A stretch of DNA of 64,000 bases from Hoylesella loescheii. Lineage in GTDB: Bacteria > Bacteroidota > Bacteroidia > Bacteroidales > Bacteroidaceae. Made by a program: the position numbers and the translations under genes. This document shows positions 1 through 64,000 of this stretch, piece after piece; within the stretch, counting starts at the first letter, position 1, and every line of letters begins with the position of its first letter. The stretch is from assembly GCA_021531755.1 (NCBI GenBank), contig JADYUK010000003.1, positions 186,001-250,000 of the forward strand, read 5' to 3'. The notes beneath the pieces are model-generated. The model had not been told where the DNA came from, did not search any database, and was given only the letters and a program-made list of their open reading frames with translations.

Positions 1-669
1 GTCAACCACGCCCTCTACCGCCGCACACTGAAACGCTCGCTCGATGAGATATTCGAGAAGGAGCAGCCATGGATGAAAGACTGTATCGAGGGCAAGGTCT
101 TCGGCATCGGTCTGGAGTCCTTCACAGTAGGCTCACACGATTTCTACACAGCATATGCCGCACAGCACGGCAAGCTCCTCACCATCGACACAGGCCACTA
201 CCATCCAACAGAGTCGCCAGCCGACAAGGTGAGCGCTGTGCTGCCATTCCTCCCAGAGCTCATGCTCCACGTCTCACGCCCTGTCCGCTGGGACTCAGAC
301 CATGTGACCATCATGGACGACCAGACCCAGGAGCTCTTCTTCGAGATAGTACGCGCCGACGCCCTTGACCGTGTCCACTACGGCCTTGACTTCTTCGACG
401 GCTCCATCAACCGCCTTGGAGCCTATGTCATCGGCTCACGTGCGGCCCAGAAGTGCATGCTGCGCGCTCTCCTTGAGCCACGTGCCGAGATATCAAGACT
501 CGAGCTTGCAGGCGAGGGCTACAAGGTGCTCGCACTCATCGAGGAGCAGAAGGCAATGCCATGGCAGGCTGTCTACGACGAGTTCTGTGTGCGCAATGAT
601 GTGCCTGTCGGACAGGAGTTCATCGCCGACATAGACAAGTACACAGCAGAGGTGATAAGCAAGAGATAA
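1..669 (+). CDS. rhaA: L-rhamnose isomerase, C-terminal part (5' end outside window)
   Basis: Converts L-rhamnose to L-rhamnulose in the cytoplasm, the first step of rhamnose catabolism. The reading frame is open from base 1 and ends at TAA 667-669, so about 222 residues of a roughly 420-residue family are visible. Visible family features are the metal/substrate segment with DTGHYHPTES, the HVSRPVRWDSDHV stretch and the conserved LDFFDGSINR. It lies upstream of a sugar permease and rhaD in the same direction, which supports a rhamnose operon; the kinase is presumably left of the window. Identification comes from recognising these motifs and the neighbours. Confidence 0.93.
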   Translation, partial: VNHALYRRTLKRSLDEIFEKEQPWMKDCIEGKVFGIGLESFTVGSHDFYTAYAAQHGKLLTIDTGHYHPTESPADKVSAVLPFLPELMLHVSRPVRWDSDHVTIMDDQTQELFFEIVRADALDRVHYGLDFFDGSINRLGAYVIGSRAAQKCMLRALLEPRAEISRLELAGEGYKVLALIEEQKAMPWQAVYDEFCVRNDVPVGQEFIADIDKYTAEVISKR

Positions 670-678
670 ACAACAGAG

Positions 679-732
679 ACTCCCGCAGGCAGTTACCACA
701 CACAAGAGGGTGGGGGAAGATGCTGCGGGAGT
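679..732 (+). promoter_or_regulatory. Intercistronic hairpin between rhaA and the permease gene
   Basis: ACTCCCGCAG at 679-688 is perfectly complementary to CTGCGGGAGT at 723-732. No T-run follows, so it is more likely an mRNA processing, stability or partial attenuation element than a full terminator. Confidence 0.4.
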
Positions 733-783
733 CGCCTGGCATTATGCCCTAAGGGCAGTATATACTATCCTGAAAAGACAAAA

Positions 784-2130
784 ATGAGCAATAAAAGCAG
801 TTTGAAGAGCACCATCGCGGTGTCTCTGACCAATTATCTCGACGCTGGAGCCATCGTGGCAGGAGCCAGCGGACTGACCTTGTGGCAGAAGTACCTTGGG
901 CTTACGGAGATACATCTCGGATGGCTCAACTTCATCAGCGCCAACTGCCTCGGTGCCGCCCTCGGTGCCATCATAGGCGGATTCCTCGCCGACAAGTACG
1001 GACGTAAGTTCATATACACATACAATCTCCTCGTGTATATGCTCGGTGTGCTCCTCGTCATGTTCTCAGTCAACTTCCCCATGCTCCTCGCGGGATTCCT
1101 CGTGACAGGCATATCGGTAGGCATCGGCGTGCCAGCATCGTGGACATACATATCCGAGAGCTCAGAGATTAACAACCGTGGCCGCAATATCTGCATCTCA
1201 CAGATGTCGTGGGGTGTCGGCCCGATGATAATCCTCCTCCTCGGCATGTTCTTCGCCCCTGGAGGCTATCTCTTCGGATGGGTGGAGAGTCTCGCCACAT
1301 CTGTCATCGGCACAGGCGCAGCGGAGGATGCCATCAATGTCTTCAGCTCACGCCTTGTATTCTTCTCCCTCTTCGTCGTCGCCTTCATAGCATGGAACAT
1401 GCAGCGGAGACTTGAGGAGAGCGCAGAGTGGAAGGCAAGCAAGAAAGAGGCCATGGCACGCGGGGAGAAGACCGGACTGATACACTCTTTCGGAGTGCTC
1501 TTCACCAACAAGACAGCCGTCAAGACAGTCTGCTTCCTCGCCGGTATATACCTGACATGGAACCTCGTTGCCTCTGTCATGGGATTCTTCCAGCCACATA
1601 TCTATGAGACAGCCGGAGGCGTCACCAACGAGCAGGCAAACTGGATGAACTGCATTCAGTGGGCAATCATCGTCGGCACAACATTCATAACATCACAGCT
1701 CATCGACAAGATGAGCCACAAGGTGCTCTACGTCATAGGCCTCCTGTTCTCGCTCAGCGCATGGTTCATCATCGTGGGCATCGGCGTCGGAGGTCCTGCC
1801 GGACTCTGGTCGTTCGCCATCCTGTGGGGCATACAGGGCGGTATATCCGTACAGATATTCTACGCGCTGTGGGGCACAGAGCTCTTCCCCGCAAAGTTCC
1901 GTGCCGGAGCACAGGGACTGATGTTCTTCATCGTGCGCGGACTCTCTGCCGTCTGGGGCCTCATATTCGCCTCTATTTACGGAGAGAACGGCGAGGGATT
2001 CACCATCGCAGCATACTGCATGATAGCCCTGCTCCTCGTGTCGCTCATTGTCGGATTCGTCGGATGCCCACAGACACGCGGCAAATCGCTCGAGCAGATA
2101 ACACGAGAGCGCTACGGCGACGAGGTCTGA
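784..2130 (+). CDS. MFS sugar transporter, probable L-rhamnose permease
   Basis: A 448-residue inner-membrane transporter with about 12 hydrophobic segments. It has the MFS signature GGFLADKYGRK near residue 66 and the C-terminal PQTRGKSLEQI, matching the PETKGRSLEEI motif of the sugar-porter family. It sits between rhaA and rhaD on the same strand, so rhamnose (or a rhamnose-containing product) is the likely substrate; that is inference from context. Well-studied rhamnose permeases of the RhaT type belong to a different superfamily, so this is a non-orthologous solution. The ATG at 784 follows the rhaA stop by 114 bases and directly precedes a hydrophobic first helix. Confidence 0.85.
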   Translation: MSNKSSLKSTIAVSLTNYLDAGAIVAGASGLTLWQKYLGLTEIHLGWLNFISANCLGAALGAIIGGFLADKYGRKFIYTYNLLVYMLGVLLVMFSVNFPMLLAGFLVTGISVGIGVPASWTYISESSEINNRGRNICISQMSWGVGPMIILLLGMFFAPGGYLFGWVESLATSVIGTGAAEDAINVFSSRLVFFSLFVVAFIAWNMQRRLEESAEWKASKKEAMARGEKTGLIHSFGVLFTNKTAVKTVCFLAGIYLTWNLVASVMGFFQPHIYETAGGVTNEQANWMNCIQWAIIVGTTFITSQLIDKMSHKVLYVIGLLFSLSAWFIIVGIGVGGPAGLWSFAILWGIQGGISVQIFYALWGTELFPAKFRAGAQGLMFFIVRGLSAVWGLIFASIYGENGEGFTIAAYCMIALLLVSLIVGFVGCPQTRGKSLEQITRERYGDEV

Positions 2131-2238
2131 CCCTCAATACTGTCCCGTGCCAGCCTTATACACACGGGGCGATAAACCCAAGACGCACCGCGTCACCACG
2201 GCGCGGAGAAACAAAAACATAAATAAACAACAGCCACA

Positions 2239-3060
2239 ATGAAAAGTATATTAGACGGCCGTCCCGGCCTTAAAGCAGTCATAGACCAGATAGCCGAAGT
2301 GACAGGATATCTCTGGCAGAAAGGATGGGCTGAGCGTAATGGAGGAAACATTACGGTCAACATAACAGAGTTCGTCGACGACGAGATGCGCAGCATGCCT
2401 GCAATAGCACCCGTCAAACAGATAGGCAAGACCCTGCCTTACCTGCATGGCAAATACTTCTACGCCAAGGGAACAGGCAAGCGCATGCGCGACCTCGCAC
2501 GCTGGCCGATGCAGAACGGCTCCATCATACGCATCTGCGAGGACTGCGCATCGTACGAGATTATAGCCGACGAGCCAGTCGCCCCGACAAGCGAGCTGCC
2601 ATCACACCTCGCCCTGCAGGACTATCTCCTCTCCACAGGCTCGACATACAAGGCCACACTGCATACCCACCCGATAGAGCTCGTCGCGATGTCACACATA
2701 CGCCGTTTCCTGAAAGACGACGAGATGACACGCGTCCTGTGGTCCATGATACCTGAGACACTCGCCTTCGCCCCTCTCGGCATAGGCATCGTGCCATACG
2801 CCATGCCAGGCTCGATAGAGCTGGCCGACGCCACACTCGAGCAGATAAAGCTGCACGACGTGGTGCTCTGGGAGAAGCACGGCACAGTAGCTGTCGGCAC
2901 TGACATCATGGACGCGTTCGACCAGACAGATGTCCTCTGCAAGGCTGCCAATATCTATATGTGCGCACGCAACATGGGGTCTGAGCCCGACGGCATGACA
3001 CGCGAGGAGATGGAGGATATACAGAAGACATTCAATCTCCCAAAGACACGCCCATGCTGA
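2239..3060 (+). CDS. rhaD: Rhamnulose-1-phosphate aldolase
   Basis: Zn-dependent class II aldolase that splits L-rhamnulose-1-phosphate into dihydroxyacetone phosphate and L-lactaldehyde. The 273-residue length fits the family. Visible features are NGGNITV near residue 33, the catalytic Glu region TSELPSHLALQDYL, the zinc ligands in HTHP (residues about 141-143) and the third His in WEKHGTVAVG. It is the last gene of the visible rhamnose operon, 108 bases after the permease. No lactaldehyde reductase or dehydrogenase follows, so that step must be encoded elsewhere. Confidence 0.95.
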   Translation: MKSILDGRPGLKAVIDQIAEVTGYLWQKGWAERNGGNITVNITEFVDDEMRSMPAIAPVKQIGKTLPYLHGKYFYAKGTGKRMRDLARWPMQNGSIIRICEDCASYEIIADEPVAPTSELPSHLALQDYLLSTGSTYKATLHTHPIELVAMSHIRRFLKDDEMTRVLWSMIPETLAFAPLGIGIVPYAMPGSIELADATLEQIKLHDVVLWEKHGTVAVGTDIMDAFDQTDVLCKAANIYMCARNMGSEPDGMTREEMEDIQKTFNLPKTRPC

Positions 3061-3155
3061 TGTGGCCGCTATATAAGCAGGCTGTGCAGGGACTGTATAC
3101 AAATTCTGCACACCTGCTTGTCACAGCTGATATGACTTAACCCACAATAAACGTT

Positions 3156-3344
3156 ATGAACAAACGACTGACACGCTCTACAACCGACGTCAAGCTATGT
3201 GGCGTCTGTGCAGGAATAGCCGAATACTTCGGCATTGACCCCACGCTCGTGCGCATAGCCTATGCCGTGATAATGGTGTTCTCGGCATTCGTGCCTTGCA
3301 TCGTGCTGTATTTGCTCCTATCCATGATAGTGCCTAAGGCATAA
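3156..3344 (+). CDS. PspC-domain small membrane protein
   Basis: A 62-residue protein consisting of one PspC domain: the N-terminal LTRSTTDVKLCGVCAGIAEY segment, the conserved FGIDPTLVRIAYA, and one transmembrane helix at about residues 38-59. Such stand-alone PspC proteins are common in Bacteroidetes, and their relation to membrane-stress signalling is only inferred from phage-shock PspC. It is 95 bases downstream of rhaD and may be read from the same transcript, ending at the strong hairpin at 3382-3428. Confidence 0.85.
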   Translation: MNKRLTRSTTDVKLCGVCAGIAEYFGIDPTLVRIAYAVIMVFSAFVPCIVLYLLLSMIVPKA

Positions 3345-3381
3345 CACACCGGCTTTACAGCAAGGCATACAATACCATAAG

Positions 3382-3428
3382 CGAGAGGGACAGGTGGACG
3401 CATCACTGCGTGCCATCTGTCCCTCTCG
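3382..3428 (+). terminator. Terminator-like hairpin after the rhamnose/PspC genes
   Basis: CGAGAGGGACAGGTGG (3382-3397) pairs with CCATCTGTCCCTCTCG (3413-3428), 16 pairs with one G-U, topped by ACGCA/TGCGT. No long T-run follows, but stem length and position fit transcript-end formation. Confidence 0.6.
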
Positions 3429-3521
3429 TCACATATAGCAATAACTGTCAGGAGAAACTATTGGATATGATGCAATTTATACTAATGCATTTTGTGGCAT
3501 ATATGTTTATAATGCAAGTAT

Positions 3522-3857
3522 TTATATAGTGTTACCTTCCTTTACGAAGACGATTAATACATAAAATAATAGTAACATAATAGATAAAAATAATGCATGA
3601 ATGAAAGAACTCAGGTTAGTAATATTTCCATTTTGTTCTTTGTATATTTTCACCATCCCTGTTATTAATAACGCTAATGAAATAATCGATAGTATGGCAC
3701 CTACATGGTTAAAGGTAACCTTGTTTAGAAACATGCCAATGGATTGCAATATATAAACAATGCTATTAATCGTCTGTCCTTGGTCCAAATATTTATTTAT
3801 TTTATATTGTTTCATGATACATTTATATTTCATCTTAATCACCAAGACAATCAACAA
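3522..3857 (-). CDS. Hypothetical small membrane protein
   Basis: An AT-rich frame of 111 residues, or 97-103 if one of the later Met codons is used, for example the one before KQYKINKYLDQ. Three hydrophobic stretches are visible: a weak one around residues 30-45, a clear one (VGAILSIISLALLITGMV) and a C-terminal one (IHALFLSIMLLLFYVLIVFV). No family was recognised. Base composition is much poorer in GC than the rhamnose genes and matches the AT-rich island that starts here, so recent acquisition is plausible. It could be a fortuitous frame, but the membrane-like pattern argues for a real gene. Confidence 0.5.
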   Translation of the reverse strand: MLIVLVIKMKYKCIMKQYKINKYLDQGQTINSIVYILQSIGMFLNKVTFNHVGAILSIISLALLITGMVKIYKEQNGNITNLSSFIHALFLSIMLLLFYVLIVFVKEGNTI

Positions 3858-4190
3858 AACTGTAAATTGTTACCGCAAGACCAAGATAATGCCTTCCGAT
3901 GGTTCTTATAAATGGGATCCTTAATTCCGCAACACTTTATTTTATTTATAAGTTCCTGAGCAACAAAAAGTTCTTGCTTGTGGCAAGCGGCAAAGCCGAG
4001 CGCTCATGATTTTGCCATGTCAGATTCTTCACTTATCTTAGTGTTGCAATTCAAAACAAGCATAAATCGTAACAAGACATGACAAAGGTACAAATAAAAT
4101 CAGAAAAACTCACACCTTTTGGAGGCATTTTTTCAATCATGGAGCAATTTGACTCCATTATTTCACCTATTATCGACCACGGGTCACAGG

Positions 4191-4400
4191 GCGGGTCACA
4201 GGGACAGGTACCTTGGTTCACTCTTTCGGGTCGATTAACCTGTCCCCTATGATTCTGATGCAATTTTTTTTTCCCCCTTATTTTTTCTTTGGTAATATAA
4301 AAAATATTAACTTTGCATACGAGGGATATTTCCTTTGATGACATGTCGGAGCGGATTTTTTATTTCCCAATTGACGGTCAAAGGTCTTATCCCTCTTTCT
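4191..4400 (+). repeat. Dispersed ~205-bp repeat, copy A (full)
   Basis: It starts at GCGGGTCACAGGGACAGG and ends at CCCTCTTTCT. The left half is an inverted repeat, GGGACAGGT (4201-4209) / ACCTGTCCC, resembling REP-type palindromes. The middle is T-rich and carries TTTG (4288-4291) and TAACTTTG (4308-4315), a promoter-like pair with a short 16-base spacer. The right half is a hairpin, annotated separately. Further copies lie at 7025-7228 (full), 7248-7341 (right half) and 7427-7592 (right arm lost). Minus-strand frames crossing the copies are repeat sequence, not genes. Confidence 0.85.
4321..4395 (+). ncRNA. Candidate 75-nt hairpin RNA in repeat copy A
   Basis: GAGGGATA (4321-4328) pairs with TATCCCTC (4388-4395) and CCTTTGA (4332-4338) pairs with TCAAAGG (4378-4384), separated by a symmetric TTT/TCT internal loop. 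The 5' edge of the stem lies 6 bases after a TAACTTTG -7 element, where transcription would start, and the 3' edge is followed by TTTCTTT. Promoter, hairpin and T-rich end together suggest a self-contained small RNA. Transcription is inferred. Confidence 0.45.
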
Positions 4401-4449
4401 TTAATCAAAATTTTTCCTCAAATTCTTTCTTCATTTGATTTTTTTTGCC

Positions 4450-4457
4450 TATCTTTG
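4450..4457 (+). promoter_or_regulatory. -7 element for the structured leader RNA / BACON operon
   Basis: TATCTTTG followed by CAACG matches TAnnTTTG. The -33 region is T-rich (TTTCTT near 4426-4430) without a clean TTTG at the usual distance; TTTG at 4434 is only 12 bases away. Confidence 0.5.
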
Positions 4458-4463
4458 CAACGT

Positions 4464-4816
4464 ATTCCACGCCGATGGCACGTAAGTGCCTGAAGGGTCA
4501 TATCTATAACGATAGATAGCGAAGTGGGAATTCATATATGGGAAAGGCGTTTATCTAACGCAAGTTCTTGACCACTGAAAGCCTAGGAAACTTATCAAGA
4601 TTCGTCAAAGAACCAGGCAACGATAGATGCCCATGTGTATTGAATATATCAGTACATCAAGCTTTATGCCCTTTTGTGTTCATGCAATGGGGTGTTATTG
4701 CTTGTGTGCATGTATTCATATCGGCGTGGGGTCTTAGTTGCTCGTTCTGACGAATTGGGCTATCCTAGGGCCTCAGTGGTGGAGCGAGTGACAGGTAAGA
4801 TTCTCCACGCTTTTTT
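4464..4816 (+). ncRNA. Structured leader RNA or stand-alone ncRNA upstream of the BACON lipoprotein
   Basis: A chain of hairpins with perfect or near-perfect arms: GGCAC/GTGCC (4477-4490, GTAA loop), TATCTAT/ATAGATA (4501-4518), GCGTT/AACGC (4547-4561), GTTCTTGAC/GTCAA-A-GAAC (4564-4613), GGCA/TGCC (4616-4631), TGTATTGA/TCAGTACA (4636-4656) and CATGCA/TGCATG (4681-4712). A long-range stem GCGTGG (4724-4729) / CCACGC (4805-4810), extended by TCTTA/TAAGA, is followed by TTTTTT, an intrinsic terminator. CCACGCC at 4467-4473 can instead pair with GGCGTGG at 4723-4729, so a terminator/antiterminator switch is possible. No known riboswitch class was recognised. Confidence 0.6.
4724..4816 (+). terminator. 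Intrinsic terminator closing the leader RNA
   Basis: The stem GCGTGG/CCACGC (4724-4729 with 4805-4810) is reinforced by TCTTA (4732-4736) / TAAGA (4796-4800) and CTCG/CGAG inside the loop. Six T residues at 4811-4816 follow immediately. It ends 67 bases before the BACON gene start. Confidence 0.55.
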
Positions 4817-4882
4817 CGTATATAGACAATATGTTTTTTATAAAGGTCGAGACTAGGAGAGTCGGCAGACAGAGACATTATT

Positions 4883-5665
4883 ATGAGAAAATTAAAGTAC
4901 TGCGCTCCACTATTATTTGTAATTTTGAGCTTAGTGAGTTGTAGTGAGGAGCTCTCTATGTGGAAACTTGCCGAAGGCGAGATTGATTGTCAGCTCGAAA
5001 CATCAAAAGACATTATTCCGTATAGCGGAGACACTTTTACGATGAACGTAAAGTCGAACACGTCGTGGAAGGTTTCAACACCTGTATGGATGACAGCAAA
5101 CCCATCTGAGGGAACTGGCAGCGGTGTCGTAACAATTGACGTTGCAAGAAGTACAGAATCACAGCAGCGTAACGGGAAAATATCAGTGATGTTTTCAAGT
5201 GATCCTGACAACAACATAGCAGGAGAACTCTCCAAAGAAATGTATGTCAAACAAGAAGCGTATTGGGAGAGTGTGAGAGTAACAATTTCAGAAGCATGTA
5301 TCCGCACTCACAAATACCCCAAGGTCAACAAATATGATGCGGGTTACTCTGTTACATACACTGTCGAGTCGGATTTGCCAGACGATGAATTTAAAAAGTT
5401 GGTGTCAGGGACACATTTACAGTTGAGATACCTGATAGCAGACGTGTGGACTGGGCACTACTATGAATTCAGAGATTATTATTATCTGATACCAGACATC
5501 AATATGTCACGTGGTACACACACCGTATCTAATGACAAATGGATTGTTGCATCAGAACATAAGATATCTGCACACGCCAGTTCATGTGTTGCAGAGATAG
5601 CATGTAAATTGTATGGGAAAAATATCATATTTGCAAAAACGAGAATAGAAAACTTAGAATATTAA
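4883..5665 (+). CDS. BACON-domain lipoprotein
   Basis: A 260-residue surface or periplasmic lipoprotein. The signal peptide MRKLKYCAPLLFVILSLVSC has its lipobox Cys at residue 20. Residues about 45-125 form a BACON domain (IPYSGDTFTMNVKSNTSWKV, a conserved W pair, then the VTIDV segment); the remaining C-terminal part was not recognised. BACON domains are often implicated in glycan or mucin contact, but binding here is inference. The outer-membrane barrel gene starts 4 bases after its stop, so the two are co-transcribed. The gene is AT-rich relative to the chromosome and follows the structured leader RNA. Confidence 0.8.
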   Translation: MRKLKYCAPLLFVILSLVSCSEELSMWKLAEGEIDCQLETSKDIIPYSGDTFTMNVKSNTSWKVSTPVWMTANPSEGTGSGVVTIDVARSTESQQRNGKISVMFSSDPDNNIAGELSKEMYVKQEAYWESVRVTISEACIRTHKYPKVNKYDAGYSVTYTVESDLPDDEFKKLVSGTHLQLRYLIADVWTGHYYEFRDYYYLIPDINMSRGTHTVSNDKWIVASEHKISAHASSCVAEIACKLYGKNIIFAKTRIENLEY

Positions 5666-5669
5666 AAAC

Positions 5670-6950
5670 ATGAAATCAACAATAACAATAATAGTTACGC
5701 TGTTAGTTTGTGCAAGTGCAAGCGCACAGACTGAGAATAATTCAAGATATAGCAATGACGGCACACACAAAGGTCTTGACTTGAGCCTCTCAGCCGGTTA
5801 CATCGGCGGGGTGGGCAGCAAGAACAAGGGAACAGGATATATACCTGTCGAGGCAAGTCTTGGAAAGCAAATCAATCAGAATTTGTATCTCGGATTGAGA
5901 TCAGGTGCATGGATCGGGACTGCTGATAAAGCGAAGCCACGAATACCTATTATGGCAGATTTTAAGTTGATGTTTCCCAATTCATCTTCAAAATCAACTA
6001 TAAAACCAATAATCAATGCCCGGCTTGGGTATTTGTTGAATACCCAAAGAAGTATAGGCGGAGGCTCTCAACATGTTGACGATGGAATGGGCGGAACAAT
6101 AGAGGTGGAGACAGAAGCAGTCAAGGTGCCCGACATGATTACAATGGAACTGTCTCCTGGAATACAAATACCACTCTCTAACACCACAGACTTCATTATT
6201 TCAGCAGGGTATGCCCATGGATTCAATACTGAAGGAGGCGGCAGCGGAGGATATTTTGTCTTGAAAACAGGTGTGAATTTCCATAAGAATGCAATGCGTC
6301 AGAAAAAGAAGAAGCCACGCAGAGAGAAAGTGCCAACCCGTAATCATGGATTGCAATACACTTTTGAAGCTGAAGGAAACTACTACGAAGGACTTGGAGT
6401 GGGTGGAAACTTTGTGATAACTTATAAGTTGAACCCTCACCTCAATTTTGGCATTGGCTGTGGATATCACCAGTTCTCGCCGTTTAAGGACGGTGCTTCT
6501 GAAGACATTCAGGTTATATATAATAATAACAAAGAAAGTTTTGACGGTTACATGGGGCACTCTAACTATATAACTGTATTCGGGCGAGGTGCATATAGGT
6601 TTACAGACAAACGTTTCTCTCCCTTTGTATCAGTAGATGGCGGTGTAAGATTGTACCAATGGCCTTCAGATGTGCCTTATTATGACTACAAATCATACTC
6701 TGACATGTTGGAAAAGGAGAAAACATCCTTATTTGTTTCTCCATCTATCGGATTGTCTTTGCGCACTTCTAATAATTCTTACATAGAACTGAAAGGCGGA
6801 TATAACTTATCAACACAGATGAAAGGACAAAAGGTAAATGATGGTGAGAATCTTTATATTGCAACACGCAGCAAAAACATGTCTTATCCATATCTGTCAT
6901 TGGGCTTCACACATACACTTGGAAAAAGAGGGAAACGCCCATCTTATTAA
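5670..6950 (+). CDS. Outer-membrane beta-barrel protein, paired with the BACON lipoprotein
   Basis: A 426-residue protein with a Sec signal peptide ending near ASASAQ. Alternating amphipathic strands rich in Gly and aromatics fill most of the chain, and the C-terminus ends in strand-like YPYLSLGFTHTLGKRG. A basic linker (QKKKKPRREKVP, about residue 210) separates two barrel-like or repeated halves, each opening with a similar strand pattern, so it may be an internal duplication. No specific transporter family is recognised. Its start lies 4 bases after the lipoprotein stop. Confidence 0.7.
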   Translation: MKSTITIIVTLLVCASASAQTENNSRYSNDGTHKGLDLSLSAGYIGGVGSKNKGTGYIPVEASLGKQINQNLYLGLRSGAWIGTADKAKPRIPIMADFKLMFPNSSSKSTIKPIINARLGYLLNTQRSIGGGSQHVDDGMGGTIEVETEAVKVPDMITMELSPGIQIPLSNTTDFIISAGYAHGFNTEGGGSGGYFVLKTGVNFHKNAMRQKKKKPRREKVPTRNHGLQYTFEAEGNYYEGLGVGGNFVITYKLNPHLNFGIGCGYHQFSPFKDGASEDIQVIYNNNKESFDGYMGHSNYITVFGRGAYRFTDKRFSPFVSVDGGVRLYQWPSDVPYYDYKSYSDMLEKEKTSLFVSPSIGLSLRTSNNSYIELKGGYNLSTQMKGQKVNDGENLYIATRSKNMSYPYLSLGFTHTLGKRGKRPSY

Positions 6951-7024
6951 CAGCGGCATTAAGATATATGAACGATTTGAATAAAAAAAGCGGATTAAAT
7001 TAGGATAAATCATATGATTTATCA

Positions 7025-7228
7025 GCGGGTCATAGGGACAGGTACCTTGGTTCACTCTTTCGGGTCGATTAACCTGTCCCCTATGATTCTGATGCATTTT
7101 TTCCCCTTATTTTTCTTTGGTAATATAAAAAATATTAACTTTGCATACGAGGGATATTTCCTTTGATGACATGTCGGAGTGGATTTTTTATTTCCCGATT
7201 GACGGTCAAAGGTCTTATCCCTCTTTCT
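7025..7228 (+). repeat. Dispersed ~205-bp repeat, copy B (full)
   Basis: Nearly identical to copy A at 4191-4400 and in the same orientation, including the GGGACAGGT/ACCTGTCCC palindrome, the TAACTTTG element at 7136-7143 and the hairpin. Copies A and B directly flank the leader RNA, BACON lipoprotein and barrel genes. Confidence 0.85.
7149..7223 (+). ncRNA. Candidate 75-nt hairpin RNA in repeat copy B
   Basis: Same design as in copy A: GAGGGATA (7149-7156) / TATCCCTC (7216-7223) and CCTTTGA/TCAAAGG arms intact, 6 bases downstream of TAACTTTG, followed by TTTCT. Loop bases differ slightly from copy A while the stems are unchanged. Confidence 0.45.
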
Positions 7229-7247
7229 CCTGACTTCATCACTTTAT

Positions 7248-7341
7248 TAATTTTGCATACGAGGGATATTTCCTTTGATGACATGTCGGAGCGGAAGGCT
7301 ATTCCCAATTGACGGTCAAAGGTTTTATCACTCTTTCTTTT
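7248..7341 (+). repeat. Dispersed repeat, partial copy (promoter element plus hairpin only)
   Basis: Keeps only the right half: TAATTTTG at 7248-7255 (still TAnnTTTG), GAGGGATA at 7261-7268, CCTTTGA/TCAAAGG intact and TATCACTC at 7326-7333 (one mismatch in the outer stem), then TTTCTTTTTTT. That the copy starts close to the -7 element suggests this half is the unit that matters. Confidence 0.75.
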
Positions 7342-7426
7342 TTTAAGGATGTAAAGCTTCTTTATCACAAACCATACATCCCTCCACTGTCTGTAGACAC
7401 ATGTGAGACATTCGTATAAAACAGGC

Positions 7427-7592
7427 CGGGGTCACAGGGACAGGTACCGTGGTTCACTCTTTCGGGTCGATTAACCTGTCCCCTATGATTCTTATTTTTT
7501 TCTTTGGTAATATAAAAAAATATTAACTTTGCACACGAGGGATATTTCCTTTGATGACATGTCCGAGTGGAGGGCTATTCCCAATTGACGGT
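7427..7592 (+). repeat. Dispersed repeat, copy C (3' arm lost)
   Basis: The palindrome half and TAACTTTG (7524-7531) are intact. GAGGGATA is at 7537-7544, but the sequence diverges after TTGACGGT, so the right arm of the hairpin is missing. Probably a decayed copy. Confidence 0.75.
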
Positions 7593-7762
7593 AAAATCAT
7601 GTCGAGAATCGTCGACCCTCTCAATGGTAATATCCTCGAAGAGGTCAAGGCGACAGTGAATGGAGTAATCTTCTTCTCACACCACCGCCCACTGATATAC
7701 CAGAACGCACTGATATACAGGATACAGAAAGCGTGACAGCTCCTTTTTTTTATGCTCAGCTT

Positions 7763-7834
7763 CCGGATGTTCTGGATGTTCCGGAACTTCTGGAACTTCT
7801 GGAATCTCTGGAACCCCCGGAACATCCGGAATCC
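7763..7834. repeat. Eight-unit 9-bp tandem array
   Basis: Eight consecutive 9-base units of the form CYGGAANYY, for example CCGGATGTT, CTGGATGTT, CCGGAACTT, CTGGAACTT. One plus-strand frame would read it as a three-residue repeat rich in Leu, Glu and Pro, but that frame (7733-7990) has no other gene-like feature. Confidence 0.8.
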
Positions 7835-7870
7835 CCCAGACCAGATTTCTTCTCGTCAGGTATTAATAAC

Positions 7871-7986
7871 AAAAAAACAGGAAGCCCTTGCATACACCTC
7901 TTGGGGCAGGTACGGATGAGGGCATTAGGGCTCTCTATTTCCGTCTTGTTCTGCCTATACAAGTGCGGGTATGCCAGGGCTTCCTG
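7871..7986 (-). terminator. Terminator of the DUF349 gene
   Basis: CAGGAAGCCCTTGCATAC (7878-7895) pairs with GTATGCCAGGGCTTCCTG (7969-7986), 18 pairs with one mismatch. Read on the minus strand the stem is followed by seven T residues (7871-7877), a strong intrinsic terminator 72 bases beyond the stop codon of the DUF349 gene. Confidence 0.75.
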
Positions 7987-8057
7987 TTGATGGGATATGT
8001 CATGGCGCTCATACCATTATCGTGTGTGGGCGCCCATGTGTATGTGCTTGTTGTCTC

Positions 8058-9770
8058 TTACTGTGCTATCTCTTTCAGCTGTTCCTCGGCGAGGGCTATA
8101 TCAGCTTTCAGCCTCTCCACACGGCGTTTCATCTCGTCAATGAGAGAGTTGCCTTTCTTCGAGGAGACGGAGAGGAAGCAGATATTGTTCTCGTAGGTCT
8201 TGAGGTCCTGCCTCATCTGGTCGAGACGTCTCTGCACTCTTGTGCGCTCGTTGTCAACGGCCTGTCCTCCACGCTTCGCAGCAGCCTTGATGTTCTGCTT
8301 GAATGCGTCCATGCGGCGTCGCTGGCTGTTTGCGTTCAGCAGGAGATGAATCTTGTCGAGGGCGGCATGGTATGTGTCATAGACGCTGTCTTTCTCACGG
8401 AACGGCACATGTCCGATTGTGTTGAACTGCTCTATGAGCTGCTGCATGCGTTGCTGCATATCCTCAGGTTTCTCTGTTGCGATGTTCTCGAGCTGGCTTA
8501 TTATGTCACGCTTCTTCTGGAGATTGTCACGCTCTCCGTTGCGTGTGTCAGCTGTAGCGGCATTGCGGCGCTCGAAGAATGAGTTGCATGCGCCGATGAA
8601 CTCCTGCCACAGAGCGTCGCCCTGCTTTCTTGGTACGGTGCCAGCCTCTTTCCACTCACGCTGCAGCTGCTGTAGTATATCGCCTGTCTTGCGCCATTCT
8701 GTACTGTCTTTTAGGGCTACAGCCTTCTCAACAAGAGCCTGCTTCTTCTTGAGGCTCTCGGCATAGCGCTCCTTAGCTTCACGGAAATGCTGTGTCTTCT
8801 TCTGGAAGAAGGCGTCGCATGCGGCACGGAAACGGTCGAATATCTTGACGTTCATCTTCTGTGGGGCGAAGCCTATGGTCTTCCATTCAGCCTGGAGGGC
8901 AATAATCTCCTTTGTTGCCTCGTCATACTCTGATGCTGTCTGACACTCCTTTGCGAGCACTGTCTCAGCCTTCTCGCATAGTTCGGTCTTCAGCTTGAGG
9001 TTCTCCTCCTCAGCTGCGCGTATCTGCTCGAAATGCTGTTGGTGACGCTTGTTTATGACCGTGCTGGCAGCCTTGAAGCGGCTCCATATCTCCTCGCGGA
9101 GGTCTTTTGCAACAGGGCCTATCTCGCGATATTCTTGATGAAGCTCCTGAAGCTGGTGGAACGCGCTGACTGCATCCTCCTCATCAGCAAGACGCTCGGC
9201 AGCCTCACACAGACGGGTCTTGGCCTCAAGATTCTTCTTGAAGTCATACTCACGAGCCTCAGAGTTCAGTTTCAGCAGGTCGTAATACTGCTCCACATAT
9301 AGCTGGTAGCTGCGCCATAGCTCTGTGGCGTACTCGGCAGGGACGGCCTTAATATCACGCCACTGCTGCTGCAGCTCCTTGAACTCCTGGTATTGCTGGT
9401 TGGCCTCCTCTGGTGTGGTGGCCATGGTCTTTATCTTCTCAATGATGTCCTGTTTCAGCTTGAGGTTCTCCTGCTTCTCGGCTTCCTGCTCCATGAAGAG
9501 TTTCTGCCGGCGCTCTCTGATGACAGCCATAGCAGTCTTAAACTCTCCCTCGTAGGGGTCTGGCTGTATAACGTAACGCTCGGGGTCGCCTCCATTGTCG
9601 ATATAGTCTTTCAGCTGTTTGTCACGCTCCTGGTTGTGCATGCGGTAGAAGAGGCTTTTGAGGGTCTCCATCTCGTCTTTCTCTGGCGTAACGCCGCTGT
9701 CGGCCAATTCCTTGACACGTTCTACAATCTGCGCCAGTGTCTCGTAGCGCTTCTCTTGAGAGTCCATCAT
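8058..9770 (-). CDS. DUF349 domain protein
   Basis: A 570-residue, highly charged, coiled-coil-rich cytoplasmic protein made of several tandem DUF349 repeats. Each has the W(R/K)xI(G/K)xVP type signature, for example QQWRDIKAVPAEYATELW near residue 135 and EWKEAGTVPRKQGDALWQEF near 385, separated by helical linkers. The family is common in Bacteroidetes; function is not established. Likely monocistronic: a strong terminator lies 3' and nearly 1 kb of non-coding DNA lies 5'. The start is MMDSQEKRYE; the second Met is equally possible. Confidence 0.9.
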   Translation of the reverse strand: MMDSQEKRYETLAQIVERVKELADSGVTPEKDEMETLKSLFYRMHNQERDKQLKDYIDNGGDPERYVIQPDPYEGEFKTAMAVIRERRQKLFMEQEAEKQENLKLKQDIIEKIKTMATTPEEANQQYQEFKELQQQWRDIKAVPAEYATELWRSYQLYVEQYYDLLKLNSEAREYDFKKNLEAKTRLCEAAERLADEEDAVSAFHQLQELHQEYREIGPVAKDLREEIWSRFKAASTVINKRHQQHFEQIRAAEEENLKLKTELCEKAETVLAKECQTASEYDEATKEIIALQAEWKTIGFAPQKMNVKIFDRFRAACDAFFQKKTQHFREAKERYAESLKKKQALVEKAVALKDSTEWRKTGDILQQLQREWKEAGTVPRKQGDALWQEFIGACNSFFERRNAATADTRNGERDNLQKKRDIISQLENIATEKPEDMQQRMQQLIEQFNTIGHVPFREKDSVYDTYHAALDKIHLLLNANSQRRRMDAFKQNIKAAAKRGGQAVDNERTRVQRRLDQMRQDLKTYENNICFLSVSSKKGNSLIDEMKRRVERLKADIALAEEQLKEIAQ

Positions 9771-10412
9771 TTTTTTGCTTTTGCTTTATAGCGGTCTTGT
9801 ACAGCACGCACGTGGTGCGATATCATTGCCCTCTCAGTCTCTCGTCTGGGGGATGGGGCTGGGATGTGTGGACGTGGGAGGAGAAGGGGGGATGCCGCTT
9901 TCCATGTGTGCCACTCACCGACAAGCTTTACAGCTTTGGTTTGTGGACATACGAAAGGATAAGTGCATGCCTTCTATCCGTTTTCCATGTGCGTGGCGTT
10001 CAATCCGCCTTTATGAGTCGATAATAGGACAGTGGGGGGCTGGCTGTTACCTCTGTCCCGTGCTTGGGCCATAGGTCTATGCCCCCCATTGGCCCCACAA
10101 TTTGGAATATTTACGGTGGGTTCTAAAAGAATTATTCACACATCTATTTGATTGAGGTGTTCATCAATTCTGTAGTCCCCACGTCTAAAGTATATGTACT
10201 TGTTGGTGAATATTTATGGCATACCCCCTTCCCCCCATACTTGATGTACAAGGAGAGAGATAATAAACCGCTGCGAAATTACACAAAAAATATTAATTAA
10301 CCTAATTTTTTATATCTTTTCTTTACCTTATATATGAAAAAGTGCTAAAAAAGACGAATAGAAAAGTCTGCAAACAGCCTAATGTCAATGATAGGGTTAT
10401 TGAAAGGAAATA
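9771..10412. other. Long non-coding spacer between the DUF349 gene and pgi (first part)
   Basis: No frame here shows protein-family features. Composition shifts from G-rich runs (9840-9900) to AT-rich sequence (10260-10380). On the minus strand a weak -7-like TAATTTCG occurs near 10280-10290, which could start the DUF349 transcript with a long leader; the evidence is poor. Confidence 0.4.
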
Positions 10413-10563
10413 TCAACCGACGCCAAGCCGAGAGTCATGGGCTTGCTCAATGACCGAGGCGCGAAGGAGGAAGACGGTTGTCAACCGACGCCAAGCCGAG
10501 AGTCATGAGCTTGCTCAATGACCGAGTCGCGAAGGAGGAAGACGGTTGTCAACCGACGCCAAG
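10413..10563. repeat. 68-bp tandem repeat, two copies plus a third start
   Basis: Units start at 10413, 10481 and 10549 (the third breaks off after 15 bases). The two full copies differ at only two positions. Copy 2 contains the palindrome TGAGCTTGCTCA, and each junction contains CGGTTGTCAACCG. Confidence 0.85.
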
Positions 10564-10580
10564 TCCTTCCATTATATGTA

Positions 10581-10644
10581 AATGAGAAAGAAGACAAACG
10601 GGAGGGAGGATGTCTCCCTGACTCCGTTTGTCTTCTTTCTCATT
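10581..10644. terminator. Long hairpin downstream of pgi
   Basis: Perfect 21-bp inverted repeat: 10581-10601 (starting AATGAGAAAGAAGACAAACG) with 10624-10644, 22-base loop. It lies 113 bases beyond the pgi stop on the minus strand and probably ends that transcript; no pgi-side T-run follows. Confidence 0.6.
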
Positions 10645-10756
10645 ATGTCTTTTTGCGTTTTATTCAGCTCTCATGTCCTCCTCCTCCTCCACATGTAATG
10701 ATTGTTCTTGGGCATGTGAGGGTGAGAGAGAGGATGGGGCAGCGAGACGATGCTGC

Positions 10757-12109
10757 TTATTCTGCTGCGAGACGTGCCTTTATGGCCGCTGTCTCAGCCT
10801 CGTAGCCAGGCTTCTCGAGCAGGGCGAACATATTCTTCTTGTATGCCTCGACACCAGGCTGGTTGAAGGCGTTGACACCAAGCAGCTGTCCTGATATGCC
10901 GCATGCTATCTCGAAGAAGTAAATGAGCTGTCCGAAGTTGTATGCGTCGAGGCGCTCTATAGATATGAGGATGTTAGGCACTCCGCCGTCGACGTGTGCG
11001 AGACGTGTTCCGAGCTCAGCGTTCTTGTTCACCTCGTCTATGCGTTTGCCTGCGAGGAAGTTGAGTCCGTCAAGGTTCTCCTCGTCATGGGGGAAGAGGA
11101 GGCTGCGCTCAGGGTTCTCGACAGAGATGCATGTCTCGAAGATGGTGCGCTCGCCGTCCTGTATCCACTGTCCCATGGAGTGGAGGTCGGTAGTGAAGTC
11201 GCATGATGCGGGGAAGATTCCCTTGCCGTCCTTGCCCTCTGACTCACCGTAGAGTTGTTTCCACCACTCGGCGTAGAAATGCAGTTTAGGCTGGTAGTTG
11301 ATGAGTATCTCTATCTTCTTCCCGTTCTGGTAGAGTGCGTTGCGTGTGGCGGCATATATGGCTGCAGGGTTCTCCTCGAATGGTACGTCGATGCCACACT
11401 GCTTCTCCATCGCAACAGCGCCAGCCACGAGCTGCTCGATATCGATGCCGGCACATGCAATAGGAAGGAGTCCGACTGGTGTGAGCACAGAGAATCGTCC
11501 GCCTACGTTGTCAGGGATGATGAACGAGCGGTATCCCTCTTTGTCGGCACATGTGCGTGCCGCACCTTTCTTCGCGTCGGTGACAGCAACGATGAGGCCT
11601 CGTGCCGCCTCTTTGCCTACCTGTGCCTCGAGCTGTGTCTTGAGTAGACGGAAAGTGAGGGCTGTCTCTGTTGTTGTGCCTGATTTTGAGATGTTGATGA
11701 TGGCGAATGTCTTGCCTTTCAGATACTCAGTGAGCTCAGAGAGGTAGTCCTCGCCAATATTGTTTCCTGCAAAAACTACTGCTGGGGTCTTCTCATCCTT
11801 CACGAGCCATGCGAAAGAGTTCTGCAGACCTTCTATGACAGCTTTTGCGCCGAGGTAAGAGCCTCCGATACCTGCCACGACGATAACCTCTGCCTTTGAG
11901 CGGAGGTCGGCTGCGACAGCCTTCACCTCAGCGAGGAACTCTGCGGTAATGGATGATGGGAGATGGAGCCAGCCGAGGAAGTCATTGCCTGGCACAGTGC
12001 CGTCCTCAAGACCTTTCTGGGCGTTTGCTACTTGCTCCTTGAGAGCCATGACAGCTCCAGCAGGAAGAAACTGCTGGGCCTTTGTGATGTCTAAAGAGAT
12101 ATTTTTCAT
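10757..12109 (-). CDS. pgi: Glucose-6-phosphate isomerase
   Basis: Interconverts glucose-6-phosphate and fructose-6-phosphate in glycolysis and gluconeogenesis. At 450 residues it is the short bacterial form. Visible motifs are [19 protein letters not shown] (sugar-phosphate binding), [14 protein letters not shown] (phosphate-binding SIS loop), the [15 protein letters not shown] signature near residue 202 and the C-terminal [16 protein letters not shown] carrying the catalytic Lys. In many Bacteroidales pgi lies with lysS and gpsA; here that pair is 30 kb away. The ATG at 12109 starts the recognisable N-terminus [15 protein letters not shown]. Confidence 0.97.
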
Positions 12110-12462
12110 ATGTTGATATATTGTTTGAGTTATGGTGGATGCTATTAATCAGTTTTCGCAGATTTACCCCGGTCTTGTCGCTATGGGCATAGTGTCGGTC
12201 TATGGATGAATCAATGCTGGCATCATGCCCCCTGTCAGCTGGCACAGCATGCGCCAGAGAGAATGCGAAAGATGATAGAGTAGGGAGAGACCCTTGGCTA
12301 CAATGATTTTTTCCTCCAATGGGGTGGGGGAGATTTGTCTTGTGTAGAGGGGCTCTGGCCGCCGGGGGAGACAATCAATAGCCATCCCCCCAGCTCCATC
12401 ACCTTGATATCTGTCCGGTCGTATTGTGTTACGGTGTTCGGGGGCAGAGGTCCTTTTGGGGA
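12110..12462. other. Spacer between ettA and pgi
   Basis: 353 bases without a convincing gene. A G-run/C-run pair near 12364-12397 (GGGGGAG... CCCCCC) could form a weak hairpin ending the ettA transcript. No clear -33/-7 pair for pgi was identified. Confidence 0.4.
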
Positions 12463-14160
12463 CTATCCCTCCATGAGCTTGCGGTATCGTGGGCGCTTTA
12501 TCTCGTCAGTGCCGAGACGCTGGGCCTTGTTTATCTCATAGTCAGAATAGCTTCCCTCGAAGAAGAAGACCTCCCCGTTGCCCTCGAATGCGAGGATGTG
12601 TGTGCAGATGCGGTCGAGGAACCAACGGTCGTGTGATATCACCACGGCACATCCGGCAAAAGTCTCAAGACCTTCCTCAAGCGCACGCAGCGTGTTGACA
12701 TCGATATCGTTCGTAGGCTCGTCGAGCAGGAGCACATTGCCCTCCTGCTTCAGGGCGAGGGCGAGCTGCAGGCGGTTCCGCTCTCCTCCTGACAACACTC
12801 CGCAGAGTTTGCCCTGGTCATTGCCAGAGAAGTTGAAGCGGCTTAGGTAGGCTCGTGCGTTGACATCGCGTCCGCCCATGCGGAAAGTCTCCACTCCCTG
12901 CGATACCACCTCATAGACAGTCTTCTTCGGGTCTATGTCCGTATGCTGCTGGTCTACATAGGCCAGCTTTACAGTCTCGCCGACTTCGAATGTTCCGTTG
13001 TCAGGAGTCTCAAGTCCCATGATGAGGCGGAAGAGTGTTGTCTTGCCTGCGCCGTTAGGGCCTATCACGCCTACGATGCCATTGGGAGGGAGCATGAAGT
13101 TAAGGTCCTTGAACAGCACTTTCTCTCCGAAAGCCTTTGCGACATGCTCTGCATTGAGCACCTTGTTGCCAAGGCGTGGTCCGTTGGGGATGAATATCTC
13201 AAGTTTCTCCTCACGCTCTTTCTGCTCTTGGTTAAGCATTGCGTCGTAAGAGTTAAGACGTGCCTTGCCCTTGGCCTGACGTGCCTTCGGTGCCATGCGT
13301 ATCCATTCAAGCTCGCGCTGCAGGGCTTTCTGGCGTTTTGATGCTGTCTTCTCCTCTTGTGCCATGCGTGTTGTCTTCTGGTCGAGCCATGAGGAGTAGT
13401 TGCCTTTCCATGGAATACCCTCTCCGCGGTCGAGCTCGAGTATCCACTCGCTGACATCGTCAAGGAAGTAACGGTCGTGTGTGACGGCAATCACTGTCCC
13501 CTCATACTGCTGCAGATGCTGCTCGAGCCAGTCGATAGACTCTGCGTCAAGGTGGTTCGTAGGCTCGTCGAGCAGGAGCACGTCAGGTTTTTGCAGCAGA
13601 AGTCTGCAAAGAGCGACACGGCGTCGCTCTCCACCAGAGAGCTTGTCGACAGCCCAGTCGCCTGGAGGACAGCGTAGTGCGTCCATGGCACGTTCCAGAC
13701 GTGAGTCCATGTTCCATGCGTCGGTTGAGTCGATGATATCCTGCACCTCGGCCTGTCTTGCCATGAGGCTGTCCATCTTGTCTGGGTCTGAATAATACTC
13801 TTCGAGCCCGAACTTCACGTTTATCTCGTCATATTCTTTCAGTGCGTCATAGACATACTGCACTCCCTCCTGCACATTTTCCTTCACGGTCTTTGTGTTG
13901 TCGAGAGGAGGGTCCTGTGGCAGATAGCCGACAGTGTAGCCTGGGCTCCATACGACATCGCCTTGTGTCGGCTGTTCCAGTCCGGCTATAATCTTCATGA
14001 GTGTTGATTTTCCAGCACCGTTGAGACCAACGATACCAATCTTCGCTCCGTAGAAGAAGGAGAGGTAGATATTCTTCAGAATCTGTTTCTGGTTCTGTGG
14101 GATAATCTTGCTGACTCCCACCATCGAGAAGATGATTTTCTTGTCGTCGACTGTTGCCAT
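12463..14160 (-). CDS. ettA: ABC-F ATPase, energy-dependent translational throttle EttA
   Basis: A soluble 565-residue ATPase with two ABC domains and no membrane segments. Walker A motifs are GLNGAGKST (about residue 44) and GPNGAGKTT (second domain). ABC signatures are LSGGERRRVALC and LSGGERNRLQLA, and Walker B is LLLDEPTNHLDAES and LLLDEPTNDIDVNT. The inter-domain linker is the arginine/lysine-rich helix pair with WIRMAPKARQAKGKARL, characteristic of EttA, which binds the ribosomal E-site and couples elongation to energy state. Transcribed toward pgi; joint transcription is uncertain. Confidence 0.93.
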   Translation of the reverse strand: MATVDDKKIIFSMVGVSKIIPQNQKQILKNIYLSFFYGAKIGIVGLNGAGKSTLMKIIAGLEQPTQGDVVWSPGYTVGYLPQDPPLDNTKTVKENVQEGVQYVYDALKEYDEINVKFGLEEYYSDPDKMDSLMARQAEVQDIIDSTDAWNMDSRLERAMDALRCPPGDWAVDKLSGGERRRVALCRLLLQKPDVLLLDEPTNHLDAESIDWLEQHLQQYEGTVIAVTHDRYFLDDVSEWILELDRGEGIPWKGNYSSWLDQKTTRMAQEEKTASKRQKALQRELEWIRMAPKARQAKGKARLNSYDAMLNQEQKEREEKLEIFIPNGPRLGNKVLNAEHVAKAFGEKVLFKDLNFMLPPNGIVGVIGPNGAGKTTLFRLIMGLETPDNGTFEVGETVKLAYVDQQHTDIDPKKTVYEVVSQGVETFRMGGRDVNARAYLSRFNFSGNDQGKLCGVLSGGERNRLQLALALKQEGNVLLLDEPTNDIDVNTLRALEEGLETFAGCAVVISHDRWFLDRICTHILAFEGNGEVFFFEGSYSDYEINKAQRLGTDEIKRPRYRKLMEG

Positions 14161-14428
14161 TATGTTTTGAGTTTGGTATTTGTATTATTTTCCGTCGTCT
14201 TGTCTTTTGCCACGTGGACATATTGGATATGTCACCTGTCAGTTTTCTTCCCCCCCCAACTCTTTGCCTTGGAGGCGATGAGATGTCATGTGTCTTCCCC
14301 CCATGCATCCCGGGCGTCGTGTCCTTGTCTCCCCTTATGGTGTGTAACATTATGTCGGGGCTGAGTGTCGTGGCGTTGGGGATACTGGGGTGATGTTTCT
14401 TATATATGCCCTTTGGGGTAGTGTGGGG

Positions 14429-15436
14429 TCATTTCCATTCCTCGCTGTTCACCATTCCCTCCACGCTCTCCTCAATCTTGTCAGGGAGATTGCAGAAGAA
14501 GTCATATCCAGTGCGGCTCTCAAGCTCGTTGACCGTTATCATATACTTCGTGAGGTCTTTGCTGTTGTCAGGCTTGTGCTCTGCCCAGAAAGCCATAGCC
14601 TGGTATACTCCTGCCGCTGTGCGTTTCAGTATTGCCATAAAGAAATATTTCGGTACAGGCATGCGCAGCCCCTCATTGCTCCGTCCTGTCGACGGGTTCT
14701 TGTCGAGGACACCGGACTTCCTAATGCCATTGATGTTGACATCGCCTATTGTGCCGCCCTTGCAGATATACATTGTGCCACCGTTGTTGACGACAGCGTC
14801 CCGCCATGTCCTCACACGGCTTTCCATAGTAGCCCACACGGCAGCGTTGAACGAGTTTATCTGTGGGTGCATGTTTGATAGGAAGAAAGTCTGCCCGTTG
14901 ACATCCATCGAGCAGATGCGGTCCTCTGATGCGCATATATGTCCGCGGTCATAGCCAGTGCTACGGTAGTCTGCCAGCTCTGTGCGGTAGGCCTCAGGTA
15001 TGTCGGGATCGGGCTGGAAGGGGTCGCCGGTCCATTTAGTTCCCATCCATGTTGCGCCGTCCCAATTCTTGCGTTCCCATCCCTTGGTGCTGTTAGTCTT
15101 TGTCCACTGCCAGCATGTCCAGCGTTGCGCACGGCGCATGCAGTCCCATTCGAGAGAATACACCACGCCTATCCCTGGGTCAGTCTTTGTTATGATGAGG
15201 TAGTTTGTGCCGTTCTCCACGTGAGGCATCTCTATGTTTGTGGCGTATGTTGATTTTGCTGTTGTGTTCGCGTTGACGTTAGTCGACAAATCGCCGGTAG
15301 TCTCGTTATCATCGCCGCAGGCGGAGAGGAATATCGTCAGCAGGCAGAGTGCCGCCACTCTTCTTATGCCTGCCAGGGATATATCGCCTCCGTAATGTCT
15401 GCTGTGTTTATATTTGCTGATGGGTTGAAGGGTCAT
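14429..15436 (-). CDS. Secreted lipoprotein DNA/RNA non-specific endonuclease (NUC1 family)
   Basis: A 335-residue nuclease. A hydrophobic signal (VAALCLLTIFLSAC) puts the lipobox Cys at residue 40, so it is anchored outside the inner membrane, possibly at the cell surface. The catalytic DRGH motif is at residues 163-166 and the metal-binding region SNMHPQINSFNAAVW at about 185-199, both diagnostic of the Serratia-type ββα-Me nucleases. It has its own promoter at 15469-15499 and lies downstream of the operon encoding OB-fold-like and DUF5689 lipoproteins and an outer-membrane receptor. This suggests degradation of external nucleic acid before uptake. Confidence 0.9.
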   Translation of the reverse strand: MTLQPISKYKHSRHYGGDISLAGIRRVAALCLLTIFLSACGDDNETTGDLSTNVNANTTAKSTYATNIEMPHVENGTNYLIITKTDPGIGVVYSLEWDCMRRAQRWTCWQWTKTNSTKGWERKNWDGATWMGTKWTGDPFQPDPDIPEAYRTELADYRSTGYDRGHICASEDRICSMDVNGQTFFLSNMHPQINSFNAAVWATMESRVRTWRDAVVNNGGTMYICKGGTIGDVNINGIRKSGVLDKNPSTGRSNEGLRMPVPKYFFMAILKRTAAGVYQAMAFWAEHKPDNSKDLTKYMITVNELESRTGYDFFCNLPDKIEESVEGMVNSEEWK

Positions 15437-15468
15437 GTTTTAGTGTTGATTGATAATGTTGCTGACTG

Positions 15469-15499
15469 CAAAAGTACATTTTTTTCTTGAATAACCAAA
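15469..15499 (-). promoter_or_regulatory. Promoter of the NUC1 nuclease gene
   Basis: On the minus strand TTTG (15496-15499) is followed after exactly 19 bases by TACTTTTG (15469-15476), a full Bacteroidetes promoter. Transcription would start near 15462, about 26 bases before the ATG at 15436. Confidence 0.75.
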
Positions 15500-15721
15500 A
15501 TAAACGGCTGTATAAAATTCTCTTTTTTCTTATTTGTCATATAATCTTATCCTCTCAGCGCTTCCCTTGTGTCTTTATGTAGAGCAATTATGCAACAACA
15601 TGCTCTGTGCTTTTCTTCCCGTCTGGTATTCTGCCTTATGTATGTGTCTTGTGATTCGTTGGTGGCTTATTCTTGCGTTGTGTCTCGGGACGATTACTCT
15701 GCAATGTCCTGGCAACATAAT

Positions 15722-15794
15722 AAAACGACACACCTTCCCCGCAGTTTGCCATTCCATGATATATGGTATGACAGAGAGGTTGGTGTGTCGTTTT
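15722..15794 (-). terminator. Terminator of the lipoprotein/receptor operon
   Basis: AAAACGACACACC (15722-15734) and GGTGTGTCGTTTT (15782-15794) are perfect 13-bp arms, with TTTT on the 3' side of the minus transcript, 40 bases after the stop of the OB-fold-like lipoprotein gene. Confidence 0.7.
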
Positions 15795-15833
15795 AGAATG
15801 TCTGATTCCGCTAATCTTGGATTTGCTGTATTA

Positions 15834-17276
15834 TTATTTCTTCACCAGTTTGGCGTCGTCAATCAGCACATCCTGGGCTGTTGCGTATGACGAGCCTTTC
15901 GGGTTCATGACCACGAGGCATACGGTAGCGTCTTTCTCGAGTGTGAACTCATATGTGACGAGAGTCCACCCTGTGGTGATTGAAGCATAGTCTCCGTAAA
16001 CATAGGTTCCTACGGAGCCGCCCTCTACGGGTACATATCCCGGACGCACCTGACATTTCTCGCTTGTGGTGGCCTTTGCATAGAATGTGAAGACATATGT
16101 GCCAGCTTTCAGCTCTGTCTCCTTGTATGCGATACGTTTGTTTGACGTGTTTCCAGTCTTCACGCAGACAGAATAAGAGCCACCATGTGCGTCTGTGCTC
16201 TGTGACAGTGTTGCGTTGCTTGCTGTCGATGTGCTCTTCCAGTTGTCCGGTAGTCCGCCTGTCCATGACTCGAATCCTCCGTTAGACAGCAGGCTTCCCT
16301 CATCCGGTGTTGTTGAGCCGCCTGTGTTGTCACCGCCTCCGGTGTTATCGCCTCCGGTATTATCGCCACCTGTCGGCTCTGTCTTGCCGTTGAGCGAGTA
16401 GAGGTAAGCCTCGCCCTGTGCTGTCTCAGGAGTGTTGCCATAGTAGTTTGTCAGCTTGCCATAGATGACAACCTCGTCGCCGATGTTAAGCAGCTCGCCT
16501 GCTGTGTACTTCTGGTTGCCGAGGTAGAGGATGCGGTATGCGTAGAACTGTCCCGCCTCTGTCCCATCGTCAGAGATATAGAACGATGCGTTGCCATACT
16601 GTGTGCCGAACTGCTCTTTTACAGAAACGACCTTTCCCTTGATATAGTATGACTGCTCAGACTTGGCGTTGGCGTCGAGCTTCGATGCCTCCTTGTTTGC
16701 TGCCACGCTGTTGAATGGGTCGTCCTTCGTGCCTGTTCCCTTTGCCTCTCCCTCTACTGGAGTCTCTGTCGAGCCTGTCTTGCCGTTGAGCGAGTAGAGG
16801 TATGCAGAGCCCTGTACAGTCTCCGGGGTGTTGCCCTTATAGTTTACGACCTTGCCGCAAACGACAACGTCGTCGCCCACTTTCACCTGCTCGTCGGCCG
16901 ATGTGAACTTCTTGTTTCCGAGATACAGAGCTCGCCATACCTTGAATGTGTTCTTGTCTGTCCCGTCCTCAGATATTGTGTATGAGCCGTTGCCAAAGTT
17001 CGTGGTGTATTCCTCCTCTATCGAGACAATCTTACCCTTAATGTAAATTTCCTCTGTTGAGTTGACATCGGCATCGAGCGCTGAGGTGTACTGGATTGCC
17101 GCATAGGCATTGAATGGGTTTGCGAGTGTTCCGTCGCCTTCAGCCACACCTTCTGGAGTCTCAGGCTCTGTTGGCTTTTCCTCTGGCATATCGTAAGGCA
17201 TTGGCACATCCTCACAGCTTTGGAATGTCATGGCAGCTATAGCCAGGGCCATGATGCTATAAAATAATTTCTTCAT
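15834..17276 (-). CDS. Lipoprotein with two OB-fold-like repeats and a C-terminal jelly-roll-like domain
   Basis: A 480-residue protein with lipobox FQSC (Cys about residue 20). Two homologous domains (about residues 48-175 and 185-300) share the pattern YIKGKIVSI...Y.ISEDG...LYLGN.KFT...VGDDVVVCGKV..Y.GNTPET, the strand/Gly layout of an OB-fold, resembling DUF5689/DUF6359-type lipoprotein domains; the exact family name is uncertain. A Gly/Asn/Thr linker (GGDNTGG repeats) leads to a C-terminal β-domain starting LLSNGGFESWTGGLPDNW, like carbohydrate-binding modules. It follows the DUF5689 gene by 58 bases. Binding of nucleic acid is suggested by the fold and nearby nuclease only. Confidence 0.75.
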   Translation of the reverse strand: MKKLFYSIMALAIAAMTFQSCEDVPMPYDMPEEKPTEPETPEGVAEGDGTLANPFNAYAAIQYTSALDADVNSTEEIYIKGKIVSIEEEYTTNFGNGSYTISEDGTDKNTFKVWRALYLGNKKFTSADEQVKVGDDVVVCGKVVNYKGNTPETVQGSAYLYSLNGKTGSTETPVEGEAKGTGTKDDPFNSVAANKEASKLDANAKSEQSYYIKGKVVSVKEQFGTQYGNASFYISDDGTEAGQFYAYRILYLGNQKYTAGELLNIGDEVVIYGKLTNYYGNTPETAQGEAYLYSLNGKTEPTGGDNTGGDNTGGGDNTGGSTTPDEGSLLSNGGFESWTGGLPDNWKSTSTASNATLSQSTDAHGGSYSVCVKTGNTSNKRIAYKETELKAGTYVFTFYAKATTSEKCQVRPGYVPVEGGSVGTYVYGDYASITTGWTLVTYEFTLEKDATVCLVVMNPKGSSYATAQDVLIDDAKLVKK

Positions 17277-17334
17277 ATCGTAAGATGGTTGTTGTTGTGT
17301 TCTTTTTGTTTTTGTTTCGTTATGGGGGGCGTGG

Positions 17335-18198
17335 TTATTCTGCGGCTGGCTTTACGTCGTCGGCTGTCCTGAGCTGTATCTGCCATGTGCTGCTGTACCG
17401 GGTGAAGATGCCTGTTATGTCAACTTTCCCTGTAGGCATTGTCTCAGCGGCGAATTTCGCGCTCGTCGAGGTGTAGACCACTACCGATGACGGATATCCG
17501 CTTATGGTCTGGCTGATGGAGAAGTCAGAACCGTTCTCTGGAGCCCATGTCGCGCTGCCGTCGGCGTTCTTAAGCGTTGCGCCCTTTATTGTCATCAGGC
17601 GTCCGGCATAGAGGTCGATATTCTTCTGTATATCGGCTGTGAACTCAATGGGCTGTATGTTCGCTGCCGTAGGGTCTGGCTGTCCTATGAGCTTGAAGTG
17701 TTTCTGCCATAGGTTGGGGTCCATACGTCCGGGGTATGTGTTGCCGCTCGATGTCGTGTATGGTGTGCCTATCTGGCGCTGGTAGCCGTATGTGCCTATA
17801 TACAGGTCCTTGAGATTCAGGAGAATCTCCTGTCCGACGGGGAGATACGAGAACATACCCCCTGAGTAGACGCAGACGAGAATCGCCTCTCCGTTCTCAT
17901 CCTGTAGTGCCACCTTATTATATATGTTGCCACCTATGTCGTTCCCCGCTACACGCAGCTTCAGCTGTATGTCGTCGTCGACACGCTGGTAGTCACGGTA
18001 TTGTTTCAGCACATTGCGGTATTTCGGGCTGTTGCGCAGCTGTTCGAGGGTCCACACATTGCGCTCTGTTATGGTGTCGTTGCCGTATGCTGACTGTGGC
18101 GTGACATTGTCCATGTCGCCGTATCCGCCATCCTGACAAGCCGTCAGGAGCGATGCCGCCATGAGCATAGTGGCTGATAGAATCATGATTTTCTTCAT
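17335..18198 (-). CDS. DUF5689 lipoprotein
   Basis: A 287-residue lipoprotein with lipobox LLTAC (Cys about residue 21). The body is β-rich with DUF5689 features: LRVAGNDIGGNIYNKVALQD early, LPVGQEILLNLKDLYIGTYG in the middle, and a C-terminal OB-like repeat with VDITGIFTRYSSTWQIQLRT. DUF5689 proteins commonly accompany TonB-type receptors and secreted nucleases or phosphatases in Bacteroidetes; their ligand is not established. It lies 27 bases after the receptor gene, in the position that SusD occupies in glycan loci, so it may serve as the surface capture partner. Confidence 0.8.
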   Translation of the reverse strand: MKKIMILSATMLMAASLLTACQDGGYGDMDNVTPQSAYGNDTITERNVWTLEQLRNSPKYRNVLKQYRDYQRVDDDIQLKLRVAGNDIGGNIYNKVALQDENGEAILVCVYSGGMFSYLPVGQEILLNLKDLYIGTYGYQRQIGTPYTTSSGNTYPGRMDPNLWQKHFKLIGQPDPTAANIQPIEFTADIQKNIDLYAGRLMTIKGATLKNADGSATWAPENGSDFSISQTISGYPSSVVVYTSTSAKFAAETMPTGKVDITGIFTRYSSTWQIQLRTADDVKPAAE

Positions 18199-18225
18199 TG
18201 TCTCTGTCCTCCTGTGGTTTGTTTT

Positions 18226-20838
18226 TTAGAATTTGTATGTTATGTTGAGCATTCCGTTTGTGCCGTAAGCGTAGAACTTCTTAGGGTTATGGAGGAAGCT
18301 GTATACGCGTGCTCCTGACATTGAGCCGTCGGCATTTGTGGTGTAGCTTGAGCGTGCCTGCTCATATCCTCCTGTGCATATCTTGATATTGTTCAGGATG
18401 TTTGTCACAGAGAGGTTTATCGACAGTGAGCCACGCTTCAGGTATATGTTCTTGCCTATAGAGCCGTCGAGCATCCATCCTCCGCGTCCCTCTGACTGTG
18501 CAGGAGAGTTGACGACTGTTATGAGATTGCCGTTCTCGTCGACACCTGTCGTTATGAGTCCCTGTAGCTGCAGCGACGACTCGTAGCGGAGTGATGGCGA
18601 CCATGAGAGGTATATGCGGTCGTAGTAGTTGGCGTTGAGGTCTATGTACCAGCCGCCGGAGTGGTAGCTGAGTCCGAGTGATGTCGCTGTGAGTGGTGTG
18701 CCGCTCTCGCGCATGTTCTTGCTGTATACGAGGGTCTCGTCATACTTACCGCTTGTCGACATCATGTAGCGTGCGTTACAGTTGTCTATGTATTTCGCCT
18801 CAGACAGAGTCCCGAGGGCGACGAAGTCAAGTGCTGAGGTCAGCTTCACCTTCAGTCCGGCCTCGACACCATAGTATTCTTTCTTCACTCCTGTCATAGA
18901 GACGTATGTGAATGAGTTCTCGTCGTCGAAATAGTAGTTCTGCCATTCTGTGCCGTGGTCTATGTGTGAGTAGTAGGCAGAGAGGTTGAGAGCCACGCGT
19001 GACATCTTCATCTGGTAGCTCAGCTCAGAGCTGAAGACTCTCTCGTTATGAAGGTTTGTGACAAAGTCGTTGTTCACCTCTGGCGCTGCGAACGCTGCCT
19101 GTGCCTGTGGGGCGCGCCACTCGTAGCCAGCGCCGAGCGACAGGGCATGTCCACGGCCGATGTTGTATGTCATGGCTATCTTTCCTCCGCCGTCGCCGAA
19201 TTTCGCTGTGCCTGATTTTCCGTATGAGTTATTGGCCGCGAGGCCGTTGCGCATACGTCCGTCACGCTGCATGGTGATGTAGCTTCCCTTTGCTCCGGCG
19301 AGGAGATGGAGGCGTCCTATGTTCGCTGTGTATGCCGCCCAGATGTTGGCGCGGCGCAGATTGAGGTAGTAGTCGTACCCGAAGACATCTCCCTCGCCGA
19401 TAGCCTTGCCTGGATTGTTGAGGTCATACTGCACATTGTCAGAGAGGTATCCGTAGCTGCTGACAGCGTATGTGTTGATGTTGTAGAAATGGTCTGCCCC
19501 GAGGAGGTCCTCCATTGTCTGGTAGTGGCGTGCGTGGTTCATGCCGAGCCCTATGCCGGCAGTGAGGTGCTGGTTGCGTGTGATGTCGTAGTTGAGTGTG
19601 GAGTTCAGCTGCAAGGTGAGGGCATCGTTGTGTTTCGCCTGCTGGAAGTACATGGCCTGCCCGGCATATTTCTTCTCGGTAGAGGCGTCGCTCCATTGGC
19701 TGTTGACACTCTTGTTGGCAGCATAGAGACGGTCCCAGTTTATCTGTCTGTTAGCCTCTGACGCTGTGAAGAAGTTGTATGCGTTCTGCCATGCCTCGAA
19801 CGAGTATTCGTTGTTGCGCTGGTTATCGGGGTTCCACACGTCGTAGTAGTTTGACGGGAGTCGTTTCCAGTAGTCCGGGCTTGGGTTGTCAGAGTTGTTG
19901 TAGTTCAGCTTTGACGATTTGTACATGGAGTATCTGCCGCCGAGGGTTGTCGTCAGCTTCATGTTGTCGGCTATCTTCCAGTCCCATGTGAGGAGGGCCG
20001 ATGGCGAATAGTCGTTGACGATGCGTGAGTTCCTTATTTTCCCGTTCTGGTATCCCCAGTAGGGGTTGTATGTGTTTGAGTTAGCCAGCCAGTAGCTCTC
20101 GTCGGTCGCGCCGCCCTGTCCTGCTCGCTCTGTAGGGTTGCCCCATGTGGCGAAGGATATGCTGTGGTTCATGTTCAGTATCTTCTCCACACCGAAGAAG
20201 TAGCTCAGCGCGTTATAGAATGTTCCCTTCACGTATGCTGTGCTGGTGTTCGCCCACCGGTATGTGACGCTGGCTGACAGAGCCCATCCCTTGTCGTTGA
20301 ATCCGCTGTTGTATGTGTACATGCCGCGCATCGTGTAGTTGCGGTTGGCACCTGCAATGCTGACACGGTGGCCTGTCGCCATGGAGCCGGCGCGGAAGTT
20401 ATAGTTGTTAGACCCTCCCATGGCTGTCAGCGAGAAGAGGTTGTCCTCATAGGGCAGTGACTGCTCCACGTTACGTGTCTGGTTGTTCAGTCCGCCTACT
20501 AACGAGTATCGGAACTGTCCTGTCTCCATGTCATTCAGCGACATGCCGTTGACATAGATGTCATTGTACTTCTGGTTGAAAGCCCTGTAGCGGAAACGCA
20601 CGGGCGAGAACAGATAGCCCACCTCAGAGGCGTAGATATTGTTTGACGAGCCGAGGATGGTGACATTCTGTGACATGTCATCGTCCTCGCCAAGCTGTGC
20701 CTCGGTGAAGGTGAAGGTCTCGCTGTCAGATGGCGGTTGCTGTGTGCCTGTCTTGTCGTCGCCGGTCTTCCCGACCTGAGCTGCGGCTATCTGTGCCAGG
20801 CATATCATCGCCAAAAACATTGTTAGCTTCTTGTGCAT
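18226..20838 (-). CDS. TonB-dependent-receptor-like outer-membrane protein
   Basis: About 870 residues from MHKKLTMFLAMICLAQIAAA, a clear signal peptide. This ATG (20838) is preferred over an in-frame ATG at 20904 whose added residues are hydrophilic and break the signal. The N-terminal part has a plug-like segment (NVTILGSSNNIYASEVGYLF, then VNGMSLNDMETG). The rest is a large β-barrel ending in an aromatic strand, GTNGMLNITYKF. No SusC-type N-terminal CarboxypepD domain or SusD neighbour is present. It heads the operon with the DUF5689 and OB-fold-like lipoproteins. Substrate is unknown; nucleic acid or its fragments is inferred from the downstream nuclease. Confidence 0.78.
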   Translation of the reverse strand: MHKKLTMFLAMICLAQIAAAQVGKTGDDKTGTQQPPSDSETFTFTEAQLGEDDDMSQNVTILGSSNNIYASEVGYLFSPVRFRYRAFNQKYNDIYVNGMSLNDMETGQFRYSLVGGLNNQTRNVEQSLPYEDNLFSLTAMGGSNNYNFRAGSMATGHRVSIAGANRNYTMRGMYTYNSGFNDKGWALSASVTYRWANTSTAYVKGTFYNALSYFFGVEKILNMNHSISFATWGNPTERAGQGGATDESYWLANSNTYNPYWGYQNGKIRNSRIVNDYSPSALLTWDWKIADNMKLTTTLGGRYSMYKSSKLNYNNSDNPSPDYWKRLPSNYYDVWNPDNQRNNEYSFEAWQNAYNFFTASEANRQINWDRLYAANKSVNSQWSDASTEKKYAGQAMYFQQAKHNDALTLQLNSTLNYDITRNQHLTAGIGLGMNHARHYQTMEDLLGADHFYNINTYAVSSYGYLSDNVQYDLNNPGKAIGEGDVFGYDYYLNLRRANIWAAYTANIGRLHLLAGAKGSYITMQRDGRMRNGLAANNSYGKSGTAKFGDGGGKIAMTYNIGRGHALSLGAGYEWRAPQAQAAFAAPEVNNDFVTNLHNERVFSSELSYQMKMSRVALNLSAYYSHIDHGTEWQNYYFDDENSFTYVSMTGVKKEYYGVEAGLKVKLTSALDFVALGTLSEAKYIDNCNARYMMSTSGKYDETLVYSKNMRESGTPLTATSLGLSYHSGGWYIDLNANYYDRIYLSWSPSLRYESSLQLQGLITTGVDENGNLITVVNSPAQSEGRGGWMLDGSIGKNIYLKRGSLSINLSVTNILNNIKICTGGYEQARSSYTTNADGSMSGARVYSFLHNPKKFYAYGTNGMLNITYKF

Positions 20839-21071
20839 GGTATAATGGTTTTGTTGAATATTACGTCTGTCGGGGATATCTCCTGTGTCCTCTTTGTTGG
20901 CCATGGTGATGGTTGCGTGTGCAGTGCGGGTGTCACTCTGCCGTCCTTGAGGTTATCTGCATGTGTTGTCTTTATGTTGTGAGTGGGTGTCCTGCTGTCC
21001 CGGCATTATCTGGAAAATGCCGCTTAAGCTTGTCTTCCATGGCATGGCAGAAATTCAGGTGAACATCTCTG

Positions 21072-21103
21072 CAAAGATAATTATCTTTTCCGATACTTCC
21101 AAA
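21072..21103 (-). promoter_or_regulatory. Promoter of the receptor/DUF5689 operon
   Basis: Minus strand: TTTG (21100-21103), 20-base spacer, TATCTTTG (21072-21079). Start would be near 21065, giving a 5' leader of about 225 bases before 20838. Confidence 0.75.
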
Positions 21104-21229
21104 TCTTGGTGTGTTTTTCTTCTTTTGTGGCCTTGTTTTTCAGCTTTTGGCCTTACTTTTCTGGTGGGTATGGGGCGTTTTGCCGCTGCTTGTTAGCCTG
21201 TTGTGCCTTTCCCTTCTCCCCATCCTCAC

Positions 21230-21379
21230 CCCCACGGAAAACCGTGGGGAACGGTGGCTCTGTGTTTTCGCTCTGTGTTTGTGGTGGTTTCCTGCCCCAC
21301 GGAAAACCGTGGGGAACGGTGGTTTTGTGTTTTCGCTCTGTGTTTGTGGCGGTTTCCTGCCCCACGGAAAACCGTGGGG
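21230..21379. repeat. Tandem 65-bp repeat carrying three identical hairpins
   Basis: Three copies of CCCCACGG-AAAA-CCGTGGGG at 21230-21249, 21295-21314 and 21360-21379, each followed by AACGGTGG and a nearly identical spacer. Period is exactly 65. The array starts 21 bases beyond the stop of the hemerythrin/LuxR regulator, so it lies in the 3' end of that minus-strand transcript. Confidence 0.85.
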
Positions 21380-21400
21380 AACGGTGGCTCTTGTCTTGGC

Positions 21401-22348
21401 TTACAGCCTGACGTCGGATATGTCGACGAGGTTGTTCACGATGGCGTATATCGTCAGTCCGGCTGGAGAGTGTATCTGCAGCTTGCGGGCTATGTTGCGA
21501 CGGTGTGTGACGACGGTGTTCAGCGATATGAAGAGGTTGTCGGCGATTTCCTTGTTCGACATCCCCTGGGCCACACCTACCACAATCTCCTTCTCCCTCT
21601 CTGACAGTTCCTCGGCTTTGTCTGACGATATCATCCTTGATATTCGCTGGCTGACGTCGCTTCGTCTCAGCTGCTGTTCGATGCGTCTGACAGCAGGCAC
21701 GAATATGGTCTCCTCTATCTGTGCGTGTATCTTCAGCCACTCCTCGTTGTTATACAGGTTGTAGAGGGCCTGTATGAGGTGGTTGCCTGTCCGGCTGTCC
21801 GATGGCAGATAGCGTATGATGATGCTTTTCAGCTCGTGCAGGGTCTTGTCTGTCTTACGGTGGTTCTTTATGAAATTGTCTATGCTGTACGATGTGTCAG
21901 GGTGTCCGTCAATGAGCCTGTCGACATACATGAATATTGTCTCCTCCTCGTGTCTCATATGGTCGGCCACCTCATGGGCGTAATTGTCGTACAGCCTCAT
22001 GATGAGAGTGGCGAGGCGGTCGTTCTTGTCGAGGATGTCAGTGAGCTGCCGGCGTAAGTATGGCAGCTGGAAGTCGAGGTAGTAGTCATGGGATGCGCGC
22101 AGGAACTTCAGTATTGTCTGTGCCGAGAGACGGTCGTCGTCGAAGTCGCGCCACCCGTTTATCGTGAAGTTGACGATGGCGAGGAATGTGTAGCTGTCCA
22201 CTTCCTGCTCCGCGCAGACCTCTCCGACGGTCTTCTCGCCGAATCCGAGTCCGATGCCGAAACGCCCAAGACTCTGTAGAGTGTTGTAGTTGTCTGAGAT
22301 GATTGACGCCATGCGGTCGCCATCCTCGTATATCTTGTTTACCTTCAT
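21401..22348 (-). CDS. Hemerythrin-like / LuxR-type HTH transcription regulator
   Basis: 315 residues from MKVNKIYEDGDRM. The N-terminus (IISDNYNTLQSLGRFGIGLG then GEKTVGEVC) resembles the ScdA/RIC N-terminal domain. A hemerythrin-like four-helix region follows with likely di-iron ligands (ASHDYY; DHMRHEEE; KNHRKT; LHELK; KIHAQIEETI). The C-terminus is a LuxR HTH (LSEREKEIVVGVAQGMSNKE then IADNLFISLNTVVTHRRNIA). This suggests direct sensing of iron, oxygen or NO by a DNA-binding protein. An upstream in-frame ATG (22438) lies before the predicted start of transcription and is excluded. Divergent from a TonB receptor, with mirrored palindromes between them. Confidence 0.85.
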   Translation of the reverse strand: MKVNKIYEDGDRMASIISDNYNTLQSLGRFGIGLGFGEKTVGEVCAEQEVDSYTFLAIVNFTINGWRDFDDDRLSAQTILKFLRASHDYYLDFQLPYLRRQLTDILDKNDRLATLIMRLYDNYAHEVADHMRHEEETIFMYVDRLIDGHPDTSYSIDNFIKNHRKTDKTLHELKSIIIRYLPSDSRTGNHLIQALYNLYNNEEWLKIHAQIEETIFVPAVRRIEQQLRRSDVSQRISRMISSDKAEELSEREKEIVVGVAQGMSNKEIADNLFISLNTVVTHRRNIARKLQIHSPAGLTIYAIVNNLVDISDVRL

Positions 22349-22407
22349 CCTGATATCTTTTTTCTGCGTTGTCCGCTGCCATGCAGCCGTCTGCATATTC
22401 TTGGGCG

Positions 22408-22439
22408 CAAAGTTAGCGTTTTTTTCTCTTTCCTGCAAT
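22408..22439 (-). promoter_or_regulatory. Promoter of the hemerythrin/LuxR regulator
   Basis: TAACTTTG on the minus strand (22408-22415) with ATTG (22436-22439) 20 bases upstream. The first palindrome (22437-22456) covers this -33 region, so autoregulation is likely. Confidence 0.7.
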
Positions 22440-22456
22440 ACCTATAAATTGGTATT
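22437..22456. promoter_or_regulatory. Candidate operator 1
   Basis: AATACCTATAAATTGGTATT: 6-bp perfect arms (AATACC/GGTATT). Its reverse relation to operator 2 (15 of 20 bases identical when one is inverted) matches the divergent gene arrangement. Confidence 0.5.
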
Positions 22457-22473
22457 CTCTTTCTGCTGTCCAT

Positions 22474-22493
22474 ATTACCTGCTTTTAGGTATT
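22474..22493. promoter_or_regulatory. Candidate operator 2
   Basis: ATTACCTGCTTTTAGGTATT: arms ATTACCT/AGGTATT with one mismatch. It lies at the -33 position of the receptor promoter (-7 at 22515-22522). Centre-to-centre distance to operator 1 is 37 bp. Confidence 0.5.
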
Positions 22494-22514
22494 TCCGTGC
22501 CGGTGCATTATGTG

Positions 22515-22522
22515 TAACTTTG
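22515..22522 (+). promoter_or_regulatory. -7 element of the TonB receptor gene
   Basis: TAACTTTG followed by CACC. The -33 region (about 22491-22494, ATTT) deviates from TTTG and overlaps operator 2, which suggests dependence on a regulator. Confidence 0.65.
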
Positions 22523-22542
22523 CACCCCCAAACAATTTCATT

Positions 22543-24618
22543 ATGCGAGAAATAAAAGTAAATCACCGAATGAGGACATTGCTCCTCTCCGTTTTGTCCA
22601 TTTTTGTTCTGCCTGTCCATGGTCAGGCAGACAGTGATGATATGCTGACACGCACTCTTGAGGCTGTCGTTGTCTCGTCCAACCGTAACGAGACCACCCG
22701 CCGCATGGCTCCGACACTCGTAAGCGTGATAGGCGAGAACCTTTTCGCCACTACCAACTCTGCCACACTCTCGCAGGGACTCAACTTCCAGCCTGGTGTG
22801 CGTGTGGAGAACAACTGCCAGAACTGCGGTTTCCAGCAGGTGAGGATAAACGGCCTTGACGGCCCTTACACACAGATACTCATTGACTCCCGCCCCATCT
22901 TCAGCTCTCTTGCCGGTGTCTACGGTCTGGAGCAGATACCGGCCAATATGATTGAGAGGGTCGAGGTGATGAGAGGAGGAGGGTCGGCACTCTATGGATC
23001 CTCGGCCATCGCTGGTATCATAAACATCATCACAAAAGAGCCGAAGCGCAATTTCGCGACATTCTCTCACACCCTGACAGGCCTTGGAGGCAGCTCGGCG
23101 TTTGACAACCACACGACGCTGAACGCCTCGCTTGTCACGGACAACCGCAAGGCAGGGCTCTACCTCTTCGCGCAGAACAGGGAGCGCGGGGGCTATGATG
23201 CCGATGGCGACGGATACACGGAGCTGTCGAGGATAAAGGGGCAGACACTCGGCATGAGGTCGTTCATAAGGCTGGCAGACTACCAGCGCCTCACTCTGGA
23301 GTACCATCACATAGAGGAGATGCGCCGTGGTGGGGACAACATAAAGCGCCCGCCGCACGAGGCGAGTGTGGCAGAGCAGACCGAGCACGCCATAAACACC
23401 GGCAGCCTGAAGTATGACTGGCAGACAGCCGACAGCCGTCACAGTCTCTCGGCTTACGCCTCGGCACAGCACATACACCGCGACAGCTATTACGGCGGAG
23501 GGTATGACATGAACGCCTATGGCACCACCCGCGACATGACATGGATGGCCGGGGCGCAGTATAACTATGAGTTTGAGCGCTGCCTCTTCATGCCTGCCAC
23601 GCTGACAGCCGGCGTGGAGTATAACCATGATGACCTCCACGACGACATGTGGGGATACCAGCGCACCACCGACCAGCAGATAGGCATCGCCAGCCTCTTC
23701 GTCCAGAACGAGTGGAAGACACGGCGCTGGAGCCTGCTCTTGGGCGGGAGGCTCGACAGCCACTCGCTCATAGACCACGTCATCTTCAGCCCGCGCGCCA
23801 CGATGCGCTATAACCCCACAGACAATGTGAACATCCGTGCGAGCTATTCATGGGGCTTCCGTGCGCCACAGGCATTCGACGAGGACCTCCATGTGGCCAA
23901 TGTCGGCGGCACAGTCTCCATGATACGCCTCGCCGACGACCTCACCGAGGAGAAGTCGCAGAGCCTCAGTCTCTCGGCGGATATGTACCGCACATGGGGC
24001 GCGTGGCAGGCCAATCTCCTTGTCGAGGGGTTCTACACGACGCTCTCTGATGTCTTCGCGCTGCGAGAGACAGGCTATGTCGACGGCATACTCATGAACG
24101 AGCGCTATAACGAGGATGGGGCGCGTGTCTACGGACTGACAGCCGAGGGGCGGCTCGAATACCGTGACAGGCTGCAGATGCAGATGGGAGTGACCGTGCA
24201 GGAGGCACGCTACAAGTCGCCACGACTGTGGAGCGACGACCCCGAGGTGGGTCCGGAGCAGCGCATGTTCCGCACACCGCGCACATACGGTTACCTCTCT
24301 CTCAGCTATCGTCCGACACATCATTTCCAGATGTCTGTGTCAGGAACATACACCGGCTCCATGCTCGTCGAGCACAGGGCGGGATATATCGGGGCGGACA
24401 GAGTGGAGAAGACACCATCGTTCATGGACATGGGAGTGAAGCTCGCCCATGATTTCCATCTGTATAAAGGTGTGGAGCTGGAGCTCAATGCCGGCGTGCA
24501 GAATATCTTCAACGCCTACCAGAAGGATTTCGACCAGGGTGCCGACCGTGACTCGGGCTATATCTACGGCCCGTCCATGCCACGCTCATGGTTCGTGGGG
24601 TTGAAGATGAGCTTCTGA
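22543..24618 (+). CDS. TonB-dependent receptor (BtuB/siderophore-receptor type)
   Basis: About 691 residues. Signal peptide RTLLLSVLSIFVLPVHGQ, then a plug domain (LEAVVVSSNRNETTRR, LNFQPGVRVENN) with a conserved CQNCGFQQVRINGLDGPYTQ segment and IERVEVMRGGGSALYGSSA, then a 22-strand-type barrel ending GPSMPRSWFVGLKMSF. The CxxCGF plug signature is shared with a Bacteroidetes receptor group tied to metal or cofactor uptake. Pairing with a hemerythrin regulator suggests iron or haem; this is inference. ATG 22543 is chosen because transcription starts near 22530; ATG 22570 is equally compatible, while ATG 22510 lies upstream of the -7 element. The long antisense frame over this gene is a shadow. 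Confidence 0.9.
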   Translation: MREIKVNHRMRTLLLSVLSIFVLPVHGQADSDDMLTRTLEAVVVSSNRNETTRRMAPTLVSVIGENLFATTNSATLSQGLNFQPGVRVENNCQNCGFQQVRINGLDGPYTQILIDSRPIFSSLAGVYGLEQIPANMIERVEVMRGGGSALYGSSAIAGIINIITKEPKRNFATFSHTLTGLGGSSAFDNHTTLNASLVTDNRKAGLYLFAQNRERGGYDADGDGYTELSRIKGQTLGMRSFIRLADYQRLTLEYHHIEEMRRGGDNIKRPPHEASVAEQTEHAINTGSLKYDWQTADSRHSLSAYASAQHIHRDSYYGGGYDMNAYGTTRDMTWMAGAQYNYEFERCLFMPATLTAGVEYNHDDLHDDMWGYQRTTDQQIGIASLFVQNEWKTRRWSLLLGGRLDSHSLIDHVIFSPRATMRYNPTDNVNIRASYSWGFRAPQAFDEDLHVANVGGTVSMIRLADDLTEEKSQSLSLSADMYRTWGAWQANLLVEGFYTTLSDVFALRETGYVDGILMNERYNEDGARVYGLTAEGRLEYRDRLQMQMGVTVQEARYKSPRLWSDDPEVGPEQRMFRTPRTYGYLSLSYRPTHHFQMSVSGTYTGSMLVEHRAGYIGADRVEKTPSFMDMGVKLAHDFHLYKGVELELNAGVQNIFNAYQKDFDQGADRDSGYIYGPSMPRSWFVGLKMSF

Positions 24619-24710
24619 CAGACACGCCCCCTCTGGCATCCATCCATGCGTCGGTGTGGCTCATATGACAGCTTATGATAACACCTGCTGGCCGAAATGG
24701 GCAGAATAGG

Positions 24711-24754
24711 ACGAGGGCACCGGGAAGCGCGAACAAGCTTCCCGGTGCCCTCGT
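24711..24754. terminator. Bidirectional terminator between converging receptor and EEP genes
   Basis: ACGAGGGCACCGGGAAGC (24711-24728) pairs perfectly with 24737-24754 around an 8-base loop, 6 bases from the EEP gene stop. Confidence 0.7.
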
Positions 24755-24760
24755 TCTGTG

Positions 24761-25798
24761 TCATTGGGCCTCCTTGACAAGATATATCACTGTCGGCAGA
24801 TGGTCAGAGAATCCGTCAAGCCATTGTCCTCCGGCATGGGTCCTCTTAGGGTTGCCCTTGTATTTCCCCTCAGTCTGGAAGAGATAATCGCGCCTGAAGA
24901 TTTGCTGCTTGAAGTATTTCAGAGTCGTGAAGTCGCGCTTGCCATTATAGTTGAGGAATCCTGGCGATACGAGAATCTGGTCGAAGAGGTTCCACTGTCC
25001 GTCATACCGCAGAGTGCCTGTCCCGCTCTTCAGAATGCTTATCCAGGGGTTGAACATATCCCCTTCGCCGACATCGTCAATCTTCTCCTTGCCTCTCAGT
25101 CCCTCGGTCATAGAGCGGTCAGTAGGGTCGTCGTTCATGTCGCCCATGACAATGAACTTCATCCCCGGCTCTTCCTCGCGTATCTTGTTCATTATCGCTG
25201 TTATCTGCTCAGCGCCCGCCACACGCTTCGCATCGCCAGGGCGGAGACGTGAGGGGAGGTGAGTGACGATGATGCAGACATCGTCGCCGGCAATCTTCCC
25301 GAACACCGTGAGGAATCCACGAGTCTTGAATGTCGTGTCGGCATCCTCGTAGGGGTAGAGCATGGTGCGGGTTGTGTCCGCCTCAAAGAGTGAGGGGTTG
25401 TACAGCAGGGCGCAGTCGACGCCACGTTTGTCGACACCCTCACGGTGGATAAACCTCATGCCACGCTCTGCAAGAGCCGGCTGTGAGCAGAGGTCGGTGA
25501 GCGCGCGTGCGTTCTCAACCTCGCTGACACCTATCGCCGCACAGCCCTTCGGTAGGCGGTCGGTGGCCATCTCAGAGAGAACACGCGCCATGTTGTGGAG
25601 CTTGTGAGAGTATTTCAGGCCGTTCCATTTGTACGAACCGGTAGGCAGGAAGTCATAGTCACGCTTCCCCTCGTCGTGACATGTGTCGAAGAGGTTCTCA
25701 AGGTTGTAGAAGCCCACCGCGTACATGGCGTAGCGCTTCTCCTGCGCCGTCATGCTGATGACGAGGCAGAGGAATAATGCTGAAAGCAACGTTTTCAT
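24761..25798 (-). CDS. Secreted endonuclease/exonuclease/phosphatase (EEP) family hydrolase
   Basis: About 345 residues from MKTLLSALFLCLVISMTAQ, a standard signal peptide. An in-frame ATG at 25882 would add a 28-residue basic extension and is an alternative, since the promoter lies upstream of both. Catalytic signatures of the DNase I-like fold are FYNLENLFD, the Glu in GVSEVEN, THLPSR, the metal/catalytic GDMNDDP and the terminal SDHLP. Related Bacteroidetes proteins act as secreted nucleases or phosphodiesterases. With the NUC1 gene at 14.4 kb and endonuclease I at 48.7 kb it forms a set of three exported phosphodiesterases in this window. Exact substrate is unknown. Confidence 0.85.
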   Translation of the reverse strand: MKTLLSALFLCLVISMTAQEKRYAMYAVGFYNLENLFDTCHDEGKRDYDFLPTGSYKWNGLKYSHKLHNMARVLSEMATDRLPKGCAAIGVSEVENARALTDLCSQPALAERGMRFIHREGVDKRGVDCALLYNPSLFEADTTRTMLYPYEDADTTFKTRGFLTVFGKIAGDDVCIIVTHLPSRLRPGDAKRVAGAEQITAIMNKIREEEPGMKFIVMGDMNDDPTDRSMTEGLRGKEKIDDVGEGDMFNPWISILKSGTGTLRYDGQWNLFDQILVSPGFLNYNGKRDFTTLKYFKQQIFRRDYLFQTEGKYKGNPKRTHAGGQWLDGFSDHLPTVIYLVKEAQ

Positions 25799-25989
25799 TG
25801 AGCCAAAAGACCAAAGAGAGCTTGCGCGCTTTGGCTTGGCGGGAAATGGTCGGATGAAATCCAACAATGTCTGTTTCTTCATGGATATACTTAGTATTGT
25901 TTATTGTCCTTTATTGGCGTTGTTTGTCGTACTTTGTTGGCATTGTGCGCCTGCTCCGGGCATGACGCCTTGCGGGCATTATGTCGTGG

Positions 25990-26022
25990 CAAAGGTAATA
26001 AAAAATCGTGACAGACGCCAAA
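25990..26022 (-). promoter_or_regulatory. Promoter of the EEP hydrolase gene
   Basis: Minus strand: TTTG (26019-26022), 21-base spacer, TACCTTTG (25990-25997). Start would be near 25983, about 100 bases before ATG 25882 and 185 before ATG 25798. Confidence 0.7.
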
Positions 26023-26424
26023 CGAAAAGCCGTTTTTCTTCTCATCACGGGTCAAAAAAAACTGTTTGCCGCTTTTTCCAGAGTCATTCAGTGAGTATGG
26101 GGCGCCTCTTCAGCCTCTTCCCTCCAGCCTCTGCCTGCGTCTTAAGGCTCCGTGTGCTTGTTGTCTCCGCCCTTGCCGCCCCAGGCTTCTGCGCCCTTTG
26201 TCCGTCGGTATGCATGCCTTCCGCCTTTTCTTTGCTTATCCTTTAGGGAGAATGTCCGGCTCCCCGTCGTAGGGGTATGCTTGAATGGTTGTCCTCGCGT
26301 CCGTCCAGCTTTGAGCATCCAGCTTCCTCTCGTCGTGGAGATTATGGGCGATGATATGCTCACACATATAATATCATCTGCCCAAAGACGGAGCATGATG
26401 ACATAAAGATACAGCATTCATGCA

Positions 26425-26487
26425 GTAAAGACTGAGTCTTTGCGCTATAATTACTCAGTCTTTACATTGTGATTACTCAGTCTTTAC
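26425..26487. repeat. 63-bp iteron-like element, copy 1
   Basis: Three units of a 22-bp period built on ACTCAGTCTTTAC. The first unit, GTAAAGACTGAGTCTTTGC, is a near-palindrome. The whole 63 bases recur inverted at 46058-46120 with about 53 of 63 identical positions. It lies downstream of the DUF4406 gene. Confidence 0.8.
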
Positions 26488-26536
26488 AATTCAATTCAAT
26501 ATAAATGGGCAGCTCATCCAGAGCCGCCCATTATGT

Positions 26537-26646
26537 ACTTGGCTATCCTACATGGCATCCACGGCTATCCCACATGGTACCCATGGCTATCTCCGACTAT
26601 AACCATGGTTTTCTATAATGATACCCACGGTTATCTTTTGCCATGC
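26537..26646. repeat. Five-unit array with 22-bp period (CAYGGYTATC)
   Basis: CTTGGCTATC, CACGGCTATC, CATGGCTATC, CATGGTTTTC and CACGGTTATC begin at 26537, 26559, 26581, 26603 and 26625, exactly 22 bp apart. The intervening bases are degenerate but often contain ATGG and ACC. It stands 50 bp from the other 22-bp-period element at 26425-26487. Confidence 0.7.
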
Positions 26647-26695
26647 CCGGTATTACCTGCTGCATTATACTGCATTATCCCGCACTAAACCATCC

Positions 26696-27007
26696 TTATG
26701 GCTCAAGATACTCAACGGTCTTCCCGTGGGCTATGGCATACTCTATCTCAGAGCGTGTTGAGCTGCCGATGTATCCCCCGACGTTTATGACATATATACT
26801 GTCGGCCATGTCAATCTTGCGCTTGTGCATATCGTCGAGCATCTCTTTCACACCATCCTGCCACACCTCCTTGTCTCCGCTGTGGCCGAAGAGACCTACG
26901 GATATGACAATATTGCCTTGAAGGCTGAGACGCTTCTGCGTTTCGATAAACTCGTCTTTGAAACGTGTGCTGCCACAGAGAGTTATGACTTTATATCTGC
27001 CTACCAT
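26696..27007 (-). CDS. DUF4406 / nucleoside 2-deoxyribosyltransferase-like protein
   Basis: 103 residues. The Rossmann-like start KVITLCGSTRFKDEF and the C-terminal GSSTRSEIEYAIAHGKTVEY match the deoxyribosyltransferase-like fold (CGST phosphate loop; Ser/Glu of the active-site region). Proteins this short usually form dimers or larger assemblies. A role in nucleotide salvage or as a sanitising hydrolase is possible but not shown. It stands alone, 60 bases from surE, which acts on nucleotides. Confidence 0.75.
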   Translation of the reverse strand: MVGRYKVITLCGSTRFKDEFIETQKRLSLQGNIVISVGLFGHSGDKEVWQDGVKEMLDDMHKRKIDMADSIYVINVGGYIGSSTRSEIEYAIAHGKTVEYLEP

Positions 27008-27067
27008 GATATCGCTGTGATTTATACGGGTTTCTGGTTCTTGTGATTAGTTGAGTTACGATAAGCT

Positions 27068-27871
27068 TCAGTCTTGTCCCTGCCCTGTGACGATGCCCTG
27101 GAGCCTCTCCTCCATGGCGTAGGCCGTCATGTCGTTGGTGCATGGAGTGACGGCCACATAACCGTTGGCGAGGGCCCAGGCGTCGGTGTCCTCCGCCTCA
27201 GGCTCGTAGTTGCGGTAGTAACCCTTCAGTATATACCTCTGTCGTCCGCTCTCGTCTATATCGCCCTCTATCTTCTCCACCTCGTTATGCCATCCTCCCT
27301 GTGCCATGCGGCATATCCTCACACCCCGCAAGTCACTGGCTGTCCCCGCTTTAGGGACATTGACATTCAGGCATACACCCTTTGGAAGACCGTCCATGAG
27401 GACATGACGGCAGACACGCCGCACTATATCCTCCATCGGGCGGAAGTCAGCGTCAGCATCATAGTCGCAGAGGGAGAAAGCCACCGACGGGACACCCTTT
27501 ATCGTCCCCTCGAAGGCTATGCCCATCGTCCCGCTATAGTGAGCGTTGGTCGATGCGTTGTCCCCATGGTTTATTCCGCCGATGACGAGCGACGGCTTGC
27601 GGGGGCATAGCAGCGCGAAAGCCATCTTGACGCAGTCGACAGGTGTGCCGTTGCATGAATACCATGTCACATCGCCACCGCTATGCTGTGGCGCGGAGAA
27701 GGGGGTGAGTGTCAGCGGGGTGAGCGAGAAAGCGCGTGAGCGGCCGGAGCGTGGGCCGTCGGGGGCGCAGACGATGACTGTGCCGAGAGGGCTCACCATG
27801 CGGACAAGCTCAGTGATGCCCTTGGCTGTTATGCCGTCGTCGTTTGAGATGAGTATTAAAGGCTTTTCCAT
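27068..27871 (-). CDS. surE: 5'/3'-nucleotidase SurE
   Basis: 267 residues from MEKPLILISNDDG; the metal-binding DD is at the very N-terminus, as in all SurE proteins, so a longer in-frame upstream start (28012) is rejected. Other motifs: DGPRSGRSRAFSLT, the TPVDCVKMA segment and GINHGDNASTNAHYSGTMG, the active-site loop. SurE dephosphorylates nucleoside monophosphates and short polyphosphates in stationary phase or stress. It is divergent from parA with a shared intergenic region. Confidence 0.95.
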   Translation of the reverse strand: MEKPLILISNDDGITAKGITELVRMVSPLGTVIVCAPDGPRSGRSRAFSLTPLTLTPFSAPQHSGGDVTWYSCNGTPVDCVKMAFALLCPRKPSLVIGGINHGDNASTNAHYSGTMGIAFEGTIKGVPSVAFSLCDYDADADFRPMEDIVRRVCRHVLMDGLPKGVCLNVNVPKAGTASDLRGVRICRMAQGGWHNEVEKIEGDIDESGRQRYILKGYYRNYEPEAEDTDAWALANGYVAVTPCTNDMTAYAMEERLQGIVTGQGQD

Positions 27872-28100
27872 AATCTTGTGTTTCGTTCTTTCTGATACAG
27901 TGGTCAGGGGTGGAGAGGGGGCTCTGTGGGGGCGCCATAGGGGTATGGCCGTAGGGTCTGTGTGGCAGGGATGCGGGGCTTTACGGCCAGGGATGTCCGT
28001 GGGCGAGGCCATGGATGATGCCTGCCGTATGATGCAACGAATTGAGGAAAAGTGGGTTGCACGACACAGGCCGATGGCTTCGACGTCCTTAATTTTACTG

Positions 28101-28158
28101 CAAAAGTAGTAAAAAAAAGTTTATTATTAGAATATCTCAAAAAAAATGAGTAATTTTG
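28101..28158. promoter_or_regulatory. Divergent promoters between surE and parA
   Basis: Minus strand: TACTTTTG at 28101-28108 (surE). Plus strand: TAATTTTG at 28151-28158 (parA), start about 28165, 29 bases before the ATG. Both lack a clear TTTG at -33 but lie in AT-rich DNA. Confidence 0.5.
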
Positions 28159-28193
28159 TAGCCAAATATACATTATAAAGCAATTCAGTAACA

Positions 28194-28964
28194 ATGGGAA
28201 AGATAATTGCACTTGCCAACCAGAAAGGCGGTGTCGGCAAGACAACAACGACGATAAACCTTGCCGCGTCGCTCGCCACTATGGAGAAGTCGGTTCTCGT
28301 TATCGATGCCGACCCTCAGGCGAATGCCTCCAGCGGACTCGGTGTCGACATACAGCAGCTCGAATGCTCCATATACGAGTGTATCGTCAATGGTTCCGAC
28401 ATACATGAGGCTATCTATACCACAGACATTGACGGGCTGGATATCGTGGCAAGCCATATTAACCTTGTTGGAGCAGAGATAGAGATGCTTGAGTTTGACA
28501 ACAGGGAGAATGTCCTGAAGAGAATGCTCGACCCCGTACGCAGCGAGTATGACTATATCCTCATCGACTGCTCCCCGTCGCTCGGCCTCATAACCGTCAA
28601 CGCGCTCACAGCGGCAGACTCTGTCATCATACCCGTACAGTGTGAGTACTTCGCTCTTGAGGGCATCAGCAAGCTGCTAAATACAATCAAGATAATCAAG
28701 TCGAAACTCAACCCGAGGCTCGAGATAGAGGGATTCCTCCTGACAATGTATGACAGCCGCCTCAGACTCGCCAACCAGATATACGACGAGGTGAAGAGAC
28801 ACTTCCAGGAGCTGGTGTTCAAAACCGTCATACAGCGCAATGTGAAACTCTCCGAGGCACCAAGCCACGGCATACCGGCAATATTATACGACGCCGAGTC
28901 GAACGGTGCGAAGAACCATCTCGCCCTCGCCAAGGAAATAATAAGCCGCGAGAACAACGCCTGA
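28194..28964 (+). CDS. parA: Chromosome partitioning ATPase ParA (Soj)
   Basis: 256 residues, the usual chromosomal length. The deviant Walker A KGGVGKTTTTINLAASLA starts at residue 10, Walker A' is VLVIDADPQANAS, and Walker B is YDYILIDCSPSLG. It binds DNA non-specifically in its ATP form and moves ParB-parS complexes, segregating replication origins. It lies upstream of parB, separated by an unusual 333-bp spacer with a hairpin. No parS-like TGTTTCACGTGAAACA was seen in the window. Confidence 0.96.
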   Translation: MGKIIALANQKGGVGKTTTTINLAASLATMEKSVLVIDADPQANASSGLGVDIQQLECSIYECIVNGSDIHEAIYTTDIDGLDIVASHINLVGAEIEMLEFDNRENVLKRMLDPVRSEYDYILIDCSPSLGLITVNALTAADSVIIPVQCEYFALEGISKLLNTIKIIKSKLNPRLEIEGFLLTMYDSRLRLANQIYDEVKRHFQELVFKTVIQRNVKLSEAPSHGIPAILYDAESNGAKNHLALAKEIISRENNA

Positions 28965-29297
28965 GGACAGCGCAGCGGGCCGGAAGGGCCTGTGACATAT
29001 GCGGGAGAACCCCATGGGACGCTCCACCGGCTGACAGCATGGGCATGCGTATGACCTGAGGACAGGCATGACAAGCCACAAGAGAGACATGGCGTGCCTG
29101 TCTTGATGTCATGTGCCAGAGTGCGGACGGGAAAGGCCAAAGCAGACGGGGGACAACCCCAGTCATATGCCCATGCCGCCATGCCATGATGATGCGGGCG
29201 GGACAGGATGCGCCAGAGGGACAACGGGAAACATGATGCGGGCATAGACAATGGCGGACAAGAACCTCAAGAACACGTAACAAGAAGAACAACAACA
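28965..29297 (+). other. Spacer between parA and parB with a hairpin
   Basis: No gene seen. GACAGGCA (29061-29068) pairs with TGCCTGTC (29095-29102), and TGACA/TGTCA lies just inside and outside the stem, giving a possible partial terminator between parA and parB. The rest is GC-rich without a promoter match. Confidence 0.4.
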
Positions 29298-30200
29298 ATG
29301 GCAGTAAGAAAGAAATTCAATACACTCGGACGCGGACTCGATGACCTCGGACAAGGACTCGGAGCCCTCATATCGACAGACAATGTGCAGACAGGAGGCT
29401 CGTCGACCATGAACGAGATACCCCTCTCGCAGATAGAGCGCAACCCTAACCAGCCACGCCGCGAGTTTGACGAGGAAGCCCTGCAGGAACTGGCCAACAG
29501 TATAAGGGAGATAGGCATAGTCCAGCCCATAACACTAAGGCAGATAAGCGACAGCCACTACCAGATAGTGGCAGGCGAGAGACGATGGAGAGCATCACAG
29601 CTCGCAGGCCTCACAGCGATACCAGCCTATATACGCACCATCAATGACGAGAATGTCATGGAGATGGCTCTCGTAGAGAATATACAGCGAGAAGACCTCA
29701 ATGCCGTCGAGATAGCCCTCGCATACCAGCACCTCATAGACAATACGGGCATGACACAGGAGAAAGTGGCGGAGCGTGTCGGGAAGAAACGTGCCACAAT
29801 AGCCAACTTCCTCAGACTGCTGAAACTGCCAGCGCAGGTGCAGATGGCACTCCAGAAGAAGGAAATCGATATGGGACACGCACGCGCACTGCTCGCCCTC
29901 GACGACCCGAAGCTCCAGATAAAGATGTTCAAGGAGATTGTCAAGAACGAGTACTCTGTGCGTAAGGTGGAGGAAATCATACAGCAGCTGAAGGCCGGAG
30001 ACAGCGTCGACGTGGGGAAGAAAAAGCTCAAGGCTGAGACACAACTGCCAGAGTACTACGAGAACGCAAGGCAGAGAATGGCCGAGGTGACAGGACAGAA
30101 AGTCAGACTGACCATGAACGCTGCCGGGAAAGGGAAAATCTCAATACCATTCGCCAGCCAGGAGGAGCTCGAGAGAATCCTGCAGACCATAAAGGGATGA
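29298..30200 (+). CDS. parB: Chromosome partitioning protein ParB (Spo0J)
   Basis: 300 residues from MAVRKKFNTLGRGLDDL, which matches the typical conserved N-terminus; in-frame ATG 29208 lies in non-conserved spacer. The ParB/Sulfiredoxin CTPase domain has IPLSQIERNPNQPRREFDE and the GERRWRAS motif. The central HTH (TQEKVAERVGKKRATIANFL) binds parS, and a C-terminal dimerisation part follows. It loads condensin and is moved by ParA. Confidence 0.95.
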   Translation: MAVRKKFNTLGRGLDDLGQGLGALISTDNVQTGGSSTMNEIPLSQIERNPNQPRREFDEEALQELANSIREIGIVQPITLRQISDSHYQIVAGERRWRASQLAGLTAIPAYIRTINDENVMEMALVENIQREDLNAVEIALAYQHLIDNTGMTQEKVAERVGKKRATIANFLRLLKLPAQVQMALQKKEIDMGHARALLALDDPKLQIKMFKEIVKNEYSVRKVEEIIQQLKAGDSVDVGKKKLKAETQLPEYYENARQRMAEVTGQKVRLTMNAAGKGKISIPFASQEELERILQTIKG

Positions 30201-30392
30201 CAGGAGCCACACCGCCGTGACATGGAGGGTGACAACATTTCCCGACACCAATACCTGGAACAGAAACGCCTGACGCAGACAACAAGAAGCCCTGGATGGG
30301 AGCTCCGTATGCCCGAGGGAAAAGGGGCATAGGCCCATGCACAGAGACAAGAAACACGGAATAGAAAACAGCACACCCCTGAGACAACGAAA

Positions 30393-31115
30393 TTGAACAG
30401 GAAAATACTCTTTACCATAATGCTCCTCCTATCAGCTGCCGTGCCCGACGCGACAGCCCAGGAACCTGTTGACACCACATTCAAGCACATAGAGGCCGTC
30501 GTGGACAGCATAACAGCTATCGACGCGGAGAAGAGCATCATGGTGACAGAAAAGGAGGAGGCGAAGCCCAAGAAGGCCAGAAAAGACTGGAGCGAGTGGA
30601 GACCTGATGTGAAGAAAGCTCTCTGGATGGCTATCGTGATACCAGGAGGCGGACAGATATACAACCGCAAATACTGGAAACTGCCGATAGTCTACGGAGG
30701 ACTCGTCGGATGCATCTATGCCATGAGATGGAACGGACAGATGTACGACGACTACTCAAAGGCATACACGGACATCATGGACGATGACCCCGAGACAAAG
30801 TCGTACGAGAAGTTCCTACACCTCGGAGCAGCCATAACCGATGATAACCTTGAACACTACAAGACCCTCTTCAAGAACAGGAAGGACCGCTACCGCCGAT
30901 GGAGAGACATGAGCCTCTTCTGCATGATAGGCGTCTACGGGCTGTCGATAATAGACGCGTACGTCGATGCCTCCCTCTCACAGTTCGACATCAGCGACAA
31001 CCTGTCAATGAAAGTGACACCCGCCTTCATCGACGCCAGCGGGAAAAACATGACGGCATCACGCTCGTCACTCGCCAACGGCGGACTGGGCGTGAGATGC
31101 AGACTCTCTTTCTGA
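30393..31115 (+). CDS. DUF5683 membrane protein
   Basis: 240 residues starting at a TTG codon that gives the signal peptide MNRKILFTIMLLLSAAVPDATAQ; the next ATG (30420) would cut the signal short. Core DUF5683 features: ALWMAIVIPGGGQIYNRKYW and LPIVYGGLVGCIYAMRWN (two hydrophobic segments, about residues 68-110), then the DRYRRWRDMSLFC segment and a third helix with YVDASLSQFD. In Bacteroidales this gene is regularly found between parB and an MltD-type transglycosylase, suggesting an envelope role linked to growth; function is unknown. Confidence 0.85.
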   Translation: MNRKILFTIMLLLSAAVPDATAQEPVDTTFKHIEAVVDSITAIDAEKSIMVTEKEEAKPKKARKDWSEWRPDVKKALWMAIVIPGGGQIYNRKYWKLPIVYGGLVGCIYAMRWNGQMYDDYSKAYTDIMDDDPETKSYEKFLHLGAAITDDNLEHYKTLFKNRKDRYRRWRDMSLFCMIGVYGLSIIDAYVDASLSQFDISDNLSMKVTPAFIDASGKNMTASRSSLANGGLGVRCRLSF

Positions 31116-31166
31116 ACGATTAACAGACAATGACCCGTAAGGGAAAGAACACATATCATTAACCCG

Positions 31167-32507
31167 ATGAATATAATAAAGAAGTACATTACAGCAACAG
31201 CCATCATGGCATGCGGGGCATGCCTCAATGCCAACGCACAGGTGGTATATGTTGAAGACGAAGAAAAAGACATCATTGTAACAAACGAAGAAGGCGACGA
31301 GGAGACAATTGACCTCCCAGAGGCAATGCTCCAGAACCTTGACTCTCTGATGAACCTCTACAACGCAAAGATGTATCTGAGGCCCGACGAGTCATGCAAT
31401 ATGCGCGATGTGAACCCCTTCTTCGAGCCAGAGGTATACCAGGACAGGCTGAAGAGACTGCCGACGGTAATAGAGATGCCATACAATGACATCGTGCAGA
31501 AATTCATCGAAAGATACGCGACAAAGCTGAGACGCTCCGTGAGCCTGATGCTCGGGGCAAGCAACTTCTATATGCCACTCTTCGAGCAGGCTCTCGAGAC
31601 ATACAGCCTGCCACTCGAGCTGAAGTATCTCCCTGTCATAGAGTCAGCGCTGAACCCTACAGCCGTCTCACGTGTTGGAGCGACAGGACTATGGCAGTTC
31701 ATGATAACAACAGGACAACAGTATGGGCTGAAGGTCAACACGCTTATAGACGAGCGACGCGACCCTATGAAGGCATCATACGCAGCAGCACACTATCTCA
31801 GCGACCTCTACCGCATCTTCGGCGACTGGAACCTCGTCATTGCTGCATACAACGCCGGGCCAGACAATATCAACAAGGCCATAAGGCGTGCCGGAGGAGT
31901 GAAGGACTACTGGCAGATATACCCATACCTGCCACATGAGACACGGGGATATGTACCCGCTTTCATCGCGGCCAACTATATCATGAACTACTACTGTGAG
32001 CACAATATATGCCCGATGGTCACAACACTGCCCGTGAAGACTGACACGGTAATGGTCAGCAAGGACCTCCACCTGCAGCAGGTGGCCAACGTGCTGGGCA
32101 TAAACATAGAGCAGCTGAGGGCCATAAACCCACAGTACAGGAAGGATATCGTGAACGGATACGCCGAGCCTCTCCCGCTAAGGCTGCCACAGGAGTATGT
32201 CAACGCCTTCATTGACAGCGAGGACTCCATATATGTCAACAACCGAGACCTGCTGCTGACAAAACGCGAGACAGTCGAGGTGCCTGAGGTGAAGGCACAG
32301 ACATACACACGCTCAAGCAAGGCGAAAAGCTCCAAGAGAAGCAAGAAGGCGAGAAAGAGCCGCAGGGGAAAGAATGTCACTGTCAGACAAGGAGACACCC
32401 TCTCTGAGATAGCAGCACGTAACCACACTACCGTGGCGAAACTCAAGAAACTGAACAAAATCTCCGGAACAAACATCAGGGCCGGCAAGAAGATAAGAGT
32501 CAAATAA
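31167..32507 (+). CDS. mltD: Membrane-bound lytic transglycosylase D with LysM
   Basis: 446 residues with a signal peptide ending ACLNANAQ. The SLT domain (about residues 130-260) has the catalytic Glu in LPVIESALNP, then GATGLWQFM and VIAAYNAGP, typical of family 1 goose-lysozyme-like transglycosylases. A degenerate LysM-like segment (LHLQQVANVLGINIEQLRAI) follows, then a Ser/Lys/Arg-rich linker and a canonical C-terminal LysM (VRQGDTLSEIAARNHTTVAK). It cleaves peptidoglycan glycan strands during growth or division. Confidence 0.93.
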   Translation: MNIIKKYITATAIMACGACLNANAQVVYVEDEEKDIIVTNEEGDEETIDLPEAMLQNLDSLMNLYNAKMYLRPDESCNMRDVNPFFEPEVYQDRLKRLPTVIEMPYNDIVQKFIERYATKLRRSVSLMLGASNFYMPLFEQALETYSLPLELKYLPVIESALNPTAVSRVGATGLWQFMITTGQQYGLKVNTLIDERRDPMKASYAAAHYLSDLYRIFGDWNLVIAAYNAGPDNINKAIRRAGGVKDYWQIYPYLPHETRGYVPAFIAANYIMNYYCEHNICPMVTTLPVKTDTVMVSKDLHLQQVANVLGINIEQLRAINPQYRKDIVNGYAEPLPLRLPQEYVNAFIDSEDSIYVNNRDLLLTKRETVEVPEVKAQTYTRSSKAKSSKRSKKARKSRRGKNVTVRQGDTLSEIAARNHTTVAKLKKLNKISGTNIRAGKKIRVK

Positions 32508-32920
32508 ACCTCTCTGCAGGCGACAGCACAACGTGAGAGAGGATGGCGCATCCTTGTCATCACCATGCCCGTTGGCCCGAAGGGACCGGAACGCTACTGC
32601 CAATAACATACATGACAGTCAGAATGGAGGACGGCACTAACACTGAAAGCCCACGATGCCAGGACCAGAATGATGATGATGGCAGAGCCACACACTCTGA
32701 CAAGACAGGTGAGATGTAGCGCAGGACACTACAAGCCACAACACTAACAACGCAAACGAGACAACATAAGTGGCGTGAGCCCGACCTTTACCCTCCGTCA
32801 TACGCGCCCATACTGGCTTCAGACATGATGTCATGGTGGGGGAGAGCATCTGATTCGGGGAAGAAGGGATGAGCCACACACTGTGCCGTCATATAAACAT
32901 TATTGCCCACCTTATTATAT
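32508..32920. other. Spacer between mltD and the Rel/Spo gene
   Basis: 413 bases without a supported gene. CCTCTCT (32509-32515) and AGAGAGG (32536-32542) right after the mltD stop form a possible weak terminator. No clear promoter pair was found upstream of the next gene. Confidence 0.4.
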
Positions 32921-35272
32921 ATGGCAGACGAAATCATTAAAGACCTCAACGACGACAAGATGGTGAACGATGCCTTCCAGCAGCTCTTGGAATGCTACAT
33001 CAACTCCCCACACCGTCGGAAGGTGGATATTATCACAAAGGCATACAACTTCGCTTGTCATGCACACCGGGGCGTCAGACGGCTCTCCGGAGAGCCATAT
33101 ATCATGCACCCCCTGGCTGTCGCGCAGATAGCATGCCAGGAGATGGGGCTCGGCTCGACAAGTATATGTGCCGCTCTCCTGCACGATGTCGTCGAAGACA
33201 CTGACTATACAATAGACGATATAGAGAATATCTTCGGGCCGAAGATAGCACAGATAGTGGACGGACTGACCAAGATATCTGGCGGAATATTCGGAGACAA
33301 AGCATCGGCACAGGCCGAGAACTTCAAGAAACTGCTGCTGACAATGAGCGATGACATACGTGTCATCCTCATCAAGATATGTGATAGGCTCCACAATATG
33401 CGCACCCTGGCATCACAGCCTGCCAACAAACAGTACAAGATTGCCGGGGAGACACTGTATATATATGCTCCGCTCGCCAACCGTCTCGGACTGAACAAGA
33501 TAAAGACTGAGCTTGAAGACCTCAGCTTCAGGTATGAGCACCCCGAGGAGTATGCTGCCATATGCCGCAAACTGCAGTCGACACAGGAGACACGTGACCA
33601 GCTCTTCGCCGAGTTCACAGCGCCCATAAGGGCAGCGCTCGACCGTATGGGGGTCAACTATGTCATAAAGGCGAGGGTCAAGAGCCCATACTCCATTTGG
33701 AACAAGATGCGCAACAAGCATGTCACATTCGAGGAGATATATGACATACTCGCCGTGCGCATCATATGCACCCCGCATGTCAGGGAGGACGAGATAAACG
33801 AGTGCTTCCAGATATATGTCGCCATAAGCCAGATATATGAGGCTCACCCAGACCGCCTGCGCGACTGGCTGAACCATCCGAAGGCTAACGGATACCAGGC
33901 ACTGCACGTCACGCTCATGTCGCATACAGGACGATGGATAGAGGTGCAGATACGCTCTGACCATATGGACGAGATTGCTGAGCAGGGCTTCGCTGCCCAT
34001 TGGAAATACAAGGATGGGACAGCAACGACAGAGGACGAGAGAGACAGGGAGCTTAATGACTGGCTCAGGACAATAAAGGAGATTCTCGACGATCCGCAGC
34101 CAGATGCCATGGACTTCCTCGATGCCATAAAGCTGAACCTCTTCGCGAGCGAGATATTCGTCTTCACTCCTAAGGGAGACATAATGACAATGCCCGCTAA
34201 CAGCACAGCGCTCGATTTCGCCTACAATATCCATACATTCCTCGGGAACCATTGCATCGGGGCGAAAGTGAACCATAAACTCGTGCCGATAAGCCACAGA
34301 CTGCAGTCGGGCGACCAGGTAGAGATACTCACATCAAAAGCCCAGCATGTCTCGCCTGAATGGATAAACTTCGTCTCTACAGCCAAAGCAAGGGGGAAAA
34401 TACAGGCCCAGCTGAATAAGGAGGAGAAGGAAATACGCAGAAAAGGCGAGGAGATGCTCGCAGGATGGTTCAACCAGCATGGTATGGAGATGACCACATC
34501 GTTCATCGACAAGATGTGCGACACGTTCCAGGTACATAAGCATGAGCAGCTGTTCCTCGGCATCGGACGTAAGACAATAAAGCTGTCTGACTCTCTCTAT
34601 ACCTCGCTGACAGACAAGAAACAGAAGACAGGAGATAAGGCCGGATGGAGAAAGTTCATGCCGGCGTTCATGGGAGGTGAGAGCCGTAAGGCTAAGAAAG
34701 AGAAGAAGAGGAATGCCGGGGATGCCAATGTGACTGTCGTCGCTGACGGCTTGGGGACAGTCGATATGGTAGAGGGAACACGCCTCGACAATGACGGGAA
34801 ATTCCATGTCCTTGAGACATTCAACAAGAAGAAGCCGGTCTACATCACAGAGAATAACATACGCAGCTTCGTCTTCGACGACTGTTGTCATGCCATCCCA
34901 GGCGATGACATACTCGGATACATAGACGAGAACGGCAGAATAAAGATTCATCAGAGAGACTGTGGCATAGCCGTGAAACTGAAATCAAGCTATGGCAACA
35001 GAATTGTTGACGCCAAATGGAAGATGAGCGGGACAATGCTCTTCGAGGCGAGCATACACGTAAGGGGCATCGACCGTATAGGGCTGCTCAATGATGTGAC
35101 ACACATCTTCTCGTCAGAGCTGCAGCTGAATATCCTCAAGGTGAACATAAACTGCTCTGACGGAATATTCGATGCACACTTCTCCTTCCGTACACATGAC
35201 CGCCAGGAGGTGAACCATATCATGGACTTGCTGCTCGCACTGCCCGACCTCCAGGAGGTGGCAAGAGAGTGA
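32921..35272 (+). CDS. Bifunctional (p)ppGpp synthetase/hydrolase (Rel/SpoT)
   Basis: 783 residues from ATG 32921; an upstream in-frame TTG (32903) is less likely. Order of domains: HD hydrolase (the HLAV-type ligand region GEPYIMHPLAVAQI, then the catalytic LLHDVVEDTD), synthetase (RVKSPYSIWNKM, HPKANGYQALHVTLM, EVQIRSDHMDEIAEQGFAAH), TGS (EIFVFTPKGDIMTMP), a zinc-finger/helical part and a C-terminal ACT domain. Both catalytic centres look intact, so it can make and degrade the alarmone in the stringent response. Confidence 0.95.
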   Translation: MADEIIKDLNDDKMVNDAFQQLLECYINSPHRRKVDIITKAYNFACHAHRGVRRLSGEPYIMHPLAVAQIACQEMGLGSTSICAALLHDVVEDTDYTIDDIENIFGPKIAQIVDGLTKISGGIFGDKASAQAENFKKLLLTMSDDIRVILIKICDRLHNMRTLASQPANKQYKIAGETLYIYAPLANRLGLNKIKTELEDLSFRYEHPEEYAAICRKLQSTQETRDQLFAEFTAPIRAALDRMGVNYVIKARVKSPYSIWNKMRNKHVTFEEIYDILAVRIICTPHVREDEINECFQIYVAISQIYEAHPDRLRDWLNHPKANGYQALHVTLMSHTGRWIEVQIRSDHMDEIAEQGFAAHWKYKDGTATTEDERDRELNDWLRTIKEILDDPQPDAMDFLDAIKLNLFASEIFVFTPKGDIMTMPANSTALDFAYNIHTFLGNHCIGAKVNHKLVPISHRLQSGDQVEILTSKAQHVSPEWINFVSTAKARGKIQAQLNKEEKEIRRKGEEMLAGWFNQHGMEMTTSFIDKMCDTFQVHKHEQLFLGIGRKTIKLSDSLYTSLTDKKQKTGDKAGWRKFMPAFMGGESRKAKKEKKRNAGDANVTVVADGLGTVDMVEGTRLDNDGKFHVLETFNKKKPVYITENNIRSFVFDDCCHAIPGDDILGYIDENGRIKIHQRDCGIAVKLKSSYGNRIVDAKWKMSGTMLFEASIHVRGIDRIGLLNDVTHIFSSELQLNILKVNINCSDGIFDAHFSFRTHDRQEVNHIMDLLLALPDLQEVARE

Positions 35273-35403
35273 CAGAACCTGCCGACCAGGCTGACTGAAG
35301 AGATGCAGTCGCAGGTCATGGGCTAAAGCCAAAACCAAAAGATGGCAAATCATCCTACGCCAGAGTGCAGAAAACAATCAATAACAGAAATATAAACCGG
35401 AAC

Positions 35404-36414
35404 ATGATGAAGAAACTGATTTTATCTCTGCTCGCCTTGACAGCAATGACAAACATGCAGGCAGCAAACAAATATGACAATCCGGACACGCTGTTCGTGT
35501 CAAGAGATGGCACGTGCGAGTTCAGGAACATTGCCGATGCAATAGAGGTATGCAGGGCATTCATGGAATATCACAAGGTCATATTCGTCAGAAATGGAGT
35601 CTACAAGGAGAAGATAGAGGTGCCTACATGGCTCACGAATATTGAGATTTGCGGCGAAGACCGTGACAAGACCATCATAACGTGGGACGACCATGCCAAT
35701 ATCCGCCTCAAGGGGACTGAGATAAAGATGGGCACTTTCCGCACATACACAGTGAAGGTGACAGGCTCACAGATAACATTCAAGAACATCACGATAGAGA
35801 ATAATGCAGCACGCCTCGGACAGGCCGTGGCATTACACGTAGAGGGAGACAAGTGCAAGTTTGTCAACTGCCGCTTCCTTGGCAACCAGGATACAATCTA
35901 TACCGGACGCGGAGGAGTACGCCAGTTCTTCAAGGACTGCTACATCGAGGGCACCACAGACTTCATCTTCGGTCCGTCGACAGTATGGTTCGAGCATTGC
36001 GACATAGTCAACAAGATTAACTCATATGTCACAGCGGCGTCAACTCCGAAGGATGTCGCTTACGGATATGTCTTCAACAACTGCACGGTACGATGCCTTG
36101 AAGGCAGCGAGGCGACCAAGAGCAATGGCGGTAAGGCTATCGACAAATGCTACCTCGGACGCCCATGGAGACCATACGCCTACACCCTCTTCATGAATTG
36201 TAACCTCGGACGCCACATCACCCCTGCCGGATGGCACAACTGGGGGAATAAGGACAATGAGCTGACAGCACGCTATTATGAGTATAACAACAGCGGAGAA
36301 GGCGCCGCGAAGACAGAACGCGCACCCTGGACAAGGCAGCTTACAAAGAAAGAGGCTAAGGCGATAACATACGGGACGGTCTTCGGCGGAGACACAGCAT
36401 GGCTCGACGACTGA
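35404..36414 (+). CDS. Secreted pectinesterase
   Basis: About 336 residues from MMKKLILSLLALTAMTNMQA, the signal peptide; a frame extension upstream to 35365 adds hydrophilic residues and is rejected. Right-handed β-helix of carbohydrate esterase family 8: GNQDTIYTGRG (catalytic Asp), YIEGTTDFIFGPSTVWFEHC (second Asp), and YLGRPWRPYAYTLFMN (substrate Arg/Trp). It removes methyl esters from homogalacturonan, giving methanol and pectate. Standing alone without a SusCD pair, it may support pectin and rhamnogalacturonan use together with the rhamnose operon. Confidence 0.93.
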   Translation: MMKKLILSLLALTAMTNMQAANKYDNPDTLFVSRDGTCEFRNIADAIEVCRAFMEYHKVIFVRNGVYKEKIEVPTWLTNIEICGEDRDKTIITWDDHANIRLKGTEIKMGTFRTYTVKVTGSQITFKNITIENNAARLGQAVALHVEGDKCKFVNCRFLGNQDTIYTGRGGVRQFFKDCYIEGTTDFIFGPSTVWFEHCDIVNKINSYVTAASTPKDVAYGYVFNNCTVRCLEGSEATKSNGGKAIDKCYLGRPWRPYAYTLFMNCNLGRHITPAGWHNWGNKDNELTARYYEYNNSGEGAAKTERAPWTRQLTKKEAKAITYGTVFGGDTAWLDD

Positions 36415-36523
36415 CACAGACTATGGTCAATCTCCCGACATAACTGCCACCCGCCACCCTGCCACATGATATTATCAGGACGGCAGCGGCACACCCCTGA
36501 CAAGACACAACAAGGATAACAAT

Positions 36524-37747
36524 ATGGCGAACAATAGTGACTCTTGGCAGAACAGGGCATCGGTGACACTAGAGAGCAAGCCAGCCCTTTGGAACAGTGA
36601 CTACACAAAGGCATGGACAGCAAACTTCATGCTCTATTTCTCCTTCATGCTCATTGTCCCAATCCTGCCCTTGTATCTCAGCGACACGTATCTTGCCGGC
36701 AAGCATACGATAGGTTTTGTCCTCTCGGGATATACGATAGCGATAATGCTGGTGAGGCCTTTCAGCGGATACCTTGTAGACAGTTTTGACCGCCGTCGTG
36801 TCCTGCTTGTCTTCTATGGCCTGTCGTTCCTGTTGTGTGGATTCTATCTCCTTGGAGGCTCGTTGCTCTTCTTCACGATATTGAGGACTATCCATGGCGC
36901 CCCCTATGGCGCTACGATAATAGCCAACAGCACAGTGGCGATAGATGTCCTCGCGCCAGAGCGGCGTGCCGAGGGAATCGGATACTACGGCCTGTCGAAC
37001 AATCTCGCCACAGCCCTGAGTCCCTCAGTGGGGATATTCATATACGAGCTGACAGGCAATTTCATGCTCCTCTTCGCCTTGTCAATGCTTGTCGCCGGTG
37101 TCGGGCTGTATATAGCATCGCGCATAAATATACGCCCACGTCGCCCGGTGGAGAGCCGTAAGCTGTCGCTCGACCGTTTCTTCCTTGTCAGGGGATGGAG
37201 GCAGGCTGTCATAATCTGCTGCTTCGGGCTCAGCTATGGTGTCCTCTCCACTTATCTCGCCATATATGGGAAAGAGCGTCTCGGCATAACAGGAGGCACA
37301 GGACTATACTTCATGATTCTCTCTGCCGGACTGATGCTGTCGCGACTTCAGGGTGGACGTGCTTTGAGAGACGGCAAGGTGTCAGAGAATGCAGCCATAG
37401 GCGTCAGCATATCGGTCTTCGGATACATACTCTTTGCTGCCGTCCCGGACATGTGGGCATATTATGCCTCCGCACTCATCATAGGACTTGGCAACGGACA
37501 TATGTTCCCCGCGGTACAGACAATGTTCATAAATCTCGCGCCGAACAGCCAGCGTGGAACAGCCAACTCCACACTCTACTCGGCATGGGATGCGGGAGTG
37601 GGCATTGGAGTCTTCTTCGGTGGCATCATGGCCGAGGTGTGGGGATATGCCTCAGCCTTCTGGATGGGAGCCCTGGTCAACGCCTTCGGAGTGATATTCT
37701 TCTTCACCCATGTCCGCAAGACATTTGAGCGTGACCGCCTCAGATGA
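36524..37747 (+). CDS. MFS transporter (efflux type)
   Basis: 407 residues with 12 predicted helices. The MFS loop 2-3 signature is SGYLVDSFDRRRVLL near residue 83, and a motif-C-like Gly-rich stretch (YGLSNNLATALSPSVGIFIY) is typical of drug or sugar exporters. No substrate can be assigned. It lies 109 bases after the pectinesterase gene and 110 before a MerR gene in the same direction, so shared transcription is possible. Confidence 0.85.
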   Translation: MANNSDSWQNRASVTLESKPALWNSDYTKAWTANFMLYFSFMLIVPILPLYLSDTYLAGKHTIGFVLSGYTIAIMLVRPFSGYLVDSFDRRRVLLVFYGLSFLLCGFYLLGGSLLFFTILRTIHGAPYGATIIANSTVAIDVLAPERRAEGIGYYGLSNNLATALSPSVGIFIYELTGNFMLLFALSMLVAGVGLYIASRINIRPRRPVESRKLSLDRFFLVRGWRQAVIICCFGLSYGVLSTYLAIYGKERLGITGGTGLYFMILSAGLMLSRLQGGRALRDGKVSENAAIGVSISVFGYILFAAVPDMWAYYASALIIGLGNGHMFPAVQTMFINLAPNSQRGTANSTLYSAWDAGVGIGVFFGGIMAEVWGYASAFWMGALVNAFGVIFFFTHVRKTFERDRLR

Positions 37748-37857
37748 TACCTTAGTCCCGATAAGCCATCACCCCCGCATCATGTCCGCAAGCCACATGC
37801 AGCATCAAGGGCATCGCCCCCATATGCTGCTCTGCATACATAAGTCAAATTAACCCC

Positions 37858-38202
37858 ATGGCTCTGAATACAAACAAATCACTCAAGCTCTACTACTCCA
37901 TAAAGGAGGTGGCGCAGATGTTCAATGTCTCTGAGAGTCTCCTCAGATATTGGGAGACGGAGTTCCCGATGTTATCTCCAAAGACAACATCCAACAAGGT
38001 GCGTCAATACAGTGAGGCAGACATAAAGCTGATACGGAACATACATAATCTCGTCAAAGTGCGTGGCTTCAAGATATCAGCGGCACGTAAGATGATAAAC
38101 AAGAACCCGAATGCCATAGACAAAGGCACAGAGATTCTCAACACTCTCACATCCGTGCGTGATGAGCTGAAGGAACTACGCAAGGAACTCGACCGGATAT
38201 AA
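37858..38202 (+). CDS. MerR-family transcriptional regulator (HTH only)
   Basis: 114 residues. A winged HTH occupies residues about 12-80: YSIKEVAQMFNVSESLLRYW, then the wing RQYSEADIKLIRNIHNL. There is no long effector domain and no cysteine metal site; a short C-terminal coiled coil (LTSVRDELKELRKELDRI) probably mediates dimerisation. Stand-alone MerR proteins of this size are common upstream of alaS or other housekeeping genes in Bacteroidales; the target is unknown. Confidence 0.9.
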   Translation: MALNTNKSLKLYYSIKEVAQMFNVSESLLRYWETEFPMLSPKTTSNKVRQYSEADIKLIRNIHNLVKVRGFKISAARKMINKNPNAIDKGTEILNTLTSVRDELKELRKELDRI

Positions 38203-38505
38203 TACTGCTCAGCTATGTCTGGAACAAACGCTCCAGTCAGATACCTTCCTGTCCAGTCACGACAGAGGCATGGCTTTCTGTCGTATATCACGCTGTGCTG
38301 ACAAACCGAGGACAAGTCCTCCTGTCGCATTATATGCTCCTTTATGCATGACAGGCCCATCGCTCTCACTGGCCATACCAATACGTCTGTATTTATACAA
38401 ATTTTCGATAAGCCAGAAGAGCAATGCTGAGCTTTCCCGGGCATTGCTATGGCGAGGAAACGTCCATATTTATACGAACAACAAGAATACATACACAATA
38501 TACAA
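38203..38505 (+). other. Upstream region of alaS with a hairpin
   Basis: No gene is supported. AGCAATGC (38420-38427) pairs perfectly with GCATTGCT (38441-38448) 57 bases before the alaS start, a possible leader hairpin. No convincing promoter pair was seen. Confidence 0.4.
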
Positions 38506-41121
38506 ATGATGACAGCAAACGAAATCCGTGACTCGTTCAAGCAGTTCTTCGAGTCAAAAGGACATGCCATTGTGCCAAGTGCGCCAATGGTTATCAAAGA
38601 CGACCCCACACTGATGTTCACAAACGCCGGAATGAACCAATGGAAAGACATCATTCTCGGCACACGCGACCCTGAGCCACGCCGCCGTGCCGACTCGCAG
38701 AAGTGTCTGCGCGTCAGCGGCAAGCACAACGACCTTGAGGAAGTGGGACACGACACCTACCACCATACTATGTTCGAGATGCTCGGCAACTGGTCCTTTG
38801 GCGACTATTTCAAGGAGGGAGCCATAGACATGGCATGGGAGTATCTTGTCGATGTCCTCAAGCTCGACCCGTCCGACCTTTACGTCACAGTCTTTGAGGG
38901 CGACGACACAGAAGGCCTCAAGCGTGATGACGAGGCAGCAGGCTACTGGCTCAAGCATGTCCCTGCCGACCATATCATCAACGGCAACAAGCACGATAAC
39001 TTCTGGGAGATGGGCGATACAGGTCCCTGCGGTCCATGCTCAGAGATACATCTCGACAGCCGCACACCAGAGGAGAAAGCCTCTGTTCCAGGCCGTGAGC
39101 TTGTCAATAAGGACGACCCTCAGGTCATAGAGATATGGAACATCGTCTTCATGCAGTACAACCGCAAGGCCGACGGCACTCTTGAGCCGCTCACGATGAA
39201 TGTCATCGACACCGGCATGGGCTTCGAGCGCCTTGTACGTGCGCTCCAGGGCAAGCACTCAAACTATGACACCGATGTCTTCCAGCCCATCATACGTGAG
39301 ATATCACGCCTCTCGGGGCTCAACTATGGCGACAAGGAAGAGACAGATGTCGCTATGCGTGTCATAGCCGACCATCTCCGTGCCGTAGCCTTCTCCATAG
39401 CCGACGGACAGCTCCCATCAAACGCCAAGGCCGGATATGTCATACGCCGTATCCTACGCCGTGCCGTCCGTTATGCCTATACCTTCCTCAACCAGAAAGA
39501 GGCGTTCATGTTCAAGCTCCTGCCAGTCTTTATCGGAGAGATGGGAGGCGCATATCCTGAGCTGGCAGCGCAGCGTGAGCTCATAGGGCGTGTCATGAAG
39601 GAGGAGGAGGACTCTTTCCTCCGTACTCTCGACAAGGGCATATCGCTCCTTGACAGCGCCATGGCAGGGCTGAAGGCTGAGGGCAAGACACAGCTCGACG
39701 GGAAAGAGGCGTTCCGCCTGTTCGACACTTACGGATTCCCCCTCGACCTCACAGAGCTCATCTGCCGTGAGAATGGATATACTGTCGACGAGGAGGGCTT
39801 CGCCGTGGAGATGGAGAAGCAGAAGGCACGCGCACGCAATGCCGCCGCCGTGGAGAACGGAGACTGGGAGATAATCTCGGAAGGCGAGCAGAAGTTTGTC
39901 GGATATGACTACACAGAGCACGACTGCCACATCCTCCGCTACCGCAAGGTGACACAGAAGAAGCAGACATACTATGAGCTTGTCCTCGACACGACACCTT
40001 TCTATGGCGAGATGGGTGGCCAGGTAGGCGACTGCGGCGTCCTTGTCAGCGAGCAGGAGACTGTCAATATCATCGATACAAAGCGCGAGAACAACCAGAG
40101 CATACATATAGTTAAGACACTCCCTGCCGACCCTTCAGCCCCCTTCATGGCTTGTGTCGACACAGAGAAGCGCGCTGCCAGCGCGGCTAACCATACAGCC
40201 ACCCACCTTCTCGACTATGCCCTCAAGCAGGTCCTTGGCGACCATGTCGAGCAGAAGGGCTCCTATGTAAGCCCGGACACGCTCCGCTTCGACTTCTCAC
40301 ACTTCCAGAAGATGACTGACGAGGAGATACGCCAGGTAGAGCGTTTAGTGAACAGCATGATACGTGAGGACCTCCCTCTCGACGAGCATCGTGACACACC
40401 ACTTGAGGAAGCAAAGAAACTTGGAGCCATAGCCCTCTTCGGCGAGAAGTATGGCGATACGGTCCGCGTCGTGCGCTTCGGTCCCTCTTGTGAGTTCTGT
40501 GGTGGCATCCATGCCCGCTCCACAGGCCGTATCGGCATGTTCAAGATAATCTCTGAGAGCAGCGTCGCAGCTGGAGTCCGCCGTATCGAGGCCAAGACAG
40601 GTGCTCAGTGTGAGGAGATGATGTATGCCCTTGAGGATGCCATGAAGGCCATACGCTCCATGTTCAACAACGCCAAGGACCTCCGTGGTGTCATAGCCCG
40701 CTATATCGACGAGCACGACTCCATGCGCAAGAGTATCGCCGCATTCCAGGCACAGGCCGTCGAGCGTGCATGCAAGAGCCTTGTCGAGAAGGCGCGTCTT
40801 GTCAACGGAGTCAATGTCGTGTCTGCCGTCCTGCCCATCTCAGCACAGTCAGCCAAGGACCTTGCCTTCAAGGTCCGCGAGGCGTTGGGTGAGAACATGC
40901 TCTGCGTCATAGGCAGTGTTGACGATGGCAAGCCTATGCTTACCGTCATGATATCTGACGATGTCGTGCGTGACCATGGTCTCAATGCCGGCAAGCTTGT
41001 CCGTGAGGCGGCACGCCACATACAGGGTGGAGGTGGCGGACAGCCACACTTCGCTACTGCTGGCGGAAAGAATCCTGACGGCCTGAGTGCCGCTGTCGAC
41101 GCTGTCGTCATGGGTATCTGA
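38506..41121 (+). CDS. alaS: Alanyl-tRNA synthetase
   Basis: 871 residues from [20 protein letters not shown] (the second Met at 38509 is equally possible); the 19 in-frame residues from 38449 are not family-like. Class II catalytic domain: NAGMNQWKD and [14 protein letters not shown] near the N-terminus, TGMGFERL (motif 3). The editing domain has the zinc ligands [12 protein letters not shown] and [13 protein letters not shown]. The C-Ala domain ends [15 protein letters not shown]. It charges tRNA-Ala and clears mischarged Ser or Gly. Confidence 0.97.
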
Positions 41122-41226
41122 TGCCATAGGCCCTCCTCACCCCGATGGTTCTCCCCATAGGCTGATGCTCCTGTGCTTGCGCATGGCTGTGTGGCAGGAG
41201 GGGGAGAAGAGGGATTATAATATGAA

Positions 41227-41269
41227 GACAGGGACATGTCCTGCATATTGTGCGGGATGTGTCCCTGTC
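41227..41269 (+). terminator. Hairpin after alaS
   Basis: GACAGGGACA (41227-41236) and TGTCCCTGTC (41260-41269) with further pairing inside; 106 bases after the alaS stop. Confidence 0.55.
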
Positions 41270-41358
41270 ATTGTATGTGGATGTGGCTCTGTCTTCGCGC
41301 TTTTATAGCCTGCGTGGGTATAGCCGTACATGCAGGCGGCTGTACAAGCATAAAATCC

Positions 41359-41418
41359 AAGCCGCAGACAGCGGGGAAGTGGGGAGGAATGTCCCCCTTG
41401 CTCAGCTGTCTGCGGCTT
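41359..41418. terminator. Second hairpin between converging alaS and SIMPL genes
   Basis: AAGCCGCAGACAGC (41359-41372) and GCTGTCTGCGGCTT (41405-41418), 14 perfect pairs. It is followed by repeated TTGTCTGTAGTTTGT. It may end the SIMPL/gpsA side as well. Confidence 0.55.
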
Positions 41419-41578
41419 GTTGTCTGTAGTTTGTGGTCTGTTGTCTGTAGTTTGTTTTCTGTGTCTGTATTTATGGTGTTGGTTTCTGTCTCCTGCCGTT
41501 ATGGTGCCAGTATGGGCCTCAGGGGGAGTTCAGCGCGTGTGGGGGCTTTCAGTATCCTGCTCCCGTAGGGTAGGGCTG

Positions 41579-42283
41579 TCAGTCCTCGATAGAGTATGTT
41601 ATGGTAGAGACAACCCTTACCTTCTTTATATAAGGCGAGTTCTCGTCGCGGTCCTCTATGGTGAATTGTCCTTGCGATGCGTTCTCTATGCGCCCGAGGT
41701 GGCTGTCGCTCACGTGTGCGAACTGCTCGGCTGTCGCTCTTGCGTTCTTTATAGCCTCGTCTACCATCTTCGCCTTTATCTCGTTGAGCGCGGTGTATTC
41801 GTATCTTATCTGCTTGTCATAGTCTCCGCTGACGATTGCTATGCCGTCTTTCAGCAGCTCTCCCTGGCGTGCGAGAATCTTCCTGACGAGCTCTACCTTG
41901 GCCGATGTCACTGTTATGACCGATGTCACGTTGTAGCGGTAAGGCTGTTGGTTCTGTGAGTATCTGTCAGCGTTGAGGTCTATGACTACAGGAGCGTTGA
42001 CTGATATCTCGCTCTTGTCCAGTCCGCCGGCTATGAGGAAGCGCCTTATCGCCGCGTTTGTGGCGTTCACCTTGTCGTAGAGTGCTGGCAGGTCGTTGCC
42101 AATCTCTTTCGACACTATGGGCCATGTCACCTTGTTTGCGGCGACTTCCATCTCTGACAGACCCTTCACAGTGACCTTCCTGTCCTTGTTTGTGAAGTTG
42201 TCCATGCCGCTCTTCACGGCCAGTCCGAGTGCTGTCAGGCCTATGGCAATGACAGCAGCCTGTATGATTCCTGTATGTCTCAT
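41579..42283 (-). CDS. SIMPL (DUF541) domain protein
   Basis: 234 residues, with an N-terminal membrane anchor or signal (IIQAAVIAIGLTALGLAVKS) and a SIMPL domain. Typical features are RKVTVKGLSEMEVAANKVTW at the start, the YRYNVTSVITVTSAKVELVR strand-helix, and the LNEIKAKMVDEAIKNARATAEQF helix near the C-terminus. SIMPL/BP26-type proteins form periplasmic channel-like assemblies or have unknown envelope roles. It follows gpsA on the same strand. Confidence 0.88.
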   Translation of the reverse strand: MRHTGIIQAAVIAIGLTALGLAVKSGMDNFTNKDRKVTVKGLSEMEVAANKVTWPIVSKEIGNDLPALYDKVNATNAAIRRFLIAGGLDKSEISVNAPVVIDLNADRYSQNQQPYRYNVTSVITVTSAKVELVRKILARQGELLKDGIAIVSGDYDKQIRYEYTALNEIKAKMVDEAIKNARATAEQFAHVSDSHLGRIENASQGQFTIEDRDENSPYIKKVRVVSTITYSIED

Positions 42284-42388
42284 GGTTCAGGGGGGATTGA
42301 TGTTGTTATAGGTGAGTCCTGATAATTGCCTGAGGGCTGCATGGCCGGTGGCGTGGAGGCAACACAGTTTAGACTTCCCGTGGGGGAT

Positions 42389-43426
42389 TTATCTGAACGA
42401 GTCAGTCAGCAGCTTTATCTCTATCTGGGGCGCTATGCGCTCATATAGGATATTGTACACGGCATCGAGGATAGGCATATTGACATGCAGCCGCTGGTTT
42501 ATCTCCTTCATACACTTTGTCCCGAAGTATCCCTCGGCTATCATCTCCATCTCTATCTGTGCCGATTTGACAGAGTATCCCTTGCCTATCATGGAGCCGA
42601 AGGTGCGGTTGCGCGAGAAGTTCGAGTAGCCTGTCACGAGGAGGTCGCCGACGTATGCCGAGTCGATGATTGAGGTTTGCTGTTGTGTCCCCTTCGCTGT
42701 GAGGGCTGTTGTCTCGTCGTGAATCTCCTTTATGACTGTGAGGAAGCGGTTCATCTCCTGCAGGGCGTTAGACATCAGCACAGCCTGGAAGTTGTCGCCA
42801 TATTTCAGTCCGGAGCATATCCCCGCTGCTATGGCGTAGACATTCTTGAGGACCGAGGCGTATTCTATGCCGAGGACATCGGCCGATGTCTTTGTCTTTA
42901 TGAACCCCGATGCGAGGACATCGGCGAATGCTTGTGCCTTCTCCGTGTCAGCGCATCCGACTGTGAGGTAGGAGAGGCGCTCGAGGGCGACTTCCTCCGC
43001 ATGGCTTGGGCCTCCTATACACGCGAGGTTGTCGTACGGGACATCGTATACCTGGTGGAAGTATTCAGAGCAGACGAGGTTCTCGTCGGGTACGATGCCC
43101 TTTATGGCTGTCACGATGAACTTGTCAGAGAGACGTGTCCGCAGTTTCTTAAGATGGTTCTTAAGGTATGGCGATGGTGTCACGAAGACGAGTGTACTGT
43201 ATCGCTGTACGATATCGTTCAGGTTCGATGAGAAGTATATCTCGTCGATATTGAAATGTACAGATGTCAGGTATGCTGGGTTATGCTGCAATCGGCGGAA
43301 ATCCTCTATGCGGTCATCACGGCGCATGTACCATCCTATATGGTGTGTATGTCCGATGACAATCTTGGCGATTGCTGTCGCCCAGCTTCCGCCTCCTATA
43401 ATCGCTATTGGTCCACAGTTGAACAT
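42389..43426 (-). CDS. gpsA: Glycerol-3-phosphate dehydrogenase [NAD(P)+]
   Basis: 345 residues. Dinucleotide-binding motif IIGGGSWATAIAKIV is at the N-terminus, TAIKGIVPDENLVCSEYFHQ marks the middle, GGPSHAEEVA carries an active-site region, and the catalytic Lys lies in YASVLKNVYAIAAGI. It reduces dihydroxyacetone phosphate to sn-glycerol-3-phosphate for phospholipids. It is downstream of lysS, a gene order common in Bacteroidales, although here 383 bases separate them. Confidence 0.96.
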   Translation of the reverse strand: MFNCGPIAIIGGGSWATAIAKIVIGHTHHIGWYMRRDDRIEDFRRLQHNPAYLTSVHFNIDEIYFSSNLNDIVQRYSTLVFVTPSPYLKNHLKKLRTRLSDKFIVTAIKGIVPDENLVCSEYFHQVYDVPYDNLACIGGPSHAEEVALERLSYLTVGCADTEKAQAFADVLASGFIKTKTSADVLGIEYASVLKNVYAIAAGICSGLKYGDNFQAVLMSNALQEMNRFLTVIKEIHDETTALTAKGTQQQTSIIDSAYVGDLLVTGYSNFSRNRTFGSMIGKGYSVKSAQIEMEMIAEGYFGTKCMKEINQRLHVNMPILDAVYNILYERIAPQIEIKLLTDSFR

Positions 43427-43745
43427 AGGGTATTATCGTTTTTATCTTTTTGCCCTCATTGTTGGCTATGCCTTGGGTTCCATACACAGCCTGGGGAGAG
43501 GTCTCTGCTCTTGTCTCGTTTGCCGGGGTGGGGGAGAGTATATGTCTCCTGGGCGGCGGTGCACCCCCAATGCATGCTCTGCCTGCCGTGGGGCGGCGCA
43601 TGGTATCAGGTGTGTGGGGGAAAGGGAGAGGGGCTGTGGTCATGGCTTAAGCCTGGAGACCGCTGCCCCTTCTCCCGTATTCTTGTCTTCCATGGGCATA
43701 GCGGAAGCCGCGTGTGGGGTGGGCGGGGGTATGTCCCGTCCTCGC
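43427..43745. other. Spacer between lysS and gpsA
   Basis: GC-rich spacer without a supported gene or promoter; frames on both strands lack family features. It leads into the 45-bp duplication of the lysS end. Confidence 0.35.
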
Positions 43746-43835
43746 CGGCTGCTGCTTCCCCGTGTCACTCGGCTATGCTGTCGATGTATCCGGCTGCTGC
43801 CTTACCGTGTCACTCGGCTATGCTGTCGATGTATC
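43746..43835. repeat. 45-bp tandem duplication spanning the lysS stop codon
   Basis: Units 43746-43790 and 43791-43835 match at 42 of 45 positions. The right unit contains the last codons (YIDSIAE) and stop of lysS; the left unit repeats them downstream, in the same frame. Confidence 0.85.
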
Positions 43836-45594
43836 TCTGGAACTCCTCGACCTTCGGGTTCTCCAGTCCGAGCTTGAACTTCTTGTTCACTCCGCATACA
43901 TCCATCTGCAGTTTCTGCGCCTTGACGTTCCTTATGTCCTGTACGAGGTAGTATCCGGCCTTGTTGAAGAGAGGCACCCACTCCTCGCTGACGCCTATCT
44001 TTGCCCATTCGGCCACGGATGATTTCGGCTGCTTCGGCTCCGGCTTCATCTGTGGGAAGAGCATGACCTCTCCGATGGCGAACTTGCCTGTCATGAGCAT
44101 CACGAGGCGGTCTATGCCTATGCCTATGCCGAATGTCGGGGGCATGCCATACTGCAGGGCGCGCAGGAAGTCATGGTCGATAATCATCGCCTCGTCATCG
44201 CCCTTGTCTGCGAGCCGCATCTGGTCGATGAAGCGCTGCTCCTGGTCGATAGGGTCGTTCAGCTCAGAGTAGGCGTTGGCAAGCTCCTTGCCGTTGACCA
44301 TGAGCTCGAAACGCTCTGTCAGCCCTGGCTTTGAGCGGTGCATCTTTGTCAGTGGCGACATCTCTACGGGGTAGTCGGTGATGAATGTCGGCTGTATGAA
44401 TGACCCTTCGCATGTCTCGCCGAATATCTCGTCGATGAGCTTTCCCTTGCCCATTGTCTCGTCCACCTCGATGTCGAGCTTCTTCGCCACCTCGCGTATC
44501 TCGTCCTCTGTCATAGGGTAGAGGTCATATCCTGTCTTCTCCTTTATGGCGTCGAGGATAGGGAGGCGGCGGAATGGTGCCTTGAATGATATCACCTGCC
44601 CGTCAATCTCCACCTCCGGCTTGCCGTTGACAGCTGTGCAGATAGTCTCGAGCATCTGCTCTGTGAAGGTCATACCCCAGTTGAGGTCCTTGTATGAGAC
44701 ATAGAGCTCCATGCAGGTGAACTCAGGGTTGTGGGTCTTGTCCATGCCCTCGTTGCGGAAGTTCTTGCCCATCTCGTAGACACCCTCGAAGCCTCCGACG
44801 ATGAGACGCTTCAGATAGAGCTCTGTCGCTATGCGCATGTACATGTCCTGGTTGAGCGCGTTGAAGTGGGTTATGAACGGGCGTGCGCTCGCTCCGCCGG
44901 CTATGTTCTGCAGTATCGGTGTGTCCACCTCGGTGTATCCGGCATTGTCGAGGATGCTGCGCATGGTGCGTATTATCTTCGCGCGCTTCAGGAAAGTCTC
45001 CTTCACGCCATTGTTGACGATGAGGTCGACATAACGCTGGCGGTAGCGCAGCTCAGGGTCGTCGAACGCGTCGAACACCTGCCCGTCCTTCTCCTTCACG
45101 ATAGGGAGAGGCTTCAGCGATTTTGAGAGCAGTGTGAGCTCCTGTGCGTGTACGCTTATCTCGCCTGTCTTTGTGCGGAAGACATATCCACGGACACCGA
45201 TGAAGTCGCCGATGTCGAGGAGCTTCTTGAATACCTTATTGTACATCTCCTTGTCCTCGCCGGGGCATATGGCGTCGCGCTGGACATAGACCTGTATGCG
45301 CCCCTTTGAGTCTTGCAGCTCGGCGAATCCCGCCTTGCCCATGATGCGGCGCCCCATCATACGGCCTGCTATGCTCACGATGCGGCTGTTCTCCGGTGTG
45401 GCGGCCTCGCGTATGTCGTTGCCCTCCTCGTCTTTGCCTATGACGGGCAGGTCGACGAAGCTTTCTACTATCTCTGTGCTGAAAGCGTCAGTGGGGTATT
45501 CTGCTGCCGGATATGGCTCTATGCCCATGCGGCGCAGCTCCTCAAGTGACTGACGTCTGATAATCTCCTGTTCTGAAAGTTCAAGGATATTCAT
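43810..45594 (-). CDS. lysS: Lysyl-tRNA synthetase (class II)
   Basis: 594 residues. N-terminal OB-fold anticodon domain ([40 protein letters not shown]), class II motifs 1 ([17 protein letters not shown]), 2 ([20 protein letters not shown]) and 3 ([15 protein letters not shown]). After motif 3 there is an extra C-terminal segment of about 70 residues, typical of Bacteroidales LysS. The leader, from the promoter at 45895-45926, is about 290 bases and contains four 42-bp repeats. The 3' end is partly duplicated. Confidence 0.96.
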
Positions 45595-45680
45595 TTATGT
45601 TCCGTTTGTATTGATTTAGTGATATGCTATTTTCCCTTGTGTCTTGCCCCACGCCTCTCCTTATGCCTTCCCTGGGGCTG

Positions 45681-45848
45681 GCAGCGTCTCATGCCTCCTG
45701 CTGATAGGACATTGGGGGCTGGGCAGCGTGTCATGCCTCCTGCTGACAGGGCATTGGGGGACTGGGCAGCGTCTCATGCCTCCTGCTGACAGGGCATGGG
45801 GGCTGGGCAGCGTGTCATGCCTCCTGCTGATAGGACATTGGGGGCTGG
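45681..45848. repeat. Four 42-bp tandem repeats in the lysS leader
   Basis: Units start at 45681, 45723, 45766 and 45807 with GCAGCGTSTCATGCCTCCTG and end in GGGGGCTGG. On the lysS-sense strand each contains AGGAGGCATGA, a ribosome-binding-like sequence next to an ATG but too close for normal initiation. Confidence 0.85.
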
Positions 45849-45894
45849 CGGCCTGTGCGCATAGCGGCAATGGGAGAGTATGTATAATAATCTG

Positions 45895-45926
45895 CAAATT
45901 TACTCATTTTCTATGTGAAAGACAAA
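45895..45926 (-). promoter_or_regulatory. Promoter of lysS
   Basis: Minus strand: TTTG (45923-45926), 20-base spacer, TAAATTTG (45895-45902). Transcription would begin near 45888. Confidence 0.75.
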
Positions 45927-46057
45927 GATAATGTCTCTCTTTTTACATTTATTAAGGTGAGGAGAGCCGCATGGACATTCTGCCCCACCGTGCCACACGA
46001 TCCGTCTCACCATGCCATGCATCGTCTGTAAGGATATAAAGAGCAGGTAATCTCATC

Positions 46058-46120
46058 GTAAAGACTGAGTGATTACACTGTGAAGACTGAGTGATTAAGT
46101 GGTAAAGACTCAGTCTTTAC
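46058..46120. repeat. 63-bp iteron-like element, copy 2 (inverted)
   Basis: Three 22-bp units: GTAAAGACTGAGTGATTAC, GTGAAGACTGAGTGATTAA and the perfect palindrome GTAAAGACTCAGTCTTTAC, beginning at 46058, 46080 and 46102. It is the reverse complement of the element at 26425-26487. It lies between the divergent lysS and porin promoters. Confidence 0.8.
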
Positions 46121-46410
46121 ATTCTCTGATATATTGTCCTGCGCTATATCCGGTATATGATGGGGGCATTATCATCATCTCCGTTGGGGGTAGTGTCCTG
46201 TTGGGGCATGTGCGTCACCATCCGGCGGACTCATCCCCTCAGCCAGGTTCTTTTGTCGGGAGGGCGGAGGGAGAGTCTGCATCAGGACAGCATCCTCCTG
46301 TGTGGGGGGGACGCAAGCATCGCTTCTGTCCAGCCAGTCAGACACGCAGAGACACACCCATCCCCAATCAATCTGCCCAACCGGAAAAAAGATGAAGTCA
46401 ACGAAATAAC

Positions 46411-46441
46411 TTTGCAATATCAGGAAAAAGTGTTACCTTTG
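46411..46441 (+). promoter_or_regulatory. Promoter of the porin gene
   Basis: TTTG (46411-46414), exactly 19 bases, TACCTTTG (46434-46441). Start near 46448, so the leader is about 80 bases to ATG 46527. Confidence 0.8.
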
Positions 46442-46526
46442 CACACGCTACCCCGTTTGCCACCTTCAGAGTGGAGACATGGAGAGGGGCATGACGGAGG
46501 CTCTACATACACACATAAACATACCA

Positions 46527-47810
46527 ATGAGAATAACCATACTACGTAGAATGATGGCTGTCATGGCCATAATATCAGCCGGCACGCCTGCAGCGGCTGA
46601 CGACATGATACTGACAAGAGCCGCCGCAGACACGGCAACAGCTGCCGTCGGCGAGTCTGTAACCGCCGTCGGCGATGAGGTCTTCACCAGCGACGAGAAG
46701 CTGGAGGAGGGCATCGTGACTAAATACCTTAACACGGCCATAGCGCGGGGCATGGCATCACCGCACACTACAAGCCACCCCACAGCCGCCGACAAGCGCA
46801 CGGAGAGGATGGAATACGGCAGGACGGTGACGGGATATGTCTCCGCCCCAAAGTTCGGAGGCTATACCATAGGCAAGTATGCCTACACCTCGGCCGACGG
46901 GAATCACTCTGGCGACGGATTCACCCAGCGCCTCATGCGCTTCTATGTCGACGGTACGATACTGCGCGACTTCGCCTACCGCATACAGGTGCAGACAAAC
47001 AACGACAAGTTCCATATGAAGGACTATTTCATAGAATGGCGGCGCTACAAGGCTTTGCGCATCAAGATGGGACAGTTCAAGAGAGCCTTCGGCATGGAGA
47101 ACCCCATGAATCCGTGGGATATAGGCAACGGCGACTACTCACAGCTGACAAAGAAGCTCTGCGGCATGGGCGACTATATCGGCGGCGAGGCATCGTCGAA
47201 CGGAGGACGTGACCAGGGATTACAGATACAGGGAGACATCATCCCCATCGGCAAGGACCGTCACCCGCTCCTCCACTACCAGCTCATGATAGCCAACGGA
47301 CAGGGCATAAACTGTGGCGACGCTGACTCAAACAAGGATATCATGGGCACTCTGCAGCTGCAGCCAGCGGGCGGGATGGCCGTCGGGGTGTTCATGTGGA
47401 AAGGCAGATACACACAGGGCGACGGCGTCACTGTAGGCCGCAACCGCTATATGCTCTCAGCGAGGTATGAGCGTGACGGATGGACACTGCGCTCAGAGTA
47501 TGCCCACTCGACAGGCCACAAGCTCTCTGACTATAACGCCGACGGGACATGGAGCGGAAGCGGAAGGGCCGACGCATGGTATGCGCTGCTGGGAGTGCCG
47601 GTGACACCGTGGCTGAAGACATACGTGAGATATGACACATACCGTGACGACGCAACATGGCAGACAGCCAAGACAATATACTCGCTGACACCGAACATAC
47701 AGCTCCACCGCAACCTCATGCTACAGCCACAGCTGAATTATGTCCACGACCGCAACCTCACGAAGCCGGACTATTGTGAGCTGTGGATGCAGGTCTATGT
47801 GAGACTGTGA
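46527..47810 (+). CDS. Outer-membrane porin, OprO/OprP-like
   Basis: About 427 residues from MRITILRRMMAVMAIISAGT, the signal peptide; an earlier in-frame ATG at 46479 gives a non-signal N-terminus. After a short low-complexity linker the barrel begins with VSAPKFGGYTIGKYAYTSAD. Diagnostic strands include FRIQV-like YRIQVQTNNDKFHMKDYFIE, LRIKMGQFKRAFGMENP and the terminal YCELWMQVYVRL. The family includes phosphate-selective porins; Bacteroidetes members are general or unknown in selectivity. It stands upstream of a NUDIX gene 100 bases away. Confidence 0.85.
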   Translation: MRITILRRMMAVMAIISAGTPAAADDMILTRAAADTATAAVGESVTAVGDEVFTSDEKLEEGIVTKYLNTAIARGMASPHTTSHPTAADKRTERMEYGRTVTGYVSAPKFGGYTIGKYAYTSADGNHSGDGFTQRLMRFYVDGTILRDFAYRIQVQTNNDKFHMKDYFIEWRRYKALRIKMGQFKRAFGMENPMNPWDIGNGDYSQLTKKLCGMGDYIGGEASSNGGRDQGLQIQGDIIPIGKDRHPLLHYQLMIANGQGINCGDADSNKDIMGTLQLQPAGGMAVGVFMWKGRYTQGDGVTVGRNRYMLSARYERDGWTLRSEYAHSTGHKLSDYNADGTWSGSGRADAWYALLGVPVTPWLKTYVRYDTYRDDATWQTAKTIYSLTPNIQLHRNLMLQPQLNYVHDRNLTKPDYCELWMQVYVRL

Positions 47811-47910
47811 GCCTGTGGCCGCCCCAGACCCGCTCCGCCCCATACATGGAGCCGGGGTGACAGCAGCCGGAACACTACCCCATGTACAACCACCAATAAC
47901 CGATAAAGAG

Positions 47911-48477
47911 ATGAAGCAAGACACCATCGACCGCACACGCCACTGGAAGGTCATAGAGTCAGAATATGTCTATCGCCGCCCATGGCTCACAGCACGCCGC
48001 GAGCGCCTGGAGCTGCCCGACGGCCGCATAGTCCCCGAATACTATGTCCTGGACTATCCCGAATGGGTCAATGTCATAGCCATAACCACAGAGGGCGACT
48101 TCGTCATGGAGCGCCAGTACCGCCACGGGGCGGGAGTGACATGCTACGAGCTGCCATGCGGAGTGGCAGAGGAGGGCGAGACACCCCTGCAGGCCGCACA
48201 GCGCGAGCTGGAGGAGGAGACAGGATACACAGGGGGAGAATGGAGCGAGGTGATGACAATATCGGCCAATCCAGGCTCAATGAGCAATATGACCCACTGT
48301 TTCCTCGCCCGTGGTGTGGAGAAGACGACATCGCCTCATCTCGACAGCACAGAGGAACTCACAGTGCATCTCCTCAGCCGTGACACTGTGCGCCATCTCC
48401 TCGAGACAAACCAGATACTCCAGGCGCTCATGGCTGCCCCGCTATGGCGTTACTTCTCGCTCATGGAGAAGCCGTGA
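47911..48477 (+). CDS. NUDIX hydrolase, ADP-ribose pyrophosphatase-like
   Basis: 188 residues from MKQDTIDRTRHWKVIESEYV; the in-frame ATG at 47815 lies in spacer and is rejected. The NUDIX box is GVAEEGETPLQAAQRELEEE then TGY. Upstream WLTARRERLELPDGRIVPEY and EGDFVMERQYRHG are typical of ADP-ribose/NDP-sugar pyrophosphatases. It recycles or detoxifies ADP-ribose and similar molecules. Confidence 0.9.
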   Translation: MKQDTIDRTRHWKVIESEYVYRRPWLTARRERLELPDGRIVPEYYVLDYPEWVNVIAITTEGDFVMERQYRHGAGVTCYELPCGVAEEGETPLQAAQRELEEETGYTGGEWSEVMTISANPGSMSNMTHCFLARGVEKTTSPHLDSTEELTVHLLSRDTVRHLLETNQILQALMAAPLWRYFSLMEKP

Positions 48478-48558
48478 GGAGAATGGCCACGGGCCATGGG
48501 CTCATGCCCTCTGGTGCCCCTTATGCCCCTCACATAGCCACGACGATATATACACAAA

Positions 48559-48618
48559 AGAAGCCCCACCTCAAACGCATCCAGGCCATTGAGCCTTCGT
48601 GCGGGAGGTGGGGCTTCT
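48559..48618. terminator. Bidirectional terminator between NUDIX and endonuclease genes
   Basis: AGAAGCCCCACCT (48559-48571) and AGGTGGGGCTTCT (48606-48618) form a perfect 13-bp stem between converging genes. Confidence 0.65.
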
Positions 48619-48719
48619 CGTGTATGTGATATTATGTTGCGCGCCAATAGAAAGGCCAGGGTGTCAAGGGGCAACGGGGGGCTTGCACTTCAGTAAAGCG
48701 CCCCCATCCCGTCATGTGG

Positions 48720-50234
48720 TCATCTTACAGCGACCTTGCGCCGCCCGATGATGTATATGCCCGGACGTGACGGGCGTCCCGTAATGCGCTGTCCGGAGAT
48801 GGTATACCATGCCTCGGGCTGTGTGATGGCTGTCGGGGTAGAGAGGATGGCGGTCGGCGTGTCGGCATATACCTTTATGTTGTCGACAAACGCACGCTTC
48901 GACGTCGTCTCTATTGTCAGCTGTGGGTTGGCCGCCACGCCATCGAATGTCATGGTGATGGTCTCGAATGGAGAGGATATCGTGGCCGAGTATTCGGCAG
49001 TCTGCGGCTCAGCTCCTGTCAGTGTCACTGTCAGTTTGCCCTCAACAGTGGTCCATCCCTTCACATCAAGGCTGACAATGAGCCCTCCGCCCTCAGAGGC
49101 TATCTCACGGCTTGTGATGGAGCCGGTGGCCTTGCTTGAACCTAATCTCACGGCGCCGCCAGCCTTGTATGCCTTTGTCGCTGTAGGGAAGTGGTCACAG
49201 CCGTCCCACGCCTCGCTGCTGCCTGATGTCACGGTGTTGTCTCCTGCCGCGATATCGTCGAATGGCTCGTAGAAGAGGTATCCCTCAGGGGTGTCGGGCG
49301 TGGTAGAGCCACCCTCACCGCTGCCGCCAGTATCGCCTCCACCTTCGCCACCGGTGTTCCCGTTGCCGGCAAATGGGTCGTAAGAGCCATAGCGGGCATC
49401 GTCGGAGGCTGTCGTCAAGGCATAGTCGGGATTGAAGTCGACATCCGTGCTGTCGCCCCAGACATACTCGGCGAGCGTGGGGAAGTCAACGTATAGGTTG
49501 CGGTTGCCCTGTATGGATGCCACAGCGTTGTTGCGGTCGGTCTCCACCTGCGATACCTTATCCTTACGTCCCCACTCCACATACAGCTTGTATGCCCACT
49601 CCTTGAGAGTCGGCCAGCCACCATTCTCCAGCGAGTTCAGTCCCTCGCCCGTGAATGTGAGGTCCTGGTAGGCTGTAGCCATATACATATAGCTGCGCGA
49701 GAAGTCGCCCTGCCACTCGGCTGCGGGCTGCCACAGCTTCATGCCATTGCTGCCGCTCCCCACCTTGACGCTACCGTTGTCAAATGTCGCTGATGCCACT
49801 ATGCCCATGCCATAGTTAGCCTTGGCAGAATTGGCCTTCATATCGCTCGGCATGAGGTTATACAGGTCCTTGTATGCGTTGTTCTCCGCACCGCCCCACC
49901 ATGACTTGGGGAAAGAGTGCTCGATGTTCTTCCCTGAGGGAGCTGTGCCTTGTGTCTCAAACTTGACCTTCTCGGTTGAGTAGCGGTCGATGACATATCC
50001 CTCCGCATCACGGTCTGTGAGGTAGAATCCCCACCATGTCCTCCGCTCTCCTGAGCCGTAGTCAAGTACGCTGGCATTGCTTGTCAGACGGTATATGGCG
50101 GCCTTCAGCTCCGCTTTCCTCAGCCCTTTCAATGATTTGGCATAGTCAACGAGGGCCTTGCGCTCTATGGCGCCGGCCGGGGCTGCTGTGAGCAGGGAGA
50201 GAGTTATGAGTAGAAAGATGTTGTTGAGCTTCAT
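48720..50234 (-). CDS. Secreted endonuclease I with C-terminal β-domain and sorting-like tail
   Basis: 504 residues from MKLNNIFLLITLSLLTAAPA, a signal peptide; an upstream ATG (50276) adds a poor N-terminus. The endonuclease I (EndA/NucM) domain covers about residues 30-280: GKNIEHSFPKSWWGG is the catalytic H/N motif and KDLYNLMPSDMKANSAKANY the second. A Gly/Ser-rich linker follows, then a jelly-roll-like 'choice-of-anchor' domain (FYEPFDDIAAGDNTVTSGSS), then AWYTISGQRITGRPSRPGIY with a basic end, resembling Bacteroidetes C-terminal sorting tails. It degrades extracellular DNA, possibly RNA. Confidence 0.88.
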   Translation of the reverse strand: MKLNNIFLLITLSLLTAAPAGAIERKALVDYAKSLKGLRKAELKAAIYRLTSNASVLDYGSGERRTWWGFYLTDRDAEGYVIDRYSTEKVKFETQGTAPSGKNIEHSFPKSWWGGAENNAYKDLYNLMPSDMKANSAKANYGMGIVASATFDNGSVKVGSGSNGMKLWQPAAEWQGDFSRSYMYMATAYQDLTFTGEGLNSLENGGWPTLKEWAYKLYVEWGRKDKVSQVETDRNNAVASIQGNRNLYVDFPTLAEYVWGDSTDVDFNPDYALTTASDDARYGSYDPFAGNGNTGGEGGGDTGGSGEGGSTTPDTPEGYLFYEPFDDIAAGDNTVTSGSSEAWDGCDHFPTATKAYKAGGAVRLGSSKATGSITSREIASEGGGLIVSLDVKGWTTVEGKLTVTLTGAEPQTAEYSATISSPFETITMTFDGVAANPQLTIETTSKRAFVDNIKVYADTPTAILSTPTAITQPEAWYTISGQRITGRPSRPGIYIIGRRKVAVR

Positions 50235-50291
50235 GTTTATATATAGTAATGTTATTGTCAAAATGTTGTCATGCAAGGCGGGGTGGCTTGG

Positions 50292-50360
50292 CTCTCCCGC
50301 TCCTATGCCAAGGGGCAGGGGGACATGCGTCTCTCCCGCTCCTATGCCAAGGGGCAGGGG
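50292..50360. repeat. Two 30-bp direct repeats, 39-bp period
   Basis: Identical segments of 30 bases, beginning CTCTCCCGCTCCTATGCCAA, at 50292-50321 and 50331-50360 in the spacer between the endonuclease I gene and the OB-fold-like gene. Confidence 0.75.
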
Positions 50361-50399
50361 AGGCGGCAGAAAGCCCTACGCCAGCCTTGTGCTAATGGG

Positions 50400-50444
50400 A
50401 GAGGGGGATAGCCAAGATTCATTCACCCCGTGCTATCCCCCTCT
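50400..50444 (-). terminator. Terminator after the secreted OB-fold-like gene
   Basis: AGAGGGGGATAGC (50400-50412) and GCTATCCCCCTCT (50432-50444), 13 perfect pairs, 60 bases beyond the stop on the minus strand. It separates this gene from the endonuclease I gene. Confidence 0.6.
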
Positions 50445-50503
50445 CTGCTATTTATGTGTGTTCGCCCACGTAGCCTAAGCTGCGTGCGTGAGGTCATCGT
50501 CGT

Positions 50504-51793
50504 TTACTTGTTGATGAACTTCTTGCCGCTCTTAATGACGATGCCCCTGTATGTGCCGCTTGTGCGCTGTCCGGCAATGTTGAATGCTGGAGCGTAATTC
50601 TCCACTGTCGTCTCTATGGCGTTGATGCCTGTCGTGCCGTTGACAGAGTAGATAGAGCTGCCTGTTGTTATCTCCTTCGTACCATTGTAGTCGACGAGCT
50701 TTCCGTACACGACGATTATGTCGCCCAGCTTTATCTGGTCCTTGGCTGTGAACTTCTCCCCGCCAAGATAGAGTCCTCTGAAAACGAGGAGGGCGTTGTC
50801 CTTGCCGTCGTCAGAGAGTGTGTATGTCGAATTGCCATAGTCAGTGCTCACCTCCTTGATGTTCGTTATCTTGCCCTTGACATAGACCTTAGTGTCGAGT
50901 CCCTCGCCAGCCTCTATCAGTTGTAACGCCTTCTCTACGGTGTAAGCTGTCTCTGGAGTGTTGGAGATATCGACAGTTGGTGCAGCCTTGACTGTAAGTA
51001 CGTAATAGGCATAGCCTGCGTCAAACTTGTCTGTCTTGTCTGATGAAGCGGAGATTGTTGTCTCTCCTACAGCGAGTATTGTCACTGTTCCGTCAGCTGC
51101 AACTGTGGCTACTGACTTGTCTGAGCTGTCGTATGTCACGGCGAGGTTGTTGGGGTTGTTAAGTGTGGGGTATTCTACCTCCTGACCTATTGTTGCCGAG
51201 CATGTCACTCTGCTGAACGAAAGCTGTGCTGGTTCAAGAATGACAGCTCCGGCCTCGTTATATTGCACCTTTGATACCTGTATGATACCGTTCGCCCCTG
51301 CTACCTGCATGTCAAACACAATCTTGTAATACTTGTTGGATGATGGAGACGAGATATTGAAGATAAGATTGCCGGCAGTGAGAGACGCGATATCAGCATT
51401 TACAGTCTCTACAACATTGTTGCAGTCTTTGTCAGAAGCCACTAAGAGTTTTATGCTGTTTATTTTGTTGGTGTTAGATATCTTGTCGATAGTGACGCAA
51501 ACATTGGCGATATCCTTGTCTATAGAAAAGTCTGTTGAGATAGAAGCTATAGACTCGTTTGCCTTCCTTCCGCATCTGATATAAGTCCAGTTATCCCATT
51601 TGTTGTTGTTGAAGTTAGCAATGGTCCATGTGTCGCTTCCAATCTTTGCTGTCCATGTGTCCGTGTATGATCCGAACTTGTTATTTTCCTTATTGTCATC
51701 AGGGAATGACAGAGTCTTGTATGCGTCTGCATACGCCGTACCGCAGATGAGCATCATGATGCCCACGAGTGTCATGTGTAGAATTTTTCTCAT
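50504..51793 (-). CDS. Secreted multi-domain protein with OB-fold-like domain
   Basis: 429 residues from MRKILHMTLVGIMMLICGTA; an upstream in-frame start (51883) lies before or among the promoter repeats. Order: β-rich N-terminal domain with W-containing strands, a Big-2-like Ig domain (NPNNLAVTYDSSDKSVATVA, then VGETTISASSD), an OB-fold-like domain (KVYVKGKITNIKEVSTDYGN ... YLGGEKFTAKDQIKLGDIIV) homologous to the two repeats in the lipoprotein at 15834-17276, and a tail FNIAGQRTSGTYRGIVIKSG like Bacteroidetes sorting tails. Likely partner of the adjacent endonuclease I. Confidence 0.78.
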   Translation of the reverse strand: MRKILHMTLVGIMMLICGTAYADAYKTLSFPDDNKENNKFGSYTDTWTAKIGSDTWTIANFNNNKWDNWTYIRCGRKANESIASISTDFSIDKDIANVCVTIDKISNTNKINSIKLLVASDKDCNNVVETVNADIASLTAGNLIFNISSPSSNKYYKIVFDMQVAGANGIIQVSKVQYNEAGAVILEPAQLSFSRVTCSATIGQEVEYPTLNNPNNLAVTYDSSDKSVATVAADGTVTILAVGETTISASSDKTDKFDAGYAYYVLTVKAAPTVDISNTPETAYTVEKALQLIEAGEGLDTKVYVKGKITNIKEVSTDYGNSTYTLSDDGKDNALLVFRGLYLGGEKFTAKDQIKLGDIIVVYGKLVDYNGTKEITTGSSIYSVNGTTGINAIETTVENYAPAFNIAGQRTSGTYRGIVIKSGKKFINK

Positions 51794-51840
51794 AATCAAT
51801 TGTGTGTAAATTATATTAATGTGTAATCTCTCGTAATGTC

Positions 51841-52008
51841 TATCTTCTGCAAAGATAGTGCAAATGAGTGCAGAACATGCCAAGCTTGCTTGGGCATTTA
51901 TGCCGAGTGCAGCCTATCTTCTGCAAAGATAGTGCAAATGAGTGCAGAATATGCCAAGCTTGCTTGAGCATTTATGCCGAGTGCAGCCTATCTTCTGCAA
52001 AGATAAGA
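51841..52008 (-). repeat. Tandem 74-bp repeats carrying -7 promoter elements
   Basis: Two full units (from 51841 and 51915) and a 20-bp third start (51989). Each carries CAAAGATA (51850-51857, 51924-51931, 51998-52005), i.e. TATCTTTG on the minus strand, directed at the OB-fold-like gene. Each full unit also has the palindrome CCAAGCTTGCTTGG and GGCATTTATGCC or a close variant. Confidence 0.85.
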
Positions 52009-52230
52009 AAAATATTATAATGGAAAGCAAGAAAGGATGTGAAAAAATCATTAATCATTGATTATGCGCTAAATAATGTGAAAATAACGGGCGATATTCC
52101 CCTGGCTGTCGTCATGTGCTGATGCTGTGCGGCAGGCAGTTCATGGCATGTATGAAGAATCATGCACACCATGCTTATTCTAAAAAAGAATAAAAAAAGA
52201 GGCAAAACTGATGTGGCTATCGTTTTATTT

Positions 52231-52293
52231 CTTATCTTTGCAAAAGATAGGCTGCACTCGGCATAAATGCTCAAGCAGAGCTTGGCATGTTCT
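52231..52293 (+). repeat. Inverted copy of the 74-bp promoter-leader module
   Basis: Starts with CTTATCTTTGCA (-7 TATCTTTG at 52233-52240) and runs through GGCTGCACTCGGCATAAATG. It matches the reverse complement of the 51.9-kb repeats over about 60 bases with three small differences. It points to the plus-strand gene at 52449. Confidence 0.85.
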
Positions 52294-52448
52294 GCCCTCT
52301 GACATCTGGTGTGTATCGATGTTTATGCCGGTGCCATCAATGGTGTGAGCCTTGTCACGAAAAAGAGAACCGTGCTGCTGCCCGCCATCGGGTGAGGGAG
52401 GATGAGGTGCGGCTGACAACAGGAAAAGAAACAGGAAAAGAAGACCCA

Positions 52449-53441
52449 GTGTCACACATAATAAGGAAAATAGTAAAGATTATACTGCCATTCGTCTTGT
52501 GTGGCGGAATACTCTATTGGATGTACCGCGGATTTGACTTCGAGGGGATGTTCCGGTTCATGAGACGTGAGATGGACTGGACATGGATGTGGCTGTCATT
52601 GCCCTTCGGCATCCTCGCCCAGAAGTTCCGCGCATGGCGGTGGAGACAGATGCTCTCGCCCATAGGCGAGCACCCACGATGCACAACGACACACTATGCC
52701 ATATTCATATCATACGCCGTCAGCCTGCTCGTGCCACGCGTGGGAGAGTTCACACGCTGCGGGGTGCTGAACAGATATGCAGGGACATCATTCTCCAAGG
52801 CGCTCGGCACAGTCGTCATGGAGAGGGCTGTCGACACGCTGACAATAATGCTGCTGACAATGGCAGTGCTGCTCATGCAGGTTGAGGTCTTCATGACATT
52901 CTTCACAAAGACAGGAGTGAGCCTAAGCGACTTCCTAAACCAGTTCACGACAACAGGATACATCGTCACGGCATTATGCGGGGTGGCAGCGCTCACATCA
53001 CTCTACTTCGTGAGGAAGAAGCTCTCGATATACGACAAGGCCAAGGCTACACTGCACGGGATAATTGAAGGCATCCTGTCGCTCAGGCATGTGAGGAGCG
53101 TGCCGCTGTTCGCCATCTACTCCCTCGCTATATGGGCTTGCTATTTCGTCCATTATTATCTGACATTCTTCTGCTTCGACTTCACGTGCTCCCTTGGTGT
53201 CTCGTGTGCCGTGGTGTCGTTCATCGTAGGCACGATAGCAGTCATTGTGCCGACACCCAATGGGGCAGGCCCGTGGCATTTTGCGGTGAAGACGATGCTC
53301 ATACTCTATGGCGTGGCAGAGAATGATGCCCTATACTTCGTCCTCATAGTCCACACCGTGCAGACACTCCTCGTGGTCCTGCTCGGCATATATGGCTGGA
53401 CAGCGCTGGCTCTCCAGCATAAACCCTCGCCAAAGGCGTAG
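52449..53441 (+). CDS. Flippase-like (UPF0104/lysylphosphatidylglycerol synthase TM region) membrane protein
   Basis: 330 residues from GTG 52449 (VSHIIRKIVKIILPFVLCGG), preceded by a purine-rich stretch. The frame is open to ATG 52287, but those residues are Cys/Arg-rich and unlike the family, so that start is disfavoured. About 8 membrane helices; conserved parts are RAWRWRQML, SLLVPRVGEFTRCGVL, the LGTVVMERAVDTL loop and PTPNGAGPWHFAVKTML. Related proteins move or modify lipids; no synthase domain is attached. Followed by pepD after 58 bases. Confidence 0.8.
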   Translation: MSHIIRKIVKIILPFVLCGGILYWMYRGFDFEGMFRFMRREMDWTWMWLSLPFGILAQKFRAWRWRQMLSPIGEHPRCTTTHYAIFISYAVSLLVPRVGEFTRCGVLNRYAGTSFSKALGTVVMERAVDTLTIMLLTMAVLLMQVEVFMTFFTKTGVSLSDFLNQFTTTGYIVTALCGVAALTSLYFVRKKLSIYDKAKATLHGIIEGILSLRHVRSVPLFAIYSLAIWACYFVHYYLTFFCFDFTCSLGVSCAVVSFIVGTIAVIVPTPNGAGPWHFAVKTMLILYGVAENDALYFVLIVHTVQTLLVVLLGIYGWTALALQHKPSPKA

Positions 53442-53499
53442 GACATAAGCCCCCGATATTTGGATATAAAGAATAATAACCTCATAATAACTCTAAATC

Positions 53500-54957
53500 A
53501 TGTCTGAAATTCTGACACTACAGCCAGAGTGCATCTGGCGCAACTTCCACCTGCTCACACAGGTGCCACGTCCTTCAGGACATCTTGAGAAAGTACAGCA
53601 GGCTCTCCTCGATTTCGCAGCCAAGGCTGGGGTAGAGGCTTTTATCGACCCTGCCGGCAATGTCGTAATGAAGAAGCCCGCCACACCAGGGATGGAGAAC
53701 CGCAAGGGAGTTATCCTGCAGGCACATATGGACATGGTGCCACAGAAGACACCGGCGTCAAACCACGATTTCGTGAAAGACCCTATCGTGACCCGTATCG
53801 AGGGCGACTGGCTGTATGCCACAGACACAACCCTCGGCGCTGACAACGGAATGGGAGTGGCAGCAATAATGGCGGTCATGGAGGACAAGACACTCGTACA
53901 CGGTCCTATCAACGCACTCATAACAGCCGACGAGGAGACATCCATGGTCGGAGCCAACGCCCTGCCAGAGGGAGAGCTCGAGGGTGAGATACTGCTCAAT
54001 CTCGACACCGAGGACGAGGGCGAGATGATTATCGGCTCGGCAGGAGGTGTCGACGTGACAGCCGAGATAGAGTACAAGGACGTGGCAGTGGAGCCAGGAG
54101 ACAAGGCCGTGAGAATTCTCATCGACGGCCTACACGGCGGACACTCAGGGCTTGAGATAGGCCTCGGCCTCGCCAACGCCAACAAGCTCATGGCACGCAT
54201 AGCCGTCGACATAATCGCCAATGTTGACGCACGTCTCGCTACATGGGAGGGCGGAAACATGCGCAATGCCATACCACGCACATGTGCCGCAGTATTCACA
54301 GTGCCGGCAGAGAATGTCGAGGAGCTGAAGAGCATCGTGGCAGAGTATGCCGAGACATTCGCACAGGAATATAAGGGCATAGAGAAGAGCATCACGGTGA
54401 CAGCAGAGGATGTGGAGACACCTGCAACACAGATACCACAGGAGATACAGGACAATGTCGTCAATGCCATCAACGCATGCCACAACGCTGTCCTGAGATA
54501 CATCCCCTCGATACCAGACATCGTGGAGACATCAAGCAATCTCGCCATCGTCAATATCGGCGGAGGGAAGGCATCGGTGAAAATCCTGGCACGCTCAGCC
54601 TCAGAGAGCCAGAAAGAATGCATCGCCAATATGCTTGAGAGCTGCTTCTGCATGGCAGGCATGAAGGTCACACTAAGCGGAGACTATCAGGGATGGGACC
54701 CTAACCCCGACTCGGAGATGATACGCGTCATGTCAGGCATATACAGCCGAGAGTTCGGCAAGGAGCCGAAAGTCAATGTCGTGCATGCCGGACTCGAGTG
54801 CTCAGTCATACTCTCCAAGTATCCAGGACTCGACATCGTCAGCTTCGGCCCTACACTGCGCCACCCTCATACACCACAGGAGTGCTGCCAGATATCCACA
54901 GTCGACAAGTTCTGGCATCTGCTGAAGTGCACTCTCGCAGAGGTGCCAGAGAAATAA
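53500..54957 (+). CDS. pepD: Aminoacyl-histidine dipeptidase (M20 family)
   Basis: 485 residues, cytosolic Zn peptidase that splits Xaa-His and other dipeptides. Metal-ligand motifs: LQAHMDMVPQK, LGADNGMGVAAIMAVMEDK, the catalytic TADEETSMVGA, NLDTEDEGE, and the C-terminal SFGPTLRHPHTPQECC. A lid domain (about residues 200-400) includes GLHGGHSGLEIGLG. It is useful for an organism growing on peptides. Confidence 0.95.
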   Translation: MSEILTLQPECIWRNFHLLTQVPRPSGHLEKVQQALLDFAAKAGVEAFIDPAGNVVMKKPATPGMENRKGVILQAHMDMVPQKTPASNHDFVKDPIVTRIEGDWLYATDTTLGADNGMGVAAIMAVMEDKTLVHGPINALITADEETSMVGANALPEGELEGEILLNLDTEDEGEMIIGSAGGVDVTAEIEYKDVAVEPGDKAVRILIDGLHGGHSGLEIGLGLANANKLMARIAVDIIANVDARLATWEGGNMRNAIPRTCAAVFTVPAENVEELKSIVAEYAETFAQEYKGIEKSITVTAEDVETPATQIPQEIQDNVVNAINACHNAVLRYIPSIPDIVETSSNLAIVNIGGGKASVKILARSASESQKECIANMLESCFCMAGMKVTLSGDYQGWDPNPDSEMIRVMSGIYSREFGKEPKVNVVHAGLECSVILSKYPGLDIVSFGPTLRHPHTPQECCQISTVDKFWHLLKCTLAEVPEK

Positions 54958-55049
54958 TATGACAGCCCTCCCCCCCAAAAAAAAGCGATGGGGAGATAAA
55001 AAACACAGATAGAAAAAATACCAGGGCGTGAGAAAAAAACTTGGAGATT

Positions 55050-55083
55050 TTTGTTCACTTTAAAATAAAAATGATTACCTTTG
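55050..55083 (+). promoter_or_regulatory. Promoter of the corA leader transcript
   Basis: TTTG (55050-55053), 22-base AT-rich spacer, TACCTTTG (55076-55083). Start would be near 55090, giving a leader of about 240 bases before corA. Confidence 0.7.
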
Positions 55084-55219
55084 CACCGAATTTTAATGTG
55101 CAGAGGTAGTCATTTTTTTATTCCATCTATCCTCAACAACCACACATGTGGGTAACTGCGAGAAGCATGGACATCAAGACTCACACCGACGCACCATGTA
55201 TAACCAATAAATAACAGTA

Positions 55220-55258
55220 ATGGACGACTATCATCCGGAAAACAACAACGCTATGTAG
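55220..55258 (+). CDS. Candidate leader peptide upstream of corA
   Basis: ATG to TAG encodes MDDYHPENNNAM, 12 residues, with an acidic start and a proline. It lies in the 240-base leader of corA, 74 bases before the corA ATG, followed by mutually overlapping hairpins. In enterobacteria short acidic or proline-rich leader ORFs upstream of mgtA and corA make gene expression respond to Mg2+; this architecture looks analogous, not homologous. Translation is not proven; the ORF is too short for statistical support. Confidence 0.4.
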   Translation: MDDYHPENNNAM

Positions 55259-55270
55259 TTTCGGGGTCAT

Positions 55271-55329
55271 CACACTGGGAGTGTGTAGGCCTCGGAGAGT
55301 GAATCATTGCACTTAAACAAAGGCCTACA
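55271..55329 (+). promoter_or_regulatory. Alternative hairpins sequestering the corA translation start
   Basis: Hairpin 1: CACACT-GGG-AGTGTG (55271-55285). Hairpin 2: TGTAGGCCT (55284-55292) with AGGCCTACA (55321-55329), 9 perfect pairs, ending 3 bases before the corA ATG. They share bases 55284-55285, and hairpin 2 would block ribosome access. Confidence 0.55.
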
Positions 55330-55332
55330 ACA

Positions 55333-56256
55333 ATGAAGACATATTGGAATACAGAACATCAGCTGCAGAAGATTGACGAATGGCAGCCAAACTGCTGGAT
55401 ACAGGTGACATGTCCTAACGAGGACGACCGCCGTAATCTGGAGGAGACATACAAGATTCCTGACTATTTCCTCTCGGACATCGCCGATAACGATGAGAGA
55501 GCGCGTTATGAGTATGATGACGGATGGATGCTCATCATACTGCGTATACCCTATGTCAAGGAGATACGCTCCAGGACACCATACACAACAGTGCCGCTCG
55601 GCATAATACACAAACGTGACGTAACCATCACTGTATGCAATTTCGAGACGAACATGATGATTGATTTCGTCTCGTTCCATAAGAAACGCGGTGAGGGATT
55701 CACTGACTATGTCGATATGATCTTCCGCCTCTTCCTCTCGTCAGCAGTATGGTATCTGAAACGCCTGAAACAGATATCACAGCGTATTGACGCGGCGAAG
55801 AAAGACATGTCGAAAGTCGATAACGAGGCGCTCATCGGGCTCTCACGCCTACAGGACTCGCTGACTTACTTCCAGACATCAATACGAGGCAATGAGAATC
55901 TCCTCGCGAAACTGAAATTCAAGCTACAGGTCGACGAGCTTGATGCCGACCTCATCGAGGACGTGAATATCGAGATGTCGCAGGCGAGGGAGACAACGAA
56001 TATATACTCCAACATCCTCGAGTCGACAATGGAGACATATCGTGGTATCATCAACAACAACATGAACACGACGATGCGTACGCTGACATCAGTCACAATC
56101 ATCATGATGTTCCCTACGCTCATAGCATCGCTATTCGGCATGAACCTCGCCAATGGTATGGAGAACAGCTCATGGGGATTCCTCTTCGCCATACTCATTT
56201 CTCTATTTGTCAGTCTCGCCAGCTGGGCTGCACTCAGATTCAAGCGGCTCATATAA
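55333..56256 (+). CDS. corA: CorA-type magnesium transporter
   Basis: 307 residues. Long N-terminal cytoplasmic domain with the helix pair (about residues 140-240, DAAKKDMSKVDNEALIGLSR), then two C-terminal membrane helices. The signature GMN is in SLFGMNLANGMENSSWGF, at the end of the first helix, and a basic C-terminus (ALRFKRLI) follows the second. It forms a pentameric Mg2+ (or Co2+) channel in the inner membrane. The leader carries a small ORF and a start-blocking hairpin. Confidence 0.95.
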   Translation: MKTYWNTEHQLQKIDEWQPNCWIQVTCPNEDDRRNLEETYKIPDYFLSDIADNDERARYEYDDGWMLIILRIPYVKEIRSRTPYTTVPLGIIHKRDVTITVCNFETNMMIDFVSFHKKRGEGFTDYVDMIFRLFLSSAVWYLKRLKQISQRIDAAKKDMSKVDNEALIGLSRLQDSLTYFQTSIRGNENLLAKLKFKLQVDELDADLIEDVNIEMSQARETTNIYSNILESTMETYRGIINNNMNTTMRTLTSVTIIMMFPTLIASLFGMNLANGMENSSWGFLFAILISLFVSLASWAALRFKRLI

Positions 56257-56348
56257 GCAGGGGAGGGCGGGAGCCAGAAGCAGATAGTCATGCCCCCCCC
56301 CGGCGACAATACATAAAGGATAATACAGACACAACTGGATATACGCAG

Positions 56349-56404
56349 ACAAGGCGCATAGGGCTCAGTTCCATAATCAGGACTGCCTGCCCTATGCGCC
56401 TTGT
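56349..56404. terminator. Bidirectional terminator between corA and the glycosyltransferase gene
   Basis: ACAAGGCGCATAGGGC (56349-56364) and GCCCTATGCGCCTTGT (56389-56404), 16 perfect pairs between converging genes. Confidence 0.75.
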
Positions 56405-56497
56405 TGTATTAGCATGTCAGCACACCTCTCTCTAAAGTCTGTCCGCATGCTCCTCTCTGGCCTGTCTGTTGACAATGCCCCGGGGCGATGTTGCAGC

Positions 56498-57541
56498 TCA
56501 TCCCATGCCCTGCCTGGCTTTCCTGCCAAAAAGCGATGGCAACAGCAATATTGACGGCATGCTGCGGAGAAGGAAGAGAACCATACGCTGGCGTAAGCTG
56601 ATGCTTATCCTGCCAGACAACTCCCTGTATGCAGAGGGGGAGAGCAGACGCGCCTCGCGGAGCCTTGAGACAGCCTTCCGGCTGTCCTTGATGGCAGATC
56701 CCCTTGCGAGTGAGGGTAACGACATCGTGCCCCTGAGTATCCATCCTGCCATATAATCCCTCGTGTCAGGGGCATCACAGCCTTGGGCGAAACGGTACAG
56801 ACGCTTGTAGCATGACACACTGTCAAACATGCTCCCTGTCGACTGATGCCCGTCTCTGCCCAAGCCCCTGCGCCGGCAATAGTATGGGAAACTGATGCGC
56901 GCTGCCGTCTCTGATGAGGCTATGACACGCATGCCCCAGTCTACACCATCATGCTGTACGTACTCTGCGAACCATATGTCCCTGCCTGTGACGAGCTCCC
57001 GCCTGCATATGATATTCCATGGGCTGCGGTTGTGGTCATGTGTGGGCAGCACAGCCCCCGGGGCGGCATCCGCTGTCGCCACGTCGGCATTGTATTTGTC
57101 CAGGGATAGACGTGACGTGTAGCTGACTTCCGAACTTGCTGTGTTGACTATGATGTCCGCCCCTGTGTCCATGACGGACTTCCTCAGCTTGGATAGCGTG
57201 TCGGAGTATTGCCAGTAGTCATAGCTGTCCATGAAAACTATATACTGTCCTCTCGCTGAGCGCATACCGGTATTGTATGCACCCCCACGGCCTTTCGTCC
57301 TCGTGTGCCTCAGTGTTGTTGTGTTCCCATAGCCTCTCGTCAGCTCGTCAATGTAGTCGATAGAGCCGTCGGTCGAGCAGTCATCCACAATTATCACCTC
57401 GAAGTCTTCTTGTGGGAGATTCTGCATGAAGATACTGTGAAGACAGTCGGCGACAAGGCTCCCTGGATTGTACACGTTGACGATGACTGAGAATAAAGGT
57501 GGCGTCCCACTGTTCTTTAACATAATACTCGTTTCCTCCAT
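56498..57541 (-). CDS. Family 2 glycosyltransferase
   Basis: About 347 residues from MEETSIMLKNSG; MLKNSG (57523) and an upstream ATG (57577) are alternatives. GT-A fold: LFSVIVNVYNPGSLVADCLH, the nucleotide-binding VDDCSTDGSIDYID, and GRGGAYNTGMRSARGQYIVF. The metal-binding DxD position reads MDSYDYW instead of the common DSDD, so one acidic residue is replaced by Tyr. No sugar-locus neighbours, so the acceptor is unknown. It has its own promoter and converges with corA. Confidence 0.85.
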   Translation of the reverse strand: MEETSIMLKNSGTPPLFSVIVNVYNPGSLVADCLHSIFMQNLPQEDFEVIIVDDCSTDGSIDYIDELTRGYGNTTTLRHTRTKGRGGAYNTGMRSARGQYIVFMDSYDYWQYSDTLSKLRKSVMDTGADIIVNTASSEVSYTSRLSLDKYNADVATADAAPGAVLPTHDHNRSPWNIICRRELVTGRDIWFAEYVQHDGVDWGMRVIASSETAARISFPYYCRRRGLGRDGHQSTGSMFDSVSCYKRLYRFAQGCDAPDTRDYMAGWILRGTMSLPSLARGSAIKDSRKAVSRLREARLLSPSAYRELSGRISISLRQRMVLFLLRSMPSILLLPSLFGRKARQGMG

Positions 57542-57709
57542 TTTTTTGTTGTGATCTGTAGTTCCCGATAGCTGCAACTGTCACTCAGTATGTTGCCATG
57601 CCATGTCATCCCCAAAAGACCTTTGCGCTCTTGGCAAAACAGGAAATATGGGCGGGTGCAGATTTCATAATAGTTGATTAGCGTTATAAAAATACATTGA
57701 TAGTATATG

Positions 57710-57741
57710 CAAAGATACAAAATGATTTCATATTCACCAAA
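57710..57741 (-). promoter_or_regulatory. Promoter of the glycosyltransferase gene
   Basis: Minus strand: TTTG (57738-57741), 20-base spacer, TATCTTTG (57710-57717). The surrounding 57640-57830 is AT-rich. Confidence 0.75.
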
Positions 57742-57890
57742 TATTTTATTGCATTAAATATATAAAATTATTTAAATGACAATTCAGATAACATGAGTTT
57801 GGGGATATTGACGAGGCGAATGAGATGTTTGGGCTGTGTTTGATGACATATACCAGTGTATAGTGGCCCGTATCGTTTTGTGCAAAAAAA

Positions 57891-57914
57891 ATACTGCATG
57901 AAGGCATGCAGTAT
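57891..57914 (-). terminator. Intrinsic terminator after mnmA
   Basis: ATACTGCATG (57891-57900), AAGG loop, CATGCAGTAT (57905-57914). Read on the minus strand the stem is followed by a T-run (57883-57890), 80 bases beyond the mnmA stop. Confidence 0.8.
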
Positions 57915-57993
57915 ATATAAAGGTATAGCAGGGGGATGCTTCCTGATATCTTGATGAGTGGTGGGGGCGTGTGATAATCTATCAGACTGAGGC

Positions 57994-59118
57994 TTACAGC
58001 GTTATCTCTCCTGAGCCAAAGCAGCGGTGGTGGTCTGTGTCGTATATGACGCAGAATTGTCCTGGTGCCACTCCGTGGATAGGACGTTCTGAGCGTATCA
58101 TGTAACGGCCGTCGTCAAGAGGCTGTATCGTGGCATGGTTATAGTCGGCTGTGTGGCGAATCTTGAATGTTATTGGGAGTGGCGGTATACTATCTGTCTG
58201 TGCCGTCGGCCCGCTTTCTCTGGATGAGGCAGCATCGGGGAGCAAGGGCATTGTGAGCCAGTTTATATCGTGGATGATGAACTCTGTGCTGTAGGCACTC
58301 TGAGGGTCGTAGCCGTGGGAGAGGTATATTATGTTCCGCTTCACATCCTTCTTGACCACGAACCATGGCCCTCCTCCGAATCCCAGTCCCTTGCGCTGGC
58401 CTATGGTGCAGAACCAATGCCCCTTGTGCTTGCCGACAAAGCGTCCTGTCTCGAGCTCGAGAGCGTCGCCTTCATGTTCGCCGAGATATCGGCGCAGGTA
58501 GTCGTTGTAGTTTATCTTACCAAGAAAACAGATGCCTTGTGAGTCCTTGCGTCGCGCGTTGATGAGGTGGTTCTCCTCGGCTATGCGCCTCACTTCCTCT
58601 TTCCTCATATCGCCTATGGGGAACATGGCTTTCTGCAGCTGCCAGCCGTATATCTGCGCGAGGAAGTCTGTTTGGTCCTTGACTGGGTCGGGACTTGTGC
58701 AGAGCCATTTCCTCCCCTCGCTGTCAGTCTCTGTCGTGGCATAGTGGCCTGTGGCTATGGTGTCATATTCATGGCCTCGTTTCTCGTCAAAGGCTCCGAA
58801 CTTTATCAGCCTGTTGCACATGACATCAGGATTGGGGGTGAATCCTGCGCGGACCTTGTCCATCGTGTAGCGTGTCACCTTGTCCCAATACTCACGGTGG
58901 CAGTCGACAACCTCAAGTCGGCAGCCGTATTTACGGCATAGCGCTGTAGCCATCTCAAGGTCTTCCTCTGAGGTGCAGTCCCAGTCTTCGCCTGGTGTAT
59001 CCTCTGGTCCTATCTTGATGTAGAAGCAGTCGGGGATGATGTCTCGTGAGCAGAGTATGTGCAGGGCTACAGCCGAGTCAACGCCACCCGAGAGCAGAAG
59101 TGCAGTCTTTCGTGTCAT
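57994..59118 (-). CDS. mnmA: tRNA-specific 2-thiouridylase
   Basis: 374 residues. N-terminal PP-loop LLSGGVDSAVALHIL activates U34 of tRNA-Lys/Glu/Gln; catalytic Cys residues are in NPDVMCNRLIKFG and DSQGICFLGKINY; RRKDSQG and GQRKGLGFGGGPWFVVKKD are further family marks. It inserts sulfur at C2 of the wobble uridine. It is the last of a minus-strand run frr, rsgA, mnmA with spacers of 155-166 bases. Confidence 0.95.
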   Translation of the reverse strand: MTRKTALLLSGGVDSAVALHILCSRDIIPDCFYIKIGPEDTPGEDWDCTSEEDLEMATALCRKYGCRLEVVDCHREYWDKVTRYTMDKVRAGFTPNPDVMCNRLIKFGAFDEKRGHEYDTIATGHYATTETDSEGRKWLCTSPDPVKDQTDFLAQIYGWQLQKAMFPIGDMRKEEVRRIAEENHLINARRKDSQGICFLGKINYNDYLRRYLGEHEGDALELETGRFVGKHKGHWFCTIGQRKGLGFGGGPWFVVKKDVKRNIIYLSHGYDPQSAYSTEFIIHDINWLTMPLLPDAASSRESGPTAQTDSIPPLPITFKIRHTADYNHATIQPLDDGRYMIRSERPIHGVAPGQFCVIYDTDHHRCFGSGEITL

Positions 59119-59214
59119 ATAGAGAGATAAACGGTGTGTTCCTTGTCAGTTGGGGAGTATGGGGCGGTGGAGTAAGGAGATGGTGGAGGTATGGGGATGA
59201 TTAAGAGATATGGT

Positions 59215-59272
59215 GGGGTTATGTGTAATGCAGGGGGCAGAGCGGGGTTATGTGTAATGCAGGGAGGCAGAG
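59215..59272. repeat. 29-bp direct repeat between rsgA and mnmA
   Basis: Two units beginning GGGGTTATGTGTAATGCAGG at 59215 and 59244, nearly identical, just downstream of the rsgA stop. Confidence 0.7.
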
Positions 59273-59284
59273 TGGGGGGTGGCA

Positions 59285-60238
59285 TTAATATGCCGCACGG
59301 TATTTCCCGTCGTCCTTGTCATTGAGCATGGAGATGTAAGAGTTGTAGCGTGACAGGGATATGTAATGGTCCTCTACGGCTTTCAGCACGGCACATCCTG
59401 GCTCATGTGTGTGTGTGCAGTTATTGAAGCGGCAGTCTTTTGAGAAGCGGAATATCTCCTTGAAGTATGAGCATATCTCCTCTGGCTCCATATCGAATGT
59501 CCCGAATCCCTTTATCCCTGGTGTGTCTATGACCCATCCAGCATTGTTGTCCGAGGGATTGAGAGGCAGCATCTCAGAGAATGTCGTGGTGTGCATGCCT
59601 GTGTTGTGGGCGTCAGAAATCTCTGATGTGCGGAGGTTGACGCCTGGCAGAAGGGTATTGAGTATTGTCGATTTCCCTACACCGCTGTTCCCGCTGAACA
59701 GTGTTATCTTCCCGTCAAGGACAGCTCGGAGAGCATCCATGCCTGTCCCCTCGACGGCTGAGAGCTGGAGACACTTGTAGCCTATCGTCTCGTAGAGGTC
59801 GGCCATCATCTGCTGATAGTGCCTCTCGTCGGGCGAGAGGATGTCTGTCTTGTTGAAGGCAAGGATGACGGGCACGGAGTATGCCTCGGCCGATGCGAGG
59901 AAACGGTCAATGAATGTTAGCGATGTCTCTGGGTAGTTGACAGTCACTACGAGTACTGCCTGGTCGACATTTGCGGCGATTATATGGCTCTGCTTAGAGA
60001 GATTCTGTGATTTGCGTATGATATAGTTACGGCGGTCAGATATCTCTGTTATGAATGCTGTGCCTTCACTGTTTGGCTGTATGGTGACATGGTCGCCTAC
60101 AGCTACAGGGTTTGTGCTGCGTATGCCTCTCAACCGGAAATTGCCCTTGATTTTACAGTCAACGGTGCTCCCCTCGTCGGTGAGCACCGTGTACCAGTAT
60201 CCTGTGTTCTTTATTACAAGTCCGTTCATTTGCGTCAT
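59285..60238 (-). CDS. rsgA: Ribosome small subunit-dependent GTPase RsgA
   Basis: 317 residues. An N-terminal OB-fold ([20 protein letters not shown]) is followed by a circularly permuted GTPase with G4 NKTD, G1 GNSGVGKST and G3 DTPGIKGFG. The C-terminal zinc motif is C-x-(4)-C-x-H-x-(5)-C ([17 protein letters not shown]). It assists late 30S maturation. Confidence 0.96.
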
Positions 60239-60393
60239 GTTTGCCCTCGCTGATGGTCTGTGCAGTGGGGGGATGTGTTTTTTCCTATATCCACTGCCGG
60301 TCCCTATATGCTATAAATAGGCAGTATTGGAATCATACCCGTATGGATGAATCTGCGTAGATGGATAGTAGGATGGGGGATGCCTGTGTGTTT

Positions 60394-60954
60394 TCAGACA
60401 GTCATTATCTCCTTGTTCTTGTCGGCGAGCATGCCGTCAATCTTCTTTATGAACTTGTCGTGGCTCTTCTGCAGCTTCTCCTCTGCGTCTTTCTGCTCGT
60501 CCTCTGCGAGACCGTCTTTGACAGCTTTCTTCAAGACATCCTTATACTCGCTTCTAACTTTGCGCACAGTGACCTTGGCTTTCTCGCCGATTGCGTTACA
60601 TTGCTTGGCAAGCTCGCGGCGTCGCTCCTCTGTCGGGACAGGGATGCACAGGCGTATTATCTCACCGTTGTTGTCAGGTGTGATGCCGAGGTTTGAGTTG
60701 ATGATAGCGCGCTCGATATCCCTTATCGCTTTCTTGTCCCATGGGCGTATGGCTATGGTACGTGGGTCGGGAGTAGAGATATTGGCTACCTGGTTGATAG
60801 GTACCATGGAGCCGTAAGACTCTACCTTTATACCGTCGACGAGAGCGACGTTCGCTCTGCCTGCGCGTATATGTGATAACTGCTCATCGAGGAACATGCA
60901 TGCCATGTCCATCTCTTCTTCAGCATTGCTGAGGGTCTGTTTTACGTCGATCAT
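60394..60954 (-). CDS. frr: Ribosome recycling factor
   Basis: 186 residues, the standard length. Three-helix bundle and β-domain; visible are LSHIRAGRANVALVDGIKVE, VPINQVANISTPDPRTIAIR, and IRLCIPVPTEERRRELAKQC. With EF-G it splits post-termination ribosomes. Confidence 0.97.
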   Translation of the reverse strand: MIDVKQTLSNAEEEMDMACMFLDEQLSHIRAGRANVALVDGIKVESYGSMVPINQVANISTPDPRTIAIRPWDKKAIRDIERAIINSNLGITPDNNGEIIRLCIPVPTEERRRELAKQCNAIGEKAKVTVRKVRSEYKDVLKKAVKDGLAEDEQKDAEEKLQKSHDKFIKKIDGMLADKNKEIMTV

Positions 60955-61474
60955 AGTGATAGTTGTTTTTTCTTGCCAGTGTGTGGTTCCTTGGCTGCTG
61001 ATAGTGGCAGTCTGTCCTCACAGCTGGCTGATGGTATTGATTTATTGTTTTTCCTTTCCCAGTGTTCTTTATGTCTGCCTGGAAGCAAGAGGGCCAGAGA
61101 GTCAAGGAGCCGTTGTCGACGCATTGTCACGTCACGTTGGCTTCTTATCTCCCTGACCCCTTTTCCATTTTAATTCTTCCGCCAAATAAATGGCAGGCTG
61201 TGTGCAGAGTGGCGTCTTGTATGCCTTACGTCGTGTACGCTGTGTTCAATCTGGTGTACACGTAAGGACATGATGACTTGCCGTGATGTCGTTCTTGTTA
61301 AGAGTCCTGGCCTTTCCACTCTTGCAGACATCTCTTCGGTTGGATTCTTTTTGTCATCCCGACCATGAGTTTGCAATGCCCTGCCTGTTTCCATAAGCTA
61401 TATCCATAATAGTTTGGAAGGTTTGTGACGGGGCTGGTGTTATTCCCTGGACATTCTCTTCTTCTGCAAGGCAA
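60955..61474. other. Spacer between secG and frr
   Basis: 520 bases without a supported gene; small frames on both strands lack family features. No strong hairpin or canonical promoter pair was identified. Confidence 0.4.
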
Positions 61475-61825
61475 TTATTTAGCAGGAGCCTGCTGCTGTG
61501 CAGGAGCCTCTTTCTGGCTGGCACCGAAGCCTGGCAGATTGTTTGGGTTTGTAGCGCTCTGCTCGGTAGCAGCTTTCTCTATGACGCTTTCTTCTGTCTG
61601 TGCGACAGGAGCGACGTAAGCGCAAACGATGCTGAGGACGACCATGGCACCTGCGAGGGTCCATGTGGCCTTCTCTATGAAGTCTGTTGTCTTACGGACA
61701 CCGAGGACTGCGTTTCCACCGGCGAAACCTGTTGAGAGACCGCCACCTTTTGACTCCTGGATGAGGACTATGCCTATCATGAGTATCGCTGCGATGACGA
61801 TTAGGATTACGAATAATGGGTACAT
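61475..61825 (-). CDS. secG: Preprotein translocase subunit SecG
   Basis: 116 residues. The first helix (YPLFVILIVIAAILMIGIVL) is followed by the SecG signature IQESKGGGLSTGFAGGNAVL and a second helix (LAGAMVVLSIVCAYVAP). The C-terminal tail rich in Ala and Gln (EAPAQQQAPAK) is typical of Bacteroidales. It supports SecYE translocation. The start is 5 bases from the stop of the upstream gene. Confidence 0.93.
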   Translation of the reverse strand: MYPLFVILIVIAAILMIGIVLIQESKGGGLSTGFAGGNAVLGVRKTTDFIEKATWTLAGAMVVLSIVCAYVAPVAQTEESVIEKAATEQSATNPNNLPGFGASQKEAPAQQQAPAK

Positions 61826-61830
61826 TGTTT

Positions 61831-62586
61831 TTATTGTTTTTTGTTTTTGTTATTTATAATCAGTTTTTCTAAGAAGCGTATCTGGTCTGCGTAATATGCG
61901 TTTTTGCCGGGGCTGGCTGTATGCAGGCGTTTGATAATCTCGAGTGCCTGTATGTATCTGCCTTGTCTGACATAGATTTGTGCCATGGTCTCTGTGCATA
62001 TGTCGTCAGGGACTGGCTCTGTCGCTTCTTGTGTGTCGTGGCTCTCTTCTTCCAGCTCAGGAAGGATGATACGTCCGTCCCTGGATATGAAGTCATCGAT
62101 GAGGTTCTGGCCTTTCATTTGTGGGGTGGCGCTGTCTCCGAGTATGTCGTCGCCACACTGCTCAAGGTATGCCACATAATCAACGGCTGCATCGGCAGGT
62201 GTCGGCTTGCGTCCCCGTTTCCGCTCCTTGTCCTCGTCGTTGGGCATGGAGCCGAGGAAATTGTTTATCAGCTCTGTCGTGCGGTTCCCGTTGTCTTTCT
62301 GGCTTTCTTCTCTTGTGGCGGCATGCTCCTGAGGTTTCCTGTGCTGTTGGCGCAGCCTGTAGTGGGCTGCCTCAATCATGTTGAACAGGACTCTGCGGTC
62401 GGTAATGTATATCGCGGCGCGGCGCAGTTCCTCATCGAAGGACGAGTCGTGCAGGAGGTAGAGGTTCTGTAGCATCAGAAGCCGTGCTGTCTGATAGTAA
62501 GGATGGAGTGCTATGATGCTCCGGAGATCATATAATGTCTCGCGGTCCATGCGCTCTGGGTGTGCTATCAGTTCATCAAGGTTCAT
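61831..62586 (-). CDS. Conserved hypothetical protein upstream of secG
   Basis: 251 residues from MNLDELIAHPERMDRETLYD (an upstream in-frame ATG at 62601 adds five). Mostly helical and charged with no signal peptide. The N-terminal part (LRSIIALHPYYQTARLLMLQ) and the C-terminal YVRQGRYIQALEIIKRLHTA resemble TPR-type helical hairpins separated by a low-complexity acidic linker. The same gene pair with secG occurs widely in Bacteroidales; function is unknown. Confidence 0.8.
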   Translation of the reverse strand: MNLDELIAHPERMDRETLYDLRSIIALHPYYQTARLLMLQNLYLLHDSSFDEELRRAAIYITDRRVLFNMIEAAHYRLRQQHRKPQEHAATREESQKDNGNRTTELINNFLGSMPNDEDKERKRGRKPTPADAAVDYVAYLEQCGDDILGDSATPQMKGQNLIDDFISRDGRIILPELEEESHDTQEATEPVPDDICTETMAQIYVRQGRYIQALEIIKRLHTASPGKNAYYADQIRFLEKLIINNKNKKQ

Positions 62587-62715
62587 CTGCTTGTTCCTCA
62601 CGTTTTAGGATGCAAAGTTACAAAAAAAATATGAATAATTAAGTATGTTTCTATAAAAAAGTGTCCCAATGCTATTTTTTTTGGACAAAAAGGGCATTGT
62701 TTACAGCTTTTTAAG

Positions 62716-62723
62716 TATCTTTG
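62716..62723 (+). promoter_or_regulatory. -7 element of the AmpG-like gene
   Basis: TATCTTTG followed by CATT; the start would be about 62730, 72 bases before the ATG. The -33 candidate ATTG (62696-62699) is only 16 bases away, so the match is partial. Confidence 0.5.
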
Positions 62724-62801
62724 CATTTATTAAGTGCTCATAATCAGGGATTATTTGGGCTCGTGCCCTCATAATTCTCCATAACTATCTCTTATACACT
62801 G

Positions 62802-64000
62802 ATGATGAAGAAAACGACATCGCCCTGGACATGGGTCCCCACATTATATTTTGCAGAAGGCCTTCCTAATGTTCTTGTGACGGGTCTCGCCCCTGTCATG
62901 TACATGCAGATGGGTCTGTCAGACGCAGAGCTCGGACTCTATACCGGATGGCTGGCTCTGCCTTGGGTGATAAAGCCGTTGTGGAGTCCGTTCGTTGATC
63001 TCCTGAAGACCAAGCGCTGGTGGATTCTTCTCATGCAGCTCTTGATAGGCGCATCGCTGGCGGGCATAGCCTTTACTATTCCCACGGCTGTGTGGTTCCA
63101 GTGCAGCATGGCCTTCTTCTTCATTATGGCATTCGCGAGCGCCACTCATGATATCTCTGCCGACGGATTCTACATGATAGAGCTTGACGAGCACAGGCAG
63201 ACAATGTTTGTCGGCATAAGGAATACATTCTACCGTCTGGCGGTGATTTTCGGCAATGGTGTCCTCGTCTCGCTCGCAGGCGTGCTGCAGGTTCTCTTCC
63301 GCAATAGGATAGCCTACACGTGGAGCCTGCTCTTCTATGGCGTTGCGGGGCTGTTCATCGCTCTATGGCTTTACCATGGAATGAGGCTGCCGCGTCCCGC
63401 AGGTGACCAGCAGGCAGAGGGGACATTCAAGGAGGTAGCCGACGGACTGGTAGAGATGTTCACGAAGTTCTTCACGAAGTTCCCCCTGAAAGAGACTGTG
63501 GCTGTAATGCTTTTCCTGCTGCTTTACCGATTCCCGGAGGCCCTGCTTAATACGATGACCAAGACGTTCCTCATGAGGCCAAACTCGAGTGGGGGATTGG
63601 GGCTGTCGCCACAGGAGTTCGGCCTTGCCAATGGCACGGTGGGGCTCGTCGGCCTTCTGTTGGGAGGTGTTATCGGCGGCATACTTGTCTCCCGTGATGG
63701 CATGAAGCGCTGGTTGTGGCCCATGGTGTGCGCCATCACGCTCCCCGATGTCGTCTACATCTACCTGAGCTATACCCTGACATCCGATATACTCACTGTC
63801 AGCCTTTGCCTTTTCATCGAGCAGTTCGGCTACGGACTTGGATTCACCGTCCTGACACTCTATATGCTCTATTACAGCTCGGGGAGGTTCAAGACATCCC
63901 ATTATGCTATCTGTACCGGCATCTCATACCTTGGTCTGATGCTTCCCGGCATGCTGTCAGGCTATATAAAGGACGCTGTAGGATACAAGACGTTCTTCAT
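62802..64000 (+). CDS. AmpG-like MFS transporter, 3' end outside window
   Basis: 399 codons are visible from ATG ATG AAG (62802 or 62805) and the frame is still open at the window end. The N-terminus WTWVPTLYFAEGLPNVLVTG and GWLALPWVIKPLWSPFVD, followed by the ASATHDISADGFY helix, match the AmpG/SLC33-type branch of the MFS (AmpG imports anhydro-muropeptides for cell-wall recycling). About 10 hydrophobic segments are seen. Substrate is inferred from the family only. Confidence 0.85.
   Translation, partial: MMKKTTSPWTWVPTLYFAEGLPNVLVTGLAPVMYMQMGLSDAELGLYTGWLALPWVIKPLWSPFVDLLKTKRWWILLMQLLIGASLAGIAFTIPTAVWFQCSMAFFFIMAFASATHDISADGFYMIELDEHRQTMFVGIRNTFYRLAVIFGNGVLVSLAGVLQVLFRNRIAYTWSLLFYGVAGLFIALWLYHGMRLPRPAGDQQAEGTFKEVADGLVEMFTKFFTKFPLKETVAVMLFLLLYRFPEALLNTMTKTFLMRPNSSGGLGLSPQEFGLANGTVGLVGLLLGGVIGGILVSRDGMKRWLWPMVCAITLPDVVYIYLSYTLTSDILTVSLCLFIEQFGYGLGFTVLTLYMLYYSSGRFKTSHYAICTGISYLGLMLPGMLSGYIKDAVGYKTFF

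Follow-up and report, generated by a model that had tools for sequence, protein, structure and literature searches.

Four copies of a repeat surround a two-gene operon in a 64,000-nt stretch of the Hoylesella loescheii genome (the window), and we asked whether, as originally predicted, they represent a mobile, self-transcribing small-RNA (sRNA) family, or whether this locus is better explained in another way. The account that we hold to be probable has two parts: positions 4461-4816 would be the 5' leader of the operon at 4883-6950 and a member of a large class of cis-acting RNAs, and the repeat would be a unit of REP-like palindrome, promoter and 75-nt hairpin, amplified at this site so that four copies now lie around the operon.

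Much of the predicted anatomy of the repeat stands. We recover all four copies (4191-4400, 7025-7228, 7248-7341 and 7427-7592), the two-step stem (GAGGGATA/TATCCCTC, then CCTTTGA/TCAAAGG) and the TAnnTTTG box immediately ahead of it, and the REP-like palindrome of the left half (GGGACAGGT/ACCTGTCCC) is real (z -1.90, -3.54 and -2.40), although also present elsewhere. Short copy 3 does retain its -7 box and hairpin with one pair broken; three of the four expected hairpin units are intact (Table 1), but copy 4 has lost its 3' arm, keeps the 5' arm alone and has no fold, 128 of 200 shuffles folding as well. The proposal that the loop varies while the stem is kept fares less well: substitutions in the arms number 0/33 against 8/171 elsewhere between copies 1 and 2, and 1/33 against 7/58 elsewhere between copies 1 and 3, copy 4 lacks its 3' arm, and no compensatory change is seen; nor was covariation found between the arms, for which there were no homologues to compare. 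No inverted pair marks the ends of the repeat unit (repeats of at least 20 nt compared), and the window yielded no tRNA or tmRNA. An invertible promoter was set aside because the promoter lies outside the hairpin arms, and integron attC sites were provisionally set aside, by eye, from their motifs.

Table 1. Coordinates of the features discussed, in window positions
Feature	Position	Strand	Basis or remark
REP-like palindrome copy 1 (GGGACAGGT...ACCTGTCCC)	4191..4258	+	fold; relatives elsewhere
Promoter, hairpin unit 1 (TTTG...TAACTTTG)	4288..4315	+	bipartite promoter count
Hairpin unit 1, putative ~75-nt RNA	4321..4395	+	z -4.61; transcription presumed
-7 box of leader RNA (TATCTTTG)	4450..4457	+	TAnnTTTG upstream in most scored loci
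Structured leader RNA	4461..4816	+	5' end placed from -7 box; 3' end, U-tract
Helix H1 (GGCGUUUAUCUAACGC)	4546..4561	+	named-pair analysis
Helix Pa, 5' strand	4571..4578	+	partner 4773-4780
Helix Pb, 5' strand	4600..4607	+	partner 4748-4755
Candidate antiterminator strand AUGCC	4627..4631	+	partner 4723-4727; window position hand-mapped
GGCGUGGG, common to antiterminator and terminator stems	4723..4730	+	helix sets
T stem, 5' strand	4737..4747	+	partner 4781-4792
Helix Pb, 3' strand	4748..4755	+	covariation test
Helix Pa, 3' strand	4773..4780	+	covariation test
T stem, 3' strand	4781..4792	+	named-pair analysis
Terminator-like 3' strand and U-tract	4802..4816	+	named-pair analysis
Downstream element GGAGA, helix Pc with 4802-4806	4856..4860	+	permutation test, small effect
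First gene behind leader	4883..5665	+	by eye, secreted or lipoprotein-like; weak, sub-threshold match to BACON
Second gene	5670..6950	+	no Pfam, NCBIfam or PHROG match
REP-like palindrome copy 2	7025..7092	+	repeat comparison, fold
Promoter, hairpin unit 2	7116..7143	+	bipartite promoter count
Hairpin unit 2	7149..7223	+	z -4.60
-7 box of hairpin unit 3 (TAATTTTG)	7248..7255	+	box match
Hairpin unit 3, one mismatched pair, without REP half	7261..7333	+	z -2.58
REP-like palindrome copy 4	7427..7494	+	repeat comparison, fold
Promoter, truncated unit 4	7503..7531	+	bipartite promoter count
Hairpin unit 4, without 3' arm	7537..7596	+	z +0.36

The bipartite promoter TTTG-N15-21-TAnnTTTG occurs nine times in the window against 0.41 expected from shuffles; copies 1, 2 and 4 supply three of the nine sites, with TTTG near -33 and TAnnTTTG at -7 as in sigma-ABfr promoters, and copy 3 and the window leader carry the -7 box and are absent among the bipartite matches. 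Self-transcription, as predicted, is plausible for copies 1 and 2, in which a sigma-ABfr-type promoter directly precedes a stable, T-rich-ended hairpin, copy 3 offering the -7 box alone; the hairpin units would most likely yield short transcripts that terminate themselves. Copies 1 and 2 also offer 204 nt of homology for recombination. The hairpin stems run into T-rich sequence, and copies 2-4 sit between convergent genes, the operon ending at 6950 and the gene at 8058-9770, an arrangement consistent with the repeats acting as terminators (or 3'-UTR parts) and REP elements at which transcription would stop in the gap, the promoter match being incidental. We consider this unlikely: the -33/-7 pair, properly spaced, is present in three of four copies, far beyond chance, copy 1 lies upstream of the operon, and a simple terminator scan flagged none of the hairpins. 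Between copies 1 and 2 there is also a structured leader RNA, which the original prediction omits.

Window positions 4461-4816 are a structured leader RNA matching no Rfam model searched. The leader folds with a z of -8.34 and scores 88.7 bits against our own model, while Rfam 15 at the gathering cut-off places no family there and, on five homologue loci, gave only two weak matches, both outside the leader. Compensatory changes are found in independent sequences. The longest runs that helices Pa and Pb form with their own partners reach 7.93 and 7.74 bp, versus 3.39 and 3.73 bp with swapped partners (0/300 shuffles; 43 sequences), and the difference recurs in 44 held-out loci (7.50 and 7.70 versus 3.50 and 3.80 bp; 0/5000), a set that favours strong copies, being the best match per genome, and from which L155 was removed as near-identical to L152. 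Across 45 named pairs, 91.3% of cells are paired (38-52% in slid controls), 26 pairs are changed on both sides, and covariation stands at 0.437 versus 0.213 (0/500 shuffles). Alignment A1 holds 43 of 48 loci, L079 (truncated by the end of its contig), L082 and L134 (no start recognised) and L097 and L099 (H1 unrecognised) being left out; L101 and L102 were dropped as matches to the promoter only. RNAalifold on A1 found Pa and the antiterminator and missed T, Pb and the terminator stem, and the window's minimum-energy fold contains Pa and Pb without H1, the terminator or Pc. Helix H2 is paired in only 83% of cells, and slippage of the alignment at Pb keeps column pairing there low (62-70% of cells). 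That the leader encodes a peptide is unlikely; the longest stop-free run has a median of 67 codons versus 51 in shuffles, although stops interrupt each reading frame in 31-40 of the 43 copies.

The 3' part of the leader may hold a switch. The candidate antiterminator AUGCC:GGCGU is paired in 96.7% of cells with zero double changes and the terminator stem in 97.7% with one, in one sequence, so that the argument for switching is one of retention, not covariation; for the helix set that includes the antiterminator, the count of double-changed pairs was equalled in 31/500 shuffles. A generic terminator scan did not flag the leader stem, whose loop is longer than the scan allows. We read the element as a cis-acting, attenuator-type leader with a putative mechanism in which, we infer, the nascent RNA picks one of two folds. 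In the first, AUGCC (4627-4631) would keep GGCGU (4723-4727) from the terminator, with the 5' and 3' domains joined via Pa and Pb; in the second, GCGUGGG would pair with UCCACGC ahead of the U-tract, halting RNA polymerase. What sets the choice, and hence operon expression, would be a cellular signal, a metabolite or a protein, and past read-through Pc (4802-4806 with 4856-4860) may fix a translation or stability state.

Most leader copies combine an upstream TAnnTTTG, a stem with a U-tract and, some 71 nt further downstream, a start codon. The box lies within 150 nt upstream in 39/42 and 39/43 loci, as against 3/42 and 3/43 control windows, and a same-strand open reading frame (ORF) follows in 79/93 loci versus 31/93 in the divergent control, a count into which the window copy entered twice (L073 and L176); no ORF was found in the other 14 of the 93, among which L076, L079 and L167 lack readable downstream sequence. 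Given a promoter box on its 5' side and a terminator-like end, 4461-4816 might instead be an independent RNA that acts in trans and invariably stops at the U-tract, the gene behind it being incidental. That is improbable, for the start codon stands at a narrow distance (median 71 nt, quartiles 64-77), and between U-tract and start codon lies the covarying element Pc, whose effect is small (4.91 versus 4.18 bp; 0/5000 permutations) in the 85 of 92 rows scored, six having no recognised U-tract, one being too short and one of the 85 being an N run. Together, the narrow distance and Pc suggest that read-through matters.

How far does this leader extend, and which genes stand behind it? The 3'-domain model matches 131/201 family genomes and 19/149 order genomes, with up to 17 copies; in four of those 19 (G658, G669, G697 and G734) the matches are weak alone (E 4e-5 to 6e-5). 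In a 100-genome sample 31 matched, of which G019, G023 and G059 did so in the promoter part only. Of the loci recovered through the 3' domain, 44 with model R1 and L186 with a pattern, all 45 also match the 5'-domain model R2, the two domain matches overlapping in L185. A protein-family scan took 65 of the 79 downstream ORFs, 14 being left out by choice: ten encode BspA-type leucine-rich-repeat proteins, the others are scattered, and no common pathway links the 65. This diversity would also fit a recombination or gene-exchange site at which promoter and leader stay while the gene is swapped, the RNA structure serving exchange or the expression of incoming genes, and one pair of genomes looks the part: G004 and G065 have the upstream gene in common, their leader cores are 96.6% identical, and homology breaks off 12 nt after the start codon, the genes behind being unrelated. 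We nonetheless judge an exchange site to be quite improbable, as this is the one clear case and L141 and L143 retain the same gene behind the leader; median leader identity is nearly equal within (0.628) and between (0.612) genomes, and therefore no recent spread is seen, and one leader used as query found no match in plasmid or phage collections. One viral-labelled contig carries a leader copy.

The cis-acting leader that we prefer resembles attenuation leaders and riboswitches in its 5' position, promoter box, large structured domain, and terminator-like stem ending in a U-tract, together with a putative helix that would compete for the same strand. It differs from them in that long-range helices join its 5' and 3' domains and a covarying helix lies beyond the U-tract, and it has no Rfam match; it is a candidate class, with ligand, regulator and pathway unassigned. 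No description of it was found in the literature listings searched. Tentatively, and with rather less than even confidence, we suggest an unrecognised, order-wide class of Bacteroidales regulatory leader, in which long-range helices that change fast lock two domains together, the 3' part contains an antiterminator/terminator switch and another helix extends beyond the U-tract in the direction of the start codon; such a leader might serve as a common expression switch for exported, fast-exchanged genes, placing unrelated genes under one signal. Present in about two thirds of sampled family genomes, strongly covarying and unmatched in Rfam, the leader would mean a large additional regulatory class for the Bacteroidales, in which gene control is poorly known, and it is testable directly in one operon.

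The hairpin half of the repeat is not dispersed as had been claimed: own-genome searches place it in this 3.4 kb alone. Only short partial matches turned up outside the cluster in 398 genus-sample genomes and in 399 family-sample genomes, at most two candidates per genome being scored. Of the four best matches, three map to a single codon stretch, reading RYFLDDV-S/A-EWI, of genes in G178, G547 and G103 (L025, L189 and L063), genes that we take to be ABC-F, EttA-like; the repeat carries one extra base there, and the fourth match (L190) falls outside the stretch. Capture of a gene fragment as the source of the hairpin was set aside because a codon stretch conserved across hundreds of genomes yields such matches, and the own genome gave no match at E up to 10 over that part. 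Rfam, at the gathering cut-off and at E up to 10, returned weak matches alone for the hairpin unit, taken as chance. Seven matches to the repeat in the plasmid collection all lie on the AT-rich promoter stretch; the single phage-collection match, a 28-nt piece with E 0.09, was taken as chance, as were 15 scattered records from unrelated phyla sharing an exact 18-mer of the 5' arm, which is absent from viral contigs. The best matches to the DUF349 gene in the genus sample are 72-74% identical, and none of 14 DUF349-gene loci compared (L107-L120) has a repeat copy.

The mobile-looking portion of the repeat is its REP-like half, which alone recurs as a short intergenic palindrome around the genome, at low copy number. 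Beyond the cluster it lies on C2, C8, C72 and two further places of C33 (the last three just 28 nt), and it matches four other genus genomes (G079, G080, G087 and G190). These outside matches cover the palindrome and stop short of the hairpin. A linked RAYT transposase, for which a search had been suggested, did not materialise: the own genome has one weak Y1_Tnp (RAYT-type) match, no full repeat copy adjoining it, the flanks examined at Y1_Tnp loci L072, L187 and L188 hold no full copy, and three of five genomes checked (G079, G080 and G190) gave no Y1_Tnp match. Even with promoter and hairpin together in copies 1 and 2 (copy 4 is truncated, copy 3 has the -7 box only) and a recurring REP-like half, it is highly improbable that the repeat is an sRNA family that transcribes itself and moves by a REP/RAYT-like mechanism, given a hairpin half seen in one cluster only, outside matches that never reach it, arms that do not covary and this scarcity of Y1_Tnp. 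The flagged repeat is not a dispersed sRNA family; a mobile one is unsupported by four clustered copies in one genome, and the hairpin repeat alone is a local curiosity.

Among known elements, the left half is like REP elements in being a ~65-nt imperfect palindrome, intergenic in the window and present in several copies. Unlike RAYT-linked REPs it is few-copied, adjoins none of the three Y1_Tnp genes examined as a full copy, and shows GTGG near its foot in only 2/12 aligned copies (own C2 and G087) and in none of the three window copies, by eye. PMC6006769 describes a Bacteroidetes RAYT subclass, 2.6, with 'atypical secondary structures'. GibS, a Bacteroides intergenic sRNA, is described in PMC7366714 as an expressed RNA, conserved across species, whose 5' end is single-stranded; the hairpin unit shares its layout of a short intergenic RNA gene behind a Bacteroidetes-type promoter, but is found in one genome only and its RNA is putative. 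The BrickBuilt MITE of Porphyromonas gingivalis has, according to PMC4596501, small inverted-repeat ends and 23-nt tandem units, with 19 copies in ATCC 33277; unlike it, the flagged repeats have no reported 23-nt tandem array and their four copies are clustered, yet both are intergenic Bacteroidales repeats that carry promoters.

Comparison of the repeats within the window confirmed four promoter-plus-hairpin copies from 4191 to 7592; the hairpins of copies 1, 2 and 3 fold better than shuffled sequences (z -4.61, -4.60 and -2.58), and that of copy 4 folds no better (z +0.36). The sigma-ABfr consensus is, according to passages of PMC7366714, TAnnTTTG with TTTG near -33; bipartite promoter matches number nine in the window against 0.41 expected, three of them being repeat copies. 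From the sequence we infer that an RNA would be made from the hairpin unit. Conservation of the hairpin arms, previously read as a sign of selection, is no evidence of it, since the 33 arm sites show no difference between copies 1 and 2, and the 171 other sites show 8. Promoter type and gene content together point to Bacteroidales as the source of the window.

The original prediction had also made the hairpin a mobile family, a reading that wider searches did not bear out. A 99-nt promoter-hairpin query returned from its own genome the four cluster copies and ten further matches (E up to 10), all 14-23-nt pieces of its promoter end, and in overlapping samples of 398 genus and 399 family genomes, with at most two candidates scored per genome, the hairpin unit gave nothing in any other genome beyond partial matches of 19-44 nt. 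Of the four partial matches that score best against the hairpin 5' half, three (L025, L063 and L189) fall on one and the same codon stretch, in ABC-F genes that we take to be EttA-like. The REP-like palindrome of the left half, whole or partial, recurs in the own genome (contigs C2, C8 and C72, and two other places on C33) and in genomes G079, G080, G087 and G190, where the matches stop short of the hairpin. As for a linked RAYT-type transposase, the sole own-genome Y1_Tnp match (23.7 bits) has no full repeat copy beside it, and two of five genomes tested have a Y1_Tnp match. We take the repeat unit to be a local, recently duplicated composite of REP-like element, promoter and hairpin, and file it as an ordinary local composite.

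The leader stretch, which separates copy 1 from the operon, has a fold far more stable than those of shuffled sequences (z -8.34). Relatives occur in 31 of 100 genus genomes, three matching by promoter only; a profile from 28 genus relatives recovers these and 20 further loci chosen by blastn (48 of 48), from which 43 cores were aligned (A1). The minimum-energy fold of the window leader contains helices Pa, Px and Pb; H1, the terminator and Pc are absent from it. A coding role appears unlikely, because a stop codon within 105 nt interrupts the three frames in 31, 34 and 40 of the 43 copies, respectively, even though the longest stop-free run exceeds that of shuffles (medians of 67 and 51 codons).

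Coordinates and layout of repeats, leader RNA copies and associated features
Sequence	Position	Feature
Window	4191-4400	Repeat copy 1
Window	7025-7228	Repeat copy 2; 95% identical to copy 1 over about 204 nt
Window	7248-7341	Repeat copy 3; reduced to -7 box and hairpin
Window	7427-7592	Repeat copy 4; 3' arm lost
Window	4461-4820	Leader stretch
Leader core, in reading order		H1; Pa5; Px5; Pb5; GCAACGGUAGAUGCC; GGCGUGGG
Leader core, continued		T 5' strand; Pb3; GGGC...GCC element with Px3; Pa3; T 3' strand; UCCCACGC, then U residues
L122 (C6)	1072-1367 and downstream	Leader copy; precedes a gene that, by its DPPY motif, we take for a DNA methylase
L191 (C44)	1275-1376 and downstream	Fourth own-genome leader copy; ahead of a protein of 220 aa that contains a Cys/Ser-rich stretch
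L186	392-8970	Viral-labelled contig IMGVR_UViG_3300021319_000137 with a leader copy; genes behind it presumably relatives of EF-Tu, Hsp70 and HerA-type ATPase
L192	3344-4749	Upstream gene and leader in common with L193, G004/G065 comparison; homology stops 12 nt beyond the start codon of the gene behind
L193	3205-4608	Counterpart of the L192 stretch, G004/G065 comparison
Window	7758-7831	Imperfect tandem repeat of 9/18 bp, TTCTGGAAC/TTCCGGAA, shortly after the repeat cluster
Window	10413-10563	Tandem 68-bp units, 97% matched
Window	21230-21391	Tandem 65-bp units, 94% matched
Window	51840-52005	74-bp unit repeated 2.2 times in tandem; the - strand carries TATCTTTGCA
Window	about 52233-52290	Inverted piece matching the 74-bp unit, about 230 bp away

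The sequences of Pa and Pb vary between copies and their partners match within each copy: strands pair with their own partners over 7.93 (Pa) and 7.74 bp (Pb), versus 3.39 and 3.73 when swapped (0 of 300 shuffles). Across the 45 named pairs 91.3% of cells are paired, against 38-52% in slid controls; the covariation score is 0.437, and shuffles give 0.213 (0 of 500). From A1, RNAalifold recovered Pa, Px, H1 and AUGCC:GGCGU and missed Pb, T and the terminator; the program has no means of drawing pseudoknots. The best-matching loci were then fetched from family and order genomes with R1, a model restricted to the 3' domain. A second model, R2, covers the 5' domain and matched every one of the 45 loci searched, of which R1 had supplied 44 and a 3'-domain pattern the remaining one, L186; the weakest matches were L184 (23.7 bits) and L183 (29.5 bits), and at L185 the two domain matches overlap by 8 nt. 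In 44 of these 45 loci (L155 left aside), Pa and Pb self-pairing reached 7.50 and 7.70 versus 3.50 and 3.80 swapped (0 of 5000).

AUGCC:GGCGU is paired in 96.7% of cells and GCGUGGG:UCCCACGC in 97.7%, with one strand common to both; GUUGCUC likewise has two possible partners, GGGCAAU (96.0%) and a strand of the T stem (94-97%). This arrangement is that of a transcription attenuator. Pa and Pb become pseudoknots when T is formed and are nested when it is not; the alignment is compatible with both states. The putative antiterminator/terminator switch is retained rather than proven, since among the aligned copies the antiterminator AUGCC:GGCGU shows no change on both strands and the terminator stem shows one in a single sequence.

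Rfam 15 gave no match at the leader site in the window and five homologue loci, and no description of the leader RNA was found in the literature searched, the motif lists of PMC8040213 lying outside the comparison. The sections of that paper that name Bacteroidetes terminator-like motifs of 80-132 nt describe what could be fragments of the leader RNA. In our classification the leader belongs to a known kind of element, the cis-acting leader RNA, and represents a new class of it.

R1 (E up to 1e-4) matched 131 of 201 family genomes, in 24 of 30 genera and with as many as 17 copies. In the order sample it matched 19 of 149 genomes, the own genome among them (18 of 133 genera), and four of these 19 have weak matches only. 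The own genome has four copies, on C33, C66, C6 and C44. A TAnnTTTG box is present within 150 nt upstream at 39 of 42 loci in one set and 39 of 43 in another; control windows have 3 in each. At 79 of 93 loci (divergent control, 31 of 93) the leader 3' end is followed within 250 nt by an ATG that opens an ORF of 80 aa or more, at a median distance of 71 nt (quartiles 64-77). A short element between U tract and start codon pairs with the terminator 3' strand (Pc), over 4.91 bp in its own copy versus 4.18 with others (0 of 5000; 85 loci), a small but consistent difference. Among the 65 of 79 downstream proteins scanned, ten match BspA-type leucine-rich repeats and three LytTR; the others are scattered or without match.

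Genomes G004 and G065 have an upstream gene in common and leader cores 96.6% identical; their homology stops 12 nt beyond the start codon, the genes behind being unrelated, and restarts further downstream to run through one more gene, which we take for lon. G053, which lacks the upstream flank common to those two genomes, has a related leader together with some of their small genes. Similarity among copies is hardly higher within a genome than between genomes (medians 0.628 and 0.612), which argues against recent spread.

Elsewhere in the window, the tandem 74-bp units and their inverted piece may represent a promoter duplication or an invertible segment.
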